From the NCBI GenBank assembly GCA_904377845.1, contig CAJFGR010000006.1, forward strand, positions 17,092-81,091: DNA of 64,000 bases. The letters run 5' to 3'. The notes below the pieces were generated by a model that made no database searches, had not been told where the DNA came from, and saw only the letters and a list, made by a program, of their open reading frames with translations. Of the stretch, positions 1-64,000 are shown in pieces (positions within the stretch are counted from its first letter, which is position 1; the number at the start of each line of letters is the position of its first letter). Source of the stretch: an uncultured Ruminococcus sp. (GTDB lineage: Bacteria > Bacillota > Clostridia > Lachnospirales > Lachnospiraceae). The position numbers and the translations under genes are program-made.

Positions 1-1548
1 GACCACTGTGATCCCTATGGATACGGGATGGAGCTGCGGCCGAATACAGCGTCCATCATCCGGGATATGGATACATATCAGTTTCATGATGATAAATGGA
101 TGAAAAAAAGATCGGATCACAGGAAACAGCCGCTGAATATTTATGAACTGCATTTCGGCTCCTTTAAGAAGCCGTCGGATGAACCGGACGCTTGGTACGA
201 TTATGAGGAGATGGCGGATATCCTGATTCCGTATCTGAAAGAGAACGGGTACAATTATCTGGAGATTATGCCTCTTTGCGAATATCCCTGCGATGAATCA
301 TGGGGGTATCAGGGAACAGGATTTTTCAGTCCGACTTCCAGATACGGGACAGCGGATCAGCTGAAGGGTTTTGTGGATGCCTGCCACAAAAATGAGATCG
401 GCATTATTCTTGACTTTGTCCCCGTGCACTTCGCGGTGGACGGCTATGCGCTGGCAAATTATGACGGGACGGCGCTGTATGAGTATCCCCATTCGGATGT
501 GGGAGACAGTGAGTGGGGCAGCAGGAATTTCATGCATTCCCGCGGGGAAGTGCGGAGCTTCCTTCAGTCCGCGGCGGAATACTGGCTGGAGGAATACCAT
601 ATGGACGGCCTGCGGATGGATGCGATCAGCCGCGCAATCTACTGGCAGGGAATGCCGGAGCGGGGCGTGAATTCCAATGCGGTCGAATTTTTAAGGTATA
701 TGAATCAGGGATTAAAAGAACGCCACCCGTCGGTCATACTGGCGGCGGAGGATTCCACTTCATTTCCGGGAGTCACGAAACCGGTGAAAGAGGGCGGACT
801 CGGCTTTGATTATAAATGGGATATGGGCTGGATGAACGATACGCTGGATTATTTCCGGACAGCGCCTGAATATCGCGCAAGAGATTATCACAAGCTGACG
901 TTTTCCATGATGTACTACTATGATGAGCGGTATCTGCTCCCCCTGTCACATGACGAAGTTGTACACGGCAAGGCGACGATCCTCCAGAAAATGTACGGGG
1001 ATTATGAAATGAAATTCCCGCAGGCGAGGGCGTTTTATATGTACATGTACGCGCATCCGGGCAAGAAGCTCAACTTCATGGGAAATGAACTGGGACATTT
1101 CAGGGAGTGGGATGAAAAGAGAGAGCTGGACTGGAATCTTCTCGACTACCCGGCTCATCAGGATTTCCACAGATTTATGGAAGACCTGAACCGCTTCTAT
1201 CTGGAACACCCGGCATTTTCTGAAATGGATTATGATGCGGAAGGCTTCGAGTGGCTGGAATGTCATGCAGAGGAAAAATGCGTCTATGTATTCGAGCGGA
1301 GAAGTGAAAAGGAGCGGATCATGGCAGTCTTTAACTTCTCTGACGAGGAGCAGGAGATTGAGATCCGGAGCAAAGATATAAAGGAACTGAAAAAAGTGTT
1401 CAGCAGTGAATATAAAGGTTACGGAGGGGCGGAAGAGAAGCAGAGCAAGGCTGTAAAGATCAAAAAGGGCAGCTGTTCATTCCGGCTGAAACCTTTTTCG
1501 GCAGAATACTATGATGCCAGAGGTATTTCCCCCAACATCATATCATAA
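1..1548 (+). CDS. glgB: 1,4-alpha-glucan branching enzyme (GH13), 5'-truncated by window edge
   Basis: Frame open from base 1 (DHCDPYGYGMELRPNTASII...); GH13 motifs such as DGLRMDAIS, AAEDST, LSHDEVVHGK, FMGNELGHFREWDE. Confidence 0.95.
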   Translation, partial: DHCDPYGYGMELRPNTASIIRDMDTYQFHDDKWMKKRSDHRKQPLNIYELHFGSFKKPSDEPDAWYDYEEMADILIPYLKENGYNYLEIMPLCEYPCDESWGYQGTGFFSPTSRYGTADQLKGFVDACHKNEIGIILDFVPVHFAVDGYALANYDGTALYEYPHSDVGDSEWGSRNFMHSRGEVRSFLQSAAEYWLEEYHMDGLRMDAISRAIYWQGMPERGVNSNAVEFLRYMNQGLKERHPSVILAAEDSTSFPGVTKPVKEGGLGFDYKWDMGWMNDTLDYFRTAPEYRARDYHKLTFSMMYYYDERYLLPLSHDEVVHGKATILQKMYGDYEMKFPQARAFYMYMYAHPGKKLNFMGNELGHFREWDEKRELDWNLLDYPAHQDFHRFMEDLNRFYLEHPAFSEMDYDAEGFEWLECHAEEKCVYVFERRSEKERIMAVFNFSDEEQEIEIRSKDIKELKKVFSSEYKGYGGAEEKQSKAVKIKKGSCSFRLKPFSAEYYDARGISPNIIS

Positions 1549-1581
1549 GACCAGACAAAATACAGGCGACAGCGGACAAAG

Positions 1582-1627
1582 AAAAGGGACAGGAAATAAA
1601 TCAGAATGGATTTATTCTGTCCCTTTT
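1582..1627. terminator. Bidirectional intrinsic terminator between convergent glgB and AraC gene
   Basis: AAAAGGGACAG...CTGTCCCTTTT inverted repeat with inner complementarity AAATAAATC/GGATTTATT. Confidence 0.7.
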
Positions 1628-2466
1628 CCTGTGACCTGATTCCGGCTCTTTTTTCTGTATATTGAGGGCGCGTCTTCGAATTCTTTTTTGAACAGCCTTG
1701 AAAAAGCAAGCTGATCGTCAAAGCCCAGAGAGCCGGAGATCACAGAAATCGGAAGCGCGGTGGTCGTCAGAAGACGGCAGGCTTTCTTCAGCTTCAGATC
1801 CATCAGATATTTTTTCGGAGACACGCCGAATTTTTCGTGGAAAATACGGGTCATATAATTCGGGTGGATACCGAAGTTCTTAGCCACATCTTTTAATACA
1901 ATTTTCTCTGCATAGTTCGTATCAAGATAAAACTTTACCTCATCTGCGACAGAATCCTTTCCCCAGCTTTCTTCCTGAAACCCGATGTCTTCAAAAAGCC
2001 GGGACATAATGGAGTAGAGGATGCCGTTTGCCTGGAAAAACTGGCTGGTGGGATTTCCGCCCATGGCAAGAATCTCAAATATGGATTTTTTATATTTCTC
2101 TACATCCAGCCCGTGGATAATATAAACGTCATCTATGGACGTCATGATCTGGTAGAGGTATGTCTCTGAATTAATTCCCAGAAAGGAGATCCATGCATAA
2201 CACCATGGATCTTCTTTTGATGCCTCATAATAGGAAATCCTGCCGGACGGGATGAGAAATGCATCTCCTGCGGAAAGGTGAAATACGTGCTCATTGATAT
2301 GCAGCACACCTTTGCCTTTCAGCACAAAATGAATAAGCTGGTAGGAGCGGAATTTCGGCCCGTAGCTGTATCCGGGAGCGCACTCTTCGTATCCTGCGCT
2401 GTAAAAGGAAAGGTCAGAGGTGGATTTATACAATAATGAATGTTGTGTTTCTTTATATTCTCTCAT
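1612..2466 (-). CDS. AraC-family transcriptional regulator (cupin + HTH)
   Basis: C-terminal HTH (KDVAKNFGIHPNYMTRIFHEKFGVSPKKYLMDLKLKKACRLL); start chosen at internal Met MREYKETQHS because the longer ORF enters the divergent promoter region. Confidence 0.85.
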   Translation of the reverse strand: MREYKETQHSLLYKSTSDLSFYSAGYEECAPGYSYGPKFRSYQLIHFVLKGKGVLHINEHVFHLSAGDAFLIPSGRISYYEASKEDPWCYAWISFLGINSETYLYQIMTSIDDVYIIHGLDVEKYKKSIFEILAMGGNPTSQFFQANGILYSIMSRLFEDIGFQEESWGKDSVADEVKFYLDTNYAEKIVLKDVAKNFGIHPNYMTRIFHEKFGVSPKKYLMDLKLKKACRLLTTTALPISVISGSLGFDDQLAFSRLFKKEFEDAPSIYRKKSRNQVTGKGTE

Positions 2467-2595
2467 GTGCCTATTATAACTTATAAAGTTAGTTTTTTCC
2501 ATATTTTTTATTTGAAATGCTATAGGAAATATGCGGAATATGGTGTTAAATATAGCTAAAGGCGCCGGAGAATAATACAGAGAGGAGCTGAGAGG

Positions 2596-3990
2596 TTGGG
2601 AAAACGAAGACAGCAGTATCATCTGGAACCTGATAGAGGGTTATTGAATGATCCGAACGGACTTACATACTTCAAAGGCAAATATTACGTTTTCTTTCAG
2701 TGGAACAGGTTTTCCAAAGATCATTCCTATAAGGAATGGGGACTTTTCACATCAAAGGATATGATCCGATGGAACTTTGAGGGGAGCGCGCTTCTGCCGG
2801 ACCAGTACTGTGACAAGGACGGGACCTATTCGGGAAGCGGATATGTAATAAATGACAGATTATATTTGTTTTATACTGGTAACACAAAAAAGCAGGGCGT
2901 GCGGAAAAGCTATCAGTGCATGGCGGTTTCCGATGACGGCAGAAAATTCCTGAAACTTGGGAGCGTGCTTGAGACGCCCGCTGAATATACGGAACATTTC
3001 CGGGATCCGAAGGTGCTTGGCACGGAAAACAACGGCTATTATATGCTGGCAGGCGGTCAGAGAAAATCGGGCATGGGAGCACTTGCAATCTGCCATTCTG
3101 ACGACGGACTGAATTGGAAATATGCGGGAATGCCTGCAGTGACAGAAAAGTATGAGATGATCGAATGTCCGGATCTGTTTAAACTGGGAGAAAACTATGT
3201 TCTTCTGTATAATCCGCAGAGCCGGGATAACGAAAAGGATATTCCGCTGGACAGCTTTTCGGCTGTGAAGATCATTGATTTTAATGAAGAGAAGGGTACT
3301 TTTTCAGATAGCGATCTGGATCAGAATTATGCCCGAATGGATCAGGGGTTTGACTTTTATGCGCCGCAGACATTTGAAGACGGCAGCGGACGCCGGATCC
3401 TGTATGCGTGGATGTCCCGTATGGATGATGCACAGGAAAAAATTTTTGCAGCAGGAGAACCGAATATCCACTGTCTGACTCTTCCGAGAGAACTTAAGGT
3501 GGAAGACGGCAGACTGCTTCAGAAGCCGGTCAGGGAACTGAGACAGATGCTGGGAGAAGAAGTGAAAGCTGTGAGGCAGGAAAAGCCGGCCGCAGAAGCT
3601 GGAGAAGGTTTCACAGCAGAATATGCACTGAGAGGGCGTGCGTTCTGTATGTCGATCGATACGGGAAAAACAGACTGGAGCCGGGAATTTAAGATCGTCT
3701 TCCATGGCGGAGAATCTTCTCTGAGTTACCGCCCCGAAGATCAGCTCGTAATATTTACCAGAAAAAACTGGGTGACGGAAAAGCCGGAGTCAAAGGAATG
3801 CCGGATCAACGGATTTAAAAATGCCGAAATCTGGGCAGACCGGTCCAGTATGGAGATATTCATAAACAGCGGGAAAACGGTATTTACATCGAGAGTATGG
3901 ACAGAGGAGTCCGCTCCGAAGATAGAAATATCGGGAATTCCGGAAGAGATGCAGATAGAAGTTCATGAGATAGATAAAGAGATTCTGTAG
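2596..3990 (+). CDS. Glycoside hydrolase family 32 (sucrose-6-P hydrolase/fructosidase)
   Basis: LNDPNGL near N-terminus, FRDPKV, ECPDLF motifs; TTG start predicted; followed by PTS genes. Confidence 0.88.
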   Translation: MGKRRQQYHLEPDRGLLNDPNGLTYFKGKYYVFFQWNRFSKDHSYKEWGLFTSKDMIRWNFEGSALLPDQYCDKDGTYSGSGYVINDRLYLFYTGNTKKQGVRKSYQCMAVSDDGRKFLKLGSVLETPAEYTEHFRDPKVLGTENNGYYMLAGGQRKSGMGALAICHSDDGLNWKYAGMPAVTEKYEMIECPDLFKLGENYVLLYNPQSRDNEKDIPLDSFSAVKIIDFNEEKGTFSDSDLDQNYARMDQGFDFYAPQTFEDGSGRRILYAWMSRMDDAQEKIFAAGEPNIHCLTLPRELKVEDGRLLQKPVRELRQMLGEEVKAVRQEKPAAEAGEGFTAEYALRGRAFCMSIDTGKTDWSREFKIVFHGGESSLSYRPEDQLVIFTRKNWVTEKPESKECRINGFKNAEIWADRSSMEIFINSGKTVFTSRVWTEESAPKIEISGIPEEMQIEVHEIDKEIL

Positions 3991-4010
3991 AAAGGAACGG
4001 AGGTTTTACG

Positions 4011-4514
4011 ATGTTATTTTTCAAAAAGAATAAGAAAGAAGACAATAAGAAGCCGGACAGCCAAGTATTATGCGCACCTGTAACGGGGGAAATGGTAAGT
4101 CTTGAAGAGGTGCCTGACCCGGTGTTCTCTTCCGGAACGATGGGGAAAGGCGTCGGATTTCAGCCTGAAAAGAATGAAATATGCGCTCCGTGTGACGGTA
4201 AGATCATTATGATTGCGGATACACTTCACGCATTCGGCATGGAGACAGAGTGCGGCGCGGAGCTTCTGATCCACATCGGTCTGGATACCGTTGACCTGAA
4301 CGGAGAAGGATTTAAGAAACTGGCGCGGGAGGGACAGAAAGTTTCCTGCGGAACACCGGTTATATCCGCTGACATGGCCTTTATGAAAGAGAAAGGCATT
4401 GTAATGACAACGCCTATGGTTGTGACGAACAGTGATGAGTTCGAACTGGAGATTCGTGACTGCGGCGATGTGGCAGCAGGAGAGACTGAAGTGATGGTAT
4501 GCAGAAGGAAATAA
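4011..4514 (+). CDS. PTS glucose-type IIA component
   Basis: IIA-Glc signature (CAPCDGKI, HAFGMETECGAELLIHIGLDTV). Confidence 0.9.
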   Translation: MLFFKKNKKEDNKKPDSQVLCAPVTGEMVSLEEVPDPVFSSGTMGKGVGFQPEKNEICAPCDGKIIMIADTLHAFGMETECGAELLIHIGLDTVDLNGEGFKKLAREGQKVSCGTPVISADMAFMKEKGIVMTTPMVVTNSDEFELEIRDCGDVAAGETEVMVCRRK

Positions 4515-4548
4515 GAGTAAAGTAGAAAATAACAGGAGGGAATATAAC

Positions 4549-5946
4549 ATGACAGATAAAGAACTGGCTGTAAAAATCGTTGAACTTGTCGGCGGAAAAG
4601 AAAATATCGTATCCGTCCGTCATTGTGCTACAAGGTTGAGAATTATCGTATCTGATAAAGAAAAGATTCAGACAAAGGAAGTGGAAAATCTGGACAAAGT
4701 AAAAGGATCCTTTTTTAATTCCGGACAGTATCAGATCATCCTCGGCACAGGACTGGTAAACAGGATCTATGATGAGACTGTAAAGATTACCGGCGGCGCG
4801 GATGCCGGAGAATCATCTGAAGAGAAAAAGGAAGTTGTGTACGGAAATAAATTCCAGAGAGCCATCCGTATGTTTTCGGATGTATTCGTTCCGATCATTC
4901 CGGTGCTGGTCGCTACAGGTCTCTTTATGGGACTCAGAGGTCTTCTGACACAGGATGCGGTTCTCGGGCTGTTCGGCATGACGCCGGATGATGTGCCGGC
5001 ATCGTTGCTGACATTTACCCAGATCCTGACGGATACAGCGTTCTCATTCCTGCCGGCTCTGGTGTGCTGGTCCACATTCCGCAACTTTGGCGGCAGCCCG
5101 GTCATCGGAATCGTACTCGGACTTATGCTGGTAAGCTCCAATCTCCCCAGCTCCTATGATGTGGGATCAGGTGCGGCAGAACCTCTGATGTTCTTCGGTT
5201 TCATCCCGGTAGCCGGATACCAGGGCTCTGTACTTCCAGCGTTTGTAACAGGTATCATTACTGCCAAATTTGAAAAATGGCTGCGCAAACATATACCGGA
5301 TGCGATTGATCTGATCGTTACGCCGTTTATCACTCTTCTCGTAGGAATCGTACTTGCACTGTTTGCGATCGGACCGGTTCTGCACTATGTTGAAAACGGA
5401 GTGCTGTTCGTAGTGGAAAAGCTTCTGTTCCTGCCAATGGGAATCGGCGGCCTGATCTACGGATCCTTTGGACAGCTTCTAGGTATTTTCGGTATTCATC
5501 ATATCCTGAACTTCCTTGAGATCAGTATGCTTGCACAGGATGGATGGAATTACTTAAACCCGATCGGAACCTGCGGTAATGTGGCTCAGGCAGGAGCTGT
5601 TCTGGCTGTTGCTATCAAAGCGGCTTCCAACAAGACAAAACAGGTGGCATATCCGTCCTGTCTGTCCGCTCTTCTCGGAATTACAGAGCCTGCTGTGTTC
5701 GGTGTGAACTTAAGATTTGTAAAGCCGTTCATCATGTCAATGATCGGCGGAGGCGTCGGCGGTTTCCTTGCCTCTCTGTTTAATCTGAGGGCAACAGGAA
5801 TGTCTATCACAGGTATTCCGGGTACACTGCTGTACTTAAATGAACAGCTGCCCCTCTATATTCTTGTAAATGTAGTGTCATTTGCAGTAGCGTTTGTACT
5901 CACATTTATGTTCGGATTTAATAAGAAGATGGAAGAAAACCAGTAA
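4549..5946 (+). CDS. PTS sucrose-type IIBC component
   Basis: IIB motif (VRHCATRLRIIV) followed by IIC membrane domain (GITEPAVFGVNLRF). Confidence 0.9.
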   Translation: MTDKELAVKIVELVGGKENIVSVRHCATRLRIIVSDKEKIQTKEVENLDKVKGSFFNSGQYQIILGTGLVNRIYDETVKITGGADAGESSEEKKEVVYGNKFQRAIRMFSDVFVPIIPVLVATGLFMGLRGLLTQDAVLGLFGMTPDDVPASLLTFTQILTDTAFSFLPALVCWSTFRNFGGSPVIGIVLGLMLVSSNLPSSYDVGSGAAEPLMFFGFIPVAGYQGSVLPAFVTGIITAKFEKWLRKHIPDAIDLIVTPFITLLVGIVLALFAIGPVLHYVENGVLFVVEKLLFLPMGIGGLIYGSFGQLLGIFGIHHILNFLEISMLAQDGWNYLNPIGTCGNVAQAGAVLAVAIKAASNKTKQVAYPSCLSALLGITEPAVFGVNLRFVKPFIMSMIGGGVGGFLASLFNLRATGMSITGIPGTLLYLNEQLPLYILVNVVSFAVAFVLTFMFGFNKKMEENQ

Positions 5947-5974
5947 CAGAATAAACGAAATGGAGAATACGGGT

Positions 5975-8152
5975 ATGGATATTACAATTCATCAGAACGG
6001 ACAGATCATACATATCAGAAACAGTCAGATCAGTTATGTGATGGAAGTTGTTGACGGCAGATACCTTGTACACAGATATTTCGGAAAATCGATCCGCAGA
6101 TACCGGGGGATGGGAGTCCCCCGGTATTTTAAACGCGGATACAGTACGGAACATGAGTGCGGGCAGGAATATGTATCTTTTGACGATTTCCCCTTTGAAT
6201 ACCCTCTTCGCGGGCACGGTGATTTCCGTATGCCGGCATTTGCCGTGACGCAGGAAAACGGTCTGACGTATTCTGACCTTATCTTTCAAAGCGTAAAGGT
6301 ATGGGACGGCAAACCGCAGATCGAAGGACTACCGTCACTGAATGCCGGGAGCCGGGAGGCAAAGACAGTTGAAATCATATGCGCAGATCCGAAGATCGGG
6401 CTTAAAGTAACACTTTATTACACAGTGATCGGAGAAATCGGAGCTGTGATCCGGCATCAGAAAATAGAAAATACAGGAGATCAGGTGCTGTATCTCCAGA
6501 ATGCGCAGAGCTTCTCGATGGAGCTGCCGGCACGGGAGTATGACTTTCTGTCTCTGTACGGCACACACGCAAAAGAAGGAAACAGGGACCGTTTCCGGCT
6601 TCATCACGGAGTCCAGAGAATCGGGAGTGTGCGGGGCAGCAGCAGTTCCCAGCATCAGCCTTTCTTCGCCCTGATGAGTCCGGACGCGTCGGAGGAAAAA
6701 GGAGAGGTCTATGGTTTTCATCTGATTTACAGTGGAAATTTTCTGGCTCAGGCAGAGCGGGATCAGTTCGGAAATGTGAGAGCGCAGATGGGGATTCATC
6801 CGGATACATTCTGCTGGAAGCTGGCGCCGGGAGAAGCATTTGAGACGCCGGAGGCTGTGCTCAATTACAGCGGCGGAGGTCTGAACCAGATGAGCCATAA
6901 TTTCCACAGGCTGTACCGGGAGCATCTCTTTCCGGGGAACTTTGCAGGCAAGACGCGTCCGATCCTGCTGAATTCGTGGGAAGCGATGTACTATGACGTC
7001 AGTCTGGAGAAAATCGAAATTCAGGCTGATCTGGCCAAGAAACTCGGAATGGAACTTTTCGTGCTGGATGACGGATGGTTCCGGGCGGGCAATGACAGCC
7101 GCAGCTCTATGGGAGACTGGATCTGTAATGAGAAAAAACTGCCCGGCGGTATTGCAAAAGCAGCAGAGATCGTGCACGGGAAAGGCTTGAAATTCGGGCT
7201 CTGGTTCGAGCCGGAAGCAGTCAGCCGGAAGAGCCGCCTTTATGAGATACATCCGGACTGGGCATTAAATGTGCCGGGATACCACATGACAGAAGGCCGG
7301 CACGAGTACTTGCTGGATCTCTCCAGGGAAGACGTGAGAGACTATCTGAAAGGAATGCTCGACTCCTATCTGAAAAGCGGAGATATCGACTATATTAAGT
7401 GGGATATGAACCGTCCGCTGACGGATGTAAATTCCGTCCTGCTGTCTGCTGACAGAAAAGGAGAGGCAAGCCACCGATATATCCTCGGACTCTATGACAT
7501 CCTGGGGTGGTTAAAAGAAACTTATCCGTCAGTCCTTGTAGAAGGATGCTCAAGCGGCGGAGCAAGATTTGACCCGGGGATGCTGTACTATGTATCCCAG
7601 AACTGGGCGAGTGACAATACGGACGCCTTTGACCGGCTGACGATCCAGTCCGGATTCAGTCTGTTATATCCGCCTGAAGTGATAGGCGCACACGTAAGTA
7701 TCACCCCCAATCACCAGACCGGGAGAGTCACGCCTCTGGATACAAGATATCAGGCGGCAAGACTGTTCAATCTCGGATACGAACTGGACCTGACGAAATG
7801 TTCGGAAGAGGAAAAAGAAAAAATCCGGCATCAGACGGAAGAACACAGAAAAGAGCAGGAACAGCTTATGGGAGGGACATTTTACCGGCATGACGTCCCC
7901 AATGACAACTATGTCATGTGGTCTGTGGTGACGGAGAAAGTATGCGCTGCGGTGATCTTCCAGAAGTTCTTTGATCCCCTCTGTTCGCACGGGCAGTTCC
8001 GCCTGCTGGGGCTTGATCCGGAAGCGGATTATGAAGATGCAGAGTCGGGAAAAATATGGGGCGGAGATGAACTGATGCAGATCGGGCTCACGGTCCCGCT
8101 TGTGAAGGAGGATTTCCATGCATTTGCAGTGATATTAAGAAGAAAGGTATGA
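5975..8152 (+). CDS. Alpha-galactosidase, GH36
   Basis: LFVLDDGWF, YIKWDMNR, VEGCSSGGARFDPGMLYY; start refined to MDITIHQNG with GGAG upstream. Confidence 0.93.
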   Translation: MDITIHQNGQIIHIRNSQISYVMEVVDGRYLVHRYFGKSIRRYRGMGVPRYFKRGYSTEHECGQEYVSFDDFPFEYPLRGHGDFRMPAFAVTQENGLTYSDLIFQSVKVWDGKPQIEGLPSLNAGSREAKTVEIICADPKIGLKVTLYYTVIGEIGAVIRHQKIENTGDQVLYLQNAQSFSMELPAREYDFLSLYGTHAKEGNRDRFRLHHGVQRIGSVRGSSSSQHQPFFALMSPDASEEKGEVYGFHLIYSGNFLAQAERDQFGNVRAQMGIHPDTFCWKLAPGEAFETPEAVLNYSGGGLNQMSHNFHRLYREHLFPGNFAGKTRPILLNSWEAMYYDVSLEKIEIQADLAKKLGMELFVLDDGWFRAGNDSRSSMGDWICNEKKLPGGIAKAAEIVHGKGLKFGLWFEPEAVSRKSRLYEIHPDWALNVPGYHMTEGRHEYLLDLSREDVRDYLKGMLDSYLKSGDIDYIKWDMNRPLTDVNSVLLSADRKGEASHRYILGLYDILGWLKETYPSVLVEGCSSGGARFDPGMLYYVSQNWASDNTDAFDRLTIQSGFSLLYPPEVIGAHVSITPNHQTGRVTPLDTRYQAARLFNLGYELDLTKCSEEEKEKIRHQTEEHRKEQEQLMGGTFYRHDVPNDNYVMWSVVTEKVCAAVIFQKFFDPLCSHGQFRLLGLDPEADYEDAESGKIWGGDELMQIGLTVPLVKEDFHAFAVILRRKV

Positions 8153-8172
8153 AAAAGCCTGTTTGATCTGCA

Positions 8173-8212
8173 GACAGACGGAAACGGCCTATACGGCCAG
8201 CTTCCGTCTGTC
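8173..8212. terminator. Stem-loop at convergent GH36/MATE ends
   Basis: GACAGACGGAA...TTCCGTCTGTC inverted repeat; overlaps MATE C-terminal codons. Confidence 0.45.
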
Positions 8213-9493
8213 TACGACCGGTTTTAGAACTACGGCAAGAAATGCCGCCAGTATCCTCGCGATAACCGTACTCCACCAGACCATGATCTGTCCGCCGAAA
8301 AGAGGTGGGAGGATAAGCATAAGAACCAGCATAAGTACAGGTTCAATATAAGTCAGGACATAAGAAAGAGTACTCTCTTCCACGGCGTAGAAGCTTGCCG
8401 TAGTTACCCGGGTGACCGCTACAAAAGGAACAGAGATCAGGAAGATCGGCATAATTCTGGCAATTTCCATATTAACTTCAGGAGATGAGCCGAAGAGGAC
8501 ACCGATATGATTTCTTGCTGCAAAGAGAATGACACAGCTTATAACGGCGAGAAAAATACCGCATCCGTATGCCAGCCTTCGTATACTTTTCAGCCTGTTC
8601 AGGCTTTTTTCTCCGTAATAACGGCTGATGATAGGCTGACTTCCGTCTCCGACGCCCTGAAAGAGCAGATATACGATACATATGATATATGCGATGCACG
8701 CATAGACCGCCACGGCCTGATCTCCCCCGTATAATATGCAGAACCTGTTTATGATGATCAGCGATATGTTCGGAGTCATTGTAAGCCCGAACGGGGAAAC
8801 GCCTACTTTGAGCACGGATTTTGACAGTGCTCTCAGTTTTGAAATTTCAATATGCAGGGTAAACATTTTCTCGCGCAGGAAATATGCAAGGGCGAACAGG
8901 AGTGTTACCCCCTGCCCGAGGATCGTTGCCAGCGCCGCGCCGGTGAGACCCTGTCCGAATACCCAGACAAACAGGTAGTCAAGGACAACATTGGTGATAA
9001 ATCCCGCGATCATGGATATCATGGCATAGAGCGGGCCTCCGTGGTTGCGGATAAAGGGAACGAGCCCCGTGCTGAGGATCTGTAATACCGCCCCCAGTGC
9101 GATGACAGTATTATATTCTGCGCCCAGAGAAAGCAGTTCTCCCTCAGCTCCCAGAAGACGCAGGATGGGAGTGTTAAAACCCAAAGTCAGTACAGTCAGG
9201 ATCACGCTGCAGATGATCAGCATCCACAGAGTGACTGCCGTGAAATTTCCAGCGCGTTCTTCTTTTTTCTCAGCCATACTGATGGAGTAGTAGACGGCTC
9301 CGCCTATGCCGATCCCGGTGCCCGCAGCCTGAAGAACGGCGGAGACAGGATATGCCACGTTTATGGCGGAAAGTCCGATATCTCCCACGCTGTGTCCCAC
9401 AAAAAAGCCGTCCACGATCGCATAGATCCCGGATAATGCAAAGGACAGGACGGAGGGGATCACATATTTCAGGAAAGTCTTCATCTCACTCAT
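8189..9493 (-). CDS. MATE-family efflux transporter
   Basis: 12-TM MatE-like sequence (YAIVDGFFVGHSVGDIGLSAINVAYPV). Confidence 0.9.
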   Translation of the reverse strand: MSEMKTFLKYVIPSVLSFALSGIYAIVDGFFVGHSVGDIGLSAINVAYPVSAVLQAAGTGIGIGGAVYYSISMAEKKEERAGNFTAVTLWMLIICSVILTVLTLGFNTPILRLLGAEGELLSLGAEYNTVIALGAVLQILSTGLVPFIRNHGGPLYAMISMIAGFITNVVLDYLFVWVFGQGLTGAALATILGQGVTLLFALAYFLREKMFTLHIEISKLRALSKSVLKVGVSPFGLTMTPNISLIIINRFCILYGGDQAVAVYACIAYIICIVYLLFQGVGDGSQPIISRYYGEKSLNRLKSIRRLAYGCGIFLAVISCVILFAARNHIGVLFGSSPEVNMEIARIMPIFLISVPFVAVTRVTTASFYAVEESTLSYVLTYIEPVLMLVLMLILPPLFGGQIMVWWSTVIARILAAFLAVVLKPVVDRRKLAV

Positions 9494-9885
9494 ACAGTTT
9501 GGTTCTCCTTTTCAGCTCTTTTTCAAATGGTCGATTCGACAATTTTATTGCCTCAGACAGCGGATATTATATGGAGCATAAATTCTTATGTCAAGTAATG
9601 TATGCCGCCCATTCCTGTTTTTTACAAATACAGAATATATCGGGCCAATGTGTGATTTAACTGATTGAAAGACCTGATAATAGACTGATTACAGCAGAAT
9701 ATGTCCTTTAGGTCGACAGGACATGCACAGTCTGTTGCTATTCTGACTAAAATACTTAAAATAAGAGCATAAGTTTTGTGAAAAAGTAATTACTTATCCG
9801 GCTCTATGGAGCTGAAAGCAATCTTATGATCCGGCCGGTATGCGCAGTCACCGGAGACAACAGAATGAATGGGAGGTAGAAACTT

Positions 9886-12882
9886 ATGAAACGATCCAGA
9901 TTATGGACAGGTCTGGCATCTGCGTGCTCCTTTTTACTTACCGCCTCGATTTTGGGGATGAACTGTATGATGAGTTATGCAGGAACGGTCAACGGCGCTC
10001 TGGGCATATCGACCAGCAGGGTAGTAAATGAAGATGGTGCGGACGCAGAAGATACGACTTATTTTGAGAGTGAGTACGGCGAGCTCAACGCAGAGAACCT
10101 GCAGACACTGATTTCCGATACTTATGCGGAAAGCGTGACAGAGCAGGAGGAAGGCTCCGTCCTTTTGAAAAATGAAGACAATGCCCTGCCCCTTTCAGAG
10201 GATGAGACAAGGGTTACACTTTTCGGACACGCGGTGGCACAGCCGCTTTACAAGAATTCATCTGCAGGATCCAGCGGTTATAAGGGCGAGTATTGCATCG
10301 ATCTCTATACGGCACTGACAGATGCGGGATTTGAGATCAATGATACACTCTATGATGCGTATGTGAATAGTGACACAACACGAGGCAGTGGAGCAACCAG
10401 ACCTGTTGCAGGAGAAGAAAGTGTATGGTCGCTCGGAGAAGAAGACAGTTCTTTCTATACGGAAGAAATCCAGCAGTCATGGCAGGATGATTACAATGAT
10501 GTGGCAATTGTAATGTTTGCAAGAGAAGGAGGCGAAGGTGGTGAAATTCAGACGGAAGACCCAACAGGAATCAGCCAGCTTGCACTTCATCAGGAAGAGA
10601 AGGATCTGTTGCAGATGATTAAAGACTCGGGAAAGTTTGAGAAAACAATCGTTCTGATCAACAGCGGCAATGCAATGGAACTGGGATGGCTGGATGAATA
10701 TGATGTGGATGCGTGCCTGTGGATCGGACTGCCCGGACAGAGAGGCTTTGAGGCTGTGGCAAATATTCTTACAGGTGCAGCTAATCCTTCCGGACATCTC
10801 TCTGATACATATGCGGTGAATTCGCTTTCAGCACCGGCGGTTGTAAACGGAAGCTACAACAATCAGAACTGGACGAATCTGGATTATGTTCTGGAAAATT
10901 CCGATGAGACGGACAGCAGTATTTCATGGTACACGGTACAGGCGGAAGGCATTTATATCGGATATAAATATTATGAGACAAGATATGAGGATCTGATTCT
11001 CGGACAGGGAAATGCAGACTCTGTAAACGGATCTTCCACTGGAGAAGCATGGAATTATACTGACGAAGTTTCCTATCCGTTCGGATACGGTCTGTCTTAT
11101 ACAACATTCGATCAGACTCTGGACAGTGTGGAAGTGACAGATGACACGGTCACAGTTACCGTAACGGTTACAAACACAGGCGATGTAGCAGGAAAATCTG
11201 TTGTACAGGTCTACGCACAGACCCCGTACGGAGATTATGAGAAAAAGAACCTTGTGGAAAAATCGGCAATCCAGCTTGTAAACTTTGACAAGACAGATGT
11301 GCTGGAACCGGGTGAGTCAGAGACGGTTACGATAGAATGTGACAAGTACCTTCTTGCAAGCTATGATTATACTAATGCACAGGGCTATATTATGAGTGAA
11401 GGCGATTACTATATTTCTGTCGGCGACAATGCACATGACGCCCTGAATAATGTGCTGGCGGCAAAGGGCGCTTCAGGTATGGTAGATGTGACAGGGGCGC
11501 CGGCAGCAGGCTCTGCAGACAAGACCTATACGTGGTCTGAGGAGTTTGACGATACGACATACAGGACTTCCCAGTATACGGACGAAGAAGTGACGAATCA
11601 GTTTGCAGACTGCGACATTAATTACTGGCAGGAAGATTCTGTGACGTATCTCAGCAGAAATGACTGGGATGGAACATATCCTACAGCTCCGACTCAGGTA
11701 GAGGCAACAGATGAAATGATTGAAGTACTCAACGGTGATTACTATGAGAAGCCGGAAGATGCAGGATCAGTAAGCGATTACACGCTTGGAGACAATCAGG
11801 ATATTCCGCTGGCAGCGCTCATCGGTGCAGACTTTGATGATGAGGCGTGGGAAGAATATCTGAATCAGTTCACGCTGGAAGAACTGGCGACAATACCGGC
11901 GGATAACTTCGGAACAGCAGAGATCCCGAGTGTGGGAAAACCGGCGATTCTTGCAGGTGACGGACCGGACGGCGTAGGTGGAACTTTTAATGCAGAAGAG
12001 TACGGCGATGACAGAGACAACTGTGCGTTCCCGTGTGAAAATATCCTTGCATCTACATTTAATAAAGATCTGATGCTGCGAAGAGGAGAGCTCATGGGTG
12101 AAGAAGCGCTGTATCTCGGAATGGCTTATGTGTGGATGCCGGGAGTCAATCTTCACAGAACACCATTTGGTGGAAGAAACTTTGAATATTACTCAGAGGA
12201 TGCAAATATGAGTTATCTGTGTTCTGCACAGACAGTGCAGGGTATGGCGTCCAAAGGCGTTCATGCAGGAGCAAAGCACCTTACAGGAAATGATCAGGAG
12301 AACAACAGAGAGGGAATCAGCGTATTCTTTAATGAACAGGCTTTCCGCGAAGGATCTCTAAGAGGCTGTGAGGGAGCGTTAACACAGGAAAACAGCCTGG
12401 CAGTTATGCATGCGTTCAACCGGCTTGGAATGAAATGGAGTTCGGCGAGCGAGGCGCTCTGTACTCAGGTCGTAAGAAACGAATGGGGATTCATAGGAAT
12501 TGAAGAGACTGACGCGATTGCAGGCGGAAGTACATTTAAACTTCATTTCCCATCTACTCTTGCAGCAGGTACAAATGTTTACTGCCTTGACTTCTCAGGC
12601 GACAGCACAACGGCTCTTGTAAATGCAATTGAGGAAAATGACGACGGATATCTTCTCGGCAAGCTCAGAGAGACGGCACATTATTATCTGTATGCAATTG
12701 CCAACAGTTCAGTTATGAACGGGTACAGTACAGACTCTGTCGTAGAATCAGTAATACCATGGTGGCAGCCGGCTATGTATGTTATCATAGGAGTATTTGC
12801 AGTACTTGATATCTTCCTGATCGTTATGCTTGTCCGTGGAAAGAGAAAGGACACTGTCCGTGTTGAGGAGGTGCAGAAATAA
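9886..12882 (+). CDS. GH3 family protein, permuted domain order, signal peptide and C-terminal TM anchor
   Basis: GH3_C-like region first, Fn3-like, then GH3 N-domain (GDGPDGVGG, GGRNFEYYSED, AKHLTGNDQE); terminal hydrophobic segment PAMYVIIGVFAVLDIFLIVMLV plus basic tail. Confidence 0.85.
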   Translation: MKRSRLWTGLASACSFLLTASILGMNCMMSYAGTVNGALGISTSRVVNEDGADAEDTTYFESEYGELNAENLQTLISDTYAESVTEQEEGSVLLKNEDNALPLSEDETRVTLFGHAVAQPLYKNSSAGSSGYKGEYCIDLYTALTDAGFEINDTLYDAYVNSDTTRGSGATRPVAGEESVWSLGEEDSSFYTEEIQQSWQDDYNDVAIVMFAREGGEGGEIQTEDPTGISQLALHQEEKDLLQMIKDSGKFEKTIVLINSGNAMELGWLDEYDVDACLWIGLPGQRGFEAVANILTGAANPSGHLSDTYAVNSLSAPAVVNGSYNNQNWTNLDYVLENSDETDSSISWYTVQAEGIYIGYKYYETRYEDLILGQGNADSVNGSSTGEAWNYTDEVSYPFGYGLSYTTFDQTLDSVEVTDDTVTVTVTVTNTGDVAGKSVVQVYAQTPYGDYEKKNLVEKSAIQLVNFDKTDVLEPGESETVTIECDKYLLASYDYTNAQGYIMSEGDYYISVGDNAHDALNNVLAAKGASGMVDVTGAPAAGSADKTYTWSEEFDDTTYRTSQYTDEEVTNQFADCDINYWQEDSVTYLSRNDWDGTYPTAPTQVEATDEMIEVLNGDYYEKPEDAGSVSDYTLGDNQDIPLAALIGADFDDEAWEEYLNQFTLEELATIPADNFGTAEIPSVGKPAILAGDGPDGVGGTFNAEEYGDDRDNCAFPCENILASTFNKDLMLRRGELMGEEALYLGMAYVWMPGVNLHRTPFGGRNFEYYSEDANMSYLCSAQTVQGMASKGVHAGAKHLTGNDQENNREGISVFFNEQAFREGSLRGCEGALTQENSLAVMHAFNRLGMKWSSASEALCTQVVRNEWGFIGIEETDAIAGGSTFKLHFPSTLAAGTNVYCLDFSGDSTTALVNAIEENDDGYLLGKLRETAHYYLYAIANSSVMNGYSTDSVVESVIPWWQPAMYVIIGVFAVLDIFLIVMLVRGKRKDTVRVEEVQK

Positions 12883-13280
12883 TGAAAGAAAAGCTTGAAA
12901 CAAAAGCCGTGGGATTTTACTTTATCGTGTTAGCTGCCCTGCTGGGCGTTATTTCTCTGGTACGGTATGCAGTCTGGGCGCCGGCGCATGACGCGATGGA
13001 TGTGTTGACAATGGCGGCGCTCGTAATAGGGATTGTCATAGGGATCATTCTCATGGTAAAAGACAATGATTATCTGGTTATTGTGATGACTGTGTGTTAC
13101 AGTATAGCAACAGTGAAACTCCTGACAGATTCAGTCGGATCTTTTGTGGATGCGATCCAGGGAATCAATATGTTCGGCGACTCTTCCCAGGTTGGGACGA
13201 TCATATCTATCGCCGCGGTGATGGGAGTAAGCATTCTGCTCTCAATCATATCAGGATTTTTAAAACGAGTGAAAGAATAA
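12882..13280 (+). CDS. Small multi-pass membrane protein co-translated with GH3
   Basis: ATG overlaps the end of the upstream GH3 gene; about 4 hydrophobic segments. Confidence 0.7.
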   Translation: MKEKLETKAVGFYFIVLAALLGVISLVRYAVWAPAHDAMDVLTMAALVIGIVIGIILMVKDNDYLVIVMTVCYSIATVKLLTDSVGSFVDAIQGINMFGDSSQVGTIISIAAVMGVSILLSIISGFLKRVKE

Positions 13281-13359
13281 ATGCATAGATAAAGTCTCCC
13301 CTGGGGCGCATAAAAGTGTTCCGGGGGAGTTTCTGGCTGAAAAAAGAGGAATAAAGATT

Positions 13360-15732
13360 ATGAATAAAATATCATTTAACAATGCATGGCTCTGTTACAG
13401 GACCGGCCATCCGGAAGAGAGCTTTTCGACGGATGTGCCCCATGACGCCATGCTTCTCGACGGAAAAAGTGAGACGAGTCCGGGCGGAGTCAATACCGGA
13501 TGGTATGACGCGCAGGACTATACATATGAGAAAAATTTCTTTGTGCCTGCAGAGTGGAATGGGAAAGATCTGATTCTGGAATTTGAAGGCGTCTATCGGA
13601 AAGCTACGGTGTTGGTAAACGGGCAGAAAGCGGCTTATCATGATTACGGATACACAGGATTTTATATCGATATCTCGAAATTTGTGTCATATGGAGAAGA
13701 GAATCATCTGAAGGTTGAAGTGGTTAACAGTGATCAGCCTAACAGCAGATGGTATTCGGGAACAGGAATTTACCGCCCTGTGTGGCTGTATATACTGCCG
13801 ATGAAGCATATCAAAATGGACGGGAACCGTGTTACTACACTGGATTATAAGACGCGCAGCATATCAGTATCTGTGGAGACCGAAGGAGACGGAGATCTCC
13901 TGTTCGAGGTATTTGATCAGGATCGGGTGATCGCAGAGAAGAAATGTATGTCAGAAAATGGACAGGCATTATGGGAGACAAGCATACCGGCTGCAGAGCT
14001 CTGGTCGCCGGAATCGCCGAAGCTGTATACGTGCCGTGTGACCTTTGGCGAGGATGTCCGGGAAGTGAAATTCGGGATCCGCACGGTAGAGTGCAGCCCG
14101 GATAAAGGTTTCTGCATTAATGGAGAGAGGGTGATCTTAAGGGGAGCCTGCATCCATCACGATAACGGACTGCTCGGGGCCTGTGCATATGATTTCGCTG
14201 AGAGAAGAAAAATCCGTATTCTGAAAGAGAACGGTTATAATGCGATACGCAGTGCCCATAATCCATGTTCTAAAGCAATGCTCGATACATGCGACGATAT
14301 GGGGATGCTTGTTATGGACGAATATATCGATGTGTGGTATATCCATAAGACGAAGTATGATTATGCAACAGAGGTGGAGAAGAATTTTAGACAAGATCTG
14401 GCGGATATCGTGGCAAAAGATTACAATCATCCGTCTGTGGTCCTTTATTCTACGGGAAATGAAGTGTCGGAGACTGCACAGAAAAAAGGAATCCGACTGT
14501 GTGGAGAGCTGACCGGGAGATTTCACGAGCTGGATCCGACACGTCCTGTTACATGCGGGATCAATATCTTCTTTAATTTCTTAAGCTCCATGGGATTTGG
14601 TGTATATAGTGATAAAAAAGCCGATCAGGCAGTGGAAAATGTGAAAAAGAAGAAGGCTGTGGGGAGTGAATTCTTTAATAAGCTGTCAGGGATTATGGGA
14701 GCGGACTTCATGAAATTCGGCGCTACACTGTATCCCTGCGATCTTAAGACAAAAGATGCTTTCGCCAAAATGGACATCGCGGGATATAACTATGGAATTA
14801 ACCGATATATCCATGATCTGAAGAAATATCCGGATCGTATGATTCTCGGAAGCGAGACCTTCTGTTCGGACGCGTACAGATTCTGGGAACTGGCAAAAGA
14901 GAATAAGCGGATCATTGGCGATTTTGTCTGGGCTGGGATGGATTATCTCGGAGAAGTGGGAATCGGTTCATGGGAATATAAGGATTATGCTCCACGTTTC
15001 GACAGCGGACTCGGATGGGTGAGCGCAGGTTCCGGCAGGATCGACCTGACCGGAAAACCGCTGGCGGAGATGGCATATACAAGGGTTGCGTTCGGTCTGC
15101 AGGATATTGCCATCGGAGTGATACCGGTGGACAATACAAACAGTCCCCATTCACCGTCTGCATGGAAGATGACTAATGCGGTAGAGAGCTGGTCATGGAA
15201 CGGCTGTGACGGAAAAGAAGCAAAAGTGGAGATATATGCACGTGCTCATCATGTATCCTTGTATATCAATGGAAAATGTGTGGGAACAAGACAGATGAAG
15301 CATGACTGCCGAGCCATATTTAAGACGGTTTATCAGCCGGGAGAGATCCGCGCGGAGGCATTTGACGCACATGGAAATAAAATTGCGGAATGCTCGCTGA
15401 AAACGGCAGGAGAAGAGACTAAGCTTACACTGGAACCGGAACTGAAAAGTGTGACACCGGATGATCTGCTCTACGTGCGGATGAAATATACAGATGAGAA
15501 AGGAACAGTCAAACCGCTTGCCAGAGGAAGCATCAAGGTGAATGTCAGAGGAGGAAAGATGATCGGTATCGGAAGTGCCTGCCCTTACTATGAGAAGAGT
15601 TACCTTGGAGATACAGCGGATACATATTACGGGGAGGCGCTGGCTGTTATCCGTCCGGATAAAAACGGCAAGATTATAGTGGATGCACAGAGCAGATATG
15701 GAGACGCTCAGACGGAGGTGGACGTGCTATGA
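13360..15732 (+). CDS. Glycoside hydrolase family 2 (beta-galactosidase-like)
   Basis: GH2 motifs (GTGIYRPVWLY, RSAHNPCSKAMLDTCDDMGMLVMDE, HPSVVLYSTGNEVSE). Confidence 0.9.
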   Translation: MNKISFNNAWLCYRTGHPEESFSTDVPHDAMLLDGKSETSPGGVNTGWYDAQDYTYEKNFFVPAEWNGKDLILEFEGVYRKATVLVNGQKAAYHDYGYTGFYIDISKFVSYGEENHLKVEVVNSDQPNSRWYSGTGIYRPVWLYILPMKHIKMDGNRVTTLDYKTRSISVSVETEGDGDLLFEVFDQDRVIAEKKCMSENGQALWETSIPAAELWSPESPKLYTCRVTFGEDVREVKFGIRTVECSPDKGFCINGERVILRGACIHHDNGLLGACAYDFAERRKIRILKENGYNAIRSAHNPCSKAMLDTCDDMGMLVMDEYIDVWYIHKTKYDYATEVEKNFRQDLADIVAKDYNHPSVVLYSTGNEVSETAQKKGIRLCGELTGRFHELDPTRPVTCGINIFFNFLSSMGFGVYSDKKADQAVENVKKKKAVGSEFFNKLSGIMGADFMKFGATLYPCDLKTKDAFAKMDIAGYNYGINRYIHDLKKYPDRMILGSETFCSDAYRFWELAKENKRIIGDFVWAGMDYLGEVGIGSWEYKDYAPRFDSGLGWVSAGSGRIDLTGKPLAEMAYTRVAFGLQDIAIGVIPVDNTNSPHSPSAWKMTNAVESWSWNGCDGKEAKVEIYARAHHVSLYINGKCVGTRQMKHDCRAIFKTVYQPGEIRAEAFDAHGNKIAECSLKTAGEETKLTLEPELKSVTPDDLLYVRMKYTDEKGTVKPLARGSIKVNVRGGKMIGIGSACPYYEKSYLGDTADTYYGEALAVIRPDKNGKIIVDAQSRYGDAQTEVDVL

Positions 15733-16319
15733 AAGAGAAGTGGGAACAGTTTCAGAAAAAACACCCCAAAGCCGCAAAGTGGCTCTATCAGATATTTTAC
15801 TTCTGGGTGTTCAGTATGGGGGTAACGATCCTTCAGTATCTGATGTTTACATTTTTTCCGTATCTGTTCGGCATCGGGCTGGCGGGAACAGAGTTTATGT
15901 GGCCTCAGATCCCGATACATTTTGCGGGCTTTGACTATAAATGGAATATTCTCGGATACGAGGTGGCTAGAAATGCCGCCGGCGAAGTGGTGATCGGCGG
16001 AGGGCTCGGGTACTTTATCAGTTATGAGCTGGGAACATTCCTTGCCCAATGCGTGAATTTCCCTCTCCAGAGAAATATCACATTTAAGAGCCACGGTAAT
16101 CTTGCCTGGCAGATCATGTGGTACTTTATTGCGTGGGTATTGATATCGCTTGTGTGTAATGCGGTAAACGGGCTGTGGATGCCGATTGCCCAGAATTATT
16201 TCGCACCGGCTGTCTATAACATTCTTGTGACTTTTATCACGGGCGGGGTTTCCATGGTGATCTATTTCTTTGTTTATAAGATCATCTTTCCGGAAGGTGA
16301 GGCAAAAAAAGCAGTATAA
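15729..16319 (+). CDS. GtrA-like membrane protein
   Basis: 4-TM protein with FPLQRNITFKSHGN-type GtrA loop; start overlaps GH2 stop. Confidence 0.65.
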   Translation: MKEKWEQFQKKHPKAAKWLYQIFYFWVFSMGVTILQYLMFTFFPYLFGIGLAGTEFMWPQIPIHFAGFDYKWNILGYEVARNAAGEVVIGGGLGYFISYELGTFLAQCVNFPLQRNITFKSHGNLAWQIMWYFIAWVLISLVCNAVNGLWMPIAQNYFAPAVYNILVTFITGGVSMVIYFFVYKIIFPEGEAKKAV

Positions 16320-16380
16320 TGTTATAATGAACAAAATCTGTTACTAAAGGATGGAAAAATCAGCGAGGCGGGAACTGTTT

Positions 16381-17091
16381 ATGATAAAAATTGCGGTAAT
16401 CGATGACGAGATAGAAGAGCGGGAAAGGTTGCTCGGGTATTATCAGAGGCTTAAAGCAGAAGTGAGAGATGAGCTTGAGATCCGCACTTTTGTTTCGGGA
16501 GATGAATTCCTCGGAGAAAGTGAAGAATCCTATGATCTGATCTGTCTGGATATTGATATGGAGGGGCGTGACGGTATCGAGACAGCGAAGGAAATACGGG
16601 AAAAAGACGGGCAGGTGCTCATTATATTTGTAACGAATATGGCGCAGATGGCAATACGTGGATATGAAGTGCAGGCACTGGATTTTGTGATTAAGCCGGT
16701 CAATTATTATTCCTTTGCCATGAAGATGACAAATGCGTTCAATATCATCAGAAACCGAAAGACTAGGAACATCATTCTGACAACACCCGGCGGAATGCAG
16801 AGAATCTCCACGGATGATCTTTATTATGTGGAAGTTGCTGGACATTATCTGTATTACCACACAAATAACGGTGTATTCCGGCAGAAAGCATCAATGAAGG
16901 AAATCGAGGATAAACTTGCCGGACTGTCGTTTAAGAGGTGCAATAACTGTTATCTTGTGAACTTAAAGTACGTCAGCTCTGTTAACAAAGACGACTTGCA
17001 GGTAGGCGGAGACAGGCTGAAGATCAGCAGACCGAGGAAGAAAGAATTTCTGCAGTCGCTGGCAAATTATATGGGAGGAATCGACTTATGA
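16381..17091 (+). CDS. LytTR-family response regulator
   Basis: REC domain (IDDE, DLICLDIDMEGRDGIE, KPV) + LytTR domain (RISTDDLYYVEVAGHYLYYHT...FKRCNNCYLVNLKYV). Confidence 0.9.
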   Translation: MIKIAVIDDEIEERERLLGYYQRLKAEVRDELEIRTFVSGDEFLGESEESYDLICLDIDMEGRDGIETAKEIREKDGQVLIIFVTNMAQMAIRGYEVQALDFVIKPVNYYSFAMKMTNAFNIIRNRKTRNIILTTPGGMQRISTDDLYYVEVAGHYLYYHTNNGVFRQKASMKEIEDKLAGLSFKRCNNCYLVNLKYVSSVNKDDLQVGGDRLKISRPRKKEFLQSLANYMGGIDL

Positions 17092-18377
17092 TGATGGAAG
17101 TCTGGAATGATATATCCTACATGGTGGTACTGCTCGCGGCGTGTATGATCTTCATTATTCCGATGTGCCGGAAAAAAGGATTTTGGATCCGTTCGGGAAT
17201 TATGGGGATCCTGCTTCTTGCTCTTGCCTATATCGAGAATTCACAGTGGGGGATTCCGCCCGTTGGTATTCTTCACTTCGTGTACTGGGCGGCATATCTG
17301 AGCGCAAGTTGCGTATTTATCTGGGTGTGCATGGGACAGGGACCGCTACGGGCGGCCTATTGTGCCATATTTGCCTGTGCGGTTCAGCATATTGCATATG
17401 ATTTTTACCTGATTTACGCGATGCTCGGCGGAAAAAGTAATGTAATAATTGTTCTTATCTACATTATTGTTTATGCTGCGGCTTATGTGTTTGTGGCGAG
17501 AAAGCTTCCGGAAGGAGATGGTATCGTAGTCAGTAAGAAATCCTTGTTTCCTATGGCGACGATCATCATGCTTGTTCTTGTCCTGAGTATAATGGATGAT
17601 TCCTTTATCGCCGGCTTTGAGGCGGGCAGTCTGCACCGTGTGATCTACCGGATCATCGATGCTTTGTGCTGCTTCTATGTGCTGTGGGTGCAGATCAGCC
17701 AGAAAGAGCTGATGAAGCTGCAGAATGAACTGTCGGGAATTAATGCGGCATGGCGCCTTCAGAAAGAACAGTATGAAATGACGGGTGATACGATTGAGAA
17801 CATTAACAGGAAATGCCATGATCTGAAACATCAGATACGGGCGCTGCGAAATATGGCTGACGGTCAGGAGAGAGAAGAGTATCTGGATGAACTTGAAAAT
17901 GATATTATGATCTATGATACCGCGCTTCAGACGGGAAACCGCGCACTCGATATTGTACTCATGGAGAAAGCGCTTTTCTGTAAAAATCATGGAATCAACT
18001 GGACATGCATGGCAGACGGAGCCAGACTTGATTTTATGAAAGTTGAGGATATTTACGCTATCTTCGGAAATGCTCTGGACAATGCGATCCGTGCCGTCAT
18101 GGAGCTGGAGGATGCAATGAAACGGGTTATCAGCGTAAAGATTGTCATCCAGAACAGCATCCTTATGATTCAGATCCAGAACTATTATAAAGGCAGCCTG
18201 CATTTTGAAAACGGGCTGCCGCTGACTACAAAGAAAAATAAAAGAGATCACGGGTACGGAATGAAAAGTATTCAGCATACTGCAGAAAAGTATGACGGCA
18301 CTATTACGGTAAGTACAGAGAACACAATTTTTATGTTGCAGATACTGATACCGGTAGCTGAAGCGAAAAGTGCATGA
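17088..18377 (+). CDS. AgrC-like GHKL sensor histidine kinase
   Basis: N-terminal TMs, KCHDLKHQIRAL, IFGNALDNAIRAV, HGYGMKSIQ. Confidence 0.88.
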   Translation: MMMEVWNDISYMVVLLAACMIFIIPMCRKKGFWIRSGIMGILLLALAYIENSQWGIPPVGILHFVYWAAYLSASCVFIWVCMGQGPLRAAYCAIFACAVQHIAYDFYLIYAMLGGKSNVIIVLIYIIVYAAAYVFVARKLPEGDGIVVSKKSLFPMATIIMLVLVLSIMDDSFIAGFEAGSLHRVIYRIIDALCCFYVLWVQISQKELMKLQNELSGINAAWRLQKEQYEMTGDTIENINRKCHDLKHQIRALRNMADGQEREEYLDELENDIMIYDTALQTGNRALDIVLMEKALFCKNHGINWTCMADGARLDFMKVEDIYAIFGNALDNAIRAVMELEDAMKRVISVKIVIQNSILMIQIQNYYKGSLHFENGLPLTTKKNKRDHGYGMKSIQHTAEKYDGTITVSTENTIFMLQILIPVAEAKSA

Positions 18378-18379
18378 TG

Positions 18380-18402
18380 GCCGGAGAGTTTGTCTCTCCG
18401 GC
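18380..18402. terminator. Stem-loop between convergent HK and mazG
   Basis: GCCGGAGAG tttgt CTCTCCGGC; no strong U-tract. Confidence 0.4.
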
Positions 18403-18413
18403 TCTTGAGAGTC

Positions 18414-18887
18414 CTAATCAAATCCTTTCCGCTCCTTTGCCTTATCGATAAGTTCTTTCGCCTCCTCGAATGCTTCGGGGAGGTATTCTTCTGTCCATTC
18501 TTTTCCGGCTTTCTCTTTTTTCTTGATTTCATTCCAGCTTTCCTGAGACCCGTCGGTGCCTGGGCCGTCCGAATCGCCGAAGACGTGCGGGTGGCGGCGT
18601 ACCATCTTGTCGATGATGGACTGGATCACGTCATCCATGGTGAAGAGACCTTCCTCCTCCGCGATCCGGGCGTGGAGCACTACCTGCATGAGCAGGTCGC
18701 CCAGCTCTTCTTTCAGATTGTCGGCGTCTCCGGTCTGATCCAGAATATTGATTCCGCAGATTACTTCGGCTGCTTCCTCGATACACGTCTTTTTCAGACT
18801 CATATGGGTCTGCGCGCGGTCCCAGGGGCATCCGTCCGGAGCACGCAGGCGCGCGATAACCTCTTCAAATTCTTCAAATTTTGTCAT
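18414..18887 (-). CDS. mazG: MazG-family nucleotide pyrophosphohydrolase
   Basis: RLRAPDGCPWDRAQTHMSLKKTCIEEAAEV; ELGDLLMQVVLHARIAEEE. Confidence 0.92.
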   Translation of the reverse strand: MTKFEEFEEVIARLRAPDGCPWDRAQTHMSLKKTCIEEAAEVICGINILDQTGDADNLKEELGDLLMQVVLHARIAEEEGLFTMDDVIQSIIDKMVRRHPHVFGDSDGPGTDGSQESWNEIKKKEKAGKEWTEEYLPEAFEEAKELIDKAKERKGFD

Positions 18888-18984
18888 TTTTTCTCCTATG
18901 CTTCGTAATCACTATTTGCTTATACACTCTTTTTATCTTACTACGTTTGAAAGAGAGGTACAAGGCGGAGAGCATGAAATAAAG

Positions 18985-19020
18985 AAAAGATCCCGTCAAT
19001 AAGGATGAACGGGATCTTTT
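18985..19020. terminator. Bidirectional intrinsic terminator
   Basis: AAAAGATCCCGT caataaggatga ACGGGATCTTTT. Confidence 0.75.
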
Positions 19021-19034
19021 CTTAAGGAATGTAT

Positions 19035-20135
19035 TTATGCTTCTGTGTAATTCACACCTGTCTCTTTATCAAAGAAGTGCATCTTTGACGGCATGAATAC
19101 GAAGTTGATTCTGTCGCCGATCTGGCTGATTTCATATTTGGATACACGGGCTACGGCCTGAGCACCGCCGAAGTTGAAATACAGGTTGTTCTCATTACCC
19201 ATAACCTCTGTGTCTGTAATGACTGCGTGCTGGGCGTTGTCTTTGTTGAGCTCCATGTTCTGTGCATCCATCTTGATATCCTCGCCACGGATGCCGAGTA
19301 CCATTTCGCCCTGACGTCCGTTCAGTTTCTTCATCATGCCCTCGGACAGTGTCATTGTGCTGCCATCATTGAATTTCACGGTGTCTTTGTCAACTGTCAC
19401 ATTGAAGAAGTTCATCTGCGGGGATCCGATGAATCCTGCTACGAACTGGTTTACCGGGTGATCGTAGAGCTCCATCGGTTTTCCAACCTGCTGGATCACA
19501 CCGTCTTTCATGATAACGATACGGTCAGCCATTGTCATAGCCTCGACCTGATCGTGTGTTACATAGATCGTAGTAGCGCCGATCTGTCTGTGGAGCTTGC
19601 TGATCTCGGTTCTCATGCTGACACGGAGTTTCGCATCAAGGTTTGAGAGAGGCTCATCCATGAGGAACACTTTGGAGTTCTTTACGATCGCACGTCCGAG
19701 TGCTACTCTCTGGCGCTGGCCGCCGGAGAGGTTTTTCGGTTTGCGGTAGCGGTATTCTTCCAGTCCGAGGATTTTGATCGCCCAGTCTACTTTCTGTTTG
19801 ATCTGGTCTGCAGGCATTTTCATATTCTTCAGACCGTATCCGATGTTCTTCTCAACTGTCATATGAGGATAGAGGGCGTAGTTCTGGAATACCATTGAAA
19901 TGCCTCTGTCTCTCGGAGCTACATCGTTTACTTTTTTGCCGTCGATATAGAGCTCGCCGCCTGTGATCTCCTCAAAACCGGCGATCATACGGAGAGTTGT
20001 CGATTTTCCGCAGCCGGACGGGCCGACAAATGCGATGAATTCTTTTTCCTCTATATTAAGAGTGAAGTTGTCTACTGTATTCTTATTTGATCCGGGATAC
20101 ATTTTACATACATTTTTAAATTCTATAAAACTCAT
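19035..20135 (-). CDS. Carbohydrate ABC transporter ATPase (MsmK/UgpC type)
   Basis: Walker A GPSGCGKST, LSGGQRQRVALGRAIV, VFLMDEPLSNLDAKLR; start refined to MSFIEFKNV. Confidence 0.93.
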   Translation of the reverse strand: MSFIEFKNVCKMYPGSNKNTVDNFTLNIEEKEFIAFVGPSGCGKSTTLRMIAGFEEITGGELYIDGKKVNDVAPRDRGISMVFQNYALYPHMTVEKNIGYGLKNMKMPADQIKQKVDWAIKILGLEEYRYRKPKNLSGGQRQRVALGRAIVKNSKVFLMDEPLSNLDAKLRVSMRTEISKLHRQIGATTIYVTHDQVEAMTMADRIVIMKDGVIQQVGKPMELYDHPVNQFVAGFIGSPQMNFFNVTVDKDTVKFNDGSTMTLSEGMMKKLNGRQGEMVLGIRGEDIKMDAQNMELNKDNAQHAVITDTEVMGNENNLYFNFGGAQAVARVSKYEISQIGDRINFVFMPSKMHFFDKETGVNYTEA

Positions 20136-20139
20136 TTCC

Positions 20140-20991
20140 TTATCCTTCCTTTGAACCTGTTGATGTAACACCTTCTACAATCTGTTTTGAGAACAGGGAG
20201 TAGATGATGATGACTGGTATTGTGATCAGGGTAATAACTGCAAGCGTCTGCCCCATTGTTGTATTCTCATTGGATGTAATAGAGTTCAAACCGATCTGAG
20301 CGGTCAGCAGGTCGCTTGATGTAAATACCAGTGACGGCCAGAGGTAATCGTTCCATACATTCAGGAAAGTGAATACGCTGACGGTTGCAACAACTGTTTT
20401 TGACATTGGCAGAACCATGGTGAAGAAGTATTTCACCGGGCCGCAGTAGTCAAGCTGTGCTGCCTCGTATACATCGTCCGGCAGGCTGACGAATACCTGA
20501 CGGAACAGGAAGATGTTGAACGGGTTTACGATCAGCGGCAGTATATAACCGACGATCGTGTTCAGGAGACCGGCTTTCGCGATGATCAGGAAATGGATCG
20601 TGATGACCGTCTCTGTCGGTACGATCAGGAGCATGATGATGATCATGAGCCACTGATCGCGGAACGGGAAATTGATCTTGGCAAGAGCATATCCGGCAAG
20701 GCCGTTTACGATAATGCTCAGGACGATCAGGATCGCCGCGTATAAAAGTGTGTTACCCATATATCTCAGGAAACTTGTATTCGTGATGATGGAAACATAG
20801 TTGTCAAAGAAGTTTCCGTTTAATGCCGGCGGGATAAACGCCGCAATGGAATTCATGTCCGCTGTGATCGCTGCATCCGTTTTAAAGGAGTTTGCAAGCA
20901 TCCAGATGACCGGGAACAGGAAGAAGATCGAGAGCACCAGCAGGACAGCTACAAGGATCCAGTTAATTCGCTTTTGCTTTTTTGTTACCAT
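20140..20991 (-). CDS. Carbohydrate ABC transporter permease (MalG type)
   Basis: BPD_transp_1-like EAAQLDYCGPVKYFFTMVLPMSK motif. Confidence 0.9.
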   Translation of the reverse strand: MVTKKQKRINWILVAVLLVLSIFFLFPVIWMLANSFKTDAAITADMNSIAAFIPPALNGNFFDNYVSIITNTSFLRYMGNTLLYAAILIVLSIIVNGLAGYALAKINFPFRDQWLMIIIMLLIVPTETVITIHFLIIAKAGLLNTIVGYILPLIVNPFNIFLFRQVFVSLPDDVYEAAQLDYCGPVKYFFTMVLPMSKTVVATVSVFTFLNVWNDYLWPSLVFTSSDLLTAQIGLNSITSNENTTMGQTLAVITLITIPVIIIYSLFSKQIVEGVTSTGSKEG

Positions 20992-21862
20992 GTTTTCTCT
21001 CCTCCTTGTCCTTAGTCAGTACATTCTGGATGATCGTCAGGATGACGACGAATACGGTAAATACGATTGCCATTGTGGATGCAAGACCCATCTCCCAGTT
21101 GACTGTACCGGTTTCATAAATGTCGTACACAAGTGTGTAAGTTGAATGATCAGGACCTCCGCCTGTCATAACCATCGGCTGTACCAGCATACGGAACGCG
21201 CCGATCGTGACTGTGATAAATACGAAGATACACAGCGGTTTCAGTTCCGGGAGTGTGATATCTTTGAATTTCTGCCAGCCGCTTGCGTGGTCCATCTCAG
21301 CCGCCTCATAGAGTGCGGGATTGATGTTCTGCAGACCGCCAAGAAAGATGATCATCTGGTAGCCGACACCCTGCCATACACTCATGATCGCGATGGAGGG
21401 AAGTGCCTGATCGGCACTGTGGATAAACGGCTGCGGGTCGATACCGAAGTTCCCGAGCAGCGTATTTAAAATACCTTCCGGGCTGTAGATCTGCATCCAC
21501 AGTGTGGATACAACAGCCAGAGACATAACTACAGGTACGAAAAACGCTACTTTAAAATATTTCTTGCAGTGCGCCGCTTTGTTGATCGCCAGCGCCAGTA
21601 CCAGTGCTCCGATACACTGAAGCGGTACAATTATGATAACAAATTTTACGGTGTTTAAAAATGACTGTACAAAAAGGTCGTCTTTAAAAATATTTATGTA
21701 GTTTTCCAGTTCCACAAAATGCGTCAGCTCAGGATTCAGTGCGAAGTAATCGGTAAAACTGAATCCGAGTGTAAGCAGCATCGGCAGGAATAAAAACAGT
21801 GTCAGCAGTACAAGTGCAGGCCCGAAAAACGCCATTCCTAAGATTGAATTCTTTTTCTTCAT
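20963..21862 (-). CDS. Carbohydrate ABC transporter permease (MalF type)
   Basis: EAAEMDHASGWQKFKDITLPELKP motif; 6 TM. Confidence 0.9.
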   Translation of the reverse strand: MKKKNSILGMAFFGPALVLLTLFLFLPMLLTLGFSFTDYFALNPELTHFVELENYINIFKDDLFVQSFLNTVKFVIIIVPLQCIGALVLALAINKAAHCKKYFKVAFFVPVVMSLAVVSTLWMQIYSPEGILNTLLGNFGIDPQPFIHSADQALPSIAIMSVWQGVGYQMIIFLGGLQNINPALYEAAEMDHASGWQKFKDITLPELKPLCIFVFITVTIGAFRMLVQPMVMTGGGPDHSTYTLVYDIYETGTVNWEMGLASTMAIVFTVFVVILTIIQNVLTKDKEERKHGNKKAKAN

Positions 21863-21866
21863 ATTT

Positions 21867-23065
21867 TTATTCCCTCGTATAACGTTCCAATTTCTGATCT
21901 ATTCGTTCCACAGCTTTGTCAAGCTCCTGATCCACATCCTTTCCACTCAGAGCCACGCTTTCCAATACCTCTTGGAAGCTGGTGCTCACTTGCGGATATA
22001 CCGGAGTCTTCGGACGGGGATGCCCGTAAGTACTCAGCTGATTGTAGAGAGCGCTGTAGCACCTTCGATATCCTTTGTTTCAGAGGATGCGGCAAATGCC
22101 CATGAGCCGGTCGGCGTATATGTTTCGCCATCCCAGTTATCGCTGACGATATAAGGAGCGACTCCGAGATTGATGTCGGGATAGCTTGTGTATATCGTAT
22201 TGACTTCCCATGCTCCGTCGAATTTGAAAGCAGCCCGTCCGCTCTCAAAGAGATTATCAATAGGAGCCTGAGACATATAGCCGTTTTCCACGATGGTCCG
22301 GAAATATTCCATAGCTGCTTTTGTCTGATCCGAATTGAAATAACCGTCCACGGTCAGTCCGTCATCGCTGACAAGCTCGCCGCCGCCGGACCATACAAAC
22401 GGAGCGTAGTAGTAGATACTTGTCTCGCCCACCGGGAATGTCATGTCAAGCGGGTAACCGCCTTTCTCATCCATGATCGGTTTGAGCTCCTCGAGAATAT
22501 CAAGAAATTCTGACCATGTCCACGGATGGTCTGCATCCGGAATCTCGATTCCGGCTTCCTCGATGATGTCTTTATTATAGTAGAATCCCACTCTGGACTC
22601 CATGACACCGAGGGCATAAAGATCGTCGTTAACCGTTCCCTGCTCGATGATCGAGGGAAGATATTCGCTTTCTTCTTCCTCTGTCAGATCAGCCAGAGGC
22701 TGGATGATACCGTTGGCTGCGTATGCGGATATGTTCGGTCCGTCTACTGTAAGCACGTCCGGCAGTCCGCCTGCCATGACGGAAGCATTTACTTTATCAG
22801 AGTAACCGCCGCCGCTGTCATTTCTCGGCACGAACTCAATGTCTGCAAAATACTGTCCGTCATAAGCCTCATTAAAAGTTTCTACCGATTCTTTGTAAGC
22901 CTGACCCTCCTCAGTGTCCTCGATTGAGTGAACCCATATGGAGAGGTACTCTTCGCCCTCGTCATATCCTGCGATATCTCCCGGCTCAGGATCTTTCTGG
23001 TGACAGCCGGATAGACAGGCCGCAGCGAAGAGTGTGACCGTCAGGTACAGCAATCGTCTTTTCAT
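21867..23065 (-). pseudogene. Sugar ABC transporter substrate-binding lipoprotein with internal deletion/frameshift
   Basis: ORF 22034..23065 (lipobox CLSGCHQKD) stops after SSETKDIEGATALSTIS*; the next frame directly below reads LYNQLSTYGHPRPKTPVYPQVSTSFQEVLESVALSGKDVDQELDKAVERIDQKLERYTRE*, a typical SBP C-terminus ending 5 nt before the permease ATG. Confidence 0.85.
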
Positions 23066-23112
23066 TCCATCTCCTCCTTTTTATTGATGAATGTTTATAT
23101 GAAACCGTTGCG

Positions 23113-23134
23113 TTACCGGTTAAGTAACCGGTTA
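23113..23134. promoter_or_regulatory. Candidate LacI-family operator
   Basis: TTACCGGTTAAGTAACCGGTTA, imperfect palindrome/repeat between divergent SBP and LacI genes; related half-site AACGGTTACC at 23187..23196. Confidence 0.5.
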
Positions 23135-23239
23135 TTTATTGATTTTTTGATTCATATTCTGATATACTGTAATCATTCAGAGATAGAACGGTTACCTGAA
23201 AAACCACAGTTCTGTCCATAATATGTGAGGCGTAACAAT

Positions 23240-24265
23240 ATGAAAACAAAGAAAGTAACATTTGCAGATATTGCAAAGTATACCGGATTTTCCAAAACAA
23301 CGATCTCCAGATATTTTAACGATCCGGATTCGCTGACTTTGGAGAACCAACAGAAGATTGCCGATGCGCTGGACGCACTTGATTACAAGGAAAATAAGGT
23401 GGGAAGGATCCTTGCCAGCGGCAGAACAGAGTTTATAGGACTTATTATTCCGAACCTTTATATGCACTATTATTCAGAGATGTTGAACCAGATTCTTGCT
23501 ACTTATGAAACTTATGGATATAAATTCCTTGTTTTTGCGGGAAATGAAAAGGCGGATGTTGAGAGAAAATATATTGAAGAGCTGATGGCTTACAATATAG
23601 AAGGAATGATCGTATTAAGTCCGACAATCCCCTCTGAGGAGCTTGCATCCTATAATGTGCCGGTGGTAGGAATCGAGAGAGAAGACAGGTACATATCCAG
23701 CGTCAATACAGACAATTATATGGGAGGTGTGCAGGCGGCCAGTCTTCTGAGAAAGAGTGACTGTGATATCCTGATCCATGTAAACGGTAATATTCCGGAC
23801 ACATCTCCGGCTTCAGGACGTATCAAAGGCTTTGTAGATGTCTGCGAGGAATACAATGTTCCATATGAACTGATCCTGACACATCTGGGAAACACATTTG
23901 AAAAAAACAGAAATAAAATAGAAGAAATTGTGGCGCTTCTTGAGAAAAAGTATCCGGACAAGAAGAAAGGAATTTTTATGCCCAATGATACCCATGCCAA
24001 TGTACTGCTGAATTACCTGTTCCAGAAATATGGAAAGCTTCCGGAAACATATCAGATTATCGGTTTCGATAATTCTCCGATTTCCAGAGAAGCTGTTATT
24101 CCGACGAGCACAGTGGGACAGCAGATTTCTCTGATTGCAAATGAAGCAATGAAAATACTGTCGGATCAGATGGAGGAGCGGAAAAAAAGAAGACCTGCTC
24201 CCTTAAAGGAACCGGTACATAAGATCATTCCGCCGATTCTGATCCGCAGGGAAACTACGGCGTAA
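23240..24265 (+). CDS. LacI-family transcriptional regulator
   Basis: N-terminal HTH KKVTFADIAKYTGFSKTTISRYFNDPDSLTLENQQKI plus periplasmic-binding-like domain. Confidence 0.92.
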   Translation: MKTKKVTFADIAKYTGFSKTTISRYFNDPDSLTLENQQKIADALDALDYKENKVGRILASGRTEFIGLIIPNLYMHYYSEMLNQILATYETYGYKFLVFAGNEKADVERKYIEELMAYNIEGMIVLSPTIPSEELASYNVPVVGIEREDRYISSVNTDNYMGGVQAASLLRKSDCDILIHVNGNIPDTSPASGRIKGFVDVCEEYNVPYELILTHLGNTFEKNRNKIEEIVALLEKKYPDKKKGIFMPNDTHANVLLNYLFQKYGKLPETYQIIGFDNSPISREAVIPTSTVGQQISLIANEAMKILSDQMEERKKRRPAPLKEPVHKIIPPILIRRETTA

Positions 24266-24345
24266 GCAAAACTTCCGGAGTAATCCGGTTCAATTTAATA
24301 TGTTTTAAATATATAAAGAAAATATACAAAAAGGAGACCAGACGC

Positions 24346-25836
24346 ATGAGCCAGATTTTACGTGATGCAAGAAGATATGAAGAAGCGAGAGAAAGACAGA
24401 TAAAGGATGAGCCGAGACCGGCGTTTCATCTGTCGACCCGGGTGGGGTGGCTGAACGATCCGAACGGATTTTCTTATTATAATGGAGAATATCATCTGTT
24501 CTATCAGTATCATCCTTATAATTCCCACTGGGGACCGATGCACTGGGGACACGCGGTGAGCAGTGACCTGCTTCACTGGAAATATCTGCCGGCAGCACTT
24601 GCTCCGGATACAGATTATGACAGGGACGGCTGTTTCTCAGGCAGCGCTGTCAGTCTGGATGACGGCAGGCAGATGCTGATGTACACCGGAGTAGTCAAGG
24701 AGACCCAGCCGGACGGAAGTACAAGAGAAGTGCAGAGACAGTGTATTGCCATAGGAGACGGGACAGATTATATGAAATATTCAGGAAATCCGGTTCTTGA
24801 TGAAAATGATCTCCCTGAAGGAGGAAGCCGGTTTGATTTCCGAGATCCGAAGATCTGGCGGACGCCCGACGGCACATTCCGCTGTGTGGCAGGAAACTGT
24901 ACGCCGGACAAAGATGGAAGGATCCTTCTTTTCAGCAGTGAGGACGGTCTGAAGTGGAAGTTTGAAAAAACACTGATCAGCAATAACGGACGTTTCGGAC
25001 GGATGTGGGAATGCCCGGATTTTTTTGAACTGGACGGCAAACAGGTTCTTCTTGTCAGCCCGCAGGATATGCTTCCGCAGGGGTTTGAATACCATAATGG
25101 AAATGGAACCGTATGCATTATAGGAAATTACGATAACGAGACAGATACATTCATTGAAGAGAATAATCAGGCGATTGATTACGGAATCGACTTTTATGCT
25201 CCGCAGACCGTGGTGGCGCCGGACGGACGGCGGATTATGATCGGTTGGATGCAGAACTGGGATACCTGTAATCTGCATTCCCCGGAGCGCCCGTGGTTCG
25301 GGCAGATGAGCCTGCCAAGAGAACTTTCCGTGAAAAATGGACGCCTGATCCAGAAGCCGGTCCGTGAACTTGAGCAGATGCGGACCAATAAGGTGAGTTA
25401 TGAAAATGTGGAGGTGTCTGATGTGATCCGGCTTGATGGTATGAAAGGACGCCGGATCGATATGGAACTGACGCTTCGCCCGGCAGAAGGAGAAGAGATG
25501 TACCGCAAGTTCGCCGTACGTTTTGCCCAGAATGATACCTGCCATACGGCTGTCAGCTTCCGTCCCCACGAATCCATCCTGAAAGTTGACCGGAAGTTTT
25601 CAGGCTCCAGAAGAGCGATCATTCATCAGCGCAGAAGTCGGGTCAACAGCGAAAACGGCAGGATTACAATGCGCATCATACTGGATAATTTCAGTGTTGA
25701 GATATTTGTAAACGACGGGGAACAGGTTCTCTCGGCGACACTGTATACAGACCTTTCCGCAGATGGAATTTCTTTCTACGCAGATGGAAAAGCATTGATC
25801 GATGTTGTGAAATATGATCTTGCATTCGAATCATAA
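24346..25836 (+). CDS. GH32 sucrose-6-phosphate hydrolase/beta-fructofuranosidase
   Basis: GWLNDPNGFSYYNGEYHLFYQYHP, FRDPKIW, WECPDFF. Confidence 0.95.
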   Translation: MSQILRDARRYEEARERQIKDEPRPAFHLSTRVGWLNDPNGFSYYNGEYHLFYQYHPYNSHWGPMHWGHAVSSDLLHWKYLPAALAPDTDYDRDGCFSGSAVSLDDGRQMLMYTGVVKETQPDGSTREVQRQCIAIGDGTDYMKYSGNPVLDENDLPEGGSRFDFRDPKIWRTPDGTFRCVAGNCTPDKDGRILLFSSEDGLKWKFEKTLISNNGRFGRMWECPDFFELDGKQVLLVSPQDMLPQGFEYHNGNGTVCIIGNYDNETDTFIEENNQAIDYGIDFYAPQTVVAPDGRRIMIGWMQNWDTCNLHSPERPWFGQMSLPRELSVKNGRLIQKPVRELEQMRTNKVSYENVEVSDVIRLDGMKGRRIDMELTLRPAEGEEMYRKFAVRFAQNDTCHTAVSFRPHESILKVDRKFSGSRRAIIHQRRSRVNSENGRITMRIILDNFSVEIFVNDGEQVLSATLYTDLSADGISFYADGKALIDVVKYDLAFES

Positions 25837-25871
25837 TAGTGTGAGTTTTATGGTATAGAACAGTTTTTTAC

Positions 25872-25910
25872 AGAGCAGAGTATCTATGAGAGGTATTCTG
25901 CTCTTTTATT
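25872..25910 (+). terminator. Intrinsic terminator after GH32
   Basis: AGAGCAGA...TCTGCTCT followed by TTTATT. Confidence 0.65.
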
Positions 25911-25941
25911 AACAATTTTTTAACAATGATTTCGAAAAATA

Positions 25942-25970
25942 TTGCCGAAAATCGCCCGTTCCGTTATAAT
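25942..25970 (+). promoter_or_regulatory. Sigma-A-type promoter for NRAMP/pxp operon
   Basis: TTGCCG-17 nt-TATAAT. Confidence 0.6.
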
Positions 25971-26006
25971 TTAACCATTAGTCTTAATATGAAAGGATGA
26001 GAAATT

Positions 26007-27227
26007 ATGGAAAAGACAAACAAAAAAAGCCTCAGCGTCCTGATCGGCGCTGCCTTTCTGATGGCAACTTCTGCCATCGGACCCGGATTCCTCACCCAGA
26101 CGGGAACATTTACAGGGAGCCTGAAAGCGAGTTTCGGATTCGTAATTCTGATCTCGGTCATACTTTCGGCAATTGTCCAGCTCAATGTGTGGCGCGTGCT
26201 CTGCGTCTCAGGCATGAGAGGACAGGACGTGGCGAACAAGGTGCTCCCCGGACTCGGCTATGTGGTAGCGTTTCTGGTTGTTGCAGGCGGACTTGTATTC
26301 AATATCGGTAACGTAGGCGGAGGAGCCCTTGGATTTAACACTCTGCTTGGCATACCGGAGAAAGTCGGCTGCTTTATCGCAGGCGGCGTTGCGATCGTGA
26401 TCTTCCTGATGAAAAACGCGCTGAATGCCATGGATACACTGACAAAGATCCTCGGCGGCATCATGATCGTCGTGATCTTCGTTGTGATCGTTATCGTTCA
26501 GCCGCCGCTTGGGATGGCGCTCAAAGAGACCGTCATGCCGACGGCTCCTATGGATGACCTCGGAACGGCTATTTTGACGCTCCTTGGCGGTACGGTCGGA
26601 GGATATATCACATTTTCCGGCGCTCACCGTCTGATCGACGCGGGAATCACAAAGAAAGAGAATCTCAAAGAGATCAACAAGAGTTCTGTCATGGGAATCG
26701 GCATCGCCACCATCGTGCGCGTGTTCCTGTTCCTTGCGATTCTTGGCGTCGTAGTTGCGACAGCTACATCACCGGCGCATACGCTTGATCCGGATAATCC
26801 GGCGGCAGACGCGTTCCGCATCGGTGCAGGCGAGATCGGATACCGCTTCTTCGGACTGGTTCTGCTCTGCGCGGCGATCACGTCGATCGTGGGCTGCGCG
26901 TATACTTCCGTGTCTTTCTTAAAGACATTCCACAAGAATATTGCAAAGCATGAAAATGCGATCATTGTAGCGTTTATCGCGCTGAGCACAGTCATTATGG
27001 CAGTCCTCGGAACACCGGCAGTCCTGCTCGTCCTTGCAGGCGCGGTGAACGGTCTGATCCTGCCCATCACGCTCGGTGTGTGTCTGATCGCCTCCAAGAA
27101 GAAATCAATCATGGGCGAAGACTATAAGCACCCGACATGGCTTCTGATCTGCGGTATCGTGGTCGTGATCGTATCCGCATACCTCGGGATCACGACGTTT
27201 GGATCGAACTTAAGCCAGCTTCTCTGA
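26007..27227 (+). CDS. NRAMP-superfamily transporter (YcsG-like, in pxp operon)
   Basis: Nramp-like fold sequence (IGPGFLTQTG in TM1 region; GGTVGGYITFSGAHRLIDAGI in TM6 region); operon context with pxpB/C/A. Confidence 0.82.
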   Translation: MEKTNKKSLSVLIGAAFLMATSAIGPGFLTQTGTFTGSLKASFGFVILISVILSAIVQLNVWRVLCVSGMRGQDVANKVLPGLGYVVAFLVVAGGLVFNIGNVGGGALGFNTLLGIPEKVGCFIAGGVAIVIFLMKNALNAMDTLTKILGGIMIVVIFVVIVIVQPPLGMALKETVMPTAPMDDLGTAILTLLGGTVGGYITFSGAHRLIDAGITKKENLKEINKSSVMGIGIATIVRVFLFLAILGVVVATATSPAHTLDPDNPAADAFRIGAGEIGYRFFGLVLLCAAITSIVGCAYTSVSFLKTFHKNIAKHENAIIVAFIALSTVIMAVLGTPAVLLVLAGAVNGLILPITLGVCLIASKKKSIMGEDYKHPTWLLICGIVVVIVSAYLGITTFGSNLSQLL

Positions 27228-27250
27228 TATAGAAAGGCGGGAGATTTAAA

Positions 27251-27979
27251 ATGAATGAAATCAAAATCTGTACTGCCGGGGATTCCTCTCTCCTGATCGA
27301 ATTCGGTCAGGAGATCTCCCCGGAGATCAACGCGCAGATCACGGCGCTGGTACGCATGATCAGGGCGCAGCATATCGAGGGTGTCACGGATATGATCCCC
27401 GCTTTCGCATCTCTGCTGATCAATTACGATCCCAGAGTGGTAAGCTATGCCGGCCTTCGCGCGCGCATGGAGAAGCTTCTGAAACTGGAGATCAGCGGGG
27501 AGGCTTCGGAATCAAGGATCTTTGAGATCCCGGTGTGCTACGGTGGAGAGTACGGCCCGGATCTTCAGAATATTGCAGATCACGCGGGACTGACTCCGGA
27601 AGAAGTGATCAAGATCCACAGCTCGGAAGACTATCTGATCTATATGCTCGGATTCCTTCCGGGATTCTCCTATCTGGGAGGTCTGGACGAGCGTATCCAC
27701 ACACCGAGGCTTGCCAACCCGAGGATCCGCATCCCGGCGGGAAGCGTCGGGATCGGAGGCTCCCAGACCGGCATTTATCCGCTGGATTCCCCGGGAGGAT
27801 GGCAGCTTCTCGGCATGACGCCGGTGAAGACTTATGATCCGGGAAGAGAAGTACCGATCCTTTTTGAAGCGGGAGACTATATACGGTTCGTTCCTGTATC
27901 TGAGGAGGAATATCTGGAAATAAAGAGACAGGTGGATGAGGGCACATACCAGTGTACGATCCATCAGAAAGGGGTGTAA
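27251..27979 (+). CDS. pxpB: 5-oxoprolinase subunit B / carboxyltransferase subdomain C-D (KipI-like)
   Basis: GDSSLLIEFG, GFLPGFSYLGGLDERIHTPRLANPR, VGIGGSQTGIYPLDSPGGWQLLG. Confidence 0.93.
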   Translation: MNEIKICTAGDSSLLIEFGQEISPEINAQITALVRMIRAQHIEGVTDMIPAFASLLINYDPRVVSYAGLRARMEKLLKLEISGEASESRIFEIPVCYGGEYGPDLQNIADHAGLTPEEVIKIHSSEDYLIYMLGFLPGFSYLGGLDERIHTPRLANPRIRIPAGSVGIGGSQTGIYPLDSPGGWQLLGMTPVKTYDPGREVPILFEAGDYIRFVPVSEEEYLEIKRQVDEGTYQCTIHQKGV

Positions 27980-27982
27980 TCG

Positions 27983-28987
27983 ATGGGCTTTCGTGTTTTA
28001 AAAGGCGGGATGCTGACTACAGTGCAGGATCTCGGGAGAACCGGCTACCAGAGCCAGGGCTTCAGCGTGTCGGGCGTCATGGATGTGCGCTCCTTCAAGA
28101 TCGCCAACCTGCTCCTTGACAATCCGGAGAATGAAGCGGTGTTGGAATTTACGCTGATGGGGCCGAGCCTTGAGTTTACCTCAGAGACGATCATCGCCAT
28201 CACCGGCGGGGATTTCCAGCCCCGTGTGAACAAGAAGCCGGTGAAGATGTACACGGCTCTCTACATGCACAAAGGAGATGTGCTCGACTTTGCGGGATGC
28301 CGCACCGGAAGCAGAGGATACATTGCATTTTCCAGTTATCTGGACATCCCGGTCGTCATGGGAAGCCGTTCGACGAATATCAAATGCGGCATCGGAGGCT
28401 TCAAGGGACGCAGGCTTAAAGACGGAGACTATATCGGTTTCCGGATCAAGAGAAGATATCTGCCGTATTTCCTCTCAAGAAGCCTTGACCTGGATGAGTT
28501 TGACTATGAGGACGTGACGCTGCGCGTTGTGATGGGACCTCAGGAGGATGTGTTCACCGCCGCGGGCAGGGAGACATTCCTGAATTCGGAGTATACGGTC
28601 ACCAGTGATTTCGACAGGATGGGATGCAGGCTGGAAGGGCCGTTTATCGCCTACAAGACTACGGCAGACATCATATCAGACGGCATCGCGTTCGGTTCCG
28701 TACAGGTGCCAAGCCATGGGAAACCTATCGTGCTTCTGTCCGACCGGCAGACAACCGGCGGATACGCGAAGATCGCGACCGTGATCTCAGTAGATATCCC
28801 GAAGCTTGCACAGTGTAAGACTGACAACAAGGTGCGCTTTCAGGCGGTAACGGTAGAGGAAGCCCAGCAGCTTCTGTTGGACGAAGTGGCAGAGATTAAT
28901 GAACTGCGCAGACAGATCTATCAGCCCTGTAAAGAAGTGCTCGAGTGCCGCCTCGTTGCAAAGCGTCTCAGCAGGCTGTTTCAGTAA
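27983..28987 (+). CDS. pxpC: 5-oxoprolinase subunit C / carboxyltransferase subdomain A-B (KipA-like)
   Basis: GGMLTTVQDLGRTGYQSQGFSVSGVMD; GPQEDVF; RMGCRLEGP; SDGIAFGSVQVPSHGKPIVLLSDRQTTGGY. Confidence 0.93.
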   Translation: MGFRVLKGGMLTTVQDLGRTGYQSQGFSVSGVMDVRSFKIANLLLDNPENEAVLEFTLMGPSLEFTSETIIAITGGDFQPRVNKKPVKMYTALYMHKGDVLDFAGCRTGSRGYIAFSSYLDIPVVMGSRSTNIKCGIGGFKGRRLKDGDYIGFRIKRRYLPYFLSRSLDLDEFDYEDVTLRVVMGPQEDVFTAAGRETFLNSEYTVTSDFDRMGCRLEGPFIAYKTTADIISDGIAFGSVQVPSHGKPIVLLSDRQTTGGYAKIATVISVDIPKLAQCKTDNKVRFQAVTVEEAQQLLLDEVAEINELRRQIYQPCKEVLECRLVAKRLSRLFQ

Positions 28988-29009
28988 ACGAATATAAGGA
29001 GAGAACGAT

Positions 29010-29432
29010 ATGGATTTGGAAAAGATTGAAAAACTGGTGAATATTATTGAGAAATCTTCCATGTTGGAATTCAGCATACAGGAAGGGGATACAAAGATAA
29101 AGATGAGCCGCAGGGGAAGCGCAGGCGCTCCGGGAGAACCGCTCACGGTCGTCAAGACAGAAGCGCCGGCCGAGGAGACTGTGGACGAGCATTATATCAT
29201 ATCTCCTATCGTGGGTACATTCTACTCGGCTCCGTCGCCGGATGCAGAGGCGTTTGTCAAAGTCGGCGATGTGGTAAAGGCAGGGCAGACCGTATGTATC
29301 CTTGAGGCAATGAAACTGATGAATGAGATCGAGAGTGATTATGACTGCGAGATCGAGGCAGTTCTCGTCAGCAATGAACAGAAAGTAGAGTACGGGCAGC
29401 CGCTCTTCAAGGTAAAGAAGCTGTCGGACTAA
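29010..29432 (+). CDS. accB: Biotin carboxyl carrier protein
   Basis: Biotinylation motif CILEAMKLMNEIE; SPIVGTFYSAPSPDAEAFVKVGD. Confidence 0.95.
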   Translation: MDLEKIEKLVNIIEKSSMLEFSIQEGDTKIKMSRRGSAGAPGEPLTVVKTEAPAEETVDEHYIISPIVGTFYSAPSPDAEAFVKVGDVVKAGQTVCILEAMKLMNEIESDYDCEIEAVLVSNEQKVEYGQPLFKVKKLSD

Positions 29433-29444
29433 GGAGGAGTGCTG

Positions 29445-30791
29445 ATGTTTCAGAAAATATTGATCGCAAACCGCGGAGAGATTGCCGTCAGGATCATCCG
29501 TGCCTGCCGGAATATGGGAATCCGCAGTGTGGCGGTTTATTCAAAGGAAGATAAGGACAGCCTTCACGTACAGCTTGCAGACCAGAGAATCTGTATCGGC
29601 GAGGGGCCGGCAAAGAACAGTTACCTGAACATGGAACGCATCGTGACGGCAGCTCTTAATATGGGCGCTGATGCGATCCATCCGGGATTCGGATTTCTGT
29701 CGGAGAACGCGGATTTTGTCCGGCTCTGCGAGAAGAACGGGTTGACCTTTATCGGGCCGAAAGCGGACGTGATCGACAGTATGGGAAATAAGTCCCATGC
29801 GCGTAAAACGATGATGGAAGCAGGAGTGCCGGTCGTACCGGGTACAAAAGATCCGGTGTATGATGCAGAGACCGGTATCAAGCTTGCGGAAGAGATCGGA
29901 TATCCGGTCATGATCAAAGCGTCTTCGGGCGGCGGCGGAAAGGGAATGCGTGTGGCAAAATCCGCCGATGAGTTTGAATTCCAGTTTAATATGGCCCAGA
30001 GAGAGTCTGCCAATGCATTCGGCGACGACACCATGTACATTGAGAAATTCATTGAGAATCCGCGCCACGTGGAGATCCAGATCATGGGGGATAAATTCGG
30101 CAATGTGGTGGCTCTCGGCGAACGTGACTGTTCGGTGCAGAGAAATCATCAGAAGCTGATCGAGGAGTCTCCGTCTCCGGCCATTAATGATGAGATCAGA
30201 AATGCAATGAACCGGGATGCTGTTCTTGCGGCAAAGACGGTAAACTATACCAATGCGGGAACAATAGAGTTTATTCTTGACCCGAAAGGGACGTATTATT
30301 TCATGGAGATGAACACCCGGATCCAGGTGGAGCACGGTGTTACAGAGATGGTCACGGGTACAGACCTGATCATCGAGCAGATCAGGGTGGCTATGGGAGA
30401 ACCTCTTAGCTTTAATCAGGAAGGAATCCGTCTGAATGGCCATGCCATCGAGTGCCGGATCAACGCGGAGATTCCGGAAAAGAACTTTATGCCCAGCCCC
30501 GGTGTGGTGAAGCACCTCCACCTCCCGGCAGGAAACGGTGTGCGGGTGGATACGGCGCTCTACACCGGTTACAGGATCCCTTCGGAGTATGATTCCATGA
30601 TCGCGAAAGTTATCGTACACGCGCCGAACCGCAATGCTGCGATCCAGAAGATGCGGTCTGCACTGGACGAGATGGTGATCATAGGAGTTGAGACGAATCT
30701 GGACTTCCAGTACCAGATCATGCGGAATCCGGAGTTCTGTGCAGGTAACGCGGATACCGGATTTATTGAGCGGATGCTCAGACTGGATTAA
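29445..30791 (+). CDS. accC: Biotin carboxylase
   Basis: KILIANRGEIAVRIIRACRNMGI; ATP-grasp SSGGGGKGMR; EMNTRIQVEHGVTEMVTG. Confidence 0.95.
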   Translation: MFQKILIANRGEIAVRIIRACRNMGIRSVAVYSKEDKDSLHVQLADQRICIGEGPAKNSYLNMERIVTAALNMGADAIHPGFGFLSENADFVRLCEKNGLTFIGPKADVIDSMGNKSHARKTMMEAGVPVVPGTKDPVYDAETGIKLAEEIGYPVMIKASSGGGGKGMRVAKSADEFEFQFNMAQRESANAFGDDTMYIEKFIENPRHVEIQIMGDKFGNVVALGERDCSVQRNHQKLIEESPSPAINDEIRNAMNRDAVLAAKTVNYTNAGTIEFILDPKGTYYFMEMNTRIQVEHGVTEMVTGTDLIIEQIRVAMGEPLSFNQEGIRLNGHAIECRINAEIPEKNFMPSPGVVKHLHLPAGNGVRVDTALYTGYRIPSEYDSMIAKVIVHAPNRNAAIQKMRSALDEMVIIGVETNLDFQYQIMRNPEFCAGNADTGFIERMLRLD

Positions 30792-30815
30792 TCAGAGAAA
30801 GAAGAGTGAATGAAT

Positions 30816-31586
30816 ATGTACAAAGTTGATTTAAACAGCGACCTTGGAGAGAGCTTCGGCCGTTATACACTGGGGATGGATGAGAAGATCATCCCGCTGA
30901 TCTCTTCGGCGAATATCGCCTGCGGATTCCATGCGTCAGATCCTGTCGTGATGATGGAGTCTGTCAGCAGAACAAAAGCAGCCGGCATCCGTATCGGAGC
31001 ACATCCGGGATTCCCGGATCTGATGGGATTCGGCCGCAGAAATATGGCGGTTTCCCCGGCGGAGGCAAAGGCGTACACACTGTATCAGATCAGTGCTCTG
31101 GGCGGTATGTGCCAGGCACAGGGAATGAAGCTGCAGCACGTGAAGCCCCATGGTGCGCTGTATAATATGGCGGCGAAGGACTACGACCTGTCCCTTGCCA
31201 TCTGCGAGGCCATCAAAGAGTATGATCCGGAGCTGATCGTCATGGGTCTTTCCGGAAGCGAGACGATCCGCGCGGCAAAGGACTGCGGATTAAAGACAGC
31301 CAGCGAAGTGTTCGCAGACCGCGGTTATGAGGAGGACGGAAGTCTGGTAAACCGCAGAAAAGAAGGCGCATTTATCCGTGATGAAGAGGAAGCGATCGCC
31401 AGAGTGATCCGTATGGTGAAAGAAGGAAAAGTTACCGCCGTGACAGGAAAAGATATCGAGATCCAGGCGGATTCTGTGTGCGTGCACGGGGACGGTGAGA
31501 AAGCGCTCCTGTTTGTGGAGAAGATCCGCAGTGCGCTGAAAGCAGAAGGAATAGAGATCGCTCCGTTAAGCGAGATCTGCCGGTAA
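30816..31586 (+). CDS. pxpA: 5-oxoprolinase subunit A (LamB/YcsF family)
   Basis: VDLNSDLGESFGRYTLGMDEKIIPLISSANIACGFHASDP; VKPHGALYN. Confidence 0.95.
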   Translation: MYKVDLNSDLGESFGRYTLGMDEKIIPLISSANIACGFHASDPVVMMESVSRTKAAGIRIGAHPGFPDLMGFGRRNMAVSPAEAKAYTLYQISALGGMCQAQGMKLQHVKPHGALYNMAAKDYDLSLAICEAIKEYDPELIVMGLSGSETIRAAKDCGLKTASEVFADRGYEEDGSLVNRRKEGAFIRDEEEAIARVIRMVKEGKVTAVTGKDIEIQADSVCVHGDGEKALLFVEKIRSALKAEGIEIAPLSEICR

Positions 31587-31639
31587 GAAATTACACGGTG
31601 AGAGAATAAATGTTTAGAATAGGAACTGGCAGCAGCCGA

Positions 31640-32392
31640 TTAATCTTCGACTCCTGCCAGTTCTTTCATTTTTGAATATGTAAAATGATTAAATACCGCT
31701 ATGGTACGCCCCACTCCGATCATAGCCAGAACGGTTCCGACGCCCACACCCACAAGATGTCCGGCAAATACAAAACTTAAAACTATAGTGATGGTTATAT
31801 TCGTGAGATCAAAACAGTTCTTCGTAAAGCCCACGCTTTTGTGGATCGTATCGGCGATGGCCTGCACGATGCCGTCGCCGGGGTTCGGAACAATGCGCAT
31901 ATTGAGCGACATGGCGGCGCCGATGCCGGTCAGAATGATGGCGATGACGAGGACAATTACCCGGATAGCCATTTCACCTGCTGTGCTCTGCCGGTCTGAA
32001 TACAGATCTGGTATAATTGCGGAAAATACGTTCAGGAAACGGGTGAAGATGAGGCTTAAAGGGATCTGAAGAAAATCTAACAGCAAGATAAACTTCAGGT
32101 CGGCCTTTCCTGCATGAGCGAGGACGCCGCCAGACTTTTTTGTATATTTCCTGTCACGGATCAGATGGAGGATTATTTCGATCATAACAAACAGACTGTA
32201 CAGTGCCAGAGTCATATTTCCGAAGTTGTGATCAAATATTTCTGAGATACTGTAAGCAACCGATATGATCGGTGAGACGCCGAGTCCTGTCTTTGTGTTC
32301 AGAGTAAGTCCGAGCGCGAGCACAAGAAGCCCGAGGGCATAGAACAGAACCCGGAAGAAAACTGGTTTCTTCATATATTTCCCTGCCTTCAT
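31640..32392 (-). CDS. YczE/YitT-like integral membrane protein
   Basis: GLGVSPIISVAYSIS, RIVPNPGDGIVQAIADTIHKSVGFTKNCFDL typical of YczE-type proteins. Confidence 0.75.
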   Translation of the reverse strand: MKAGKYMKKPVFFRVLFYALGLLVLALGLTLNTKTGLGVSPIISVAYSISEIFDHNFGNMTLALYSLFVMIEIILHLIRDRKYTKKSGGVLAHAGKADLKFILLLDFLQIPLSLIFTRFLNVFSAIIPDLYSDRQSTAGEMAIRVIVLVIAIILTGIGAAMSLNMRIVPNPGDGIVQAIADTIHKSVGFTKNCFDLTNITITIVLSFVFAGHLVGVGVGTVLAMIGVGRTIAVFNHFTYSKMKELAGVED

Positions 32393-32550
32393 TGTAAAAA
32401 TCGTACTTTTCTATTTTAGGGACGCAGGGCTGCTTTGTCAAATCGTCGGGAACGGATTCTGTATGGATTACTGTTGTAAGTATGATAATAGTATGATATA
32501 GTTATAAAAATAGAATTTATAGTTAAAATTTATAAGAACAAGGTGGTAAT

Positions 32551-33597
32551 ATGTCGTTCACTGAGGCAAAGAGAAACGCAATCCGGAAATATATGCTGGA
32601 CAAGATACGATGTGATGATGCGGATTTTATAAAAAAGACTGCTGAGAATTTTGAAATATCTGAGACATCCGTGCGCAGGTATATTAAGGATTGCCTGGAT
32701 AAGGGGATAGTGACGGAAGACGCAGAAAGGAAGACCGGCCTTTTCCTTACGGCAGTGACAGAACAGTGGAATATGGTAAATGCAGGTATGCTGGAAGAAG
32801 ATGACCTGTACTGGACGCATATCAGCCCTTTTCTCGGTGAATTGCCTGACAATGTACAGGATATCTGGTACTATGCATTTACGGAAATCATGAATAATGC
32901 AATTGACCATTCCGGCGGGGATCAGATCAGGTTCGGAATACAGAAAGATGCCCTCTATACGGAAATTTCAATTACAGATAATGGTGTAGGAATATTTCAT
33001 AATATACAAGATTATTTCAGAAAGAAGTCAGGAATATCATTAAATTCTGAGCAGGCCGCCATGGAGCTGTATAAAGGAAGGCTGACTACAGATCCGGCCA
33101 GACATTCAGGAGAGGGGATTTTCTTTGTATCGAAAATGCTTTCGGAGTTTGCCGTCTGGTCTGATAATACGGTCTATTCTTACCGGTGTGATGACAGAGA
33201 CCGGTTTGTACAGTCACATTTGATTTCTTATTATACAAAGATGGAGGGGATAGGGACGATGGCTGTGATGAAACTGGAAAATGAAACAAAAAGGACTTCG
33301 AGGGAGATTTTCGATGCATTTGCTCCGTTGGAAGAAGGTTTTGTAAAGACGATGATCCCGATGAAAGAGATGTGCCCGCTGGGCGATCCGGTAGCCAGAT
33401 CGCAGGCAAGGCGGATCCTTCGGCGTCTGGACGAATTCCGGGAGATTATTTTTGATTTTTATGATATTGATTTCATGGGGCAGGGGTTTGCAGATGAAGT
33501 ATTCCGCGTCTTTCAGGATCAGCATCCGGATATTACGCTGACTGTGATCAATGCGAATGAATCGGTGCTGGGGATGATCCGGCACGTAAAGCGCTGA
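32551..33597 (+). CDS. HTH + GHKL ATPase + STAS-like (DUF4325-like) one-component regulator
   Basis: N-terminal HTH (SVRRYIKDCLDKGIVTED), EIMNNAIDHS...ITDNGVGI...HSGEGIFF HATPase motifs, C-terminal IIFDFYDIDFMGQGFADEVFRVF. Confidence 0.75.
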   Translation: MSFTEAKRNAIRKYMLDKIRCDDADFIKKTAENFEISETSVRRYIKDCLDKGIVTEDAERKTGLFLTAVTEQWNMVNAGMLEEDDLYWTHISPFLGELPDNVQDIWYYAFTEIMNNAIDHSGGDQIRFGIQKDALYTEISITDNGVGIFHNIQDYFRKKSGISLNSEQAAMELYKGRLTTDPARHSGEGIFFVSKMLSEFAVWSDNTVYSYRCDDRDRFVQSHLISYYTKMEGIGTMAVMKLENETKRTSREIFDAFAPLEEGFVKTMIPMKEMCPLGDPVARSQARRILRRLDEFREIIFDFYDIDFMGQGFADEVFRVFQDQHPDITLTVINANESVLGMIRHVKR

Positions 33598-33634
33598 AAA
33601 GCAGACGAGAATGAAAAAGAAAAGGAGAAAAAAG

Positions 33635-33940
33635 ATGAAATACCGTGAACTTGGAAACACAGGATTAAAAGTAGTAAAGAGCGGCAATATCGAAGTTCTT
33701 ATGTTCAGCGTGAATCCGTGTTATGACCTGCAGCCTGCAAGTGAGGATGTAGAGGAACTGTGGGCAGAGAAGAATTATGAGGAACATCTTGTGAACATGG
33801 ATCTGGAACGACAGGAACACTATGAGGTGCTCCCGCATCATGCCGGGGGGATCCGGTGCGGGGCGTGCGAGACACGATCTCCGTTTAAGATGGAGATCAT
33901 GGAAAATATGAGACAGGCGGCAGAGATATTCGGGAAATAA
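33635..33940 (+). pseudogene. Aldo/keto reductase remnant with two in-frame internal deletions
   Basis: MKYRELGNTGLKV (AKR N-term) + VKSGNIEVLMFSVNPCYDLQPASEDVEELWAEKNYEEHLVNMDLERQEHYE (internal segment) + VLPHHAGGIRCGACETRSPFKMEIMENMRQAAEIFGK (ferredoxin-like C-term); about 100 aa versus about 370 expected. Confidence 0.8.
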
Positions 33941-33996
33941 AAGTTATGGACATCGATCAGATATCAGTGCTACAATATCCCGGGAGGATGACAGAT

Positions 33997-34476
33997 ATGG
34001 GTAAAAAAGACGAAAAGACAAATGTCATGAGGATATTGGAACGGAAGAAGATCGCTTACCAGAGCTATAATTATCTGAGCACCGGAGCCATAAGCGGTAC
34101 GGAAGTAGCTAAGGCGCTGGATGAGGATCCGGATATTGTGTTCAAGACACTGGTTACTGTAGGCAAGTCAAAGGAACACTATGTGTTTGTAATTCCGGTG
34201 GAAAAGGAGCTGAATTTAAAGAAAGCAGCAAAGAGTGTGGGAGAGAAAAGCATCGAAATGATCAAACAGAAAGAACTTCTGCCTCTGACCGGATATGTCC
34301 ACGGCGGCTGTTCGCCCATCGGCATGAAGAAGCAGTTTACCACGACGATTGACAAGAGCGCTGAGGATCATGAGAAAATCATCTTCAGTGCAGGTAAGAT
34401 CGGATACCAGGTTGAAGTAGCACTTGCAGATCTTGCGAAAGTGGTGCGCTTTCAGCTGGCAGAAGTGGCAGAATAA
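33997..34476 (+). CDS. ybaK: Cys-tRNA(Pro)/YbaK-EbsC deacylase
   Basis: VFKTLVTVGKSKEHYVFVIPVEKELNLKKAAKSVGEKSIEMI; YVHGGCSPIGMKKQF; GGAGG 9 nt upstream. Confidence 0.9.
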   Translation: MGKKDEKTNVMRILERKKIAYQSYNYLSTGAISGTEVAKALDEDPDIVFKTLVTVGKSKEHYVFVIPVEKELNLKKAAKSVGEKSIEMIKQKELLPLTGYVHGGCSPIGMKKQFTTTIDKSAEDHEKIIFSAGKIGYQVEVALADLAKVVRFQLAEVAE

Positions 34477-34499
34477 GAGTAAAGTAAATGAAAGAATAT

Positions 34500-34532
34500 A
34501 AGACCGTTTCCTGAAAAAGGAGCGGTCTTTTT
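34500..34532 (+). terminator. Intrinsic terminator after ybaK
   Basis: AAGACCG...CGGTCTT followed by TTT. Confidence 0.65.
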
Positions 34533-34635
34533 CCATATCTTTAATTTGTACAAAAATGGCAAAAGAATTCCAAGATATTAAATATAAGATTGTTATAATT
34601 CAAGAAAAAGTAAAATATATCAGGAGAAAATCACT

Positions 34636-34812
34636 ATGGAGTTCAATATGAAACAATGGATCGCAGACTGTATCAGTTCACCGGTAAAAAAGGCAATGCC
34701 AATCCTCTCTTTTCCGGGAGTACAGCTTACCGGACATTCGGTTGACGAGATGGTACGTGACGGACACCTTCAGGCAATGTGTATAGAAGAATGCTTCCGT
34801 CTGTACAGATAA
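34636..34812 (+). pseudogene. N-terminal fragment of uroporphyrinogen decarboxylase/MtaA-like methyltransferase
   Basis: 58-codon ORF MEFNMKQWIADCISSPVKKAMPILSFPGVQLTGHSVDEMVRDGHLQAMCIE-ECFRLYR*; matches only the start of the family. Confidence 0.65.
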
Positions 34813-36344
34813 CTGTCATGACAGAAAACGGAGAAATTACAGTCAGCGGCAGGAAAAAAGATTCTCTGCTTACAACCCTGCGGGAACATGATATTTTTAT
34901 TCCGGCAGTATGCGCGGGACGAGGTGTATGTGGAAAATGTGCAGTACGTTTTGTAGAAGGTGTGACTCCTGTTACAGAGAAAGATAAACTCTTCTTTACA
35001 AAAGAAAAGCTGGAGGAAGGCTACAGACTGTCATGCTGTGCATATCCGCAGCATTCGTGTACAGTTGTTGTGAATGAGAGTGTGGAAAACCGTTTTTTTG
35101 TCCTCACAGACGATGCGGATAACGGATTAGAGGAATCAGCGCCGTCAGACATGGAAAATAATTACGGAATTGCGGCAGACATCGGGACTACGACGATTGC
35201 AATGCAGATGATCAGAATGCCGGAGATGATAACTGCGGGTGTGTATACTGATATTAACCGGCAGCGGGCTTATGGTGCGGATGTGATCAGCAGGATCGAA
35301 GCGTCTAATACAGGAAAGAAAGAAGAATTAAAAAACAGTATCCGCAGGCAGTTAAAAGAAGGCATCACATCTTTGACAAAAGATAAAGATGGTGTTGTAA
35401 AGCAAATGATTATCGGCGGAAATACAGCAATGATCCATTTACTTATGGGGTATTCATGTGAGACTCTGGGGGTATATCCGTTTACACCGGTCAATATTTC
35501 CGCAATCCATACATCATACGGGGAAATGTTCGGTAAAGGGGAATATGATTTTGATATTACAATCTGCCCGGGGATCTCGGCTTATGTAGGAGGGGATATC
35601 ACTGCCGGACTTTATGCACTTGATTTTGATAAAATGGAAAGACCCTGTGCATTGATCGATCTGGGAACGAACGGTGAGATGGCAGTTGGCTGCCGGGATA
35701 AGCTTCTCGTTACATCAACTGCCGCAGGACCTGCGTTCGAAGGCGGAAATATTGTCTGCGGCACAGGAAGTATTCCGGGAGCTGTATGCGGCGTAGACAT
35801 AACAGGTGATCAGGTGAAACTGAGGACGATCGGAGATGAAGTCCCGTCCGGAATCTGCGGAACCGGAGTGATCGAAGCGGTATATGAGCTTAAGAAAAGC
35901 GGGATTATTGACGAGACAGGTCTGATGGAGGAACCGTATTTTGACGAGGGTTTTTTACTATACGGGGGCGGCACTGAAATCAGGCTGTACCAGAAAGATA
36001 TCAGGGAGATCCAGCTGGCCAAATCTGCTGTCCGGGCCGGATTCGAGACACTGCTTCTAAGATACGGGATTACGTATAACGAGATCGACCGGATCTATAT
36101 TGCCGGAGGATTCGGACATCAAATGAATGCCGCCAAGGCAGCCGACATTGGTCTTCTGCCGAAAGAATGTCTGGACAGGATCACGGCGGCAGGCAATACG
36201 TGTCTGAGGGGAATAACAGCATATCTGTCAGATGATGCGGCAGAGTTACGGATGAGAGATCTGGCAGAGAAGGCAGAGGAAGTGCAGCTTTCCAATGACA
36301 GGCAGTTTCAGGAATTATATATGGAATATATGTATTTTGAGTAG
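34791..36344 (+). CDS. RACo-like corrinoid activation protein ([2Fe-2S] + ASKHA/DUF4445-type ATPase)
   Basis: CAGRGVCGKCAVRF ferredoxin motif; AADIGTTTIAMQM; LIDLGTNGEMAVG; YIAGGFGHQMN. Confidence 0.88.
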   Translation: MLPSVQITVMTENGEITVSGRKKDSLLTTLREHDIFIPAVCAGRGVCGKCAVRFVEGVTPVTEKDKLFFTKEKLEEGYRLSCCAYPQHSCTVVVNESVENRFFVLTDDADNGLEESAPSDMENNYGIAADIGTTTIAMQMIRMPEMITAGVYTDINRQRAYGADVISRIEASNTGKKEELKNSIRRQLKEGITSLTKDKDGVVKQMIIGGNTAMIHLLMGYSCETLGVYPFTPVNISAIHTSYGEMFGKGEYDFDITICPGISAYVGGDITAGLYALDFDKMERPCALIDLGTNGEMAVGCRDKLLVTSTAAGPAFEGGNIVCGTGSIPGAVCGVDITGDQVKLRTIGDEVPSGICGTGVIEAVYELKKSGIIDETGLMEEPYFDEGFLLYGGGTEIRLYQKDIREIQLAKSAVRAGFETLLLRYGITYNEIDRIYIAGGFGHQMNAAKAADIGLLPKECLDRITAAGNTCLRGITAYLSDDAAELRMRDLAEKAEEVQLSNDRQFQELYMEYMYFE

Positions 36345-36351
36345 CCGGCCT

Positions 36352-36387
36352 GACCGGAGCCTGTTGGGGCTCCGGTCTTGTTTTTTT
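36352..36387 (+). terminator. Intrinsic terminator
   Basis: GACCGGAGCC tgttgg GGCTCCGGTC TTGTTTTTTT. Confidence 0.85.
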
Positions 36388-36458
36388 GGTGACATGACCC
36401 TGAGGATATGATATATTTATCAAAGAGTTGTTTTCAGAAGAGAGGAGAGTGAGGTCTG

Positions 36459-37391
36459 ATGTTTCGATATACATACAAACGCATACTGACAGGCATCCTC
36501 TCACTTTTTGTGCTTGTGACCGTGACATTTTTCCTTGTCCGGGTTATCCCCGGAAGCCCGTTCCAGCGCGGCGGGGTGTCCGAACAGGTAGTCGAGACGA
36601 TTGAACAGGAATACGGACTGAACGAGCTGATCCTGTCGCAGTATTTCTCCTATCTGGGAAATGTAGTGCAGGGAGATCTGGGCATCTCCTATCAGGATCC
36701 TGCCACACAGGTGTCGGACATCATAACGAGGGCATGGCCGGTCACGGCTTCTATCGGAATTACGGCACTGGCAGTATCAGTGATTCTGGGAACCGGGCTC
36801 GGTATATGGAGAGCTGTGTCAAAACGTCGATGGATCAGAGAAATTATCTCGGCAGGGGGGATGCTGGCAGCAGGAATTCCGAGTTTTGCGGCGGCGATTC
36901 TCCTGCTTTTAGTATTCAGCGTGAAGCTGAAATGGCTGCCGGCGTCCGGGCTTTTAAGTCCTGTCCACTATATTCTGCCGGTGACGGCACTGGCGCTCTA
37001 TCCGGCGGCGATGATCGCAAGACTGGTCGGAAATACACTGGACGGGGAACTTCAGAAAGATTATGTATTGTTTGCAAGGGCGAAAGGGCTGGGGAAAGGC
37101 CGGATTATTTTCACCCATGCCCTTAAGAACGCTTATCTTCCGGTTCTTAATTACATCGGACCTGCTTCTGCGTCTCTGCTCACCGGAAGCTTTGTTATTG
37201 AAAGTATTTTTACGATTCCGGGCCTGGGCCGGGAATTTGTAAGTTCCATTACCAATCGTGACTATACTCTGATTCTCGGTCTGACCATTTTTATGGGAGC
37301 CGTGGTGATCGTTGTTAATCTGATCACAGATCTGCTGTGCGCATGGCTGGATCCTCAGACACGCAGGGCATATCGGGAAGAGAGAACATAA
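36459..37391 (+). CDS. Oligopeptide/nickel-type ABC permease (DppB/NikB)
   Basis: DppB-type TM protein: YILPVTALALYPAAMIARLVGNTLDGELQKDYVLFARAKGL. Confidence 0.9.
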   Translation: MFRYTYKRILTGILSLFVLVTVTFFLVRVIPGSPFQRGGVSEQVVETIEQEYGLNELILSQYFSYLGNVVQGDLGISYQDPATQVSDIITRAWPVTASIGITALAVSVILGTGLGIWRAVSKRRWIREIISAGGMLAAGIPSFAAAILLLLVFSVKLKWLPASGLLSPVHYILPVTALALYPAAMIARLVGNTLDGELQKDYVLFARAKGLGKGRIIFTHALKNAYLPVLNYIGPASASLLTGSFVIESIFTIPGLGREFVSSITNRDYTLILGLTIFMGAVVIVVNLITDLLCAWLDPQTRRAYREERT

Positions 37392-37435
37392 GACAACAGT
37401 GCAGCTCAGAATTGTATACGAAAGGAGGAGAAGCC

Positions 37436-38296
37436 ATGCTGCGGCGGATACGACAGCACTGGAAAAACTACATAGGTACGAGCCGCATGGCACTCATCGG
37501 ATGCATTATTCTGGGCATATGGATCGTGCTTGCAATTGCGGTGCCGCTGTTCGGACCGTGGTCTTTTTCCGAGCAGAATGCCGGGATACGAAATCAGACA
37601 AGTTCTTTGATGCACTGGTTCGGAACCGACCGTTTCGGGCGTGACCTGTTTACCCGTGTATGGTATGGAGCGGGAATCAGTCTGGCCGTCGGCATTATCA
37701 GCACGATTATAAACGGCATCATCGGAGTGCTCTACGGCGCGGTATCCGGTTATGCGGGAAAGCGCACGGATATGGTGCTCATGCGGATCGCGGATATCAT
37801 TTCTGCGATTCCGTCTATGCTGTATGTGATCCTGATTACTCTTGTCATGGGAGCAGGGGTCGGCAGCATGATACTGGGGCTGTGCATTGCCGGCTGGATC
37901 GGCATGGCGCGGATCGTCAGAGGAGAGATCATAAAACTCAAAGAGACGGAGTATGCCTACGCCGCACGGATGGAAGGCATAAAGCCTCTGCGCATCCTGC
38001 TCCGGCATCTCCTGCCCAACACAGCGGGGACAATTGTAGTCAATATGATCTTTCTTGTACCCCAGGCAATCTTTACCGAGGCTTTCTTAAGCTTTCTCGG
38101 AGTGGGGATCGCCGCACCGGCGGCCAGTCTGGGGACGATTATTCAGGAGGCAAGAAGCCAGATGATGCTCTATCCGTATCAGATGATATATCCGCTTATC
38201 GTGCTCTGTGTTATGCTTCTTGCTCTCAATATGGTAGGAACTGCAGTGGAACAGAGAGTGGGCAGGCATTCGGGAAAAGGAACAGATATCAAATGA
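37436..38296 (+). CDS. Oligopeptide/nickel-type ABC permease (DppC/NikC)
   Basis: HWFGTDRFGRDLFTRVWYGAGISL; GWIGMARIVRGEIIKLKETEY. Confidence 0.9.
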   Translation: MLRRIRQHWKNYIGTSRMALIGCIILGIWIVLAIAVPLFGPWSFSEQNAGIRNQTSSLMHWFGTDRFGRDLFTRVWYGAGISLAVGIISTIINGIIGVLYGAVSGYAGKRTDMVLMRIADIISAIPSMLYVILITLVMGAGVGSMILGLCIAGWIGMARIVRGEIIKLKETEYAYAARMEGIKPLRILLRHLLPNTAGTIVVNMIFLVPQAIFTEAFLSFLGVGIAAPAASLGTIIQEARSQMMLYPYQMIYPLIVLCVMLLALNMVGTAVEQRVGRHSGKGTDIK

Positions 38297-40134
38297 GTGT
38301 ACTGGATGTAAAAAATCTGAGCGTACAGTATCAGACGGAAAACGGCGCTTCAGAGATTATAAAAGACATCAGTTTCAAAGTGGAGAAAGGCGAGATTGCA
38401 GGGCTTGTAGGAGAGTCCGGCTCCGGAAAGAGCACGGCTATGCTGGCAGTAATGGGACTTCTGGGAGAACGTGCGGTGATCAGGTCTGATCAGATCACAG
38501 TCGGAGGAGAGAAACCTGTGCCGGGGAAAAACGTGGCTATGATCTTTCAGGACTCTTTAAGCTGTCTGAACCCGTCCGTCAAGATCGGACGGCAGATCAG
38601 GGAGACGGTGCGGGCGCGGCGGAAATGCAGCAGAAAAGAAGCGGCGGCACGTGCAGAAGAACTGCTGGATATGGTAGGAATCCGCAATCCTGCATTCAGG
38701 ATGGGACAGTATCCGTTTGAGTTGTCCGGCGGGATGCGGCAGAGAGTGGTGCTTGCCATAGCGCTGGCCTGTGAACCGGAGCTTATCATTGCAGATGAAC
38801 CGACCACAGCTCTTGACGCCCTCGTGCAGGCACAGATCCTGCTGCTCTTTAAGCGGATTGTCCGCGAGACGGAGACTTCTATGCTCCTTGTGAGCCACGA
38901 TATGGGTGTGACGGCCGCCATATGCAGCAGAGTGTATGTTTTGCACAGAGGCAGGATCGTGGAGCAGGGTACTTCGGAAGATATTTTTTATTCTCCCGCA
39001 GAGGAATATACGAAACGTCTTATAAATGACGCGCGGGGCGGCAGGCTGCCCGCAAGTGGGCGAAAAACTGCAGAAAATGCAGCCGGCGGTGCTATGGACG
39101 CAAACGCAGCAGATACTGTTTTCAGCATGGAGCACGTGACAAAGATCTTTGATGAGAGCGAGGGCATCCGTGATCTTTCGCTGGAGATACGAAAGGGAGA
39201 AATTTTTGCCCTTGTAGGCGAGAGCGGGAGCGGCAAGACGACCGTTGCAAGGATACTCACCGGAATACTGCGAGAAGACAGGGGAACGCTGTACTATCGC
39301 GGAACTCCGCTGAGCCGGGACAGACGTATGGATGCATTTGCCGGAAGAGTGCAGATGGTCTTTCAGGATCCGTATGCATCATTAAATCCCTGCCTCACCG
39401 TGCGCGAAGCGCTGGAGGAGGCGCTTGAAGCTGTTATGCACAGAGAAGGCGGAACAGCCCGCTACAAGTCGGAAAGGCGATCGGCGTGCCGCAGCCGGGA
39501 GAAAGCCCGGATGACGGAGAAGATCGACAGGATGCTTCAGCTTACCGGCCTTTCACCGGCAGACGCAGACCGTTATCCGCGGGATTTTTCCGGCGGCCAG
39601 CGGCAGCGCATCGGGATTGCCCGAGCCCTGATCGTGGAACCGGAGCTCCTTGTGTGTGACGAGGCTCTCTCATCGCTGGATGCGACCACACGGGAGCAGA
39701 TACTGGAACTGATCTTCCGGATCCAGAGAAAGATCGGATTTGCCTGTCTGTTTATTTCCCATGATATCCACGTGGTACGCAGAATCAGTGACCGGATCGG
39801 CGTCATGTACGGCGGTCATATCGTGGAGGCGGGAGCGACAAAGCAGATATGTTCTGATCCGTGGCATCCTTATACAAAACAGCTGATCGAGGCCGTGCCG
39901 GAACCCGATCCTCTCAGGGCGGCAAAGATCAAGGCTGCCCCGGCAAAGGACGGTACGGGATTTAATCAGTCCGGCTGCCCGTTCGCCGGCAGATGCGGCT
40001 ACGCTTTAGAGTGCTGCGGCCAAGTAATCCCCGAAAGCTATTCATTTGCGAGAAGGGAAGTATCCTGCTTCCTGTATTCGGACAGATACAGCGGCAGGAG
40101 AAGCAGCGATTACAGGATGACATCGCAGATTTAA
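38293..40134 (+). CDS. Fused DppD-DppF-type ABC ATPase
   Basis: Two full ATPase modules (GESGSGKST / LSGGMRQRV and GESGSGKTT / FSGGQRQRI) in one ORF; ATGA overlap with permease gene; upstream part of the longer ORF is out-of-frame shadow. Confidence 0.9.
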   Translation: MSVLDVKNLSVQYQTENGASEIIKDISFKVEKGEIAGLVGESGSGKSTAMLAVMGLLGERAVIRSDQITVGGEKPVPGKNVAMIFQDSLSCLNPSVKIGRQIRETVRARRKCSRKEAAARAEELLDMVGIRNPAFRMGQYPFELSGGMRQRVVLAIALACEPELIIADEPTTALDALVQAQILLLFKRIVRETETSMLLVSHDMGVTAAICSRVYVLHRGRIVEQGTSEDIFYSPAEEYTKRLINDARGGRLPASGRKTAENAAGGAMDANAADTVFSMEHVTKIFDESEGIRDLSLEIRKGEIFALVGESGSGKTTVARILTGILREDRGTLYYRGTPLSRDRRMDAFAGRVQMVFQDPYASLNPCLTVREALEEALEAVMHREGGTARYKSERRSACRSREKARMTEKIDRMLQLTGLSPADADRYPRDFSGGQRQRIGIARALIVEPELLVCDEALSSLDATTREQILELIFRIQRKIGFACLFISHDIHVVRRISDRIGVMYGGHIVEAGATKQICSDPWHPYTKQLIEAVPEPDPLRAAKIKAAPAKDGTGFNQSGCPFAGRCGYALECCGQVIPESYSFARREVSCFLYSDRYSGRRSSDYRMTSQI

Positions 40135-40202
40135 AGTAGTAGTTCAGTCATTGGACGGTACAGCGAATTGTTATGACATAGATAGAAACGAGGAGGCACG
40201 AT

Positions 40203-41819
40203 ATGAAGAAAAAACTGACAGCAGCATTACTTACACTGACTCTGCTCTGTACGGGCGCACTGAGCGGCTGTGTAACGGCAGACCCTTCAGCTGAGGCAGG
40301 AGAGAAAGGAATCACGGTAGCCATCAGCAGCGACACAGGAACAATGGATCCGGCAGGTTCCATCGCCCTGACTTATCTGGCCTATTCGGTAAGCGCTCTG
40401 GATGAGCTGCTCACGTATAATGAGAGCGGTGAGATTGAGTACCGGGCGGCGGAAAGCTACGAGGTGAATGATGATTCCACGGTCTGGACCTTTCATCTGA
40501 GAGAGGATGCGCTCTGGTCGGACGGTTCTCCTGTGACGTCTGCCGACTTTATGAATACCATCACGCGCGCGCTGGATCCTGCTTCCGGGAGCGGATATGC
40601 AAATTATCTGTTCCCCATTGAGAATGCGGAGGCGATCTATAACGGTGAGGCGGATATGGAATCCCTGGGCGTGGAGACGCCGGACGACTATACGATTGTA
40701 TTCCATCTGGCGGAACCGTGCGTCTATTTCCTTGATCTGCTGCGGCTCCCCGTCTATACGCCGTCCTGCTCGGAATATGCGGATTCTGTGGACAGCGGAT
40801 GGGACAGAGATCCGGAGACGAGTCTGTCTAACGGACCTTTCTGCCTGGCGGAATATGTGCCGGATCAGTATTTCGTTCTTGAGAAGAATGAAAACTACTG
40901 GAATGCGGATGCGGTGAATCTGGATACGATCACCTACCGTTTTTTTGATGATACCCAGTCCATGGCAAATGCATATGAGGCGGGAGAGGCAGACGTGGCG
41001 ACTTCTCTTTCTTCTACAGTAATGGAAGCGTATGAGGGAACAGACGACTTGTTTGTGACCGATCAGATCGCCACACGGTACATTTACATGAACCTGAATG
41101 TGGAGCCTTTAAATGACGTCCGGGTCAGAGAGGCAATCAATCTCGCCATCAACAGAGAGGAGCTCTGCCAGATCGTGGGAAGCGACACAGAGCCCACTTA
41201 CAATCTGGTGGCGAAATATATGAAAGATAAGAACACGGGAGAGTATTTTGTGGACGAGGCAGAGCAGCCTTTTGAGGAAGATGTGGAAAAAGCGCAGGAG
41301 CTGCTGGCGGAGGCAGGATATCCGAATGGGGAGGGATTCCCGGAGCTCACGTACAACTATCCCACACTGGAGATGGATTCCGATACAGCTCAGGTGATTC
41401 AAGAGCAGTTGAAGGAAAACCTGAACATCACGATCAATCTTGAAGCGCAGGAACTTCAGGCAAATTATTCCACGAGATATGCGGGTGACTTTGACCTGTG
41501 CCGCATGAACTGGACGGCGGACTTTGCAGATCCGTATACGTACCTGTCCATGCTGTTGTCCAACAGCACATATAACTGCAGCGGCATCAACGATCCGGAA
41601 TATGATTCCATTGTCGCGGCGTCTAATTCCGAGTCGGATCCGGCAAAACGATCGGAACTGCTTCATCAGGCGGAGCAGCTTGCAGTGGGAGAGCAGTTCT
41701 ACATCATCCCGCTGTTTGCCATGAAGAGTGTAAATCTTGTAAATCCGGATATTACCGGCATCCGGCAGATCCCGGCAAGCGGAGCCCTGGAGTACCGGTA
41801 TGCGGATATTGATATCTGA
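40203..41819 (+). CDS. Oligopeptide/nickel-type ABC substrate-binding lipoprotein
   Basis: Lipobox LSGCVT; SBP_bac_5-like VWTFHLREDALWSDGSPVTSADF, NGPFCLAEYVPDQYFVLEKNENYW. Confidence 0.92.
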   Translation: MKKKLTAALLTLTLLCTGALSGCVTADPSAEAGEKGITVAISSDTGTMDPAGSIALTYLAYSVSALDELLTYNESGEIEYRAAESYEVNDDSTVWTFHLREDALWSDGSPVTSADFMNTITRALDPASGSGYANYLFPIENAEAIYNGEADMESLGVETPDDYTIVFHLAEPCVYFLDLLRLPVYTPSCSEYADSVDSGWDRDPETSLSNGPFCLAEYVPDQYFVLEKNENYWNADAVNLDTITYRFFDDTQSMANAYEAGEADVATSLSSTVMEAYEGTDDLFVTDQIATRYIYMNLNVEPLNDVRVREAINLAINREELCQIVGSDTEPTYNLVAKYMKDKNTGEYFVDEAEQPFEEDVEKAQELLAEAGYPNGEGFPELTYNYPTLEMDSDTAQVIQEQLKENLNITINLEAQELQANYSTRYAGDFDLCRMNWTADFADPYTYLSMLLSNSTYNCSGINDPEYDSIVAASNSESDPAKRSELLHQAEQLAVGEQFYIIPLFAMKSVNLVNPDITGIRQIPASGALEYRYADIDI

Positions 41820-41884
41820 GCAGGCCTTCAGCGGGAAACGCTGTATCGGATGACTGAACTTATTGCAGTAAAATGGTGGAGATA

Positions 41885-42712
41885 ATGAGTATGGATGACA
41901 AATCAATTGCAAATATGGCCGTACTTGCCGGAGAGATCATGCTGCGAAGCGGAGCAGAGACTTACCGGGTGGAGGATACGATCAAACATATCCTTGACAC
42001 TGCCGGCGGAGCCGGTGCCCCGGGAACAGGAATCGGCGGATCAGAGAGTGCCGGCGCGGTACGGACAGAGTCTCTTGTTATGCTGACAGGGATCATTGTT
42101 ACGATCGAAAGACCGGGACAGGAGGCAATAACTGTCATGCGCAGAGTGCACGACAGGGGAACCAATATGCACCGAATTGTGGAAGTAAATGAAATCTCAA
42201 GGAAATACTGCGCAGGAGATCTGTCGGCGGAGGAAACATGGGAGAGACTCGAAAATATAAAAGGCAGACAATACACGGTCTGGATGTATAATGTTGCTAC
42301 CGTGCTTGTGCCGGCCGGGTTTGCCCCGCTGTTTGGCGGCGGACTCCGGGAGATTTTTGCCGCCGGGGCTGTGGGAATCCTGCTGGCAGTTATCATGACA
42401 ATCGGCAAGAGAATGCGGATCAGCAGTTTTATCCTGAATATGATCTGTGCAGGCGGTGTCGCCGCGGCTGCGATGGTGCTCAAAGCGTGGTATCCGATCC
42501 TGAATATGGACACGGTGATCATCAGCGGTATTATGCCCCTCGTGCCGGGAGTGGCGATCACCAATGCGATACGGGATACTCTGCGGGGAGATTACATTTC
42601 CGGAGGAGCGCGGGCGCTGGAAGCTTTTGTGACAGCTGCGGCTGTGGCGATCGGAGCCGGCGTCGGGATCGCGGCGATGAATGTATTATGGCGGGGAGGT
42701 GGCCTGCTATGA
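41885..42712 (+). CDS. Threonine/serine exporter ThrE-type, large half
   Basis: GEIMLRSGAETYRVEDTIKHIL; GIMPLVPGVAITNAIRDTLRGDYISG. Confidence 0.88.
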   Translation: MSMDDKSIANMAVLAGEIMLRSGAETYRVEDTIKHILDTAGGAGAPGTGIGGSESAGAVRTESLVMLTGIIVTIERPGQEAITVMRRVHDRGTNMHRIVEVNEISRKYCAGDLSAEETWERLENIKGRQYTVWMYNVATVLVPAGFAPLFGGGLREIFAAGAVGILLAVIMTIGKRMRISSFILNMICAGGVAAAAMVLKAWYPILNMDTVIISGIMPLVPGVAITNAIRDTLRGDYISGGARALEAFVTAAAVAIGAGVGIAAMNVLWRGGGLL

Positions 42713-43179
42713 TAGAACTTTTTCTTGTGACGGCAGGATGCTTTATTGCGGTCATGGGATTTGCATTGCTTGTGGAGACTCCGAAGAAATATATTCTGCA
42801 GGCGGGAATCGCGGGCGCAGGCGGAGGATGGGGCTATTTTTTCAGCATACAGCGGGGAATGGACGTGGTGGCAGCCAGTTTTCTTTCAGCCCTTGTAATT
42901 TCTCTGCTTGCGCATACATTTGCGAGGATTTTCAAAGCGCCGGTCACAGTATTTTTGATTGCAGGGATTCTGCCGACTGTACCCGGGGCGGGAATGTACC
43001 GGACCGTCTACTATATCATAACAGACAACAGAGCACAGTCCTCTTATTATCTGATGCAGACGCTGGAGATCGCGGGAGTGATCGCCCTTGCAATATTTAT
43101 CGTTGATTCCCTTTTCAGGATCCGTCTGCGGAAATACAGGAAACCGGCAGGAGAAAGTACAGGTGAGAGAAAGAGATGA
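42709..43179 (+). CDS. Threonine/serine exporter, small half (ThrE_2-like)
   Basis: ETPKKYILQAGIAGAGGGWGYF; AGILPTVPGAGMYRTVYYI; ATGA overlap with previous gene. Confidence 0.85.
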   Translation: MIELFLVTAGCFIAVMGFALLVETPKKYILQAGIAGAGGGWGYFFSIQRGMDVVAASFLSALVISLLAHTFARIFKAPVTVFLIAGILPTVPGAGMYRTVYYIITDNRAQSSYYLMQTLEIAGVIALAIFIVDSLFRIRLRKYRKPAGESTGERKR

Positions 43180-44213
43180 TGGAACTGGTCACAGGAGGCA
43201 GCGGCAGCGGAAAATCCGCCTATGCGGAGGCGGTAATCTGCGAAAAACACAGACTGCTGCGTGAGACAACAGAAAACGCTCCTCTTTACTATATAGCGGA
43301 TATGGTTCCCTATGGACGGGAGACAGAGAAGAAGATAGAAGCCCATCGGAAAATGCGCTCAGGCAAAGGCTTTGCGACCCTTGAGTGGTACGTGGATCTG
43401 CCGGGAAAACTTTCGGATCCGGATTCGCCCATCCGGGGAGACGCCTGCGTCCTGCTGGAGTGTATATCCAATCTTACGGCCAATGAAATGTACGAACCAG
43501 GGGGCGCGGAAAACACAGGACAAGATACGGTGGAGAGTGTCATAAAAGGCGTGCGGATGTTAAAAGAACGCTGCGCACATCTTGTTGTGGTGACGAACGA
43601 TGTGTTCCGGGAATCCGTGCCTGATTCGGAAGAGATGACGGTATACAAAGACAATCTGGGGACGATCAGCCGTGCTCTGGCTGAGATGGCGGACCGGGTG
43701 ACAGAAGTGGTGTTCGGGGTGCCGGTCTGCATAAAACCTGATTCATATAAGGCGGCCGGAATCCGGGAACAGCTGAACGGTATCGGTGCGGCGGAAGACA
43801 AATCGGAAGAAATCTCGGAAGAGAAAGGACGGCACGGGATGAAATTTATAACAGGCGGCGCATATCAGGGGAAATATGAATATGCAAAAAAATTGTATCC
43901 GGATGCAGAATGGGCGGACGGAGCCGGATGCTCTCTCCAGGAGCTTCTGTCCTGCGGGGGAGTCGATCACTTTCACCTCTTTGTGAGAAGATGGCTTCAG
44001 GAGGAAAAGGCACCGAAGAAGCTGACGGAAGCGATCCTTGATAAAAACAGAGACCTCATTATCGTGTGTGATGAGATCGGATGCGGACTTGTGCCGGTGG
44101 ACGCTTTTGAGAGAGAGTACAGAGAATCCGTCGGGCGCATCTGTACTGAACTTGCAAAAAATGCGGATGAAGTGTACCGTGTAACGTGCGGCATCGGCAA
44201 TAGAATCAGATAG
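43176..44213 (+). CDS. cobU: CobU-like adenosylcobinamide kinase/guanylyltransferase, tandem CobU domains
   Basis: Walker A TGGSGSGKSAYAEA; VVTNDVFRESVPDSEEMTVYKDNLGTISRALAEMADRVTEVVFGVP; second copy ITGGAYQGKYEYAKK...VCDEIGCGLVPVDAFEREYRESVGRICTELAKNADEVYRVTCGI. Confidence 0.82.
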   Translation: MMELVTGGSGSGKSAYAEAVICEKHRLLRETTENAPLYYIADMVPYGRETEKKIEAHRKMRSGKGFATLEWYVDLPGKLSDPDSPIRGDACVLLECISNLTANEMYEPGGAENTGQDTVESVIKGVRMLKERCAHLVVVTNDVFRESVPDSEEMTVYKDNLGTISRALAEMADRVTEVVFGVPVCIKPDSYKAAGIREQLNGIGAAEDKSEEISEEKGRHGMKFITGGAYQGKYEYAKKLYPDAEWADGAGCSLQELLSCGGVDHFHLFVRRWLQEEKAPKKLTEAILDKNRDLIIVCDEIGCGLVPVDAFEREYRESVGRICTELAKNADEVYRVTCGIGNRIR

Positions 44214-44238
44214 AATGGGCAGAGAAAGGAGTCAGGAT

Positions 44239-44907
44239 ATGCTGAATGAACTGGAGCAGGTACTTCCTGCTGATATTGAAAAGAGAAGTTTTGAGATCAT
44301 CACAGAAGAACTGGGAGACAAAGAACTGATCCCGGGGACAGAGCCTGTTGTAAAGCGATGTATCCATACAAGCGCGGATTTCGACTATGCGGATAATCTT
44401 GTGTTTTCCGACAACGTGGCAGAACGGGCGCTCAGTGCGATCCAAAATGGCGCATCTATTGTAACAGATACTCAGATGGCGAAAGCCGGGATCAATAAGA
44501 AGCGGCTGGCACAGTACGGCGGAGAAGTCTACTGCTTTATGTCTGATGAGGACGTGGCGCAGGCGGCAAAGGAGAACGGCACGACCCGGGCAGCGGCGTG
44601 TATGGACAAGGCGGCATCCCTGTATCGGGACGGAAGAATCAGAAAGCAGAACGGGGAACAGGAAAGCGGGCTGATCTTTGCTATTGGAAACGCGCCTACC
44701 GCACTCGTGCGTCTCTATGAACTGATCAATGAAGGGAAACTCAAACCCGAGCTGATCATCGCGGCGCCGGTAGGATTTGTCAATGTGGTACAGTCGAAAG
44801 AACTGATCCTGACGCTGAAAGATATACCCTATATTGTGGCGAGAGGACGAAAAGGCGGAAGCAATATTGCGGCGTGCATCTGTAATTCGCTGCTGTATAT
44901 GCTATGA
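44239..44907 (+). CDS. cbiC: Precorrin-8X/cobalt-precorrin-8 methylmutase
   Basis: KRSFEIITEEL; IHTSADFDYADNL; VTDTQMAKAGINKKRL; IFAIGNAPTALVRLYELI; PVGFVNVVQSKE. Confidence 0.92.
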   Translation: MLNELEQVLPADIEKRSFEIITEELGDKELIPGTEPVVKRCIHTSADFDYADNLVFSDNVAERALSAIQNGASIVTDTQMAKAGINKKRLAQYGGEVYCFMSDEDVAQAAKENGTTRAAACMDKAASLYRDGRIRKQNGEQESGLIFAIGNAPTALVRLYELINEGKLKPELIIAAPVGFVNVVQSKELILTLKDIPYIVARGRKGGSNIAACICNSLLYML

Positions 44908-44973
44908 TTTTGAACTCTGCAGGCCGAATCCCCGGAATGTGCCGGCATGGCTGATTTGAATGGAGTGTATAAG

Positions 44974-45426
44974 ATGGACAGACCTTATTTCCCGATGTTT
45001 ATAGACCTTACGGATAAAAAGATACTGGTGGCGGGCGGCGGAACGATCGCCCTGCGCCGTGTCAGGACGCTGCTTAAGTTCGGGGCGGATATTCATGTGA
45101 TCGCGCCGGAATTCTGCGAAGAACTGTCACAGATGGAAAAAGAAGGAAAGATCACGGCAGAACACAGAGAATACCGCACCGGGGATATCGACGGCGCGCA
45201 GATCGTTCTGGCGGCTACGGATGATCATGAGGTGAACCGGCAGATATGGAAAGAGTGCCGGGCTGCCGGTGTTTTAGTAAATGTGGCGGATGATAAAAAA
45301 CTGTGCGATTTCTATTTCCCTTCGGTGGTGCTGACGGATGAAGCAGTCATCGGGATCAACTGCGGGGGCATGGATCATGCAAAAGTGAAAGAGACGCGGA
45401 TCAAGATAGAGAAGGCGGTCAGATAG
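44974..45426 (+). CDS. Precorrin-2 dehydrogenase/sirohydrochlorin ferrochelatase N-terminal type
   Basis: YFPMFIDLTDKKILVAGGGTIALRRVRTLLKFGADIHVIAPE; VNVADDKKLCDFYFPSVV. Confidence 0.9.
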   Translation: MDRPYFPMFIDLTDKKILVAGGGTIALRRVRTLLKFGADIHVIAPEFCEELSQMEKEGKITAEHREYRTGDIDGAQIVLAATDDHEVNRQIWKECRAAGVLVNVADDKKLCDFYFPSVVLTDEAVIGINCGGMDHAKVKETRIKIEKAVR

Positions 45427-45432
45427 AGATTC

Positions 45433-45518
45433 CACCAGTTCAGCCATCTATCTGTCAGAATCCGGATCTTTATGCGAGCATAAATCCGAACTCTGCCAGA
45501 TAGATGGCTGAACTGGTG
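45433..45518. repeat. 86-bp near-perfect palindrome
   Basis: CACCAGTTCAGCCATCTATCTG...CAGATAGATGGCTGAACTGGTG 22-bp perfect outer arms, with inner CAGA/TCTG and CGGATcTTTATGC-GA-GCATAAATCCG. Confidence 0.9.
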
Positions 45519-45537
45519 CATAAATATAAATAAATGA

Positions 45538-45566
45538 TTGCCAAAACTTTATATTTTGTTTATAAT
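45538..45566 (+). promoter_or_regulatory. Sigma-A-type promoter upstream of putP-like gene
   Basis: TTGCCA-17 nt-TATAAT. Confidence 0.65.
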
Positions 45567-45681
45567 TAGTCCCATATTGTGTCTTGGGATACTTCTGACC
45601 CCGTTGTGACAGCATGGTTTACGAGGCACAGAGAAAAAGATGCCGGATCTCCGGTATCGTATACAGAAAGGACAATATGGA

Positions 45682-47177
45682 ATGGGAGATACTTTACAGA
45701 TTCTGACTGCCATGATCATCTATATGGCGGCGGTCATCATTATAGGAGTTACATTTGCGAGGAAGGCAAATGCAAGTTCAGACGCTTATTTCCTCGGCGG
45801 GAGAAGTCTCGGCCCGTGGGTGACGGCTATGAGTGCGGAGGCGTCTGATATGTCCGGATGGCTCCTTATGGGCCTGCCGGGCGTTGCGTACTGGTGCGGT
45901 ATCGCAGACGCGGCATGGACAGCCATCGGACTGGCTGCGGGTACATATATCAACTGGCTGATTGTATCCAAACGTCTGCGTCGTTACAGTGAGAAAGCCG
46001 GCAATGCGATCACGCTGCCGGAATATTTTTCCAATCGTTTTCACGAGAAGAAAAAGGTTATCATGACGATTGCGGCAGTATTTATCCTGATCTTTTTTAC
46101 TGTGTATGCGGCAAGCTGCCTTGTGACCTGCGGCAAGCTGTTTTCCACATTATTTGGTCTTCCGTATATTCCGATGATGATCGTGGGCGCGGTGTTCGTA
46201 CTGATCTATACGATCATCGGCGGTTTCCTCGCGGAGAGCGCTTCGGACTTCATGCAGGCGATCGTTATGATCGTGGCTCTTGGCGTGATCGTGCTTGTGG
46301 GAACTTATGCGGCAGGCGGTCTCGGAGCAGTCATTGACAACGTGAAAGATATACCGGGATTCCTTGAATTCTTTGGCATGGCGACGCCCCAGACCGTGGA
46401 CGGCGTACAGCAGACGGCAAACGGTGTGCCGCTGTTCGGGGAGGCAGCTCCCTACGGGATCATTTCTGTTGTATCCATGCTGGCATGGGGACTGCACGCT
46501 CACGGCGTATTGCTACGGTGTGGGTGCTGATCTCGCTTACGATAGCTGTATTTATCGGTGTAATGGGGCGCGCCCTCTATCCGACGGCGCTGACGACCTC
46601 GGCAGACGCGGAGAATGTGTTTATCCTTCTGTCAACAAATCTGCTTCCTCCGCTGATCGCAGGTTTTGTGATGGCAGGGATCCTTGCAGCGACGATCAGT
46701 TCCTCGGATTCGTATCTGCTCATCGCAGCGTCCGCATTTGCAAAGAATATCTATCAGGGGCTGTTCCGCAAGAAAGCTTCTGACCGTGAGGTGCTCAATA
46801 TCTCAAGGCTGACGCTGCTTTTGATCGCTATCGTGGCGATCATCATCGCACTGGATGAGAACAGTGTCATCTTCACGATCGTAAGCTTCGCATGGGCGGG
46901 ATTCGGCGCTACATTTGGGCCGCTGATGCTCTTCAGTCTGTTCTGGAAGAGGACGACAAGAGCAGGCGCGATTGCCGGTATGCTTGGCGGTGCGGGAATG
47001 GTATTTGTGTGGAATCTGCTTGTACGTCCGTTGGGCGGCATCTGGGATATCTATGAACTCCTGCCGGCATTTATCTTCTCCTGTCTGTGCATTGTAGTGG
47101 TATCACTGTTATCACCGAAGCCGTCGCAGGAGATCGAGAGAGAATTTGAAGAAGTAAAAGCGATGGGAAAGAAATAA
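45682..47177 (+). pseudogene. putP: Sodium/proline symporter PutP-like with internal deletion and frameshift
   Basis: ORF1 ends ...SVVSMLAWGL-HAHGVLLRCGC*; overlapping ORF2 resumes in another frame at SRRIATVWVLISLTIAVFIGVMGRALYP...; a segment of TM/loop sequence between WGL and SRRIATVWV is missing. Confidence 0.82.
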
Positions 47178-47203
47178 TAAGAAATAATACAAGATTCAAT
47201 GTG

Positions 47204-47239
47204 GGACAGCAGTTGACAAGACTGCTGTCCTGTGTTTTT
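47204..47239 (+). terminator. Intrinsic terminator after putP
   Basis: GGACAGCAGT tgacaag ACTGCTGTCC tgtgttttta. Confidence 0.75.
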
Positions 47240-47308
47240 ATAGCATTGTAGGAAATATATCAAAAATCCGGCGCCATCTGTGCACCGGAAGAGAAAGGAG
47301 AGTTTCTT

Positions 47309-48697
47309 GTGTCAGTTACAGGTGCAGTGATGGTTCCCCATCCGCCTCTGATCGTGCCGGAGATCGGACACGGGGAGGAACGTAAGATACAGGTTACGAT
47401 AGATTCCTATCATCGTGCCGCACAGAAGATCGCAAAGTGGAAGCCGGATACAGTTGTTGTGATATCACCTCATTCCGTGATGTATGCAGACTATTTTCAC
47501 ATTTCGCCGGGGAACGGGGCGAAAGGAAACTTTGCCCGGTTCCGTGCGCCTCAGGTAAAATTCCAGGCGGACTATGACACAGAGTTCGTGCAGATGCTCT
47601 GCCAGGAGGCGGAAGCCAGAGACATCCCTGCGGGAACACTGGGAGAGCGGGATAAAAGTCTGGATCACGGAACGATGGTCCCTCTCTATTTTCTGGATCA
47701 GTATGATACAGATTATAAGCTGGTGCGCATCGGTCTGTCGGGCCTGCCTTTGACAAAGCATTATGAGCTGGGACAGTGCATCAAAAAGGCTGCGGAACTT
47801 CTGGAGCGGAATACAGTGGTCATCGGAAGCGGTGATCTGTCGCATAAGTTAAAGGAGAACGGACCTTACGGATTTCAGAAAGAAGGACCGGAGTATGACG
47901 AACGGATCATGGATGTGATGGGAAGGGCTGCGTTCGGAGAATTGTTTGACTTCTCAGAGAATTTCTGTGAGAAGGCGGCAGAGTGCGGTCACCGGTCGTT
48001 TACGATCATGGCCGGAGCCCTTGACGGTCTTGCGGTGAAGACGGAGAAACTGTCCCATGAAGGTACGTTCGGCGTGGGGTACGGCGTGTGTATCTACGAA
48101 GTATCGGGCAGAGATACGAACCGGTATTTTCTGGAAGAATACCGCCAGAGAGAAGAAGAAAAGGCAAGAAAGAGAAAAAACGCCGAGGATCCGTTTGTAC
48201 GGCTGGCAAGAAAGACGATAGAGACATATGTGCGAACAGGTGAGAAGATCAGCGTGCCGGAGGGACTCCCGGAGGAGATGTATTCCCGTCGGGCGGGAGT
48301 GTTCGTATCACTGAAAAAGGACGGAAGGCTTAGGGGCTGCATCGGTACGATCGCGCCGGTCCGAGGCAGTATAGCGGAAGAGATCATTGAAAATGCCATC
48401 AGCGCAGCTATAAAAGATCCCAGATTCCATGCTGTTGAGCCGGACGAGCTTGAACATCTTGTGTACAGTGTGGATGTACTGGGGGATGCAGAGAAGATCA
48501 GTTCTCCGGAAGAACTGGATGTGAAGCGTTACGGTGTCATTGTGAGCAGAGGGTACAGACGGGGACTGCTCCTGCCGGATCTTGAAGGCGTGGATACGGC
48601 GGAAGACCAGGTCGAGATTGCCAGACAGAAAGCAGGAATTCCAGAAGATGCGGAGGATATCACTCTGGAGCGCTTTGAGGTGGTGAGACATTATTGA
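47309..48697 (+). CDS. AmmeMemoRadiSam system protein: Memo-like (LigB fold) + AMMECR1 fusion
   Basis: VPHPPLIVPEIG; VISPHSVMYADYF; VIGSGDLSHKLKENGPYGF; C-terminal GVFVSLKKDGRLRGCIGTIAPVRGSIAEEIIENAISAAIKDPRF; GTG start. Confidence 0.92.
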   Translation: MSVTGAVMVPHPPLIVPEIGHGEERKIQVTIDSYHRAAQKIAKWKPDTVVVISPHSVMYADYFHISPGNGAKGNFARFRAPQVKFQADYDTEFVQMLCQEAEARDIPAGTLGERDKSLDHGTMVPLYFLDQYDTDYKLVRIGLSGLPLTKHYELGQCIKKAAELLERNTVVIGSGDLSHKLKENGPYGFQKEGPEYDERIMDVMGRAAFGELFDFSENFCEKAAECGHRSFTIMAGALDGLAVKTEKLSHEGTFGVGYGVCIYEVSGRDTNRYFLEEYRQREEEKARKRKNAEDPFVRLARKTIETYVRTGEKISVPEGLPEEMYSRRAGVFVSLKKDGRLRGCIGTIAPVRGSIAEEIIENAISAAIKDPRFHAVEPDELEHLVYSVDVLGDAEKISSPEELDVKRYGVIVSRGYRRGLLLPDLEGVDTAEDQVEIARQKAGIPEDAEDITLERFEVVRHY

Positions 48698-49608
48698 AGA
48701 CAGAGATCAGCAAGGAAGAGATCAGCAAGACAGAGATCAGCAAGGAAGAGATCAGCAGCAATGGTCGGAAAATCGTGGGAACGGCAGCCGCCTGTCCGGT
48801 CTGTCCCCATCACTGCAGATTAATGGACGGCCAGTACGGCAGATGTGGAGCGAGAAAGAACGAGAACGGGAAAATTATCTGTGACAATTACGGAAAGGTG
48901 ACAGCTCTGGCGCTGGATCCGATAGAGAAAAAGCCGTTAAGGTATTTCTTCCCGGGGAGCATGATCCTGTCCGTGGGGAGTTACGGCTGTAATCTGTCCT
49001 GCCCGTTCTGCCAGAATCATGAGATTTCCATGGCAAGATCGGAAAATACCGGCTGGCGCATGATGAGGCCGGAGGAGCTTGCGGATCTGGCGGAAGACTG
49101 CCGCGGCAGGGGGAATATCGGCGTGGCATTTACCTACAATGAGCCGCTGGCAGGATACGAGTTCGTCCGGGATACTGCCCGTCTGGTCCATGAGCGCGGG
49201 ATGAAAAACGTGCTGGTCACCAACGGGACGGCTAAGCTTCCGGTACTGGAGGAACTGCTGCCGTATATCGACGCCATGAATATCGACCTGAAGGGATTTA
49301 CAGAGGAGTATTACCGGAAACTGGGAGGTAGCCTTGAGACGGTGAAAGAGTTTATCCGGCGTGCCGCGAAAGAGTGCCATGTGGAACTGACAACCCTGAT
49401 CGTGCCGGGAGAGAATGACTCTGCGGAGGAGATGGAGCGGGAGGCGGAATGGATCGCATCTGTGGACTCTGAAATCGTGCTCCATGTGACAAGATTTTTC
49501 CCGAGATACCGGATGACGGATCGGAAGGCCACGGATGTAGAAGAAGTATACCGGCTCCGGGATGCTGCAGGAAAGTATCTGAAATATGTATATACGGGAA
49601 ACTGCTGA
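48694..49608 (+). CDS. AmmeMemoRadiSam system radical SAM enzyme
   Basis: CNLSCPFCQNHEIS radical-SAM CX3CX2C; CPVCPHHCRLMDGQYGRCGAR N-terminal Cys-rich motif; TTG start overlapping the upstream stop. Confidence 0.92.
   Translation: MKTEISKEEISKTEISKEEISSNGRKIVGTAAACPVCPHHCRLMDGQYGRCGARKNENGKIICDNYGKVTALALDPIEKKPLRYFFPGSMILSVGSYGCNLSCPFCQNHEISMARSENTGWRMMRPEELADLAEDCRGRGNIGVAFTYNEPLAGYEFVRDTARLVHERGMKNVLVTNGTAKLPVLEELLPYIDAMNIDLKGFTEEYYRKLGGSLETVKEFIRRAAKECHVELTTLIVPGENDSAEEMEREAEWIASVDSEIVLHVTRFFPRYRMTDRKATDVEEVYRLRDAAGKYLKYVYTGNC
48697..48756 (+). repeat. Two tandem 30-bp repeats at the 5' end of the radical SAM gene
   Basis: AAGACAGAGATCAGCAAGGAAGAGATCAGC x2, encoding (KTEISKEEIS)2. Confidence 0.95.
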
Positions 49609-49712
49609 ATGAAGAACCGTCTAAACAAAATCTAAACGCCTGCCCGGCGAATATTATCACTCTCTTAATGAAAGAAAGGCTATGATAAAGATAAGAAAAG
49701 AGGGTGATCGAT

Positions 49713-49820
49713 ATGTTGAAAGATTTGTTATTATTCCTGCTCATGATGGCAGGCGGAGCATACGGATTATGGATCATGCGCGGAGTGATAAAGGGAAGTC
49801 AGGAAAAGAAAGCCGCTTAA
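49713..49820 (+). CDS. Small single-TM protein (35 aa)
   Basis: AGAGGGTG upstream; MLKDLLLFLLMMAGGAYGLWIMRGVIKGSQEKKAA*; hydrophobic helix + basic tail. Confidence 0.5.
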   Translation: MLKDLLLFLLMMAGGAYGLWIMRGVIKGSQEKKAA

Positions 49821-49851
49821 GCGGGTATAATTATATATGATCCAAGATGAA

Positions 49852-49892
49852 AAACAGCCTCTCGGGAAATTTACTCCGAGGGGCTGTTTTTA
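49852..49892 (+). terminator. Intrinsic terminator
   Basis: AAACAGCCtCTCGG...CCGAGgGGCTGTTTTT. Confidence 0.75.
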
Positions 49893-49896
49893 AAAT

Positions 49897-50028
49897 ATGG
49901 TTGAAATCGAACTTATGAGTGATTTTGAAATGCTCTCCATTGTACTGATGATACTCGGTATTGTTGTTACAATCTTAATTGCATACATCGATCACATGAA
50001 AAAGTACATCGATCACATGAAAAAGTAA
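49897..50028 (+). CDS. Putative type I toxin-like small hydrophobic peptide (43 aa)
   Basis: MVEIELMSDFEMLSIVLMILGIVVTILIAYIDHMKKYIDHMKK*; xFExLSxxxxxG hydrophobic helix with basic tail, as in the holin-like/TxpA-type toxin group; alternate start at 49915. Confidence 0.65.
   Translation: MVEIELMSDFEMLSIVLMILGIVVTILIAYIDHMKKYIDHMKK
49984..50025 (+). repeat. Two tandem 21-bp repeats at the 3' end of the toxin-like ORF
   Basis: TACATCGATCACATGAAAAAG x2. Confidence 0.97.
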
Positions 50029-50110
50029 CCGCCCCACGCCAAAGGATTGCGGTTACTTTTCGTAACTAATATATTTTGGAACTAACCGCTTATCGGTAGT
50101 GCCTGTTTCT
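50020..50110 (-). ncRNA. Candidate antisense antitoxin RNA
   Basis: Lies downstream of minus-strand promoters at 50117..50145 and 50161..50189, ends at the 50021..50060 terminator, and overlaps the toxin 3' end. Confidence 0.5.
50021..50060. terminator. Bidirectional terminator between toxin-like ORF and antisense RNA
   Basis: AAAAGTAACCGC-16 nt-GCGGTTACTTTT, perfect 12-bp arms. Confidence 0.8.
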
Positions 50111-50116
50111 ATAGTT

Positions 50117-50145
50117 ATATTAGCAAAGTGTGCAGAGAATGTCAA
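50117..50145 (-). promoter_or_regulatory. Minus-strand promoter P1 (antisense RNA)
   Basis: TTGACA-17 nt-TAATAT with TGC extended -10. Confidence 0.7.
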
Positions 50146-50160
50146 ATTGTTCAGGTGTTC

Positions 50161-50189
50161 ATTGTACGGCTCAAGAACCACATTGTCAA
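50161..50189 (-). promoter_or_regulatory. Minus-strand promoter P2 (antisense RNA)
   Basis: TTGACA-17 nt-TACAAT. Confidence 0.65.
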
Positions 50190-50251
50190 ACTAGAGGCAA
50201 AGTGATAATATCAGAGAGAAAAAGAGGCGTTATGCAGGGAGAATGAAGCAG

Positions 50252-51748
50252 ATGGAGAAGATAAGTGGACGGATCAGGAAAATCATGTACAGAGAGAAAC
50301 TGCTAGATCTGGGACGGACGGCGGCGATCGTACTGGCGGCAGCTCTTATCGGTCTTTACCTGAACCGTGCCGGAGTCATGAAAGAAAACATCCTGATGGT
50401 ACTGCTGATCGGCGTGATCCTGACAGGCGCCTTTACGGCGGGATATGAGTACGGCGTGATCGGGGCGGTGGCAAGTGTGCTGATCTTCAACTATTTCTTC
50501 ACCGTGCCGGTCCATACATTTGCGATCATGAATCCGGACGATGTGGTGCTGATGATCTTTTTCCTGATCGTATCGTTCATCTCGTCGGCGATGACGGCGC
50601 GTTTCCGCAGGCAGGTGGCGATCGCGGAGGAAAATGAAAGGACAGCCCGACGTATGTCGGAACTCTCGGAGCGCTTTATCAATGTCACGGGAACGGAACG
50701 GATCACGGAACTTGGCCTTTCCTATATCAAAGAAAATACCGGCTATGATGCTGCCGTCAGGCTGGACGGACACAGTACAGCCGGACAGCCGGACACGGCA
50801 GGGGCGGTCCTGTTCCCGATCAGAGGCATTGCCCGTAAGACGGGAGAGATCATTGTCTTTACGAAAGACCGGGGGCTTGGTGCGGAGCAGGAAATTTTCA
50901 TACGCGCCGTGGCGGGGCAGATGGGGATCGCTCTTGACCGGGAGAGGATCTATGAGAAGCAGGAGAAGACGAAGCTTCAGGTAGAGCGGGAGCATCTGAA
51001 GAGCAGTATGCTGCGCAGCATATCCCATGACTTCCGGACGCCGCTGACGGGGATCATCGGCGACTGCGACCTGATCCTGCAGCGTCATGTGACCGGGCCT
51101 GAAGAGCAGGATGAGCTTTTAATGGATATCCGGGAACAGAGTATGTGGCTGACCCGCACGATGGAGAATATCCTGAGTATGACGAAGATCGAGAGCGGCG
51201 CGGATTTTATCAGCAGGAGAGAAGAAGTGGTGGAAGACCTTGTGTATGAGGCGGAGAGCCATGTGAGCGGACTCAGGGAACACAGGAGATTTCAGGATTC
51301 CATGCCCGAAGAAGTGCTGATCGCGGATGTGGACGCAAGGCTGATCGTGCAGGTGCTGGTAAACCTGTTGGATAATGCGGTAAAGCATACGAAAGAGAAC
51401 GGACTGATCCGGCTGAATGTGTCGTATCAGGACGGCAGGGCGTACTTTGTCGTGGAGGATAACGGACCGGGGATCGAGCCGGGGCAGGAGGAGACGATCT
51501 TCGGAGAATTTGTCTCCCTTGCAGGCAGAGGACCCGACCAGAAGCACGGGATGGGGCTGGGGCTTGCCATATGCAGGGAAGTCGTAAAGGCCCATGGAGG
51601 CGAGATCCGTGCGGAGAACCGGCCGGAGGGCGGAGCCAGATTTGTCTTCTGGCTGAATGCGCAGCCGGCAGTACAAATGGAAGAAATGGAAGAAGAATAC
51701 GGGGGAACAGAACGGGATGGAAGAGAAGCAGACCATATTGATCGTTGA
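50252..51748 (+). CDS. KdpD-like sensor histidine kinase lacking the N-terminal KdpD/Usp region
   Basis: DUF4118-like TM region (NYFFTVPVHTFAIMNPDDVVLMIFFLIVSFISS), SISHDFRTPLTGIIGD, NLLDNAVKHT, GLGLAICREVVKAHGG. Confidence 0.88.
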   Translation: MEKISGRIRKIMYREKLLDLGRTAAIVLAAALIGLYLNRAGVMKENILMVLLIGVILTGAFTAGYEYGVIGAVASVLIFNYFFTVPVHTFAIMNPDDVVLMIFFLIVSFISSAMTARFRRQVAIAEENERTARRMSELSERFINVTGTERITELGLSYIKENTGYDAAVRLDGHSTAGQPDTAGAVLFPIRGIARKTGEIIVFTKDRGLGAEQEIFIRAVAGQMGIALDRERIYEKQEKTKLQVEREHLKSSMLRSISHDFRTPLTGIIGDCDLILQRHVTGPEEQDELLMDIREQSMWLTRTMENILSMTKIESGADFISRREEVVEDLVYEAESHVSGLREHRRFQDSMPEEVLIADVDARLIVQVLVNLLDNAVKHTKENGLIRLNVSYQDGRAYFVVEDNGPGIEPGQEETIFGEFVSLAGRGPDQKHGMGLGLAICREVVKAHGGEIRAENRPEGGARFVFWLNAQPAVQMEEMEEEYGGTERDGREADHIDR

Positions 51749-52403
51749 GGACGACAAATACATTATCCATTTTATATCGATGAGCCTGAAGGAAGAGAAC
51801 TATACATTCTGGACGGCAAAGTCCGTAAAAGAGGCGTTAAGCCTTTTCTATGCCAACCGGCCGGATCTGGTGATCCTCGATCTGGGACTGCCGGACGGCG
51901 ACGGTCTGGACGTGGTCAGAAGTATCCGGGAGATCGCTTCCACCCCGATCATCGTTGTGTCGGCACGGCAGGAGGAACCGGAGAAGATAAGGCTTCTGGA
52001 TGCCGGAGCAGACGATTATGTGACAAAGCCGTTCTATATGGGAGAGCTTCTGGCGAGGATCCGCGCCGCCTTAAGAAAAAGGGAAAACCGTCCTGCGGAT
52101 CAGGACTTGCGCTTTACAGACGGGGATCTTCTTGTGGACTACGAAAGACGGCGTGTGGAAGTGGACGGACAGGAAGTCCATCTCACGCCCATCGAGTATA
52201 AGATCCTGCTCCTTCTGATTGCCAACAGGGGGAAAGTCCTGACACATCATTATATCTTAAAAGAAGTGTGGGGATATGCAGAGGGCGTGGAGGCAGGAAC
52301 CCTGCGTGTGTTCATGGCGACTCTCCGCAGGAAGATCGAGAAGAATCCGTCCCGGCCGCAGCATATCATTACGGAAGTAGGCGTGGGATACCGGTTTAAA
52401 TAG
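51717..52403 (+). CDS. KdpE-like OmpR-family response regulator
   Basis: ILIVEDDKYI, DLVILDLGLPDGDG, KPFYMGELLARIRAALR, LTPIEYKILLLLIANRGKVLTHHYILKEVWG. Confidence 0.92.
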   Translation: MEEKQTILIVEDDKYIIHFISMSLKEENYTFWTAKSVKEALSLFYANRPDLVILDLGLPDGDGLDVVRSIREIASTPIIVVSARQEEPEKIRLLDAGADDYVTKPFYMGELLARIRAALRKRENRPADQDLRFTDGDLLVDYERRRVEVDGQEVHLTPIEYKILLLLIANRGKVLTHHYILKEVWGYAEGVEAGTLRVFMATLRRKIEKNPSRPQHIITEVGVGYRFK

Positions 52404-52446
52404 AAAAAATTAAAAGCCCATATGGGAGTCAGGAGATAACGATAGG

Positions 52447-55191
52447 ATGAAGTATTCACTGGATTTAAAAAAATACGCGGCGCTGGCGCGCAGGACCGCA
52501 GCGGAAGGATGCGTGCTGCTGGAAAACAGGGAGGGCGCGCTTCCTTTGAAAAAGGGTGCGAAGACGGCTGTTTTCGGGAGAGCGGCCTTTAACTATTATA
52601 AAAGCGGTCTGGGATCGGGAGGACTGGTCAATACAAGATACACGGTCAGTATTCTGGACGCGCTGAAAAAGGAAGACACGATCTTGGTAGACGCGCGGCT
52701 GGAGGAGATCTATAAAGAATGGATCGCAGACCACCCGTATGACCGGGGAAACGGATGGGGAAAGGTGCCATGGTTTCAAAAAGAGATGCCCGTCACAGAA
52801 GAAATGCTTGAGATTGCCCGAAGCTGCGACATCTCGCTGGTGATCATCGGAAGGACCGCAGGCGAAGATGAAGATAATACGGATCAGCCGGGGAGCTGGC
52901 TGCTGACCGAAGAGGAAGAAAGTCTGATCAGACAGGTTACAGAGAACAGCCGGTGTACGGCGGTGCTTCTGAACACCGGGAATATCATCGATATGAGCTG
53001 GGTGAAAAAATATGCGCCGCAGGCAGTGATGTATGTCTGGCAGGGCGGACAGGAGGGCGGAAACGCTGTTGCCGACGTACTGACCGGAAGAGTAAATCCC
53101 TGCGGCAGACTCTCAGATACCATTGCCGACGGGATCGGCGCGTATCCGTCCACGGAAAATTTTGGCGATGTAACCAGAAATTATTACAGAGAAGACGTCT
53201 ATGTGGGATACCGGTATTTCGAGACATTCGAAAAAGAACGCGTGTTATATCCGTTCGGATACGGACTGTCCTACACTTCCTTTGACATACAGCCAGAGAT
53301 CGCCGGCAGAAATAAAGAGTCAGTGACCATACAGTCTGTGGTGAAAAATACGGGAACAGCGCCTGGCAGGGAGGTCCTACAGGTCTATGCAGAAGTTCCG
53401 CAGGGAATGCTGGGAAATCCGCTGAGAAAGCTGATCGGATTTGCCAAGACGAAGGAACTGGCGCCGGGAAGCGCAGAGACAGTCAGATTGGAGATCCCCA
53501 AATATACATTCGCCTCATATGATGATTCGGGAAAGACGGGAGATAAATCCTGCTATGTGCTTGAAGCGGGCGTTTACAGGATCTATGCCGGCGGCAATGT
53601 AAGGGACGCGGCATATGCAGGAGAATTCTATGAGGATCATCAGGTGCTTGAGCGTCTGGAGGAGCGCTGCGCTCCGGTGCGGGCGTTTAACCGGATGCGG
53701 CCGCAGATCAGAGACGGAAAGGTAAGCCTCTGCTATGAAGAGACACCTCTTAAAAGTGCAGAGATCCGCCGGGATGTTCCCGGAGAGATACCATATACCG
53801 GAGACAGGGGATATAAGCTGAAAGACGTTTTTGAAGGAAAGGTCACGATGCAGCAGTTCATCGCGCAATTGCCCGATGAGGAACTGATCACGATGTTCCG
53901 CGGGGAGGGTATGTGCAGCGGGCGTGTCACGCCCGGTACGGCCTCGGCGTTCGGCGGAGTAAGCGAAGGGCTTGAAGAGTTCGGGATCCCTGCCGTGTGC
54001 TGTGCAGACGGCCCGTCCGGCATACGGATGGACTGCGGCACGAAAGCATTCCTGCTCCCCTGCGGGACACTGCAGGGATGTACGTTTGATCCGGAGCTGA
54101 TCCAGAGCCTGTATGAGATGACCGGCCTTGAACTGCGCCTGAATCAAGTGGATTCCCTGCTGGGGCCGGGAATGAATATACACCGGAACCCGCTGAACGG
54201 CCGGAACTTTGAATATATTTCAGAAGACCCGCTCCTGACCGGAAAGATCGCCGCGGCTCAGACCCGTGGGATGGGGGAGATGAAGATCGGGAATACGATC
54301 AAACATTTCTGCTGCAATAACCAGGAAGCAGGACGCAGCACTTCCGACTCGGTCGTCTCGGAACGCGCGATGCGGGAAATATATCTGAAAGGATTTGAGA
54401 TTGCGGTGAAAGAGGGCGGCGCCCGCTCGGTCATGACAAGCTACGGCGCTGTGAACGGTCTGTGGACGTCGGGAAATGAAGAATTATGCACGGGCATTCT
54501 CAGAGATGAATGGGGATTCCGGGGGATCGTGATGACAGACTGGTGGGCGAAAGCCAATTATCCGGGAAAAGATGCTTCCACAGAAGCAAAGACGCCTATG
54601 CTCCTTGCGCAGAATGACCTCTATATGTGCGTTCCATGTCCGGCCGAAAACCCGGAGCACGACGATGTGGAGGAGATGCTTGCGGCGGGGAAACTGAGCC
54701 GGGGATATCTGCAGCGGACAGCCGTCAACATCTTATCATATATTCTTGAGACCCCGGCCATGGTCCGGCAGATGGACGCTGTAAGTCCGGACGAAAAAGC
54801 GGCGGCAGCGGAACTAAAGGCTGCGGACAGGATCGATGACGAGATAGAGTATTATGAAATGAAAGACACAGGTCTGGAGTATGACGCTGCAAAACTGGAT
54901 CCGCAGCAGGGGCGGTCAGATCAGTTCGGGATTATAACAAAGACCGGGGGAGAGCTTATGATCTCTATGGAGATGTGCGCAGACCTGACCCCGTTCGCTC
55001 AGATACCGGTATCTGTATTCTGCAATGAGGAATATCGCGGCGTGATCCAGATCAATGGAACGGAGGGCAGATGGATCACACGGGAGAAGAATCTCGGGAT
55101 GATCCGGCAGGGGGAAAACGCGATCCGGTTCTTCTACGGTGCAGACGGGCTGCAGATCGGAGAGCTCCGCCTGCGTGTCATTCCCCGATAA
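52447..55191 (+). CDS. GH3 beta-glucosidase-like, permuted domain order
   Basis: GCVLLENREGALPL first, GH3 N-domain (ADGPSGIRMDCG, WGFRGIVMTDWWAKANYPG nucleophile motif) second. Confidence 0.9.
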   Translation: MKYSLDLKKYAALARRTAAEGCVLLENREGALPLKKGAKTAVFGRAAFNYYKSGLGSGGLVNTRYTVSILDALKKEDTILVDARLEEIYKEWIADHPYDRGNGWGKVPWFQKEMPVTEEMLEIARSCDISLVIIGRTAGEDEDNTDQPGSWLLTEEEESLIRQVTENSRCTAVLLNTGNIIDMSWVKKYAPQAVMYVWQGGQEGGNAVADVLTGRVNPCGRLSDTIADGIGAYPSTENFGDVTRNYYREDVYVGYRYFETFEKERVLYPFGYGLSYTSFDIQPEIAGRNKESVTIQSVVKNTGTAPGREVLQVYAEVPQGMLGNPLRKLIGFAKTKELAPGSAETVRLEIPKYTFASYDDSGKTGDKSCYVLEAGVYRIYAGGNVRDAAYAGEFYEDHQVLERLEERCAPVRAFNRMRPQIRDGKVSLCYEETPLKSAEIRRDVPGEIPYTGDRGYKLKDVFEGKVTMQQFIAQLPDEELITMFRGEGMCSGRVTPGTASAFGGVSEGLEEFGIPAVCCADGPSGIRMDCGTKAFLLPCGTLQGCTFDPELIQSLYEMTGLELRLNQVDSLLGPGMNIHRNPLNGRNFEYISEDPLLTGKIAAAQTRGMGEMKIGNTIKHFCCNNQEAGRSTSDSVVSERAMREIYLKGFEIAVKEGGARSVMTSYGAVNGLWTSGNEELCTGILRDEWGFRGIVMTDWWAKANYPGKDASTEAKTPMLLAQNDLYMCVPCPAENPEHDDVEEMLAAGKLSRGYLQRTAVNILSYILETPAMVRQMDAVSPDEKAAAAELKAADRIDDEIEYYEMKDTGLEYDAAKLDPQQGRSDQFGIITKTGGELMISMEMCADLTPFAQIPVSVFCNEEYRGVIQINGTEGRWITREKNLGMIRQGENAIRFFYGADGLQIGELRLRVIPR

Positions 55192-55234
55192 AAGGGGATT
55201 TTCCGGATAACCCTCCTGGTCTGTTTGTCAGGGA

Positions 55235-55972
55235 TCAAAGATCATTATGGACTGACAGTCCCTTTGTCAGTGCTTCCAGTATATCATAAATTTCTCCTGA
55301 CCTTGCATAAAGCTGATATTCCGGTTCATGGATATCCTGAAGATAATGAGCGTCGGAGCAGCAGATCACATTGCAATTCTCAAAATATGGGTGCTCACGC
55401 CTGATCCGGTGGAGATTTTTAAAGTCATGGAACTCCGCGCAGGTAAACGTACTGCCGGGAGGTACGAAGCCAAGATTGGAGAGCAGGCTCGTGGAAGCCT
55501 TATCCACATGGGCGGGATATGCGATGCCCTGGAAGGATCCAACCAACGGGAACACATCGTCGAAAGAGATAGAAGTAGCATTGATGAGGAGATTTTTCAC
55601 AGTTCCGGTCACTTCGTCTCTCTCATCCATGATCTGCTGCTTCCCGAAGATATCTTCCCGGTTTGGAAACGGCAGCAGCTTCTCATATATAAGGGCGTCA
55701 AAGCGAAGGGCGTCATCCAGCGTGGGAAAGAGGCAGATTACATGAACTTCTTCCTGGGTTGTCAGTTCCATGCCGGGGATCACGGTCACGCCGTACTTTT
55801 CTCCGTGGTATATGGCGGCGGGACAGTTCCTGCAGGAATTATGGTCTGTAAGGGCAATCACGTCCAGCCCTTTGACCGCGGCCATCCCTACAATATTGGC
55901 GGGGGTCATGTCATCGTCCCCGCAGGGGGAGAGGCAGGAGTGGATATGCAGATCATAATAGAGCGGGATCAT
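55235..55972 (-). CDS. PHP-domain phosphoesterase
   Basis: YDLHIHSCLSPCGDDDMTPANIVGMAAVKGLDVIALTDHNS; IPGMELTT; CCSDAHYL. Confidence 0.9.
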   Translation of the reverse strand: MIPLYYDLHIHSCLSPCGDDDMTPANIVGMAAVKGLDVIALTDHNSCRNCPAAIYHGEKYGVTVIPGMELTTQEEVHVICLFPTLDDALRFDALIYEKLLPFPNREDIFGKQQIMDERDEVTGTVKNLLINATSISFDDVFPLVGSFQGIAYPAHVDKASTSLLSNLGFVPPGSTFTCAEFHDFKNLHRIRREHPYFENCNVICCSDAHYLQDIHEPEYQLYARSGEIYDILEALTKGLSVHNDL

Positions 55973-56301
55973 GATTCGCCCGCCTCGTGGATCTCGAGGG
56001 CAATATCAAAGACCGGAAGCTCCGTTGCGAGTATGGCGATCCCTTCCTCTTCGGCCTTTTCCAGAGTCCCCTCATCCATCCCTATGCCCTCTGCCAGTAC
56101 GATACAGGCCACGTCCGCAAGGGTGGCTACGGCGAGGGTGTTTTTGTTTCCCATGACAGTGACCCAGACGCTGTCGGCAGGGGCCTTTCCCATAGCGATG
56201 CTCAAAAGATCGCAGCAGAATACTTTTGATATCTCACGTGTTGGATCTCCTTTTACCAGAACTTTGCATTCCGGAAGTTCCAGTACAGTCTGTAATTTCA
56301 T
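55969..56301 (-). CDS. DRTGG-like domain protein
   Basis: CDLLSIAMGKAPADSVWVTVMGNKNTLAVATLADVACIVLAEG; ATGA overlap with PHP gene. Confidence 0.7.
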   Translation of the reverse strand: MKLQTVLELPECKVLVKGDPTREISKVFCCDLLSIAMGKAPADSVWVTVMGNKNTLAVATLADVACIVLAEGIGMDEGTLEKAEEEGIAILATELPVFDIALEIHEAGES

Positions 56302-56351
56302 ATGTCATGACCTCTCTTTCTTTTTATGCCCGGCAGACAGAAACCTGATGA

Positions 56352-57764
56352 TCAGTTCTGTCCGGAGCGCCGGTAGTTTCCCGGCACTCCGAATGAGGCC
56401 AGCTCCGTGGTCAGTTCTTTGATATATCTGCGGAGCATTTCATCTTCCTCCTCGGACAACGGCTTTCCGGTTTTCTCGCCCTGTGTCAGCGACTCGATCT
56501 TCTGGGACAGGTCGGCGATATTGGAACGCAGGACGTAGATACAGTCGTTAGGGGTCGCTTCCCCGCGCACGATATCCTCAGCCAGTGTCTGGCAGGTCGG
56601 AGCTCCGCAGGAGCCGCAGTCAAGTCCCGGGAACCGGGCGGTCAGTTTCTCTACGTCGCTCATCATTTTCAGGCTTTCCTTGAATGTATTTCCAAGGCGG
56701 AAGACGGGCTCGTATTCGATATCGTCCGCCCAGTATATATTCCGGAGTTCTGGAGTGTCATCGAGATGATTTTTCGACACGGGCTGATATTTCGTCAGGC
56801 GTTTTGTCTTTGCCATGGCGATGTAGGCGTTCTCCACGGTGAGCGTGCCGCCGACACAGCCGCCGCTGCAGGCGTTCAGCTCTACGAATGTGAGCCCGTG
56901 GAGTTTCTCGTCTTCGAGTTCCTCCAGCACTCTTAAGATATTTACGATGCCGTCCGCCGCAAGGTAGCTGTCCGTGAGAAGACCGCCCGCCTCTCCGCCT
57001 GCATTGCTCCAGCCGATGCCGATGCGTCCGGAATGGGAGAGCGGCTTTAACTGGCTCTCGTCATGTTTCATATGGGGCAGCAGGAGCGGATATACATCTT
57101 TGATCGCTACTACATTGTCGATATTGCTTTTTTCGATCCCGAGAGGAGCTTTTGCGTAGGATACTTTGGACGGGCAGGGCGATATAAAGATGATGCCGAT
57201 CTCCTCCGGCTTCAGCCCGGTCTTCTTCATCGCCTGCGCCCGTGCGATCTCCGCCGCAGCCTCCACCGGCGCTTTGATGGGCAGGAGACGGGAGATAAGT
57301 GCGGGAAATTTCACCCGGATCAGCCGGATCACGGACGGACAGGCGGAGCTGATAAAAGGCGCTTCGTCCATATGCTGCTTGATATATGATCTGGAAGCCT
57401 CGGACACCAGTTCCGCAGCCGCGCTCACCTCATATACATCGTCAAAGCCTAGCTTCAGCAGCGCATTTAACACAATATCTGTATTTGTCAGATTATTATA
57501 CTGCGCATAGAGCGACGGCGCAGGAAGAGCAACCGTATATTTGAAATTATTTATAACGGAGAGCGGATCATATACCGGAATCTTGGCGTGGTGCGGGCAG
57601 TAGCGGATGCAACGGCCGCAGTCGATGCAGAACTTATCTATGATATGCGCCTTGCCGTTATGCACGCGGATCGCCTGGGTGGGGCAGTACTTGATGCAGT
57701 TGATGCAGCCCTGGCAGGCGGATTCCCTAAGCCTTACGGAACGTATGAATTTGTTTGTGCCCAC
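56352..57764 (-). CDS. [FeFe]-hydrogenase-like Fe-S protein, putative sensory type
   Basis: N-terminal 2x[4Fe-4S] (CQGCINCIKYCP, CIDCGRCIRYCP); H-domain remnants SSACPSV, ISPCPSK, ELNACSGGCVGG; C-terminal CGSCGAPTCQTLAEDIVRGEA cluster motif. Confidence 0.85.
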   Translation of the reverse strand: MGTNKFIRSVRLRESACQGCINCIKYCPTQAIRVHNGKAHIIDKFCIDCGRCIRYCPHHAKIPVYDPLSVINNFKYTVALPAPSLYAQYNNLTNTDIVLNALLKLGFDDVYEVSAAAELVSEASRSYIKQHMDEAPFISSACPSVIRLIRVKFPALISRLLPIKAPVEAAAEIARAQAMKKTGLKPEEIGIIFISPCPSKVSYAKAPLGIEKSNIDNVVAIKDVYPLLLPHMKHDESQLKPLSHSGRIGIGWSNAGGEAGGLLTDSYLAADGIVNILRVLEELEDEKLHGLTFVELNACSGGCVGGTLTVENAYIAMAKTKRLTKYQPVSKNHLDDTPELRNIYWADDIEYEPVFRLGNTFKESLKMMSDVEKLTARFPGLDCGSCGAPTCQTLAEDIVRGEATPNDCIYVLRSNIADLSQKIESLTQGEKTGKPLSEEEDEMLRRYIKELTTELASFGVPGNYRRSGQN

Positions 57765-57778
57765 AGACAGTTCCTCCT

Positions 57779-58201
57779 TTACAGATTGACTTTCATTGTG
57801 ATCGTTGTCCCCTGTCCTACTACAGTGTCGATATGCATCTCATCGGAATACCGTTTCATATTCGGAAGCCCCATCCCCGCCCCGAAGCCGAGGGAGCGCA
57901 CTTCTTCCCGGGCAGTGGAGAATCCTTCCTGCATGGCCTGCTCGATGTCGGGGATGCCGGGACCTGTATCCGCAAGGATCATGGTAATGTCCTTATCCGA
58001 TATTGTGACCGTGATGGTGCCGCCGTCCGCGTGGATGACCATATTGATCTCTCCCTCATACATGGCGATCGCTGTTTTGCGGATGACGTCGCTGCTGACG
58101 CCCAGCATCTTCAGCTTGTTTTTGACAGAGCTGCTGGCCTCGCCCGCACGGGTAAAATCATTTCCGTCGATGACATAAGTAAAGACAAGCTGATCCCCCA
58201 T
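57779..58201 (-). CDS. RsbW/SpoIIAB-like ATP-binding protein
   Basis: VIRKTAIAMYEGEINMVIHADGGTITVTISDKDITMILADTGPGIPDIEQAMQEGFSTA...GFGAGMGLPNMKR. Confidence 0.85.
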   Translation of the reverse strand: MGDQLVFTYVIDGNDFTRAGEASSSVKNKLKMLGVSSDVIRKTAIAMYEGEINMVIHADGGTITVTISDKDITMILADTGPGIPDIEQAMQEGFSTAREEVRSLGFGAGMGLPNMKRYSDEMHIDTVVGQGTTITMKVNL

Positions 58202-58546
58202 TCAGGCACCTCCTCTGAGTCCGTTTTCATACAGGATGCCGCAGGTGGTGAACATATAATGCTTCGTGGCAAGAACGGCGATAGACTTGCCTCTCGCCAG
58301 CGCCAGCATATTTTCATCCGGCATCTTGCCGCGGACGAAGATAATGCAGCAGATATCGAGCATCTCAGCTGTGCGTACGACCTGCGGATTGCAGAGACCG
58401 GTGATGAGTACGGAACATTTCCCGCAGTATGCAAGGACGTCGCTCATCATATCCGCTGAAAAAACAAACTGTGCATCTAAGTCGGCAAGTTCCTCGCCGT
58501 ACAGAAACTGTGCGTCAAGCACTTTCTGCATATCTCTGATCGTCAT
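58202..58546 (-). CDS. DRTGG-like domain protein, second copy
   Basis: MTIRDMQKVLDAQFLYGEELADLDAQFVFSADMMSDVLAY; immediately precedes the RsbW-like gene. Confidence 0.7.
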   Translation of the reverse strand: MTIRDMQKVLDAQFLYGEELADLDAQFVFSADMMSDVLAYCGKCSVLITGLCNPQVVRTAEMLDICCIIFVRGKMPDENMLALARGKSIAVLATKHYMFTTCGILYENGLRGGA

Positions 58547-58674
58547 AAGCCCTCCCAAAAGATCAAAACCGAACATTGACTGCATCGGCCCGGCTGCCGG
58601 AAACAGGCGGCGCCGATGCTGTTTCAGTCAGTATAACATCTGGATATGGAAAAGACAATAATTGCATAAACAGA

Positions 58675-58694
58675 AATAGTATAATGATACTATT
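58675..58694. promoter_or_regulatory. Candidate operator palindrome between divergent hydrogenase operons
   Basis: AATAGTAT AATG ATACTATT, perfect 8-bp arms. Confidence 0.5.
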
Positions 58695-58873
58695 AGCGGA
58701 AAATTCAGTAAAAAAATATACAATAATAAAATAGACGGAATTTTCATACTTTTAAGTGGCGTATCGGCATATCGTGTGATATCATTGTTTTAATGAGCAT
58801 ACAATGGGCGGGAGTCCGGGCCGCACTGTCCTCAGGACCGGGCTTTTGCCAAAGCAGAATTGGAGGGTGAAGA

Positions 58874-59368
58874 ATGACAGCTAAGAAAGGAACCGTTCCG
58901 TTTGCCGGAACGAAAGAGCAGGAGGAGGCTCTCGCGAAAGTGATCGATGAGCTCCGGGATGAAAAGGGAGCTCTCATGCCGATCCTGCAGAAAGCACAGG
59001 ACATATACGGATATCTTCCCTATGAGGTCCAGAAGATGATCTCAGATCAGACCGGCATCCCTCTGGAGAAGATCTACGGTGTCACCACATTTTATTCGCA
59101 GTTTACTTTGAATCCGAAAGGCAGATACAGGATTTCTGTCTGTCTTGGTACGGCGTGCTATGTGAAAGGCTCCGGAGATATCTACAATGCTCTGATGGAG
59201 AAGCTGGGCATTGAGGGCGGCCAGTGTACGCCGGACGGAAAGTTCTCACTGGATGCGTGCCGATGCGTGGGAGCCTGCGGACTCGCACCGGTCATGATGG
59301 TCAATGATGAAGTCTACGGACGACTGACGGTGGACGACATTGACGGTATCCTGGCGAAGTACGAATAA
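58874..59368 (+). CDS. hndA: NuoE-like [2Fe-2S] subunit of Hnd-type hydrogenase
   Basis: GVTTFYSQFTLNPKGRYRISVCLGTACYVKGSG...CRCVGACGLAPVMMVN. Confidence 0.9.
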   Translation: MTAKKGTVPFAGTKEQEEALAKVIDELRDEKGALMPILQKAQDIYGYLPYEVQKMISDQTGIPLEKIYGVTTFYSQFTLNPKGRYRISVCLGTACYVKGSGDIYNALMEKLGIEGGQCTPDGKFSLDACRCVGACGLAPVMMVNDEVYGRLTVDDIDGILAKYE

Positions 59369-59371
59369 GCT

Positions 59372-59932
59372 ATGATGCCGGAAATTTCTCTGAATATTCT
59401 GGATGTTGCCGAAAATTCTGTGCGGGCAAAAGCGTCGCTGATCGAGATCACAGTGTCCGTAAAGACGAAAGAAGATACGCTGACTGTCATTATCCGGGAC
59501 AATGGATGCGGGATGACGGCAGATCAGGTAAAACGCGCACAGGATCCGTTTTTTACAACAAGGACGACGAGAATCGTAGGCCTCGGGCTTCCGTTTTTTA
59601 AGCAGGCAGCGGAGAGCACGGGAGGGACATTCGGGATTGAGTCGGAAAAAGGAATAGGAACTATTGTAAAAGCAGTATTTATCTTATCTCATATTGACAG
59701 GATGCCTCTGGGGGATATCAGTTCCACCATACATACGCTGATCGTGTTCAACGAACAGATCGATTTCAAGTATATTTATGAATATGACGATAAGAGTTTT
59801 ACACTGGATACCCGGGAAATGCGGGAGATGCTGGGCGATGAGATTTCATTTATGGAGCCCGAGGTATCGCTGTTTATCTGGGAGTATCTGGATCATAACA
59901 AGCAGGAGACAGACGGCGGGACTGATATTTAA
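59372..59932 (+). CDS. Stand-alone HATPase domain protein in hydrogenase operon
   Basis: LDVAENSVRAKASLIEI; IRDNGCGMT; ITRTTR-type loop with GLGLPFFKQAAESTGG. Confidence 0.82.
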   Translation: MMPEISLNILDVAENSVRAKASLIEITVSVKTKEDTLTVIIRDNGCGMTADQVKRAQDPFFTTRTTRIVGLGLPFFKQAAESTGGTFGIESEKGIGTIVKAVFILSHIDRMPLGDISSTIHTLIVFNEQIDFKYIYEYDDKSFTLDTREMREMLGDEISFMEPEVSLFIWEYLDHNKQETDGGTDI

Positions 59933-59954
59933 GGACAGAACGAGGAGGAATCAT

Positions 59955-60335
59955 ATGAAATCTCTTGAAGAATTACGCGCAATCCGCGCAAAAATGCAGG
60001 GAAAGGTCGGAGTGCGCGCGGAAAATGAAAATCAGATCCGTGTGGTCGTGGGAATGGCGACCTGCGGAATCGCAAGCGGAGCAAGACCGGTCCTGACAGC
60101 GCTTTCTGACGCGGTTCAGGAACAGAATCTGAGCGAAAAGATCTGTGTGACACAGACCGGCTGTATCGGGCTGTGTCAGTACGAACCTATCGTGGAAGTA
60201 ATGGAACCGGGAAAAGAAAAAGTAACTTATGTGAAGATGACTCCCGAGAAGGCTCTGGAGGTGCTGCGTCTTCATCTGATCGGCGGGCAGGTAGTGACGA
60301 AATACACTCTGGGCGCTGCACAGAACAGTCTGTAG
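59955..60335 (+). CDS. hndB: HndB-like [2Fe-2S] ferredoxin subunit
   Basis: VVVGMATCGIASGARPVL; CVTQTGCIGLCQYEPIVEV. Confidence 0.88.
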   Translation: MKSLEELRAIRAKMQGKVGVRAENENQIRVVVGMATCGIASGARPVLTALSDAVQEQNLSEKICVTQTGCIGLCQYEPIVEVMEPGKEKVTYVKMTPEKALEVLRLHLIGGQVVTKYTLGAAQNSL

Positions 60336-60373
60336 GAAACAGGCGGAACACAGAGAAAAGGAGGCATGAAAAT

Positions 60374-62161
60374 ATGTATCGTTCACACGTGCTTGTCTGC
60401 GGCGGAACCGGATGTACCTCTTCCGGCAGCCAGCGGATCCGGGAGAGACTGGAAAAAGAAATCGCGGCCAACGGGCTGTCTGAAGAAGTCGGTGTTGTCA
60501 AGACCGGATGTTTCGGACTGTGCGCCCTCGGCCCGATCATGATCGTATATCCGGAAGGAACTTTCTATTCTATGGTTCAGGAGGACGACATCCCCGAGAT
60601 CGTCTCTGAACATTTGCTGAAGGGAAGAGTTGTCACGCGTCTGCTCTATGATGAGACGACCAAGACAGACAAGATCATTCCGCTTAATGAGACGAATTTC
60701 TATAAGAAACAGCACAGGGTAGCGTTGAGAAACTGTGGTGTGATCAACCCTGAGAATATTGAAGAATACATCGGAACCGGCGGCTACGAGGCGCTGGGCA
60801 TTGTGCTCACAGAGAAGACTCCGGAGGACGTGATCCAGATCCTTCTGGACAGCGGTCTGAGAGGAAGAGGCGGCGCCGGATTCCCCACAGGATTAAAGTG
60901 GAAGTTTGCCGCGGCAAATGAAGCAGACCAGAAATATGTCTGTTGCAATGCAGATGAGGGAGACCCGGGAGCATTCATGGACCGTTCCATCCTTGAAGGT
61001 GATCCTCATGCTGTGCTGGAGGCAATGGCTATCGCGGGATATGCGATCGGAGCATCGCAGGGATATATCTACGTGCGCGCCGAGTATCCCATCGCAGTAA
61101 AACGTCTTGAGATTGCTATAAATCAGGCGAGAGAATACGGACTGCTCGGGGAAAATATATTTGACAGCGGCTTTAATTTTGATATTGAACTAAGACTCGG
61201 CGCGGGAGCATTTGTCTGTGGAGAGGAAACAGCGCTCATGACGTCCATAGAAGGAAACAGAGGCGAGCCCCGCCCCCGCCCGCCGTTCCCGGCGCTGAAG
61301 GGTCTTTTCCAGAAACCGACCATCTTAAACAACGTGGAAACATTTGCAAATATTCCGCAGATCATCGTAAACGGTCCGGAATGGTTTGCATCCATGGGAA
61401 CGGAAAATTCAAAAGGGACGAAAGTATTCGCTCTGGGCGGTAAGATCCACAATACAGGCCTTGTGGAAGTTCCCATGGGGACGACGCTCCGGGAAATCGT
61501 GGAAGAGATCGGAGGCGGCATTCCGAACGGCAAGAAATTTAAGGCTGCCCAGACCGGCGGACCGTCCGGCGGATGTATCCCCGCAGAGCATCTGGATGTG
61601 CCCATCGATTATGACAACCTGAAGAAGATCGGATCCATGATGGGCTCCGGCGGACTGATCATTATGGATGAGGATACCTGCATGGTGGATATCGCAAAGT
61701 TCTTCCTCGAATTTACCGTGGATGAGTCCTGCGGCAAATGTACGCCCTGCCGGATCGGTACGAGGCGTATGCTGGAGATCCTTGAAAAGATTACAAAAGG
61801 TCAGGCAACCATGGAAGATCTGGATAAGCTGGAAGAGCTCTGTTATCATCTGCAGTCCAGTTCGCTGTGCGCCCTCGGCCAGACAGCGCCCAATCCGGTG
61901 CTCTCTACACTGCGTTATTTCAGGGATGAATATATCGCCCATATTGTTGACAAGAAATGTCCGGCGGGAGTCTGTAAGGACCTGCTGCAGTTTAAGATCG
62001 ATCCGGATAAATGTAAGGGATGTACGCTCTGCGCGAGAACCTGTCCTGCGGATGCGATCATCGGCTCGGTAAGGGAAGTACATATGATCGACTCCGAGAA
62101 GTGCCTGAAATGCGGCGCCTGCATAGAGAAATGCCGGTTCGGCGCGATCTATAAAGAATAA
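60374..62161 (+). CDS. hndC: NuoF-like NAD(P)/FMN-binding subunit of Hnd-type hydrogenase
   Basis: GLRGRGGAGFPTGLKWKFA; CNADEGDPGAFMDRSILEGDPH; CGKCTPCRIGTRRM; C-terminal 2x[4Fe-4S]. Confidence 0.95.
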   Translation: MYRSHVLVCGGTGCTSSGSQRIRERLEKEIAANGLSEEVGVVKTGCFGLCALGPIMIVYPEGTFYSMVQEDDIPEIVSEHLLKGRVVTRLLYDETTKTDKIIPLNETNFYKKQHRVALRNCGVINPENIEEYIGTGGYEALGIVLTEKTPEDVIQILLDSGLRGRGGAGFPTGLKWKFAAANEADQKYVCCNADEGDPGAFMDRSILEGDPHAVLEAMAIAGYAIGASQGYIYVRAEYPIAVKRLEIAINQAREYGLLGENIFDSGFNFDIELRLGAGAFVCGEETALMTSIEGNRGEPRPRPPFPALKGLFQKPTILNNVETFANIPQIIVNGPEWFASMGTENSKGTKVFALGGKIHNTGLVEVPMGTTLREIVEEIGGGIPNGKKFKAAQTGGPSGGCIPAEHLDVPIDYDNLKKIGSMMGSGGLIIMDEDTCMVDIAKFFLEFTVDESCGKCTPCRIGTRRMLEILEKITKGQATMEDLDKLEELCYHLQSSSLCALGQTAPNPVLSTLRYFRDEYIAHIVDKKCPAGVCKDLLQFKIDPDKCKGCTLCARTCPADAIIGSVREVHMIDSEKCLKCGACIEKCRFGAIYKE

Positions 62162-62176
62162 GGGAGGGCAGTGAGA

Positions 62177-63904
62177 ATGGAAAATGTAAATTTAAAGATA
62201 AACGGCCTGAATGTAACTGCACCCGCAGGTTCTACGATCCTGGCGGGAATCCGTATCCCTACGCTGTGCTATTTAAAAGAGATTAATGAGATCGGCGCCT
62301 GCCGCATGTGCGTGGTGGAAGTAAAAGGAGCGAGAAATCTGGTGGCAGCGTGTGTCTATCCGGTTTCCGAAGGCATGGAAGTGCTGACGAATACGAAGAA
62401 GCTGCTGGATTCCAGAAGGAGAACGCTGGAGCTGCTCCTGTCCAACCATGATAAGAAATGCCTCTCCTGTGTGCGAAGCGGGCATTGTGAACTTCAGGAA
62501 CTCTGTCAGGAACTGGGCGTGACGGATGAGGATTATTTTGCAGGCGAATCGCCCCATTATGAGCTGGATGAGAGCGCGGTACATATGGTGCGGGATAACA
62601 ACAAGTGCATCCTCTGCCGGAGATGCTCTGCTGTGTGTGAAAAAGTACAGAGCGTGGGCGTTATCGGACCGAATAACAGAGGATTTGCCACATTTATCGG
62701 TTCCCCGTTCAATATGGGACTGGGGGATACGAGCTGCGTATCCTGCGGACAGTGCATCGCCGCCTGTCCTACCGGAGCACTCTATGAGAAAAGCAATATT
62801 GACGACGTGCTGGAAGCGATCGCCGATGAGACGAAACACGTGGTCGTTCAGCCCGCTCCGTCCGTGCGCGCGGCGCTTGGCGAAGAGTTCGGCTATCCTA
62901 TGGGAACAGACGTAGAAGGCAAGATGGCGGCGGCTCTCAGGAGGATCGGATTTGATAAAGTGTTCGATACAGACTTCAGCGCTGACCTTACCATCATGGA
63001 GGAAGCACATGAATTTATTGACCGCGTGCAGAACGGAGGCGTCCTGCCGATGATGACATCCTGCTCGCCGGGATGGATCAAATACTGCGAGCACTATTAT
63101 CCGGATCAGCTGGCGCACCTGTCCAGCTGCAAGTCGCCCCAGCAGATGTTCGGAGCCATCACCAAGACATATTATGCAGAGAAGATGGGAATCGCTCCAG
63201 AAGATATTGTATGCGTCAGTGTTATGCCGTGTACGGCGAAGAAATTTGAGCTTCAGAGAGACGATCAGTATGCGGCGGGAGTGCCGGATGTGGACATCTC
63301 CATCACAACACGCGAACTGGCGCGTCTGATCCGCAAAGTGGGAATCGATTTCCGCAGTCTGCCGGATGAGGGATTTGACGATCCTCTCGGTGAATCTTCA
63401 GGCGCAGGCGTCATCTTCGGAGCGACCGGAGGCGTGATGGAGGCAGCCCTGCGTACGGCTGTGGAGACACTTACGGGAGAGACTCTGGAGAAGGTTGAGT
63501 TCATGGAAGTGCGCGGCACAGACGGTATCAAAGAGGCTACCTACAACGTAGCAGGGACAGACGTGAAAGTCGCAGTTGCCTCCGGACTTTCCAACGCAAA
63601 GGCCATCATGGACAAAGTGCGTTCCGGTGAGGCGGACTATCACTTTATCGAGATCATGTGCTGCCCGGGCGGCTGCGTAAACGGCGGCGGCCAGCCTCAG
63701 GTACACGCAGATGTGCGCAACTTCACGGATGTAAAGGCAGTGCGCGCGAAAGCCCTCTATGATAATGATGCGGCAAAGACGATCAGAAAGTCCCATGAGA
63801 ACCCGTCTATCAAGAGAGTATACAGGGAATATCTGGGCGCGCCGGGAAGCGAGAAGGCACACCATATACTGCATACAAGTTACGTAAAACGAACCATTAA
63901 TTAA
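62177..63904 (+). CDS. hndD: [FeFe]-hydrogenase catalytic subunit, Hnd type
   Basis: CYLKEINEIGACRMC; CILCRRCSAVCEKVQ; CVSCGQCIAACPTGAL; L1 MTSCSPGW, L2 VMPCTAKKFE, L3 EIMCCPGGCVNGGGQP. Confidence 0.95.
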   Translation: MENVNLKINGLNVTAPAGSTILAGIRIPTLCYLKEINEIGACRMCVVEVKGARNLVAACVYPVSEGMEVLTNTKKLLDSRRRTLELLLSNHDKKCLSCVRSGHCELQELCQELGVTDEDYFAGESPHYELDESAVHMVRDNNKCILCRRCSAVCEKVQSVGVIGPNNRGFATFIGSPFNMGLGDTSCVSCGQCIAACPTGALYEKSNIDDVLEAIADETKHVVVQPAPSVRAALGEEFGYPMGTDVEGKMAAALRRIGFDKVFDTDFSADLTIMEEAHEFIDRVQNGGVLPMMTSCSPGWIKYCEHYYPDQLAHLSSCKSPQQMFGAITKTYYAEKMGIAPEDIVCVSVMPCTAKKFELQRDDQYAAGVPDVDISITTRELARLIRKVGIDFRSLPDEGFDDPLGESSGAGVIFGATGGVMEAALRTAVETLTGETLEKVEFMEVRGTDGIKEATYNVAGTDVKVAVASGLSNAKAIMDKVRSGEADYHFIEIMCCPGGCVNGGGQPQVHADVRNFTDVKAVRAKALYDNDAAKTIRKSHENPSIKRVYREYLGAPGSEKAHHILHTSYVKRTIN

Positions 63905-64000
63905 ATTCCGATTTCTCGTATCGGCTCAGGAGTAGAAAATCATCTGAAAAGTGGTTAAATACGGAATGATCGACTCACGTATCCGCGGACAAAGGAAAGG

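Follow-up and report, generated by a model that had tools for sequence, protein, structure and literature searches.

Why should an operon for 5-oxoproline carry a biotin carboxylase (BC) and a biotin carboxyl carrier protein (BCCP) of its own? The question is raised by a locus in the window studied here, a stretch of 64,000 nucleotides from an uncultured Ruminococcus sp. (Lachnospiraceae). The original prediction was that pxpB, pxpC, accB and accC could rebuild a split urea-carboxylase-like enzyme, with PxpA as its hydrolase partner, so that 5-oxoproline or a related lactam would be activated by ATP- and biotin-dependent carboxylation instead of by PxpABC alone.

Gene content and layout of the operon

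The genes nramp-pxpB-pxpC-accB-accC-pxpA form a single operon on the + strand (26007-31586; all features given here lie on this strand), with intergenic gaps of 3-24 nt. The predicted run of PxpB, PxpC, BCCP, BC and PxpA is real, with each product recognised by its family model. The pxpB gene (27251..27979) encodes carboxyltransferase (CT) subdomains C/D (TIGR00370 230.6 bits, cut-off 145.6; CT_C_D 265.8 bits), and pxpC (27983..28987) encodes subdomains A/B (TIGR00724 284.8 bits, cut-off 230.2; CT_A_B 302.9 bits). They are followed by accB (29010..29432; TIGR00531 152.2 bits, cut-off 115.2), in whose sequence the biotinylation motif EAMKLM occupies residues 99-104 (29304..29321; biotinyl Lys K102), then by accC (29439/29445..30791; TIGR00514 690 bits, cut-off 626.5) and by pxpA of the LamB/YcsF family (30810..31586; Pfam LamB_YcsF 346.5 bits; NF003814 377 bits). 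Genes for PxpA, PxpB and PxpC are thus adjacent and all over their family cut-offs, the combination by which a PxpABC 5-oxoprolinase is recognised. A family-model scan bore out that AccA and AccD are absent from the run.

The operon begins one gene before the stretch that starts at 27251, with an NRAMP/YcsG-like transporter (26007..27227; Pfam Nramp 101.8 bits), and this gene is found 5′ of pxpB in all close relatives with sufficient contig. The upstream limit is a terminator-like hairpin of 14 pairs, 3′ of a GH32 gene (25872..25904), which comes from a consensus scan only, with a total site count not above that of shuffles. A sigma-70-like promoter candidate, TTGCCG-17-TATAAT (25942..25970), has 10/12 matches, which is not above the regional shuffle expectation. 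An Rfam scan of 24-34 kb of the window gave no match.

Linkage of a second accBC pair to the pxp genes

All catalytic residues are present in the window AccC, with equivalents of K116, K159, H209, E211, Q233, H236 and K238, and also of E276, E288, N290, R292, Q294, E296 and R338. Pseudo-BC lineages apart, the pxp-linked BCs elsewhere retain the catalytic residues, all but H236 being invariant, and E-[AV]-M-K is kept in every linked relative that holds accB.

The original prediction would have had to be given up if the genome held no other accB/accC. This objection fails because a second, separate and complete fatty-acid set, accB-fabZ-accC-accDA, is present on contig C42, where the fused AccDA is the only Carboxyl_trans (AccD/AccA-type) match in the genome; the window pair is thereby rejected as the fatty-acid acetyl-CoA carboxylase. 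Sequence family models do label the window accB/accC pair as acetyl-CoA carboxylase, and a paper on Lactiplantibacillus pentosus takes such an extra copy in this way (PMC12427679). However, it is very improbable that the pair is a spare acetyl-CoA carboxylase half, serving fatty-acid synthesis with the housekeeping AccDA. The housekeeping set is complete without it, gain and loss of the extra pair follow the pxp genes and not the acc genes, window-type BCs form a clade of their own, marked by a diagnostic change from EHP to EHG, and a fusion of PxpC to BCCP exists. In gut Clostridia and lactobacilli, many genes annotated as an ‘extra acetyl-CoA carboxylase’ may therefore be misnamed.

The association is strict within the genus, as a second accC occurs in exactly 7 of 25 genomes, and these are the 7 that have pxpC. 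The order nramp-pxpB-pxpC-accB-accC-pxpA is syntenic in all relatives with a PxpC identity of at least 68%, where the contig permits (two are decayed), and the block reaches Streptococcus, Globicatella and Turicibacter. The arrangement is not due to chance, since it is conserved over dozens of genera, and the extra biotin-carboxylase set is inherited and transferred together with the 5-oxoproline operon. In the BC tree, the BCs linked to pxp in the window clade and in Eggerthellaceae form one clade (100/99), separate from fatty-acid BCs, and BC apparently joined pxp loci about 4-5 times. The same five genes are found in other orders in further lineages. A natural PxpC::BCCP fusion is seen in Faecalispora (one assembly), with no others among 247 genomes of the order. 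Several linked R-type operons also include a gene for D-glutamate cyclase, an enzyme that makes 5-oxoproline. In one locus (L159), accBC lies on the opposite strand about 6 kb off and is probably not pxp-linked. Among the papers covered by a literature search, none connects accBC with pxp genes.

The PxpBC core compared with known systems

PxpBC resembles urea carboxylase but has no obvious site for ATP. The parts found in urea carboxylase (K. lactis UC/UA, bacterial Uca) are the same four as in the window, namely BC, BCCP, CT A/B and CT C/D, and the window PxpC compares with it at 26% identity and a TM of 0.82 (Foldseek). The window differs in splitting these parts over four separate genes, so that matches to the one-chain urea carboxylase model TIGR02712 (cut-off 1303.9) are partial only, in having PxpA where urea carboxylase pairs with allophanate hydrolase, and in having an Arg for the general-base Lys. 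This Lys is K1605 in the CT of KlUA (PMC5770610). When the window PxpB is aligned with classical PxpB and with urea carboxylases from two bacteria, its R153 (codon 27707..27709) falls at the general-base position, which is Lys in the two urea carboxylases and in the K-type sets. Among pxp gene sets, only the alphaproteobacterial/Rubrobacter K type has the Lys, and the classical active-site Arg (TPR motif) found in the window is also found in 66/67 unlinked rows. The idea of a split urea-carboxylase-like enzyme therefore survives in one half: a dedicated accBC is functionally tied to PxpBC, as supported by the second accBC, strict co-occurrence, synteny, repeated recruitment, the fusion and a solved complex of a PxpBC homolog with AccA3, but the R153-for-Lys difference speaks against urea-carboxylase-like chemistry.

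Classical PxpABC, which has the same Arg, is reportedly an ATP-dependent 5-oxoprolinase built from PxpA, B and C alone, a finding attributed to Niehaus in 2017. Such an activity is partly echoed in PMC8453981 and PMC13274462. The window resembles the classical systems (B. subtilis YcsF-KipI-KipA; E. coli YbgL-YbgJ-YbgK) in that its PxpA, PxpB and PxpC pass the family models, in the PxpB Arg, in the YcsG-like NRAMP gene within the operon and in the D-glutamate cyclase (YcsI) family of some linked relatives, but differs in having a dedicated accB and accC and a PxpC with an additional C-terminal tail. In alphaproteobacteria and Rubrobacter, the K-type sets (pxpA-accB-accC-pxpB-pxpC; L093, L094, L099, L098) cluster the same five families, but with a short 78-aa BCCP (PRK07051 type), a PRK12833-type BC from a separate BC lineage, and a Lys-containing PxpB closer to urea carboxylase.

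In PDB entry 9yx5 (released 2025-11-26), M. smegmatis MSMEG_0435-0436 is bound to an AccA3-containing long-chain acyl-CoA carboxylase, so that R-type PxpC/PxpB homologs share an assembly with a BC-BCCP subunit. However, there is no dedicated BC/BCCP in that case, and because two CT subunits of the AccD type (AccD4/AccD5-type) are part of the same assembly, binding there may be regulatory. The ATP-dependent caprolactamase CapAB likewise opens a lactam ring in a reaction requiring ATP and bicarbonate, for which a carboxyphosphate/carboxy-lactim route has been proposed, but it belongs to an unrelated protein family and has no biotin (PMC8453981).

The AlphaFold model of the window PxpC (pLDDT 87.8) has E. 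coli YbgJK, MSMEG_0435-0436 and urea carboxylase as its nearest solved folds. Its C-terminal tail (approximately residues 309-334; 28907..28984; RRQIYQPCKEVLECRLVAKRLSRLFQ), with a predicted helix at 317-333, is present in 43 linked rows, in 2 pseudo-BC rows and in 0/66 unlinked rows (K type excluded). The tail is a candidate docking segment for AccC/AccB, although a statistical comparison of tail with accBC linkage has 3 independent pairs only, which is too few independent origins, and the divergence of the diverse PxpC alignment is too high for a pattern scan. With the narrow NF045499 model, the window PxpC scores 243.8, short of the cut-off of 500; as the unlinked PxpCs L020 and L171 also fall below this cut-off, altered function was rejected as an explanation. 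Of the clade-specific PxpB/PxpC residues, PxpC D281 alone is altered in both pseudo-BC lineages, and it is not interpretable as a marker of biotin loss.

A proposed mechanism and its alternatives

The best reading of these data is that the window 5-oxoprolinase has AccBC as a docked component reserved for it. PxpB and PxpC would form a two-chain carboxyltransferase-like core, on which AccC and AccB would dock as dedicated subunits, probably via the clade-specific PxpC tail. AccC would charge the biotin of AccB using ATP and bicarbonate, and PxpBC would take the activated carboxyl and activate the lactam by N- or O-carboxylation of 5-oxoproline, after which PxpA would open the ring to give glutamate and CO2. 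Metal or substrate may be supplied by the NRAMP protein. Transfer of the carboxyl group to the lactam would be a likely step, though not an indispensable one; the whole, in which the six genes make up one 5-oxoproline recycling unit with docked AccBC carboxylating the lactam, is the explanation we prefer, albeit tentatively. It points to amino-acid damage repair with a biotin requirement.

The original prediction went further in placing a biotin-dependent route where PxpABC alone would act, and in that form it lacks support. In Streptococcus and in one Oscillospiraceae MAG, accB and the AccC ATP-grasp lid have been lost and PxpABC is intact; therefore, biotin chemistry is not indispensable for PxpABC, and the core, which the biotin parts probably supplement, can probably run without them. 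The carboxylation reading is weakened by this retention and because R153 is as in classical PxpB. It is a somewhat doubtful possibility that PxpABC is an ordinary ATP-dependent 5-oxoprolinase working alone, which docked AccC/AccB stabilise or regulate (e.g. by bicarbonate or biotin status) with no carboxyl transfer to 5-oxoproline. The match of R153 to classical PxpB fits this, as does the mycobacterial PxpBC homolog, which binds an acyl-CoA carboxylase already equipped with CT subunits. It is also favoured by 4 Streptococcus genomes that keep a catalytically dead BC without BCCP in open frame and under purifying selection (dN/dS 0.21-0.31), and by a similar state that arose independently in L138. 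However, all other linked loci keep the BC catalytic residues and the biotin Lys, neither of which an inert scaffold needs, and BC and BCCP were recruited jointly and repeatedly.

That the five-gene enzyme acts mainly on some other lactam, ureide or hydantoin-like compound, via biotin-dependent carboxylation and hydrolysis, is improbable. Close homologs of the CT do carboxylate urea, and the K-type sets are nearer to urea carboxylase (PxpB 120 bits vs 72), with one adjoining hut genes, but the window PxpB is recognised by the 5-oxoprolinase model and carries the Arg of classical PxpB, and a 5-oxoproline enzyme, the D-glutamate cyclase, recurs in several linked R-type operons.

Returning to the preferred reading, a more specific version of it may hold, though we are less sure of it: a five-subunit 5-oxoprolinase in which carboxybiotin, and not direct phosphorylation, activates the lactam on a PxpBC core without the urea-carboxylase general base, and which has decayed in some streptococci so that a dead BC fold serves as a structural subunit. 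The accBC-linked subgroup, the fusion and the loss variants offer direct handles on how PxpBC activates 5-oxoproline. The Streptococcus pseudo-BC is predicted to be a BC fold minus the lid, and the PxpABC beside it is under strong purifying selection (dN/dS about 0.04-0.14).

Operon layout and the two AccBC pairs of the genome

The open reading frames originally predicted for the operon were correctly placed, and all products pass their family models. The genes run in the order nramp-pxpB-pxpC-accB-accC-pxpA with intergenic gaps of 3-24 nt. The operon probably starts one gene before pxpB, at a YcsG-like NRAMP transporter gene (26007-27227, + strand), 5' of which a terminator-like hairpin and a promoter-like site are both within shuffle expectation. 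The literature is divided on whether such transporters carry 5-oxoproline or Mn2+, the cargo reported for YcsG of B. subtilis (PMC10448178, PMC13274462). The biotin carrier (BCCP, AccB) has, as predicted, the biotinylation motif EAMKLM, and the biotin carboxylase (BC, AccC) keeps all catalytic residues checkable against the H. influenzae/E. coli BC.

In the assembly, which is ~99% complete (2.76 Mb in 74 contigs), BC and BCCP are each encoded exactly twice. The other accB/accC pair lies on contig C42 in a standard fatty-acid cluster, fabF-accB-fabZ-accC-accDA-fabK, for which flank gene names were read from sequence and AccDA was separately confirmed. The first objection foreseen to the original prediction, that the operon pair might be the only one in the genome, therefore fails. 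Faecalispora jeddahensis (G347, locus L172) and Clostridium sporosphaeroides (G349, locus L174) both have AccA/AccD-like carboxyltransferase (CT) genes, with only one AccC (pxp-linked) or none found.

Inheritance and physical coupling of pxp and accBC genes

Clustering of pxp genes with accBC is known from SEED-type annotation, and automatic annotation already labels such PxpCs 'biotin-dependent carboxyltransferase family protein'. Lombard and Moreira noted split urea-carboxylase-like CT genes, giving no function (PMC3199775), and the L. pentosus genome paper lists an extra AccBC and pxpBC separately, with AccBC read as lipid metabolism (PMC12427679). Our literature search, covering few subscription journals, found no experimental study tying AccBC to pxp genes.

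The closest named relatives are Mediterraneibacter, and the genus assignment used here is taken from relatives. Among 25 same-genus genomes, PxpC occurs in seven, and a second AccC, 89-100% identical to that of the window, is found in exactly those seven; 17 of the other 18 have the fatty-acid AccC alone (63-65%), and the last, which is fragmentary, shows no AccC. This pattern is the co-presence of one block, and therefore represents few independent events. Across 80 neighbourhoods, mostly from a 300-genome phylum sample plus added relatives, accBC linkage is rare, being confined to the genus of the window and to a pair of genomes, lactobacillus-like in gene content, from a single other family. 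In a set of 80 PxpC relatives, all taken from named genomes, those at or above 68% PxpC identity all come with the accBC block wherever the contig is long enough, two decayed cases excepted. These carriers include Streptococcus porci, S. ovuberis, Globicatella and Turicibacter, which indicates that the operon transfers between families as a unit. Terrisporobacter and Eggerthellaceae have the operon with an extra D-glutamate cyclase gene, and the same gene families occur in other orders on plasmids of Lactiplantibacillus, Azospirillum, Rhizobium, Agrobacterium and Rubrobacter.

Loci were counted as unlinked if accBC was absent within ~7 kb, and those on truncated contigs were excluded. In the PxpC tree, the window clade and Eggerthellaceae form one supported group of 42 linked, two pseudo-BC (accB lost, BC lidless) and no unlinked rows. 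Their pxp-linked BCs likewise form one clade (100/99), apart from fatty-acid BCs and marked by a change from EHP to EHG beside the active-site loop (Cys in four Eggerthellaceae). Linked BCs of lactobacilli, of alphaproteobacteria with Rubrobacter, and of the Faecalispora/Rhizobium rows are placed elsewhere; the BC tree has five label changes (4-5 in bootstraps), of which well-supported branches alone require only two.

In the window clade, Terrisporobacter and Eggerthellaceae, PxpC is extended at its C-terminus by a tail carrying PCxEVLxxRxxAKRLxxLF or a variant of this motif, present in 43 linked rows (L155 is without it), 2/2 pseudo-BC rows and 0/66 unlinked rows. The tail is a predicted helix, at modest confidence, and has few independent origins. 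In F. jeddahensis, an extra PxpC after the normal pxpB-pxpC is fused in frame to a BCCP (L172:7979-9346; CT_A_B 27-286, Biotin_lipoyl 382-453, motif ESMKIM); accC and a D-glutamate cyclase gene come next. This fusion comes from one assembly, and 246 further genomes of the order yielded no second case. In PDB 9yx5, the M. smegmatis long-chain acyl-CoA carboxylase is bound to MSMEG_0435-0436, homologs of PxpC/PxpB that share the Arg of the window at the R153 position.

Urea-carboxylase comparison and natural loss variants

R153 of the window PxpB aligns with K1605 of K. lactis urea amidolyase, the likely general base in the CT step (PMC5770610). Urea carboxylases and the alphaproteobacterial/Rubrobacter sets have Lys at this position, but it is Arg in the window and in 66/67 unlinked and 48/52 linked rows. 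For PxpB of the Lys type (K-type), the urea-carboxylase score exceeds the PxpB score. By this split and these scores, accBC-linked sets fall into two kinds, the window being of the Arg kind. The K-type pxpA-accB-accC-pxpB-pxpC clusters (L093:3631-7975, L094:3717-7972, L098:3579-8037, L099:2726-6969) are nearer to urea carboxylase; they are probably true N-carboxylases, and one adjoins hut genes.

At two loci, L145 of Streptococcus sp. 'caviae' and L138 of an Oscillospiraceae MAG from a termite gut, accB has been lost and the encoded AccC is without the ATP-grasp lid and catalytic motif, with pxpA, pxpB and pxpC intact. The two loci lie in separate, supported parts of the PxpC tree. The Streptococcus form, a 389-aa BC-like protein with no BCCP partner in pxp operons (L145:8048-9217, L269:7159-8328, L270:7203-8375, L271:7533-8702), is an open frame in 4/247 genomes, at 88-100% identity. 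Its dN/dS is 0.21-0.31, against ~0.04-0.14 for neighbouring pxp genes, a constraint that is probably relaxed yet clear, and in its AlphaFold model, which is confidently folded, a flexible linker stands where the lid would be. The shortened BC is thus probably a genuine protein: a candidate pseudoenzyme subunit, descended from BC but lacking its chemistry. The L138 state, from a single MAG, could be simple decay.

Possible roles of AccBC

All functional statements here are drawn from sequence, structure and gene order. We strongly infer that the dedicated AccBC pair belongs to the 5-oxoprolinase unit, and to this extent the predicted split carboxylase is supported; urea-carboxylase-like chemistry in its simple form is argued against by the Arg at the general-base position and by the loss variants. 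PxpBC is the sole candidate acceptor enzyme encoded alongside AccBC, and selection has kept the BC active site and biotin Lys in most lineages, which argues for use of charged biotin. Together, these points make carboxyl transfer from charged biotin via PxpBC to 5-oxoproline the leading reading, at a likelihood we would place a little short of even. A regulatory or structural role for AccBC, somewhat doubtful in itself, is nearly as likely: the selection on BC and the biotin Lys speaks against it, whereas the Arg in PxpB and both loss variants fit it, as does classical PxpABC, reportedly described by Niehaus in 2017 as a 5-oxoprolinase working without biotin. Caprolactamase, a bicarbonate-dependent lactamase of unrelated descent, offers a loose chemical parallel (PMC8453981).

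Near the operon, the + strand also encodes a HATPase_c protein with a STAS-like DUF4325 domain (32551-33597). A RACo-like reductive activator with Fer2 and ASKHA domains (34779-36344, + strand) adjoins peptide/nickel-type ABC transport genes.
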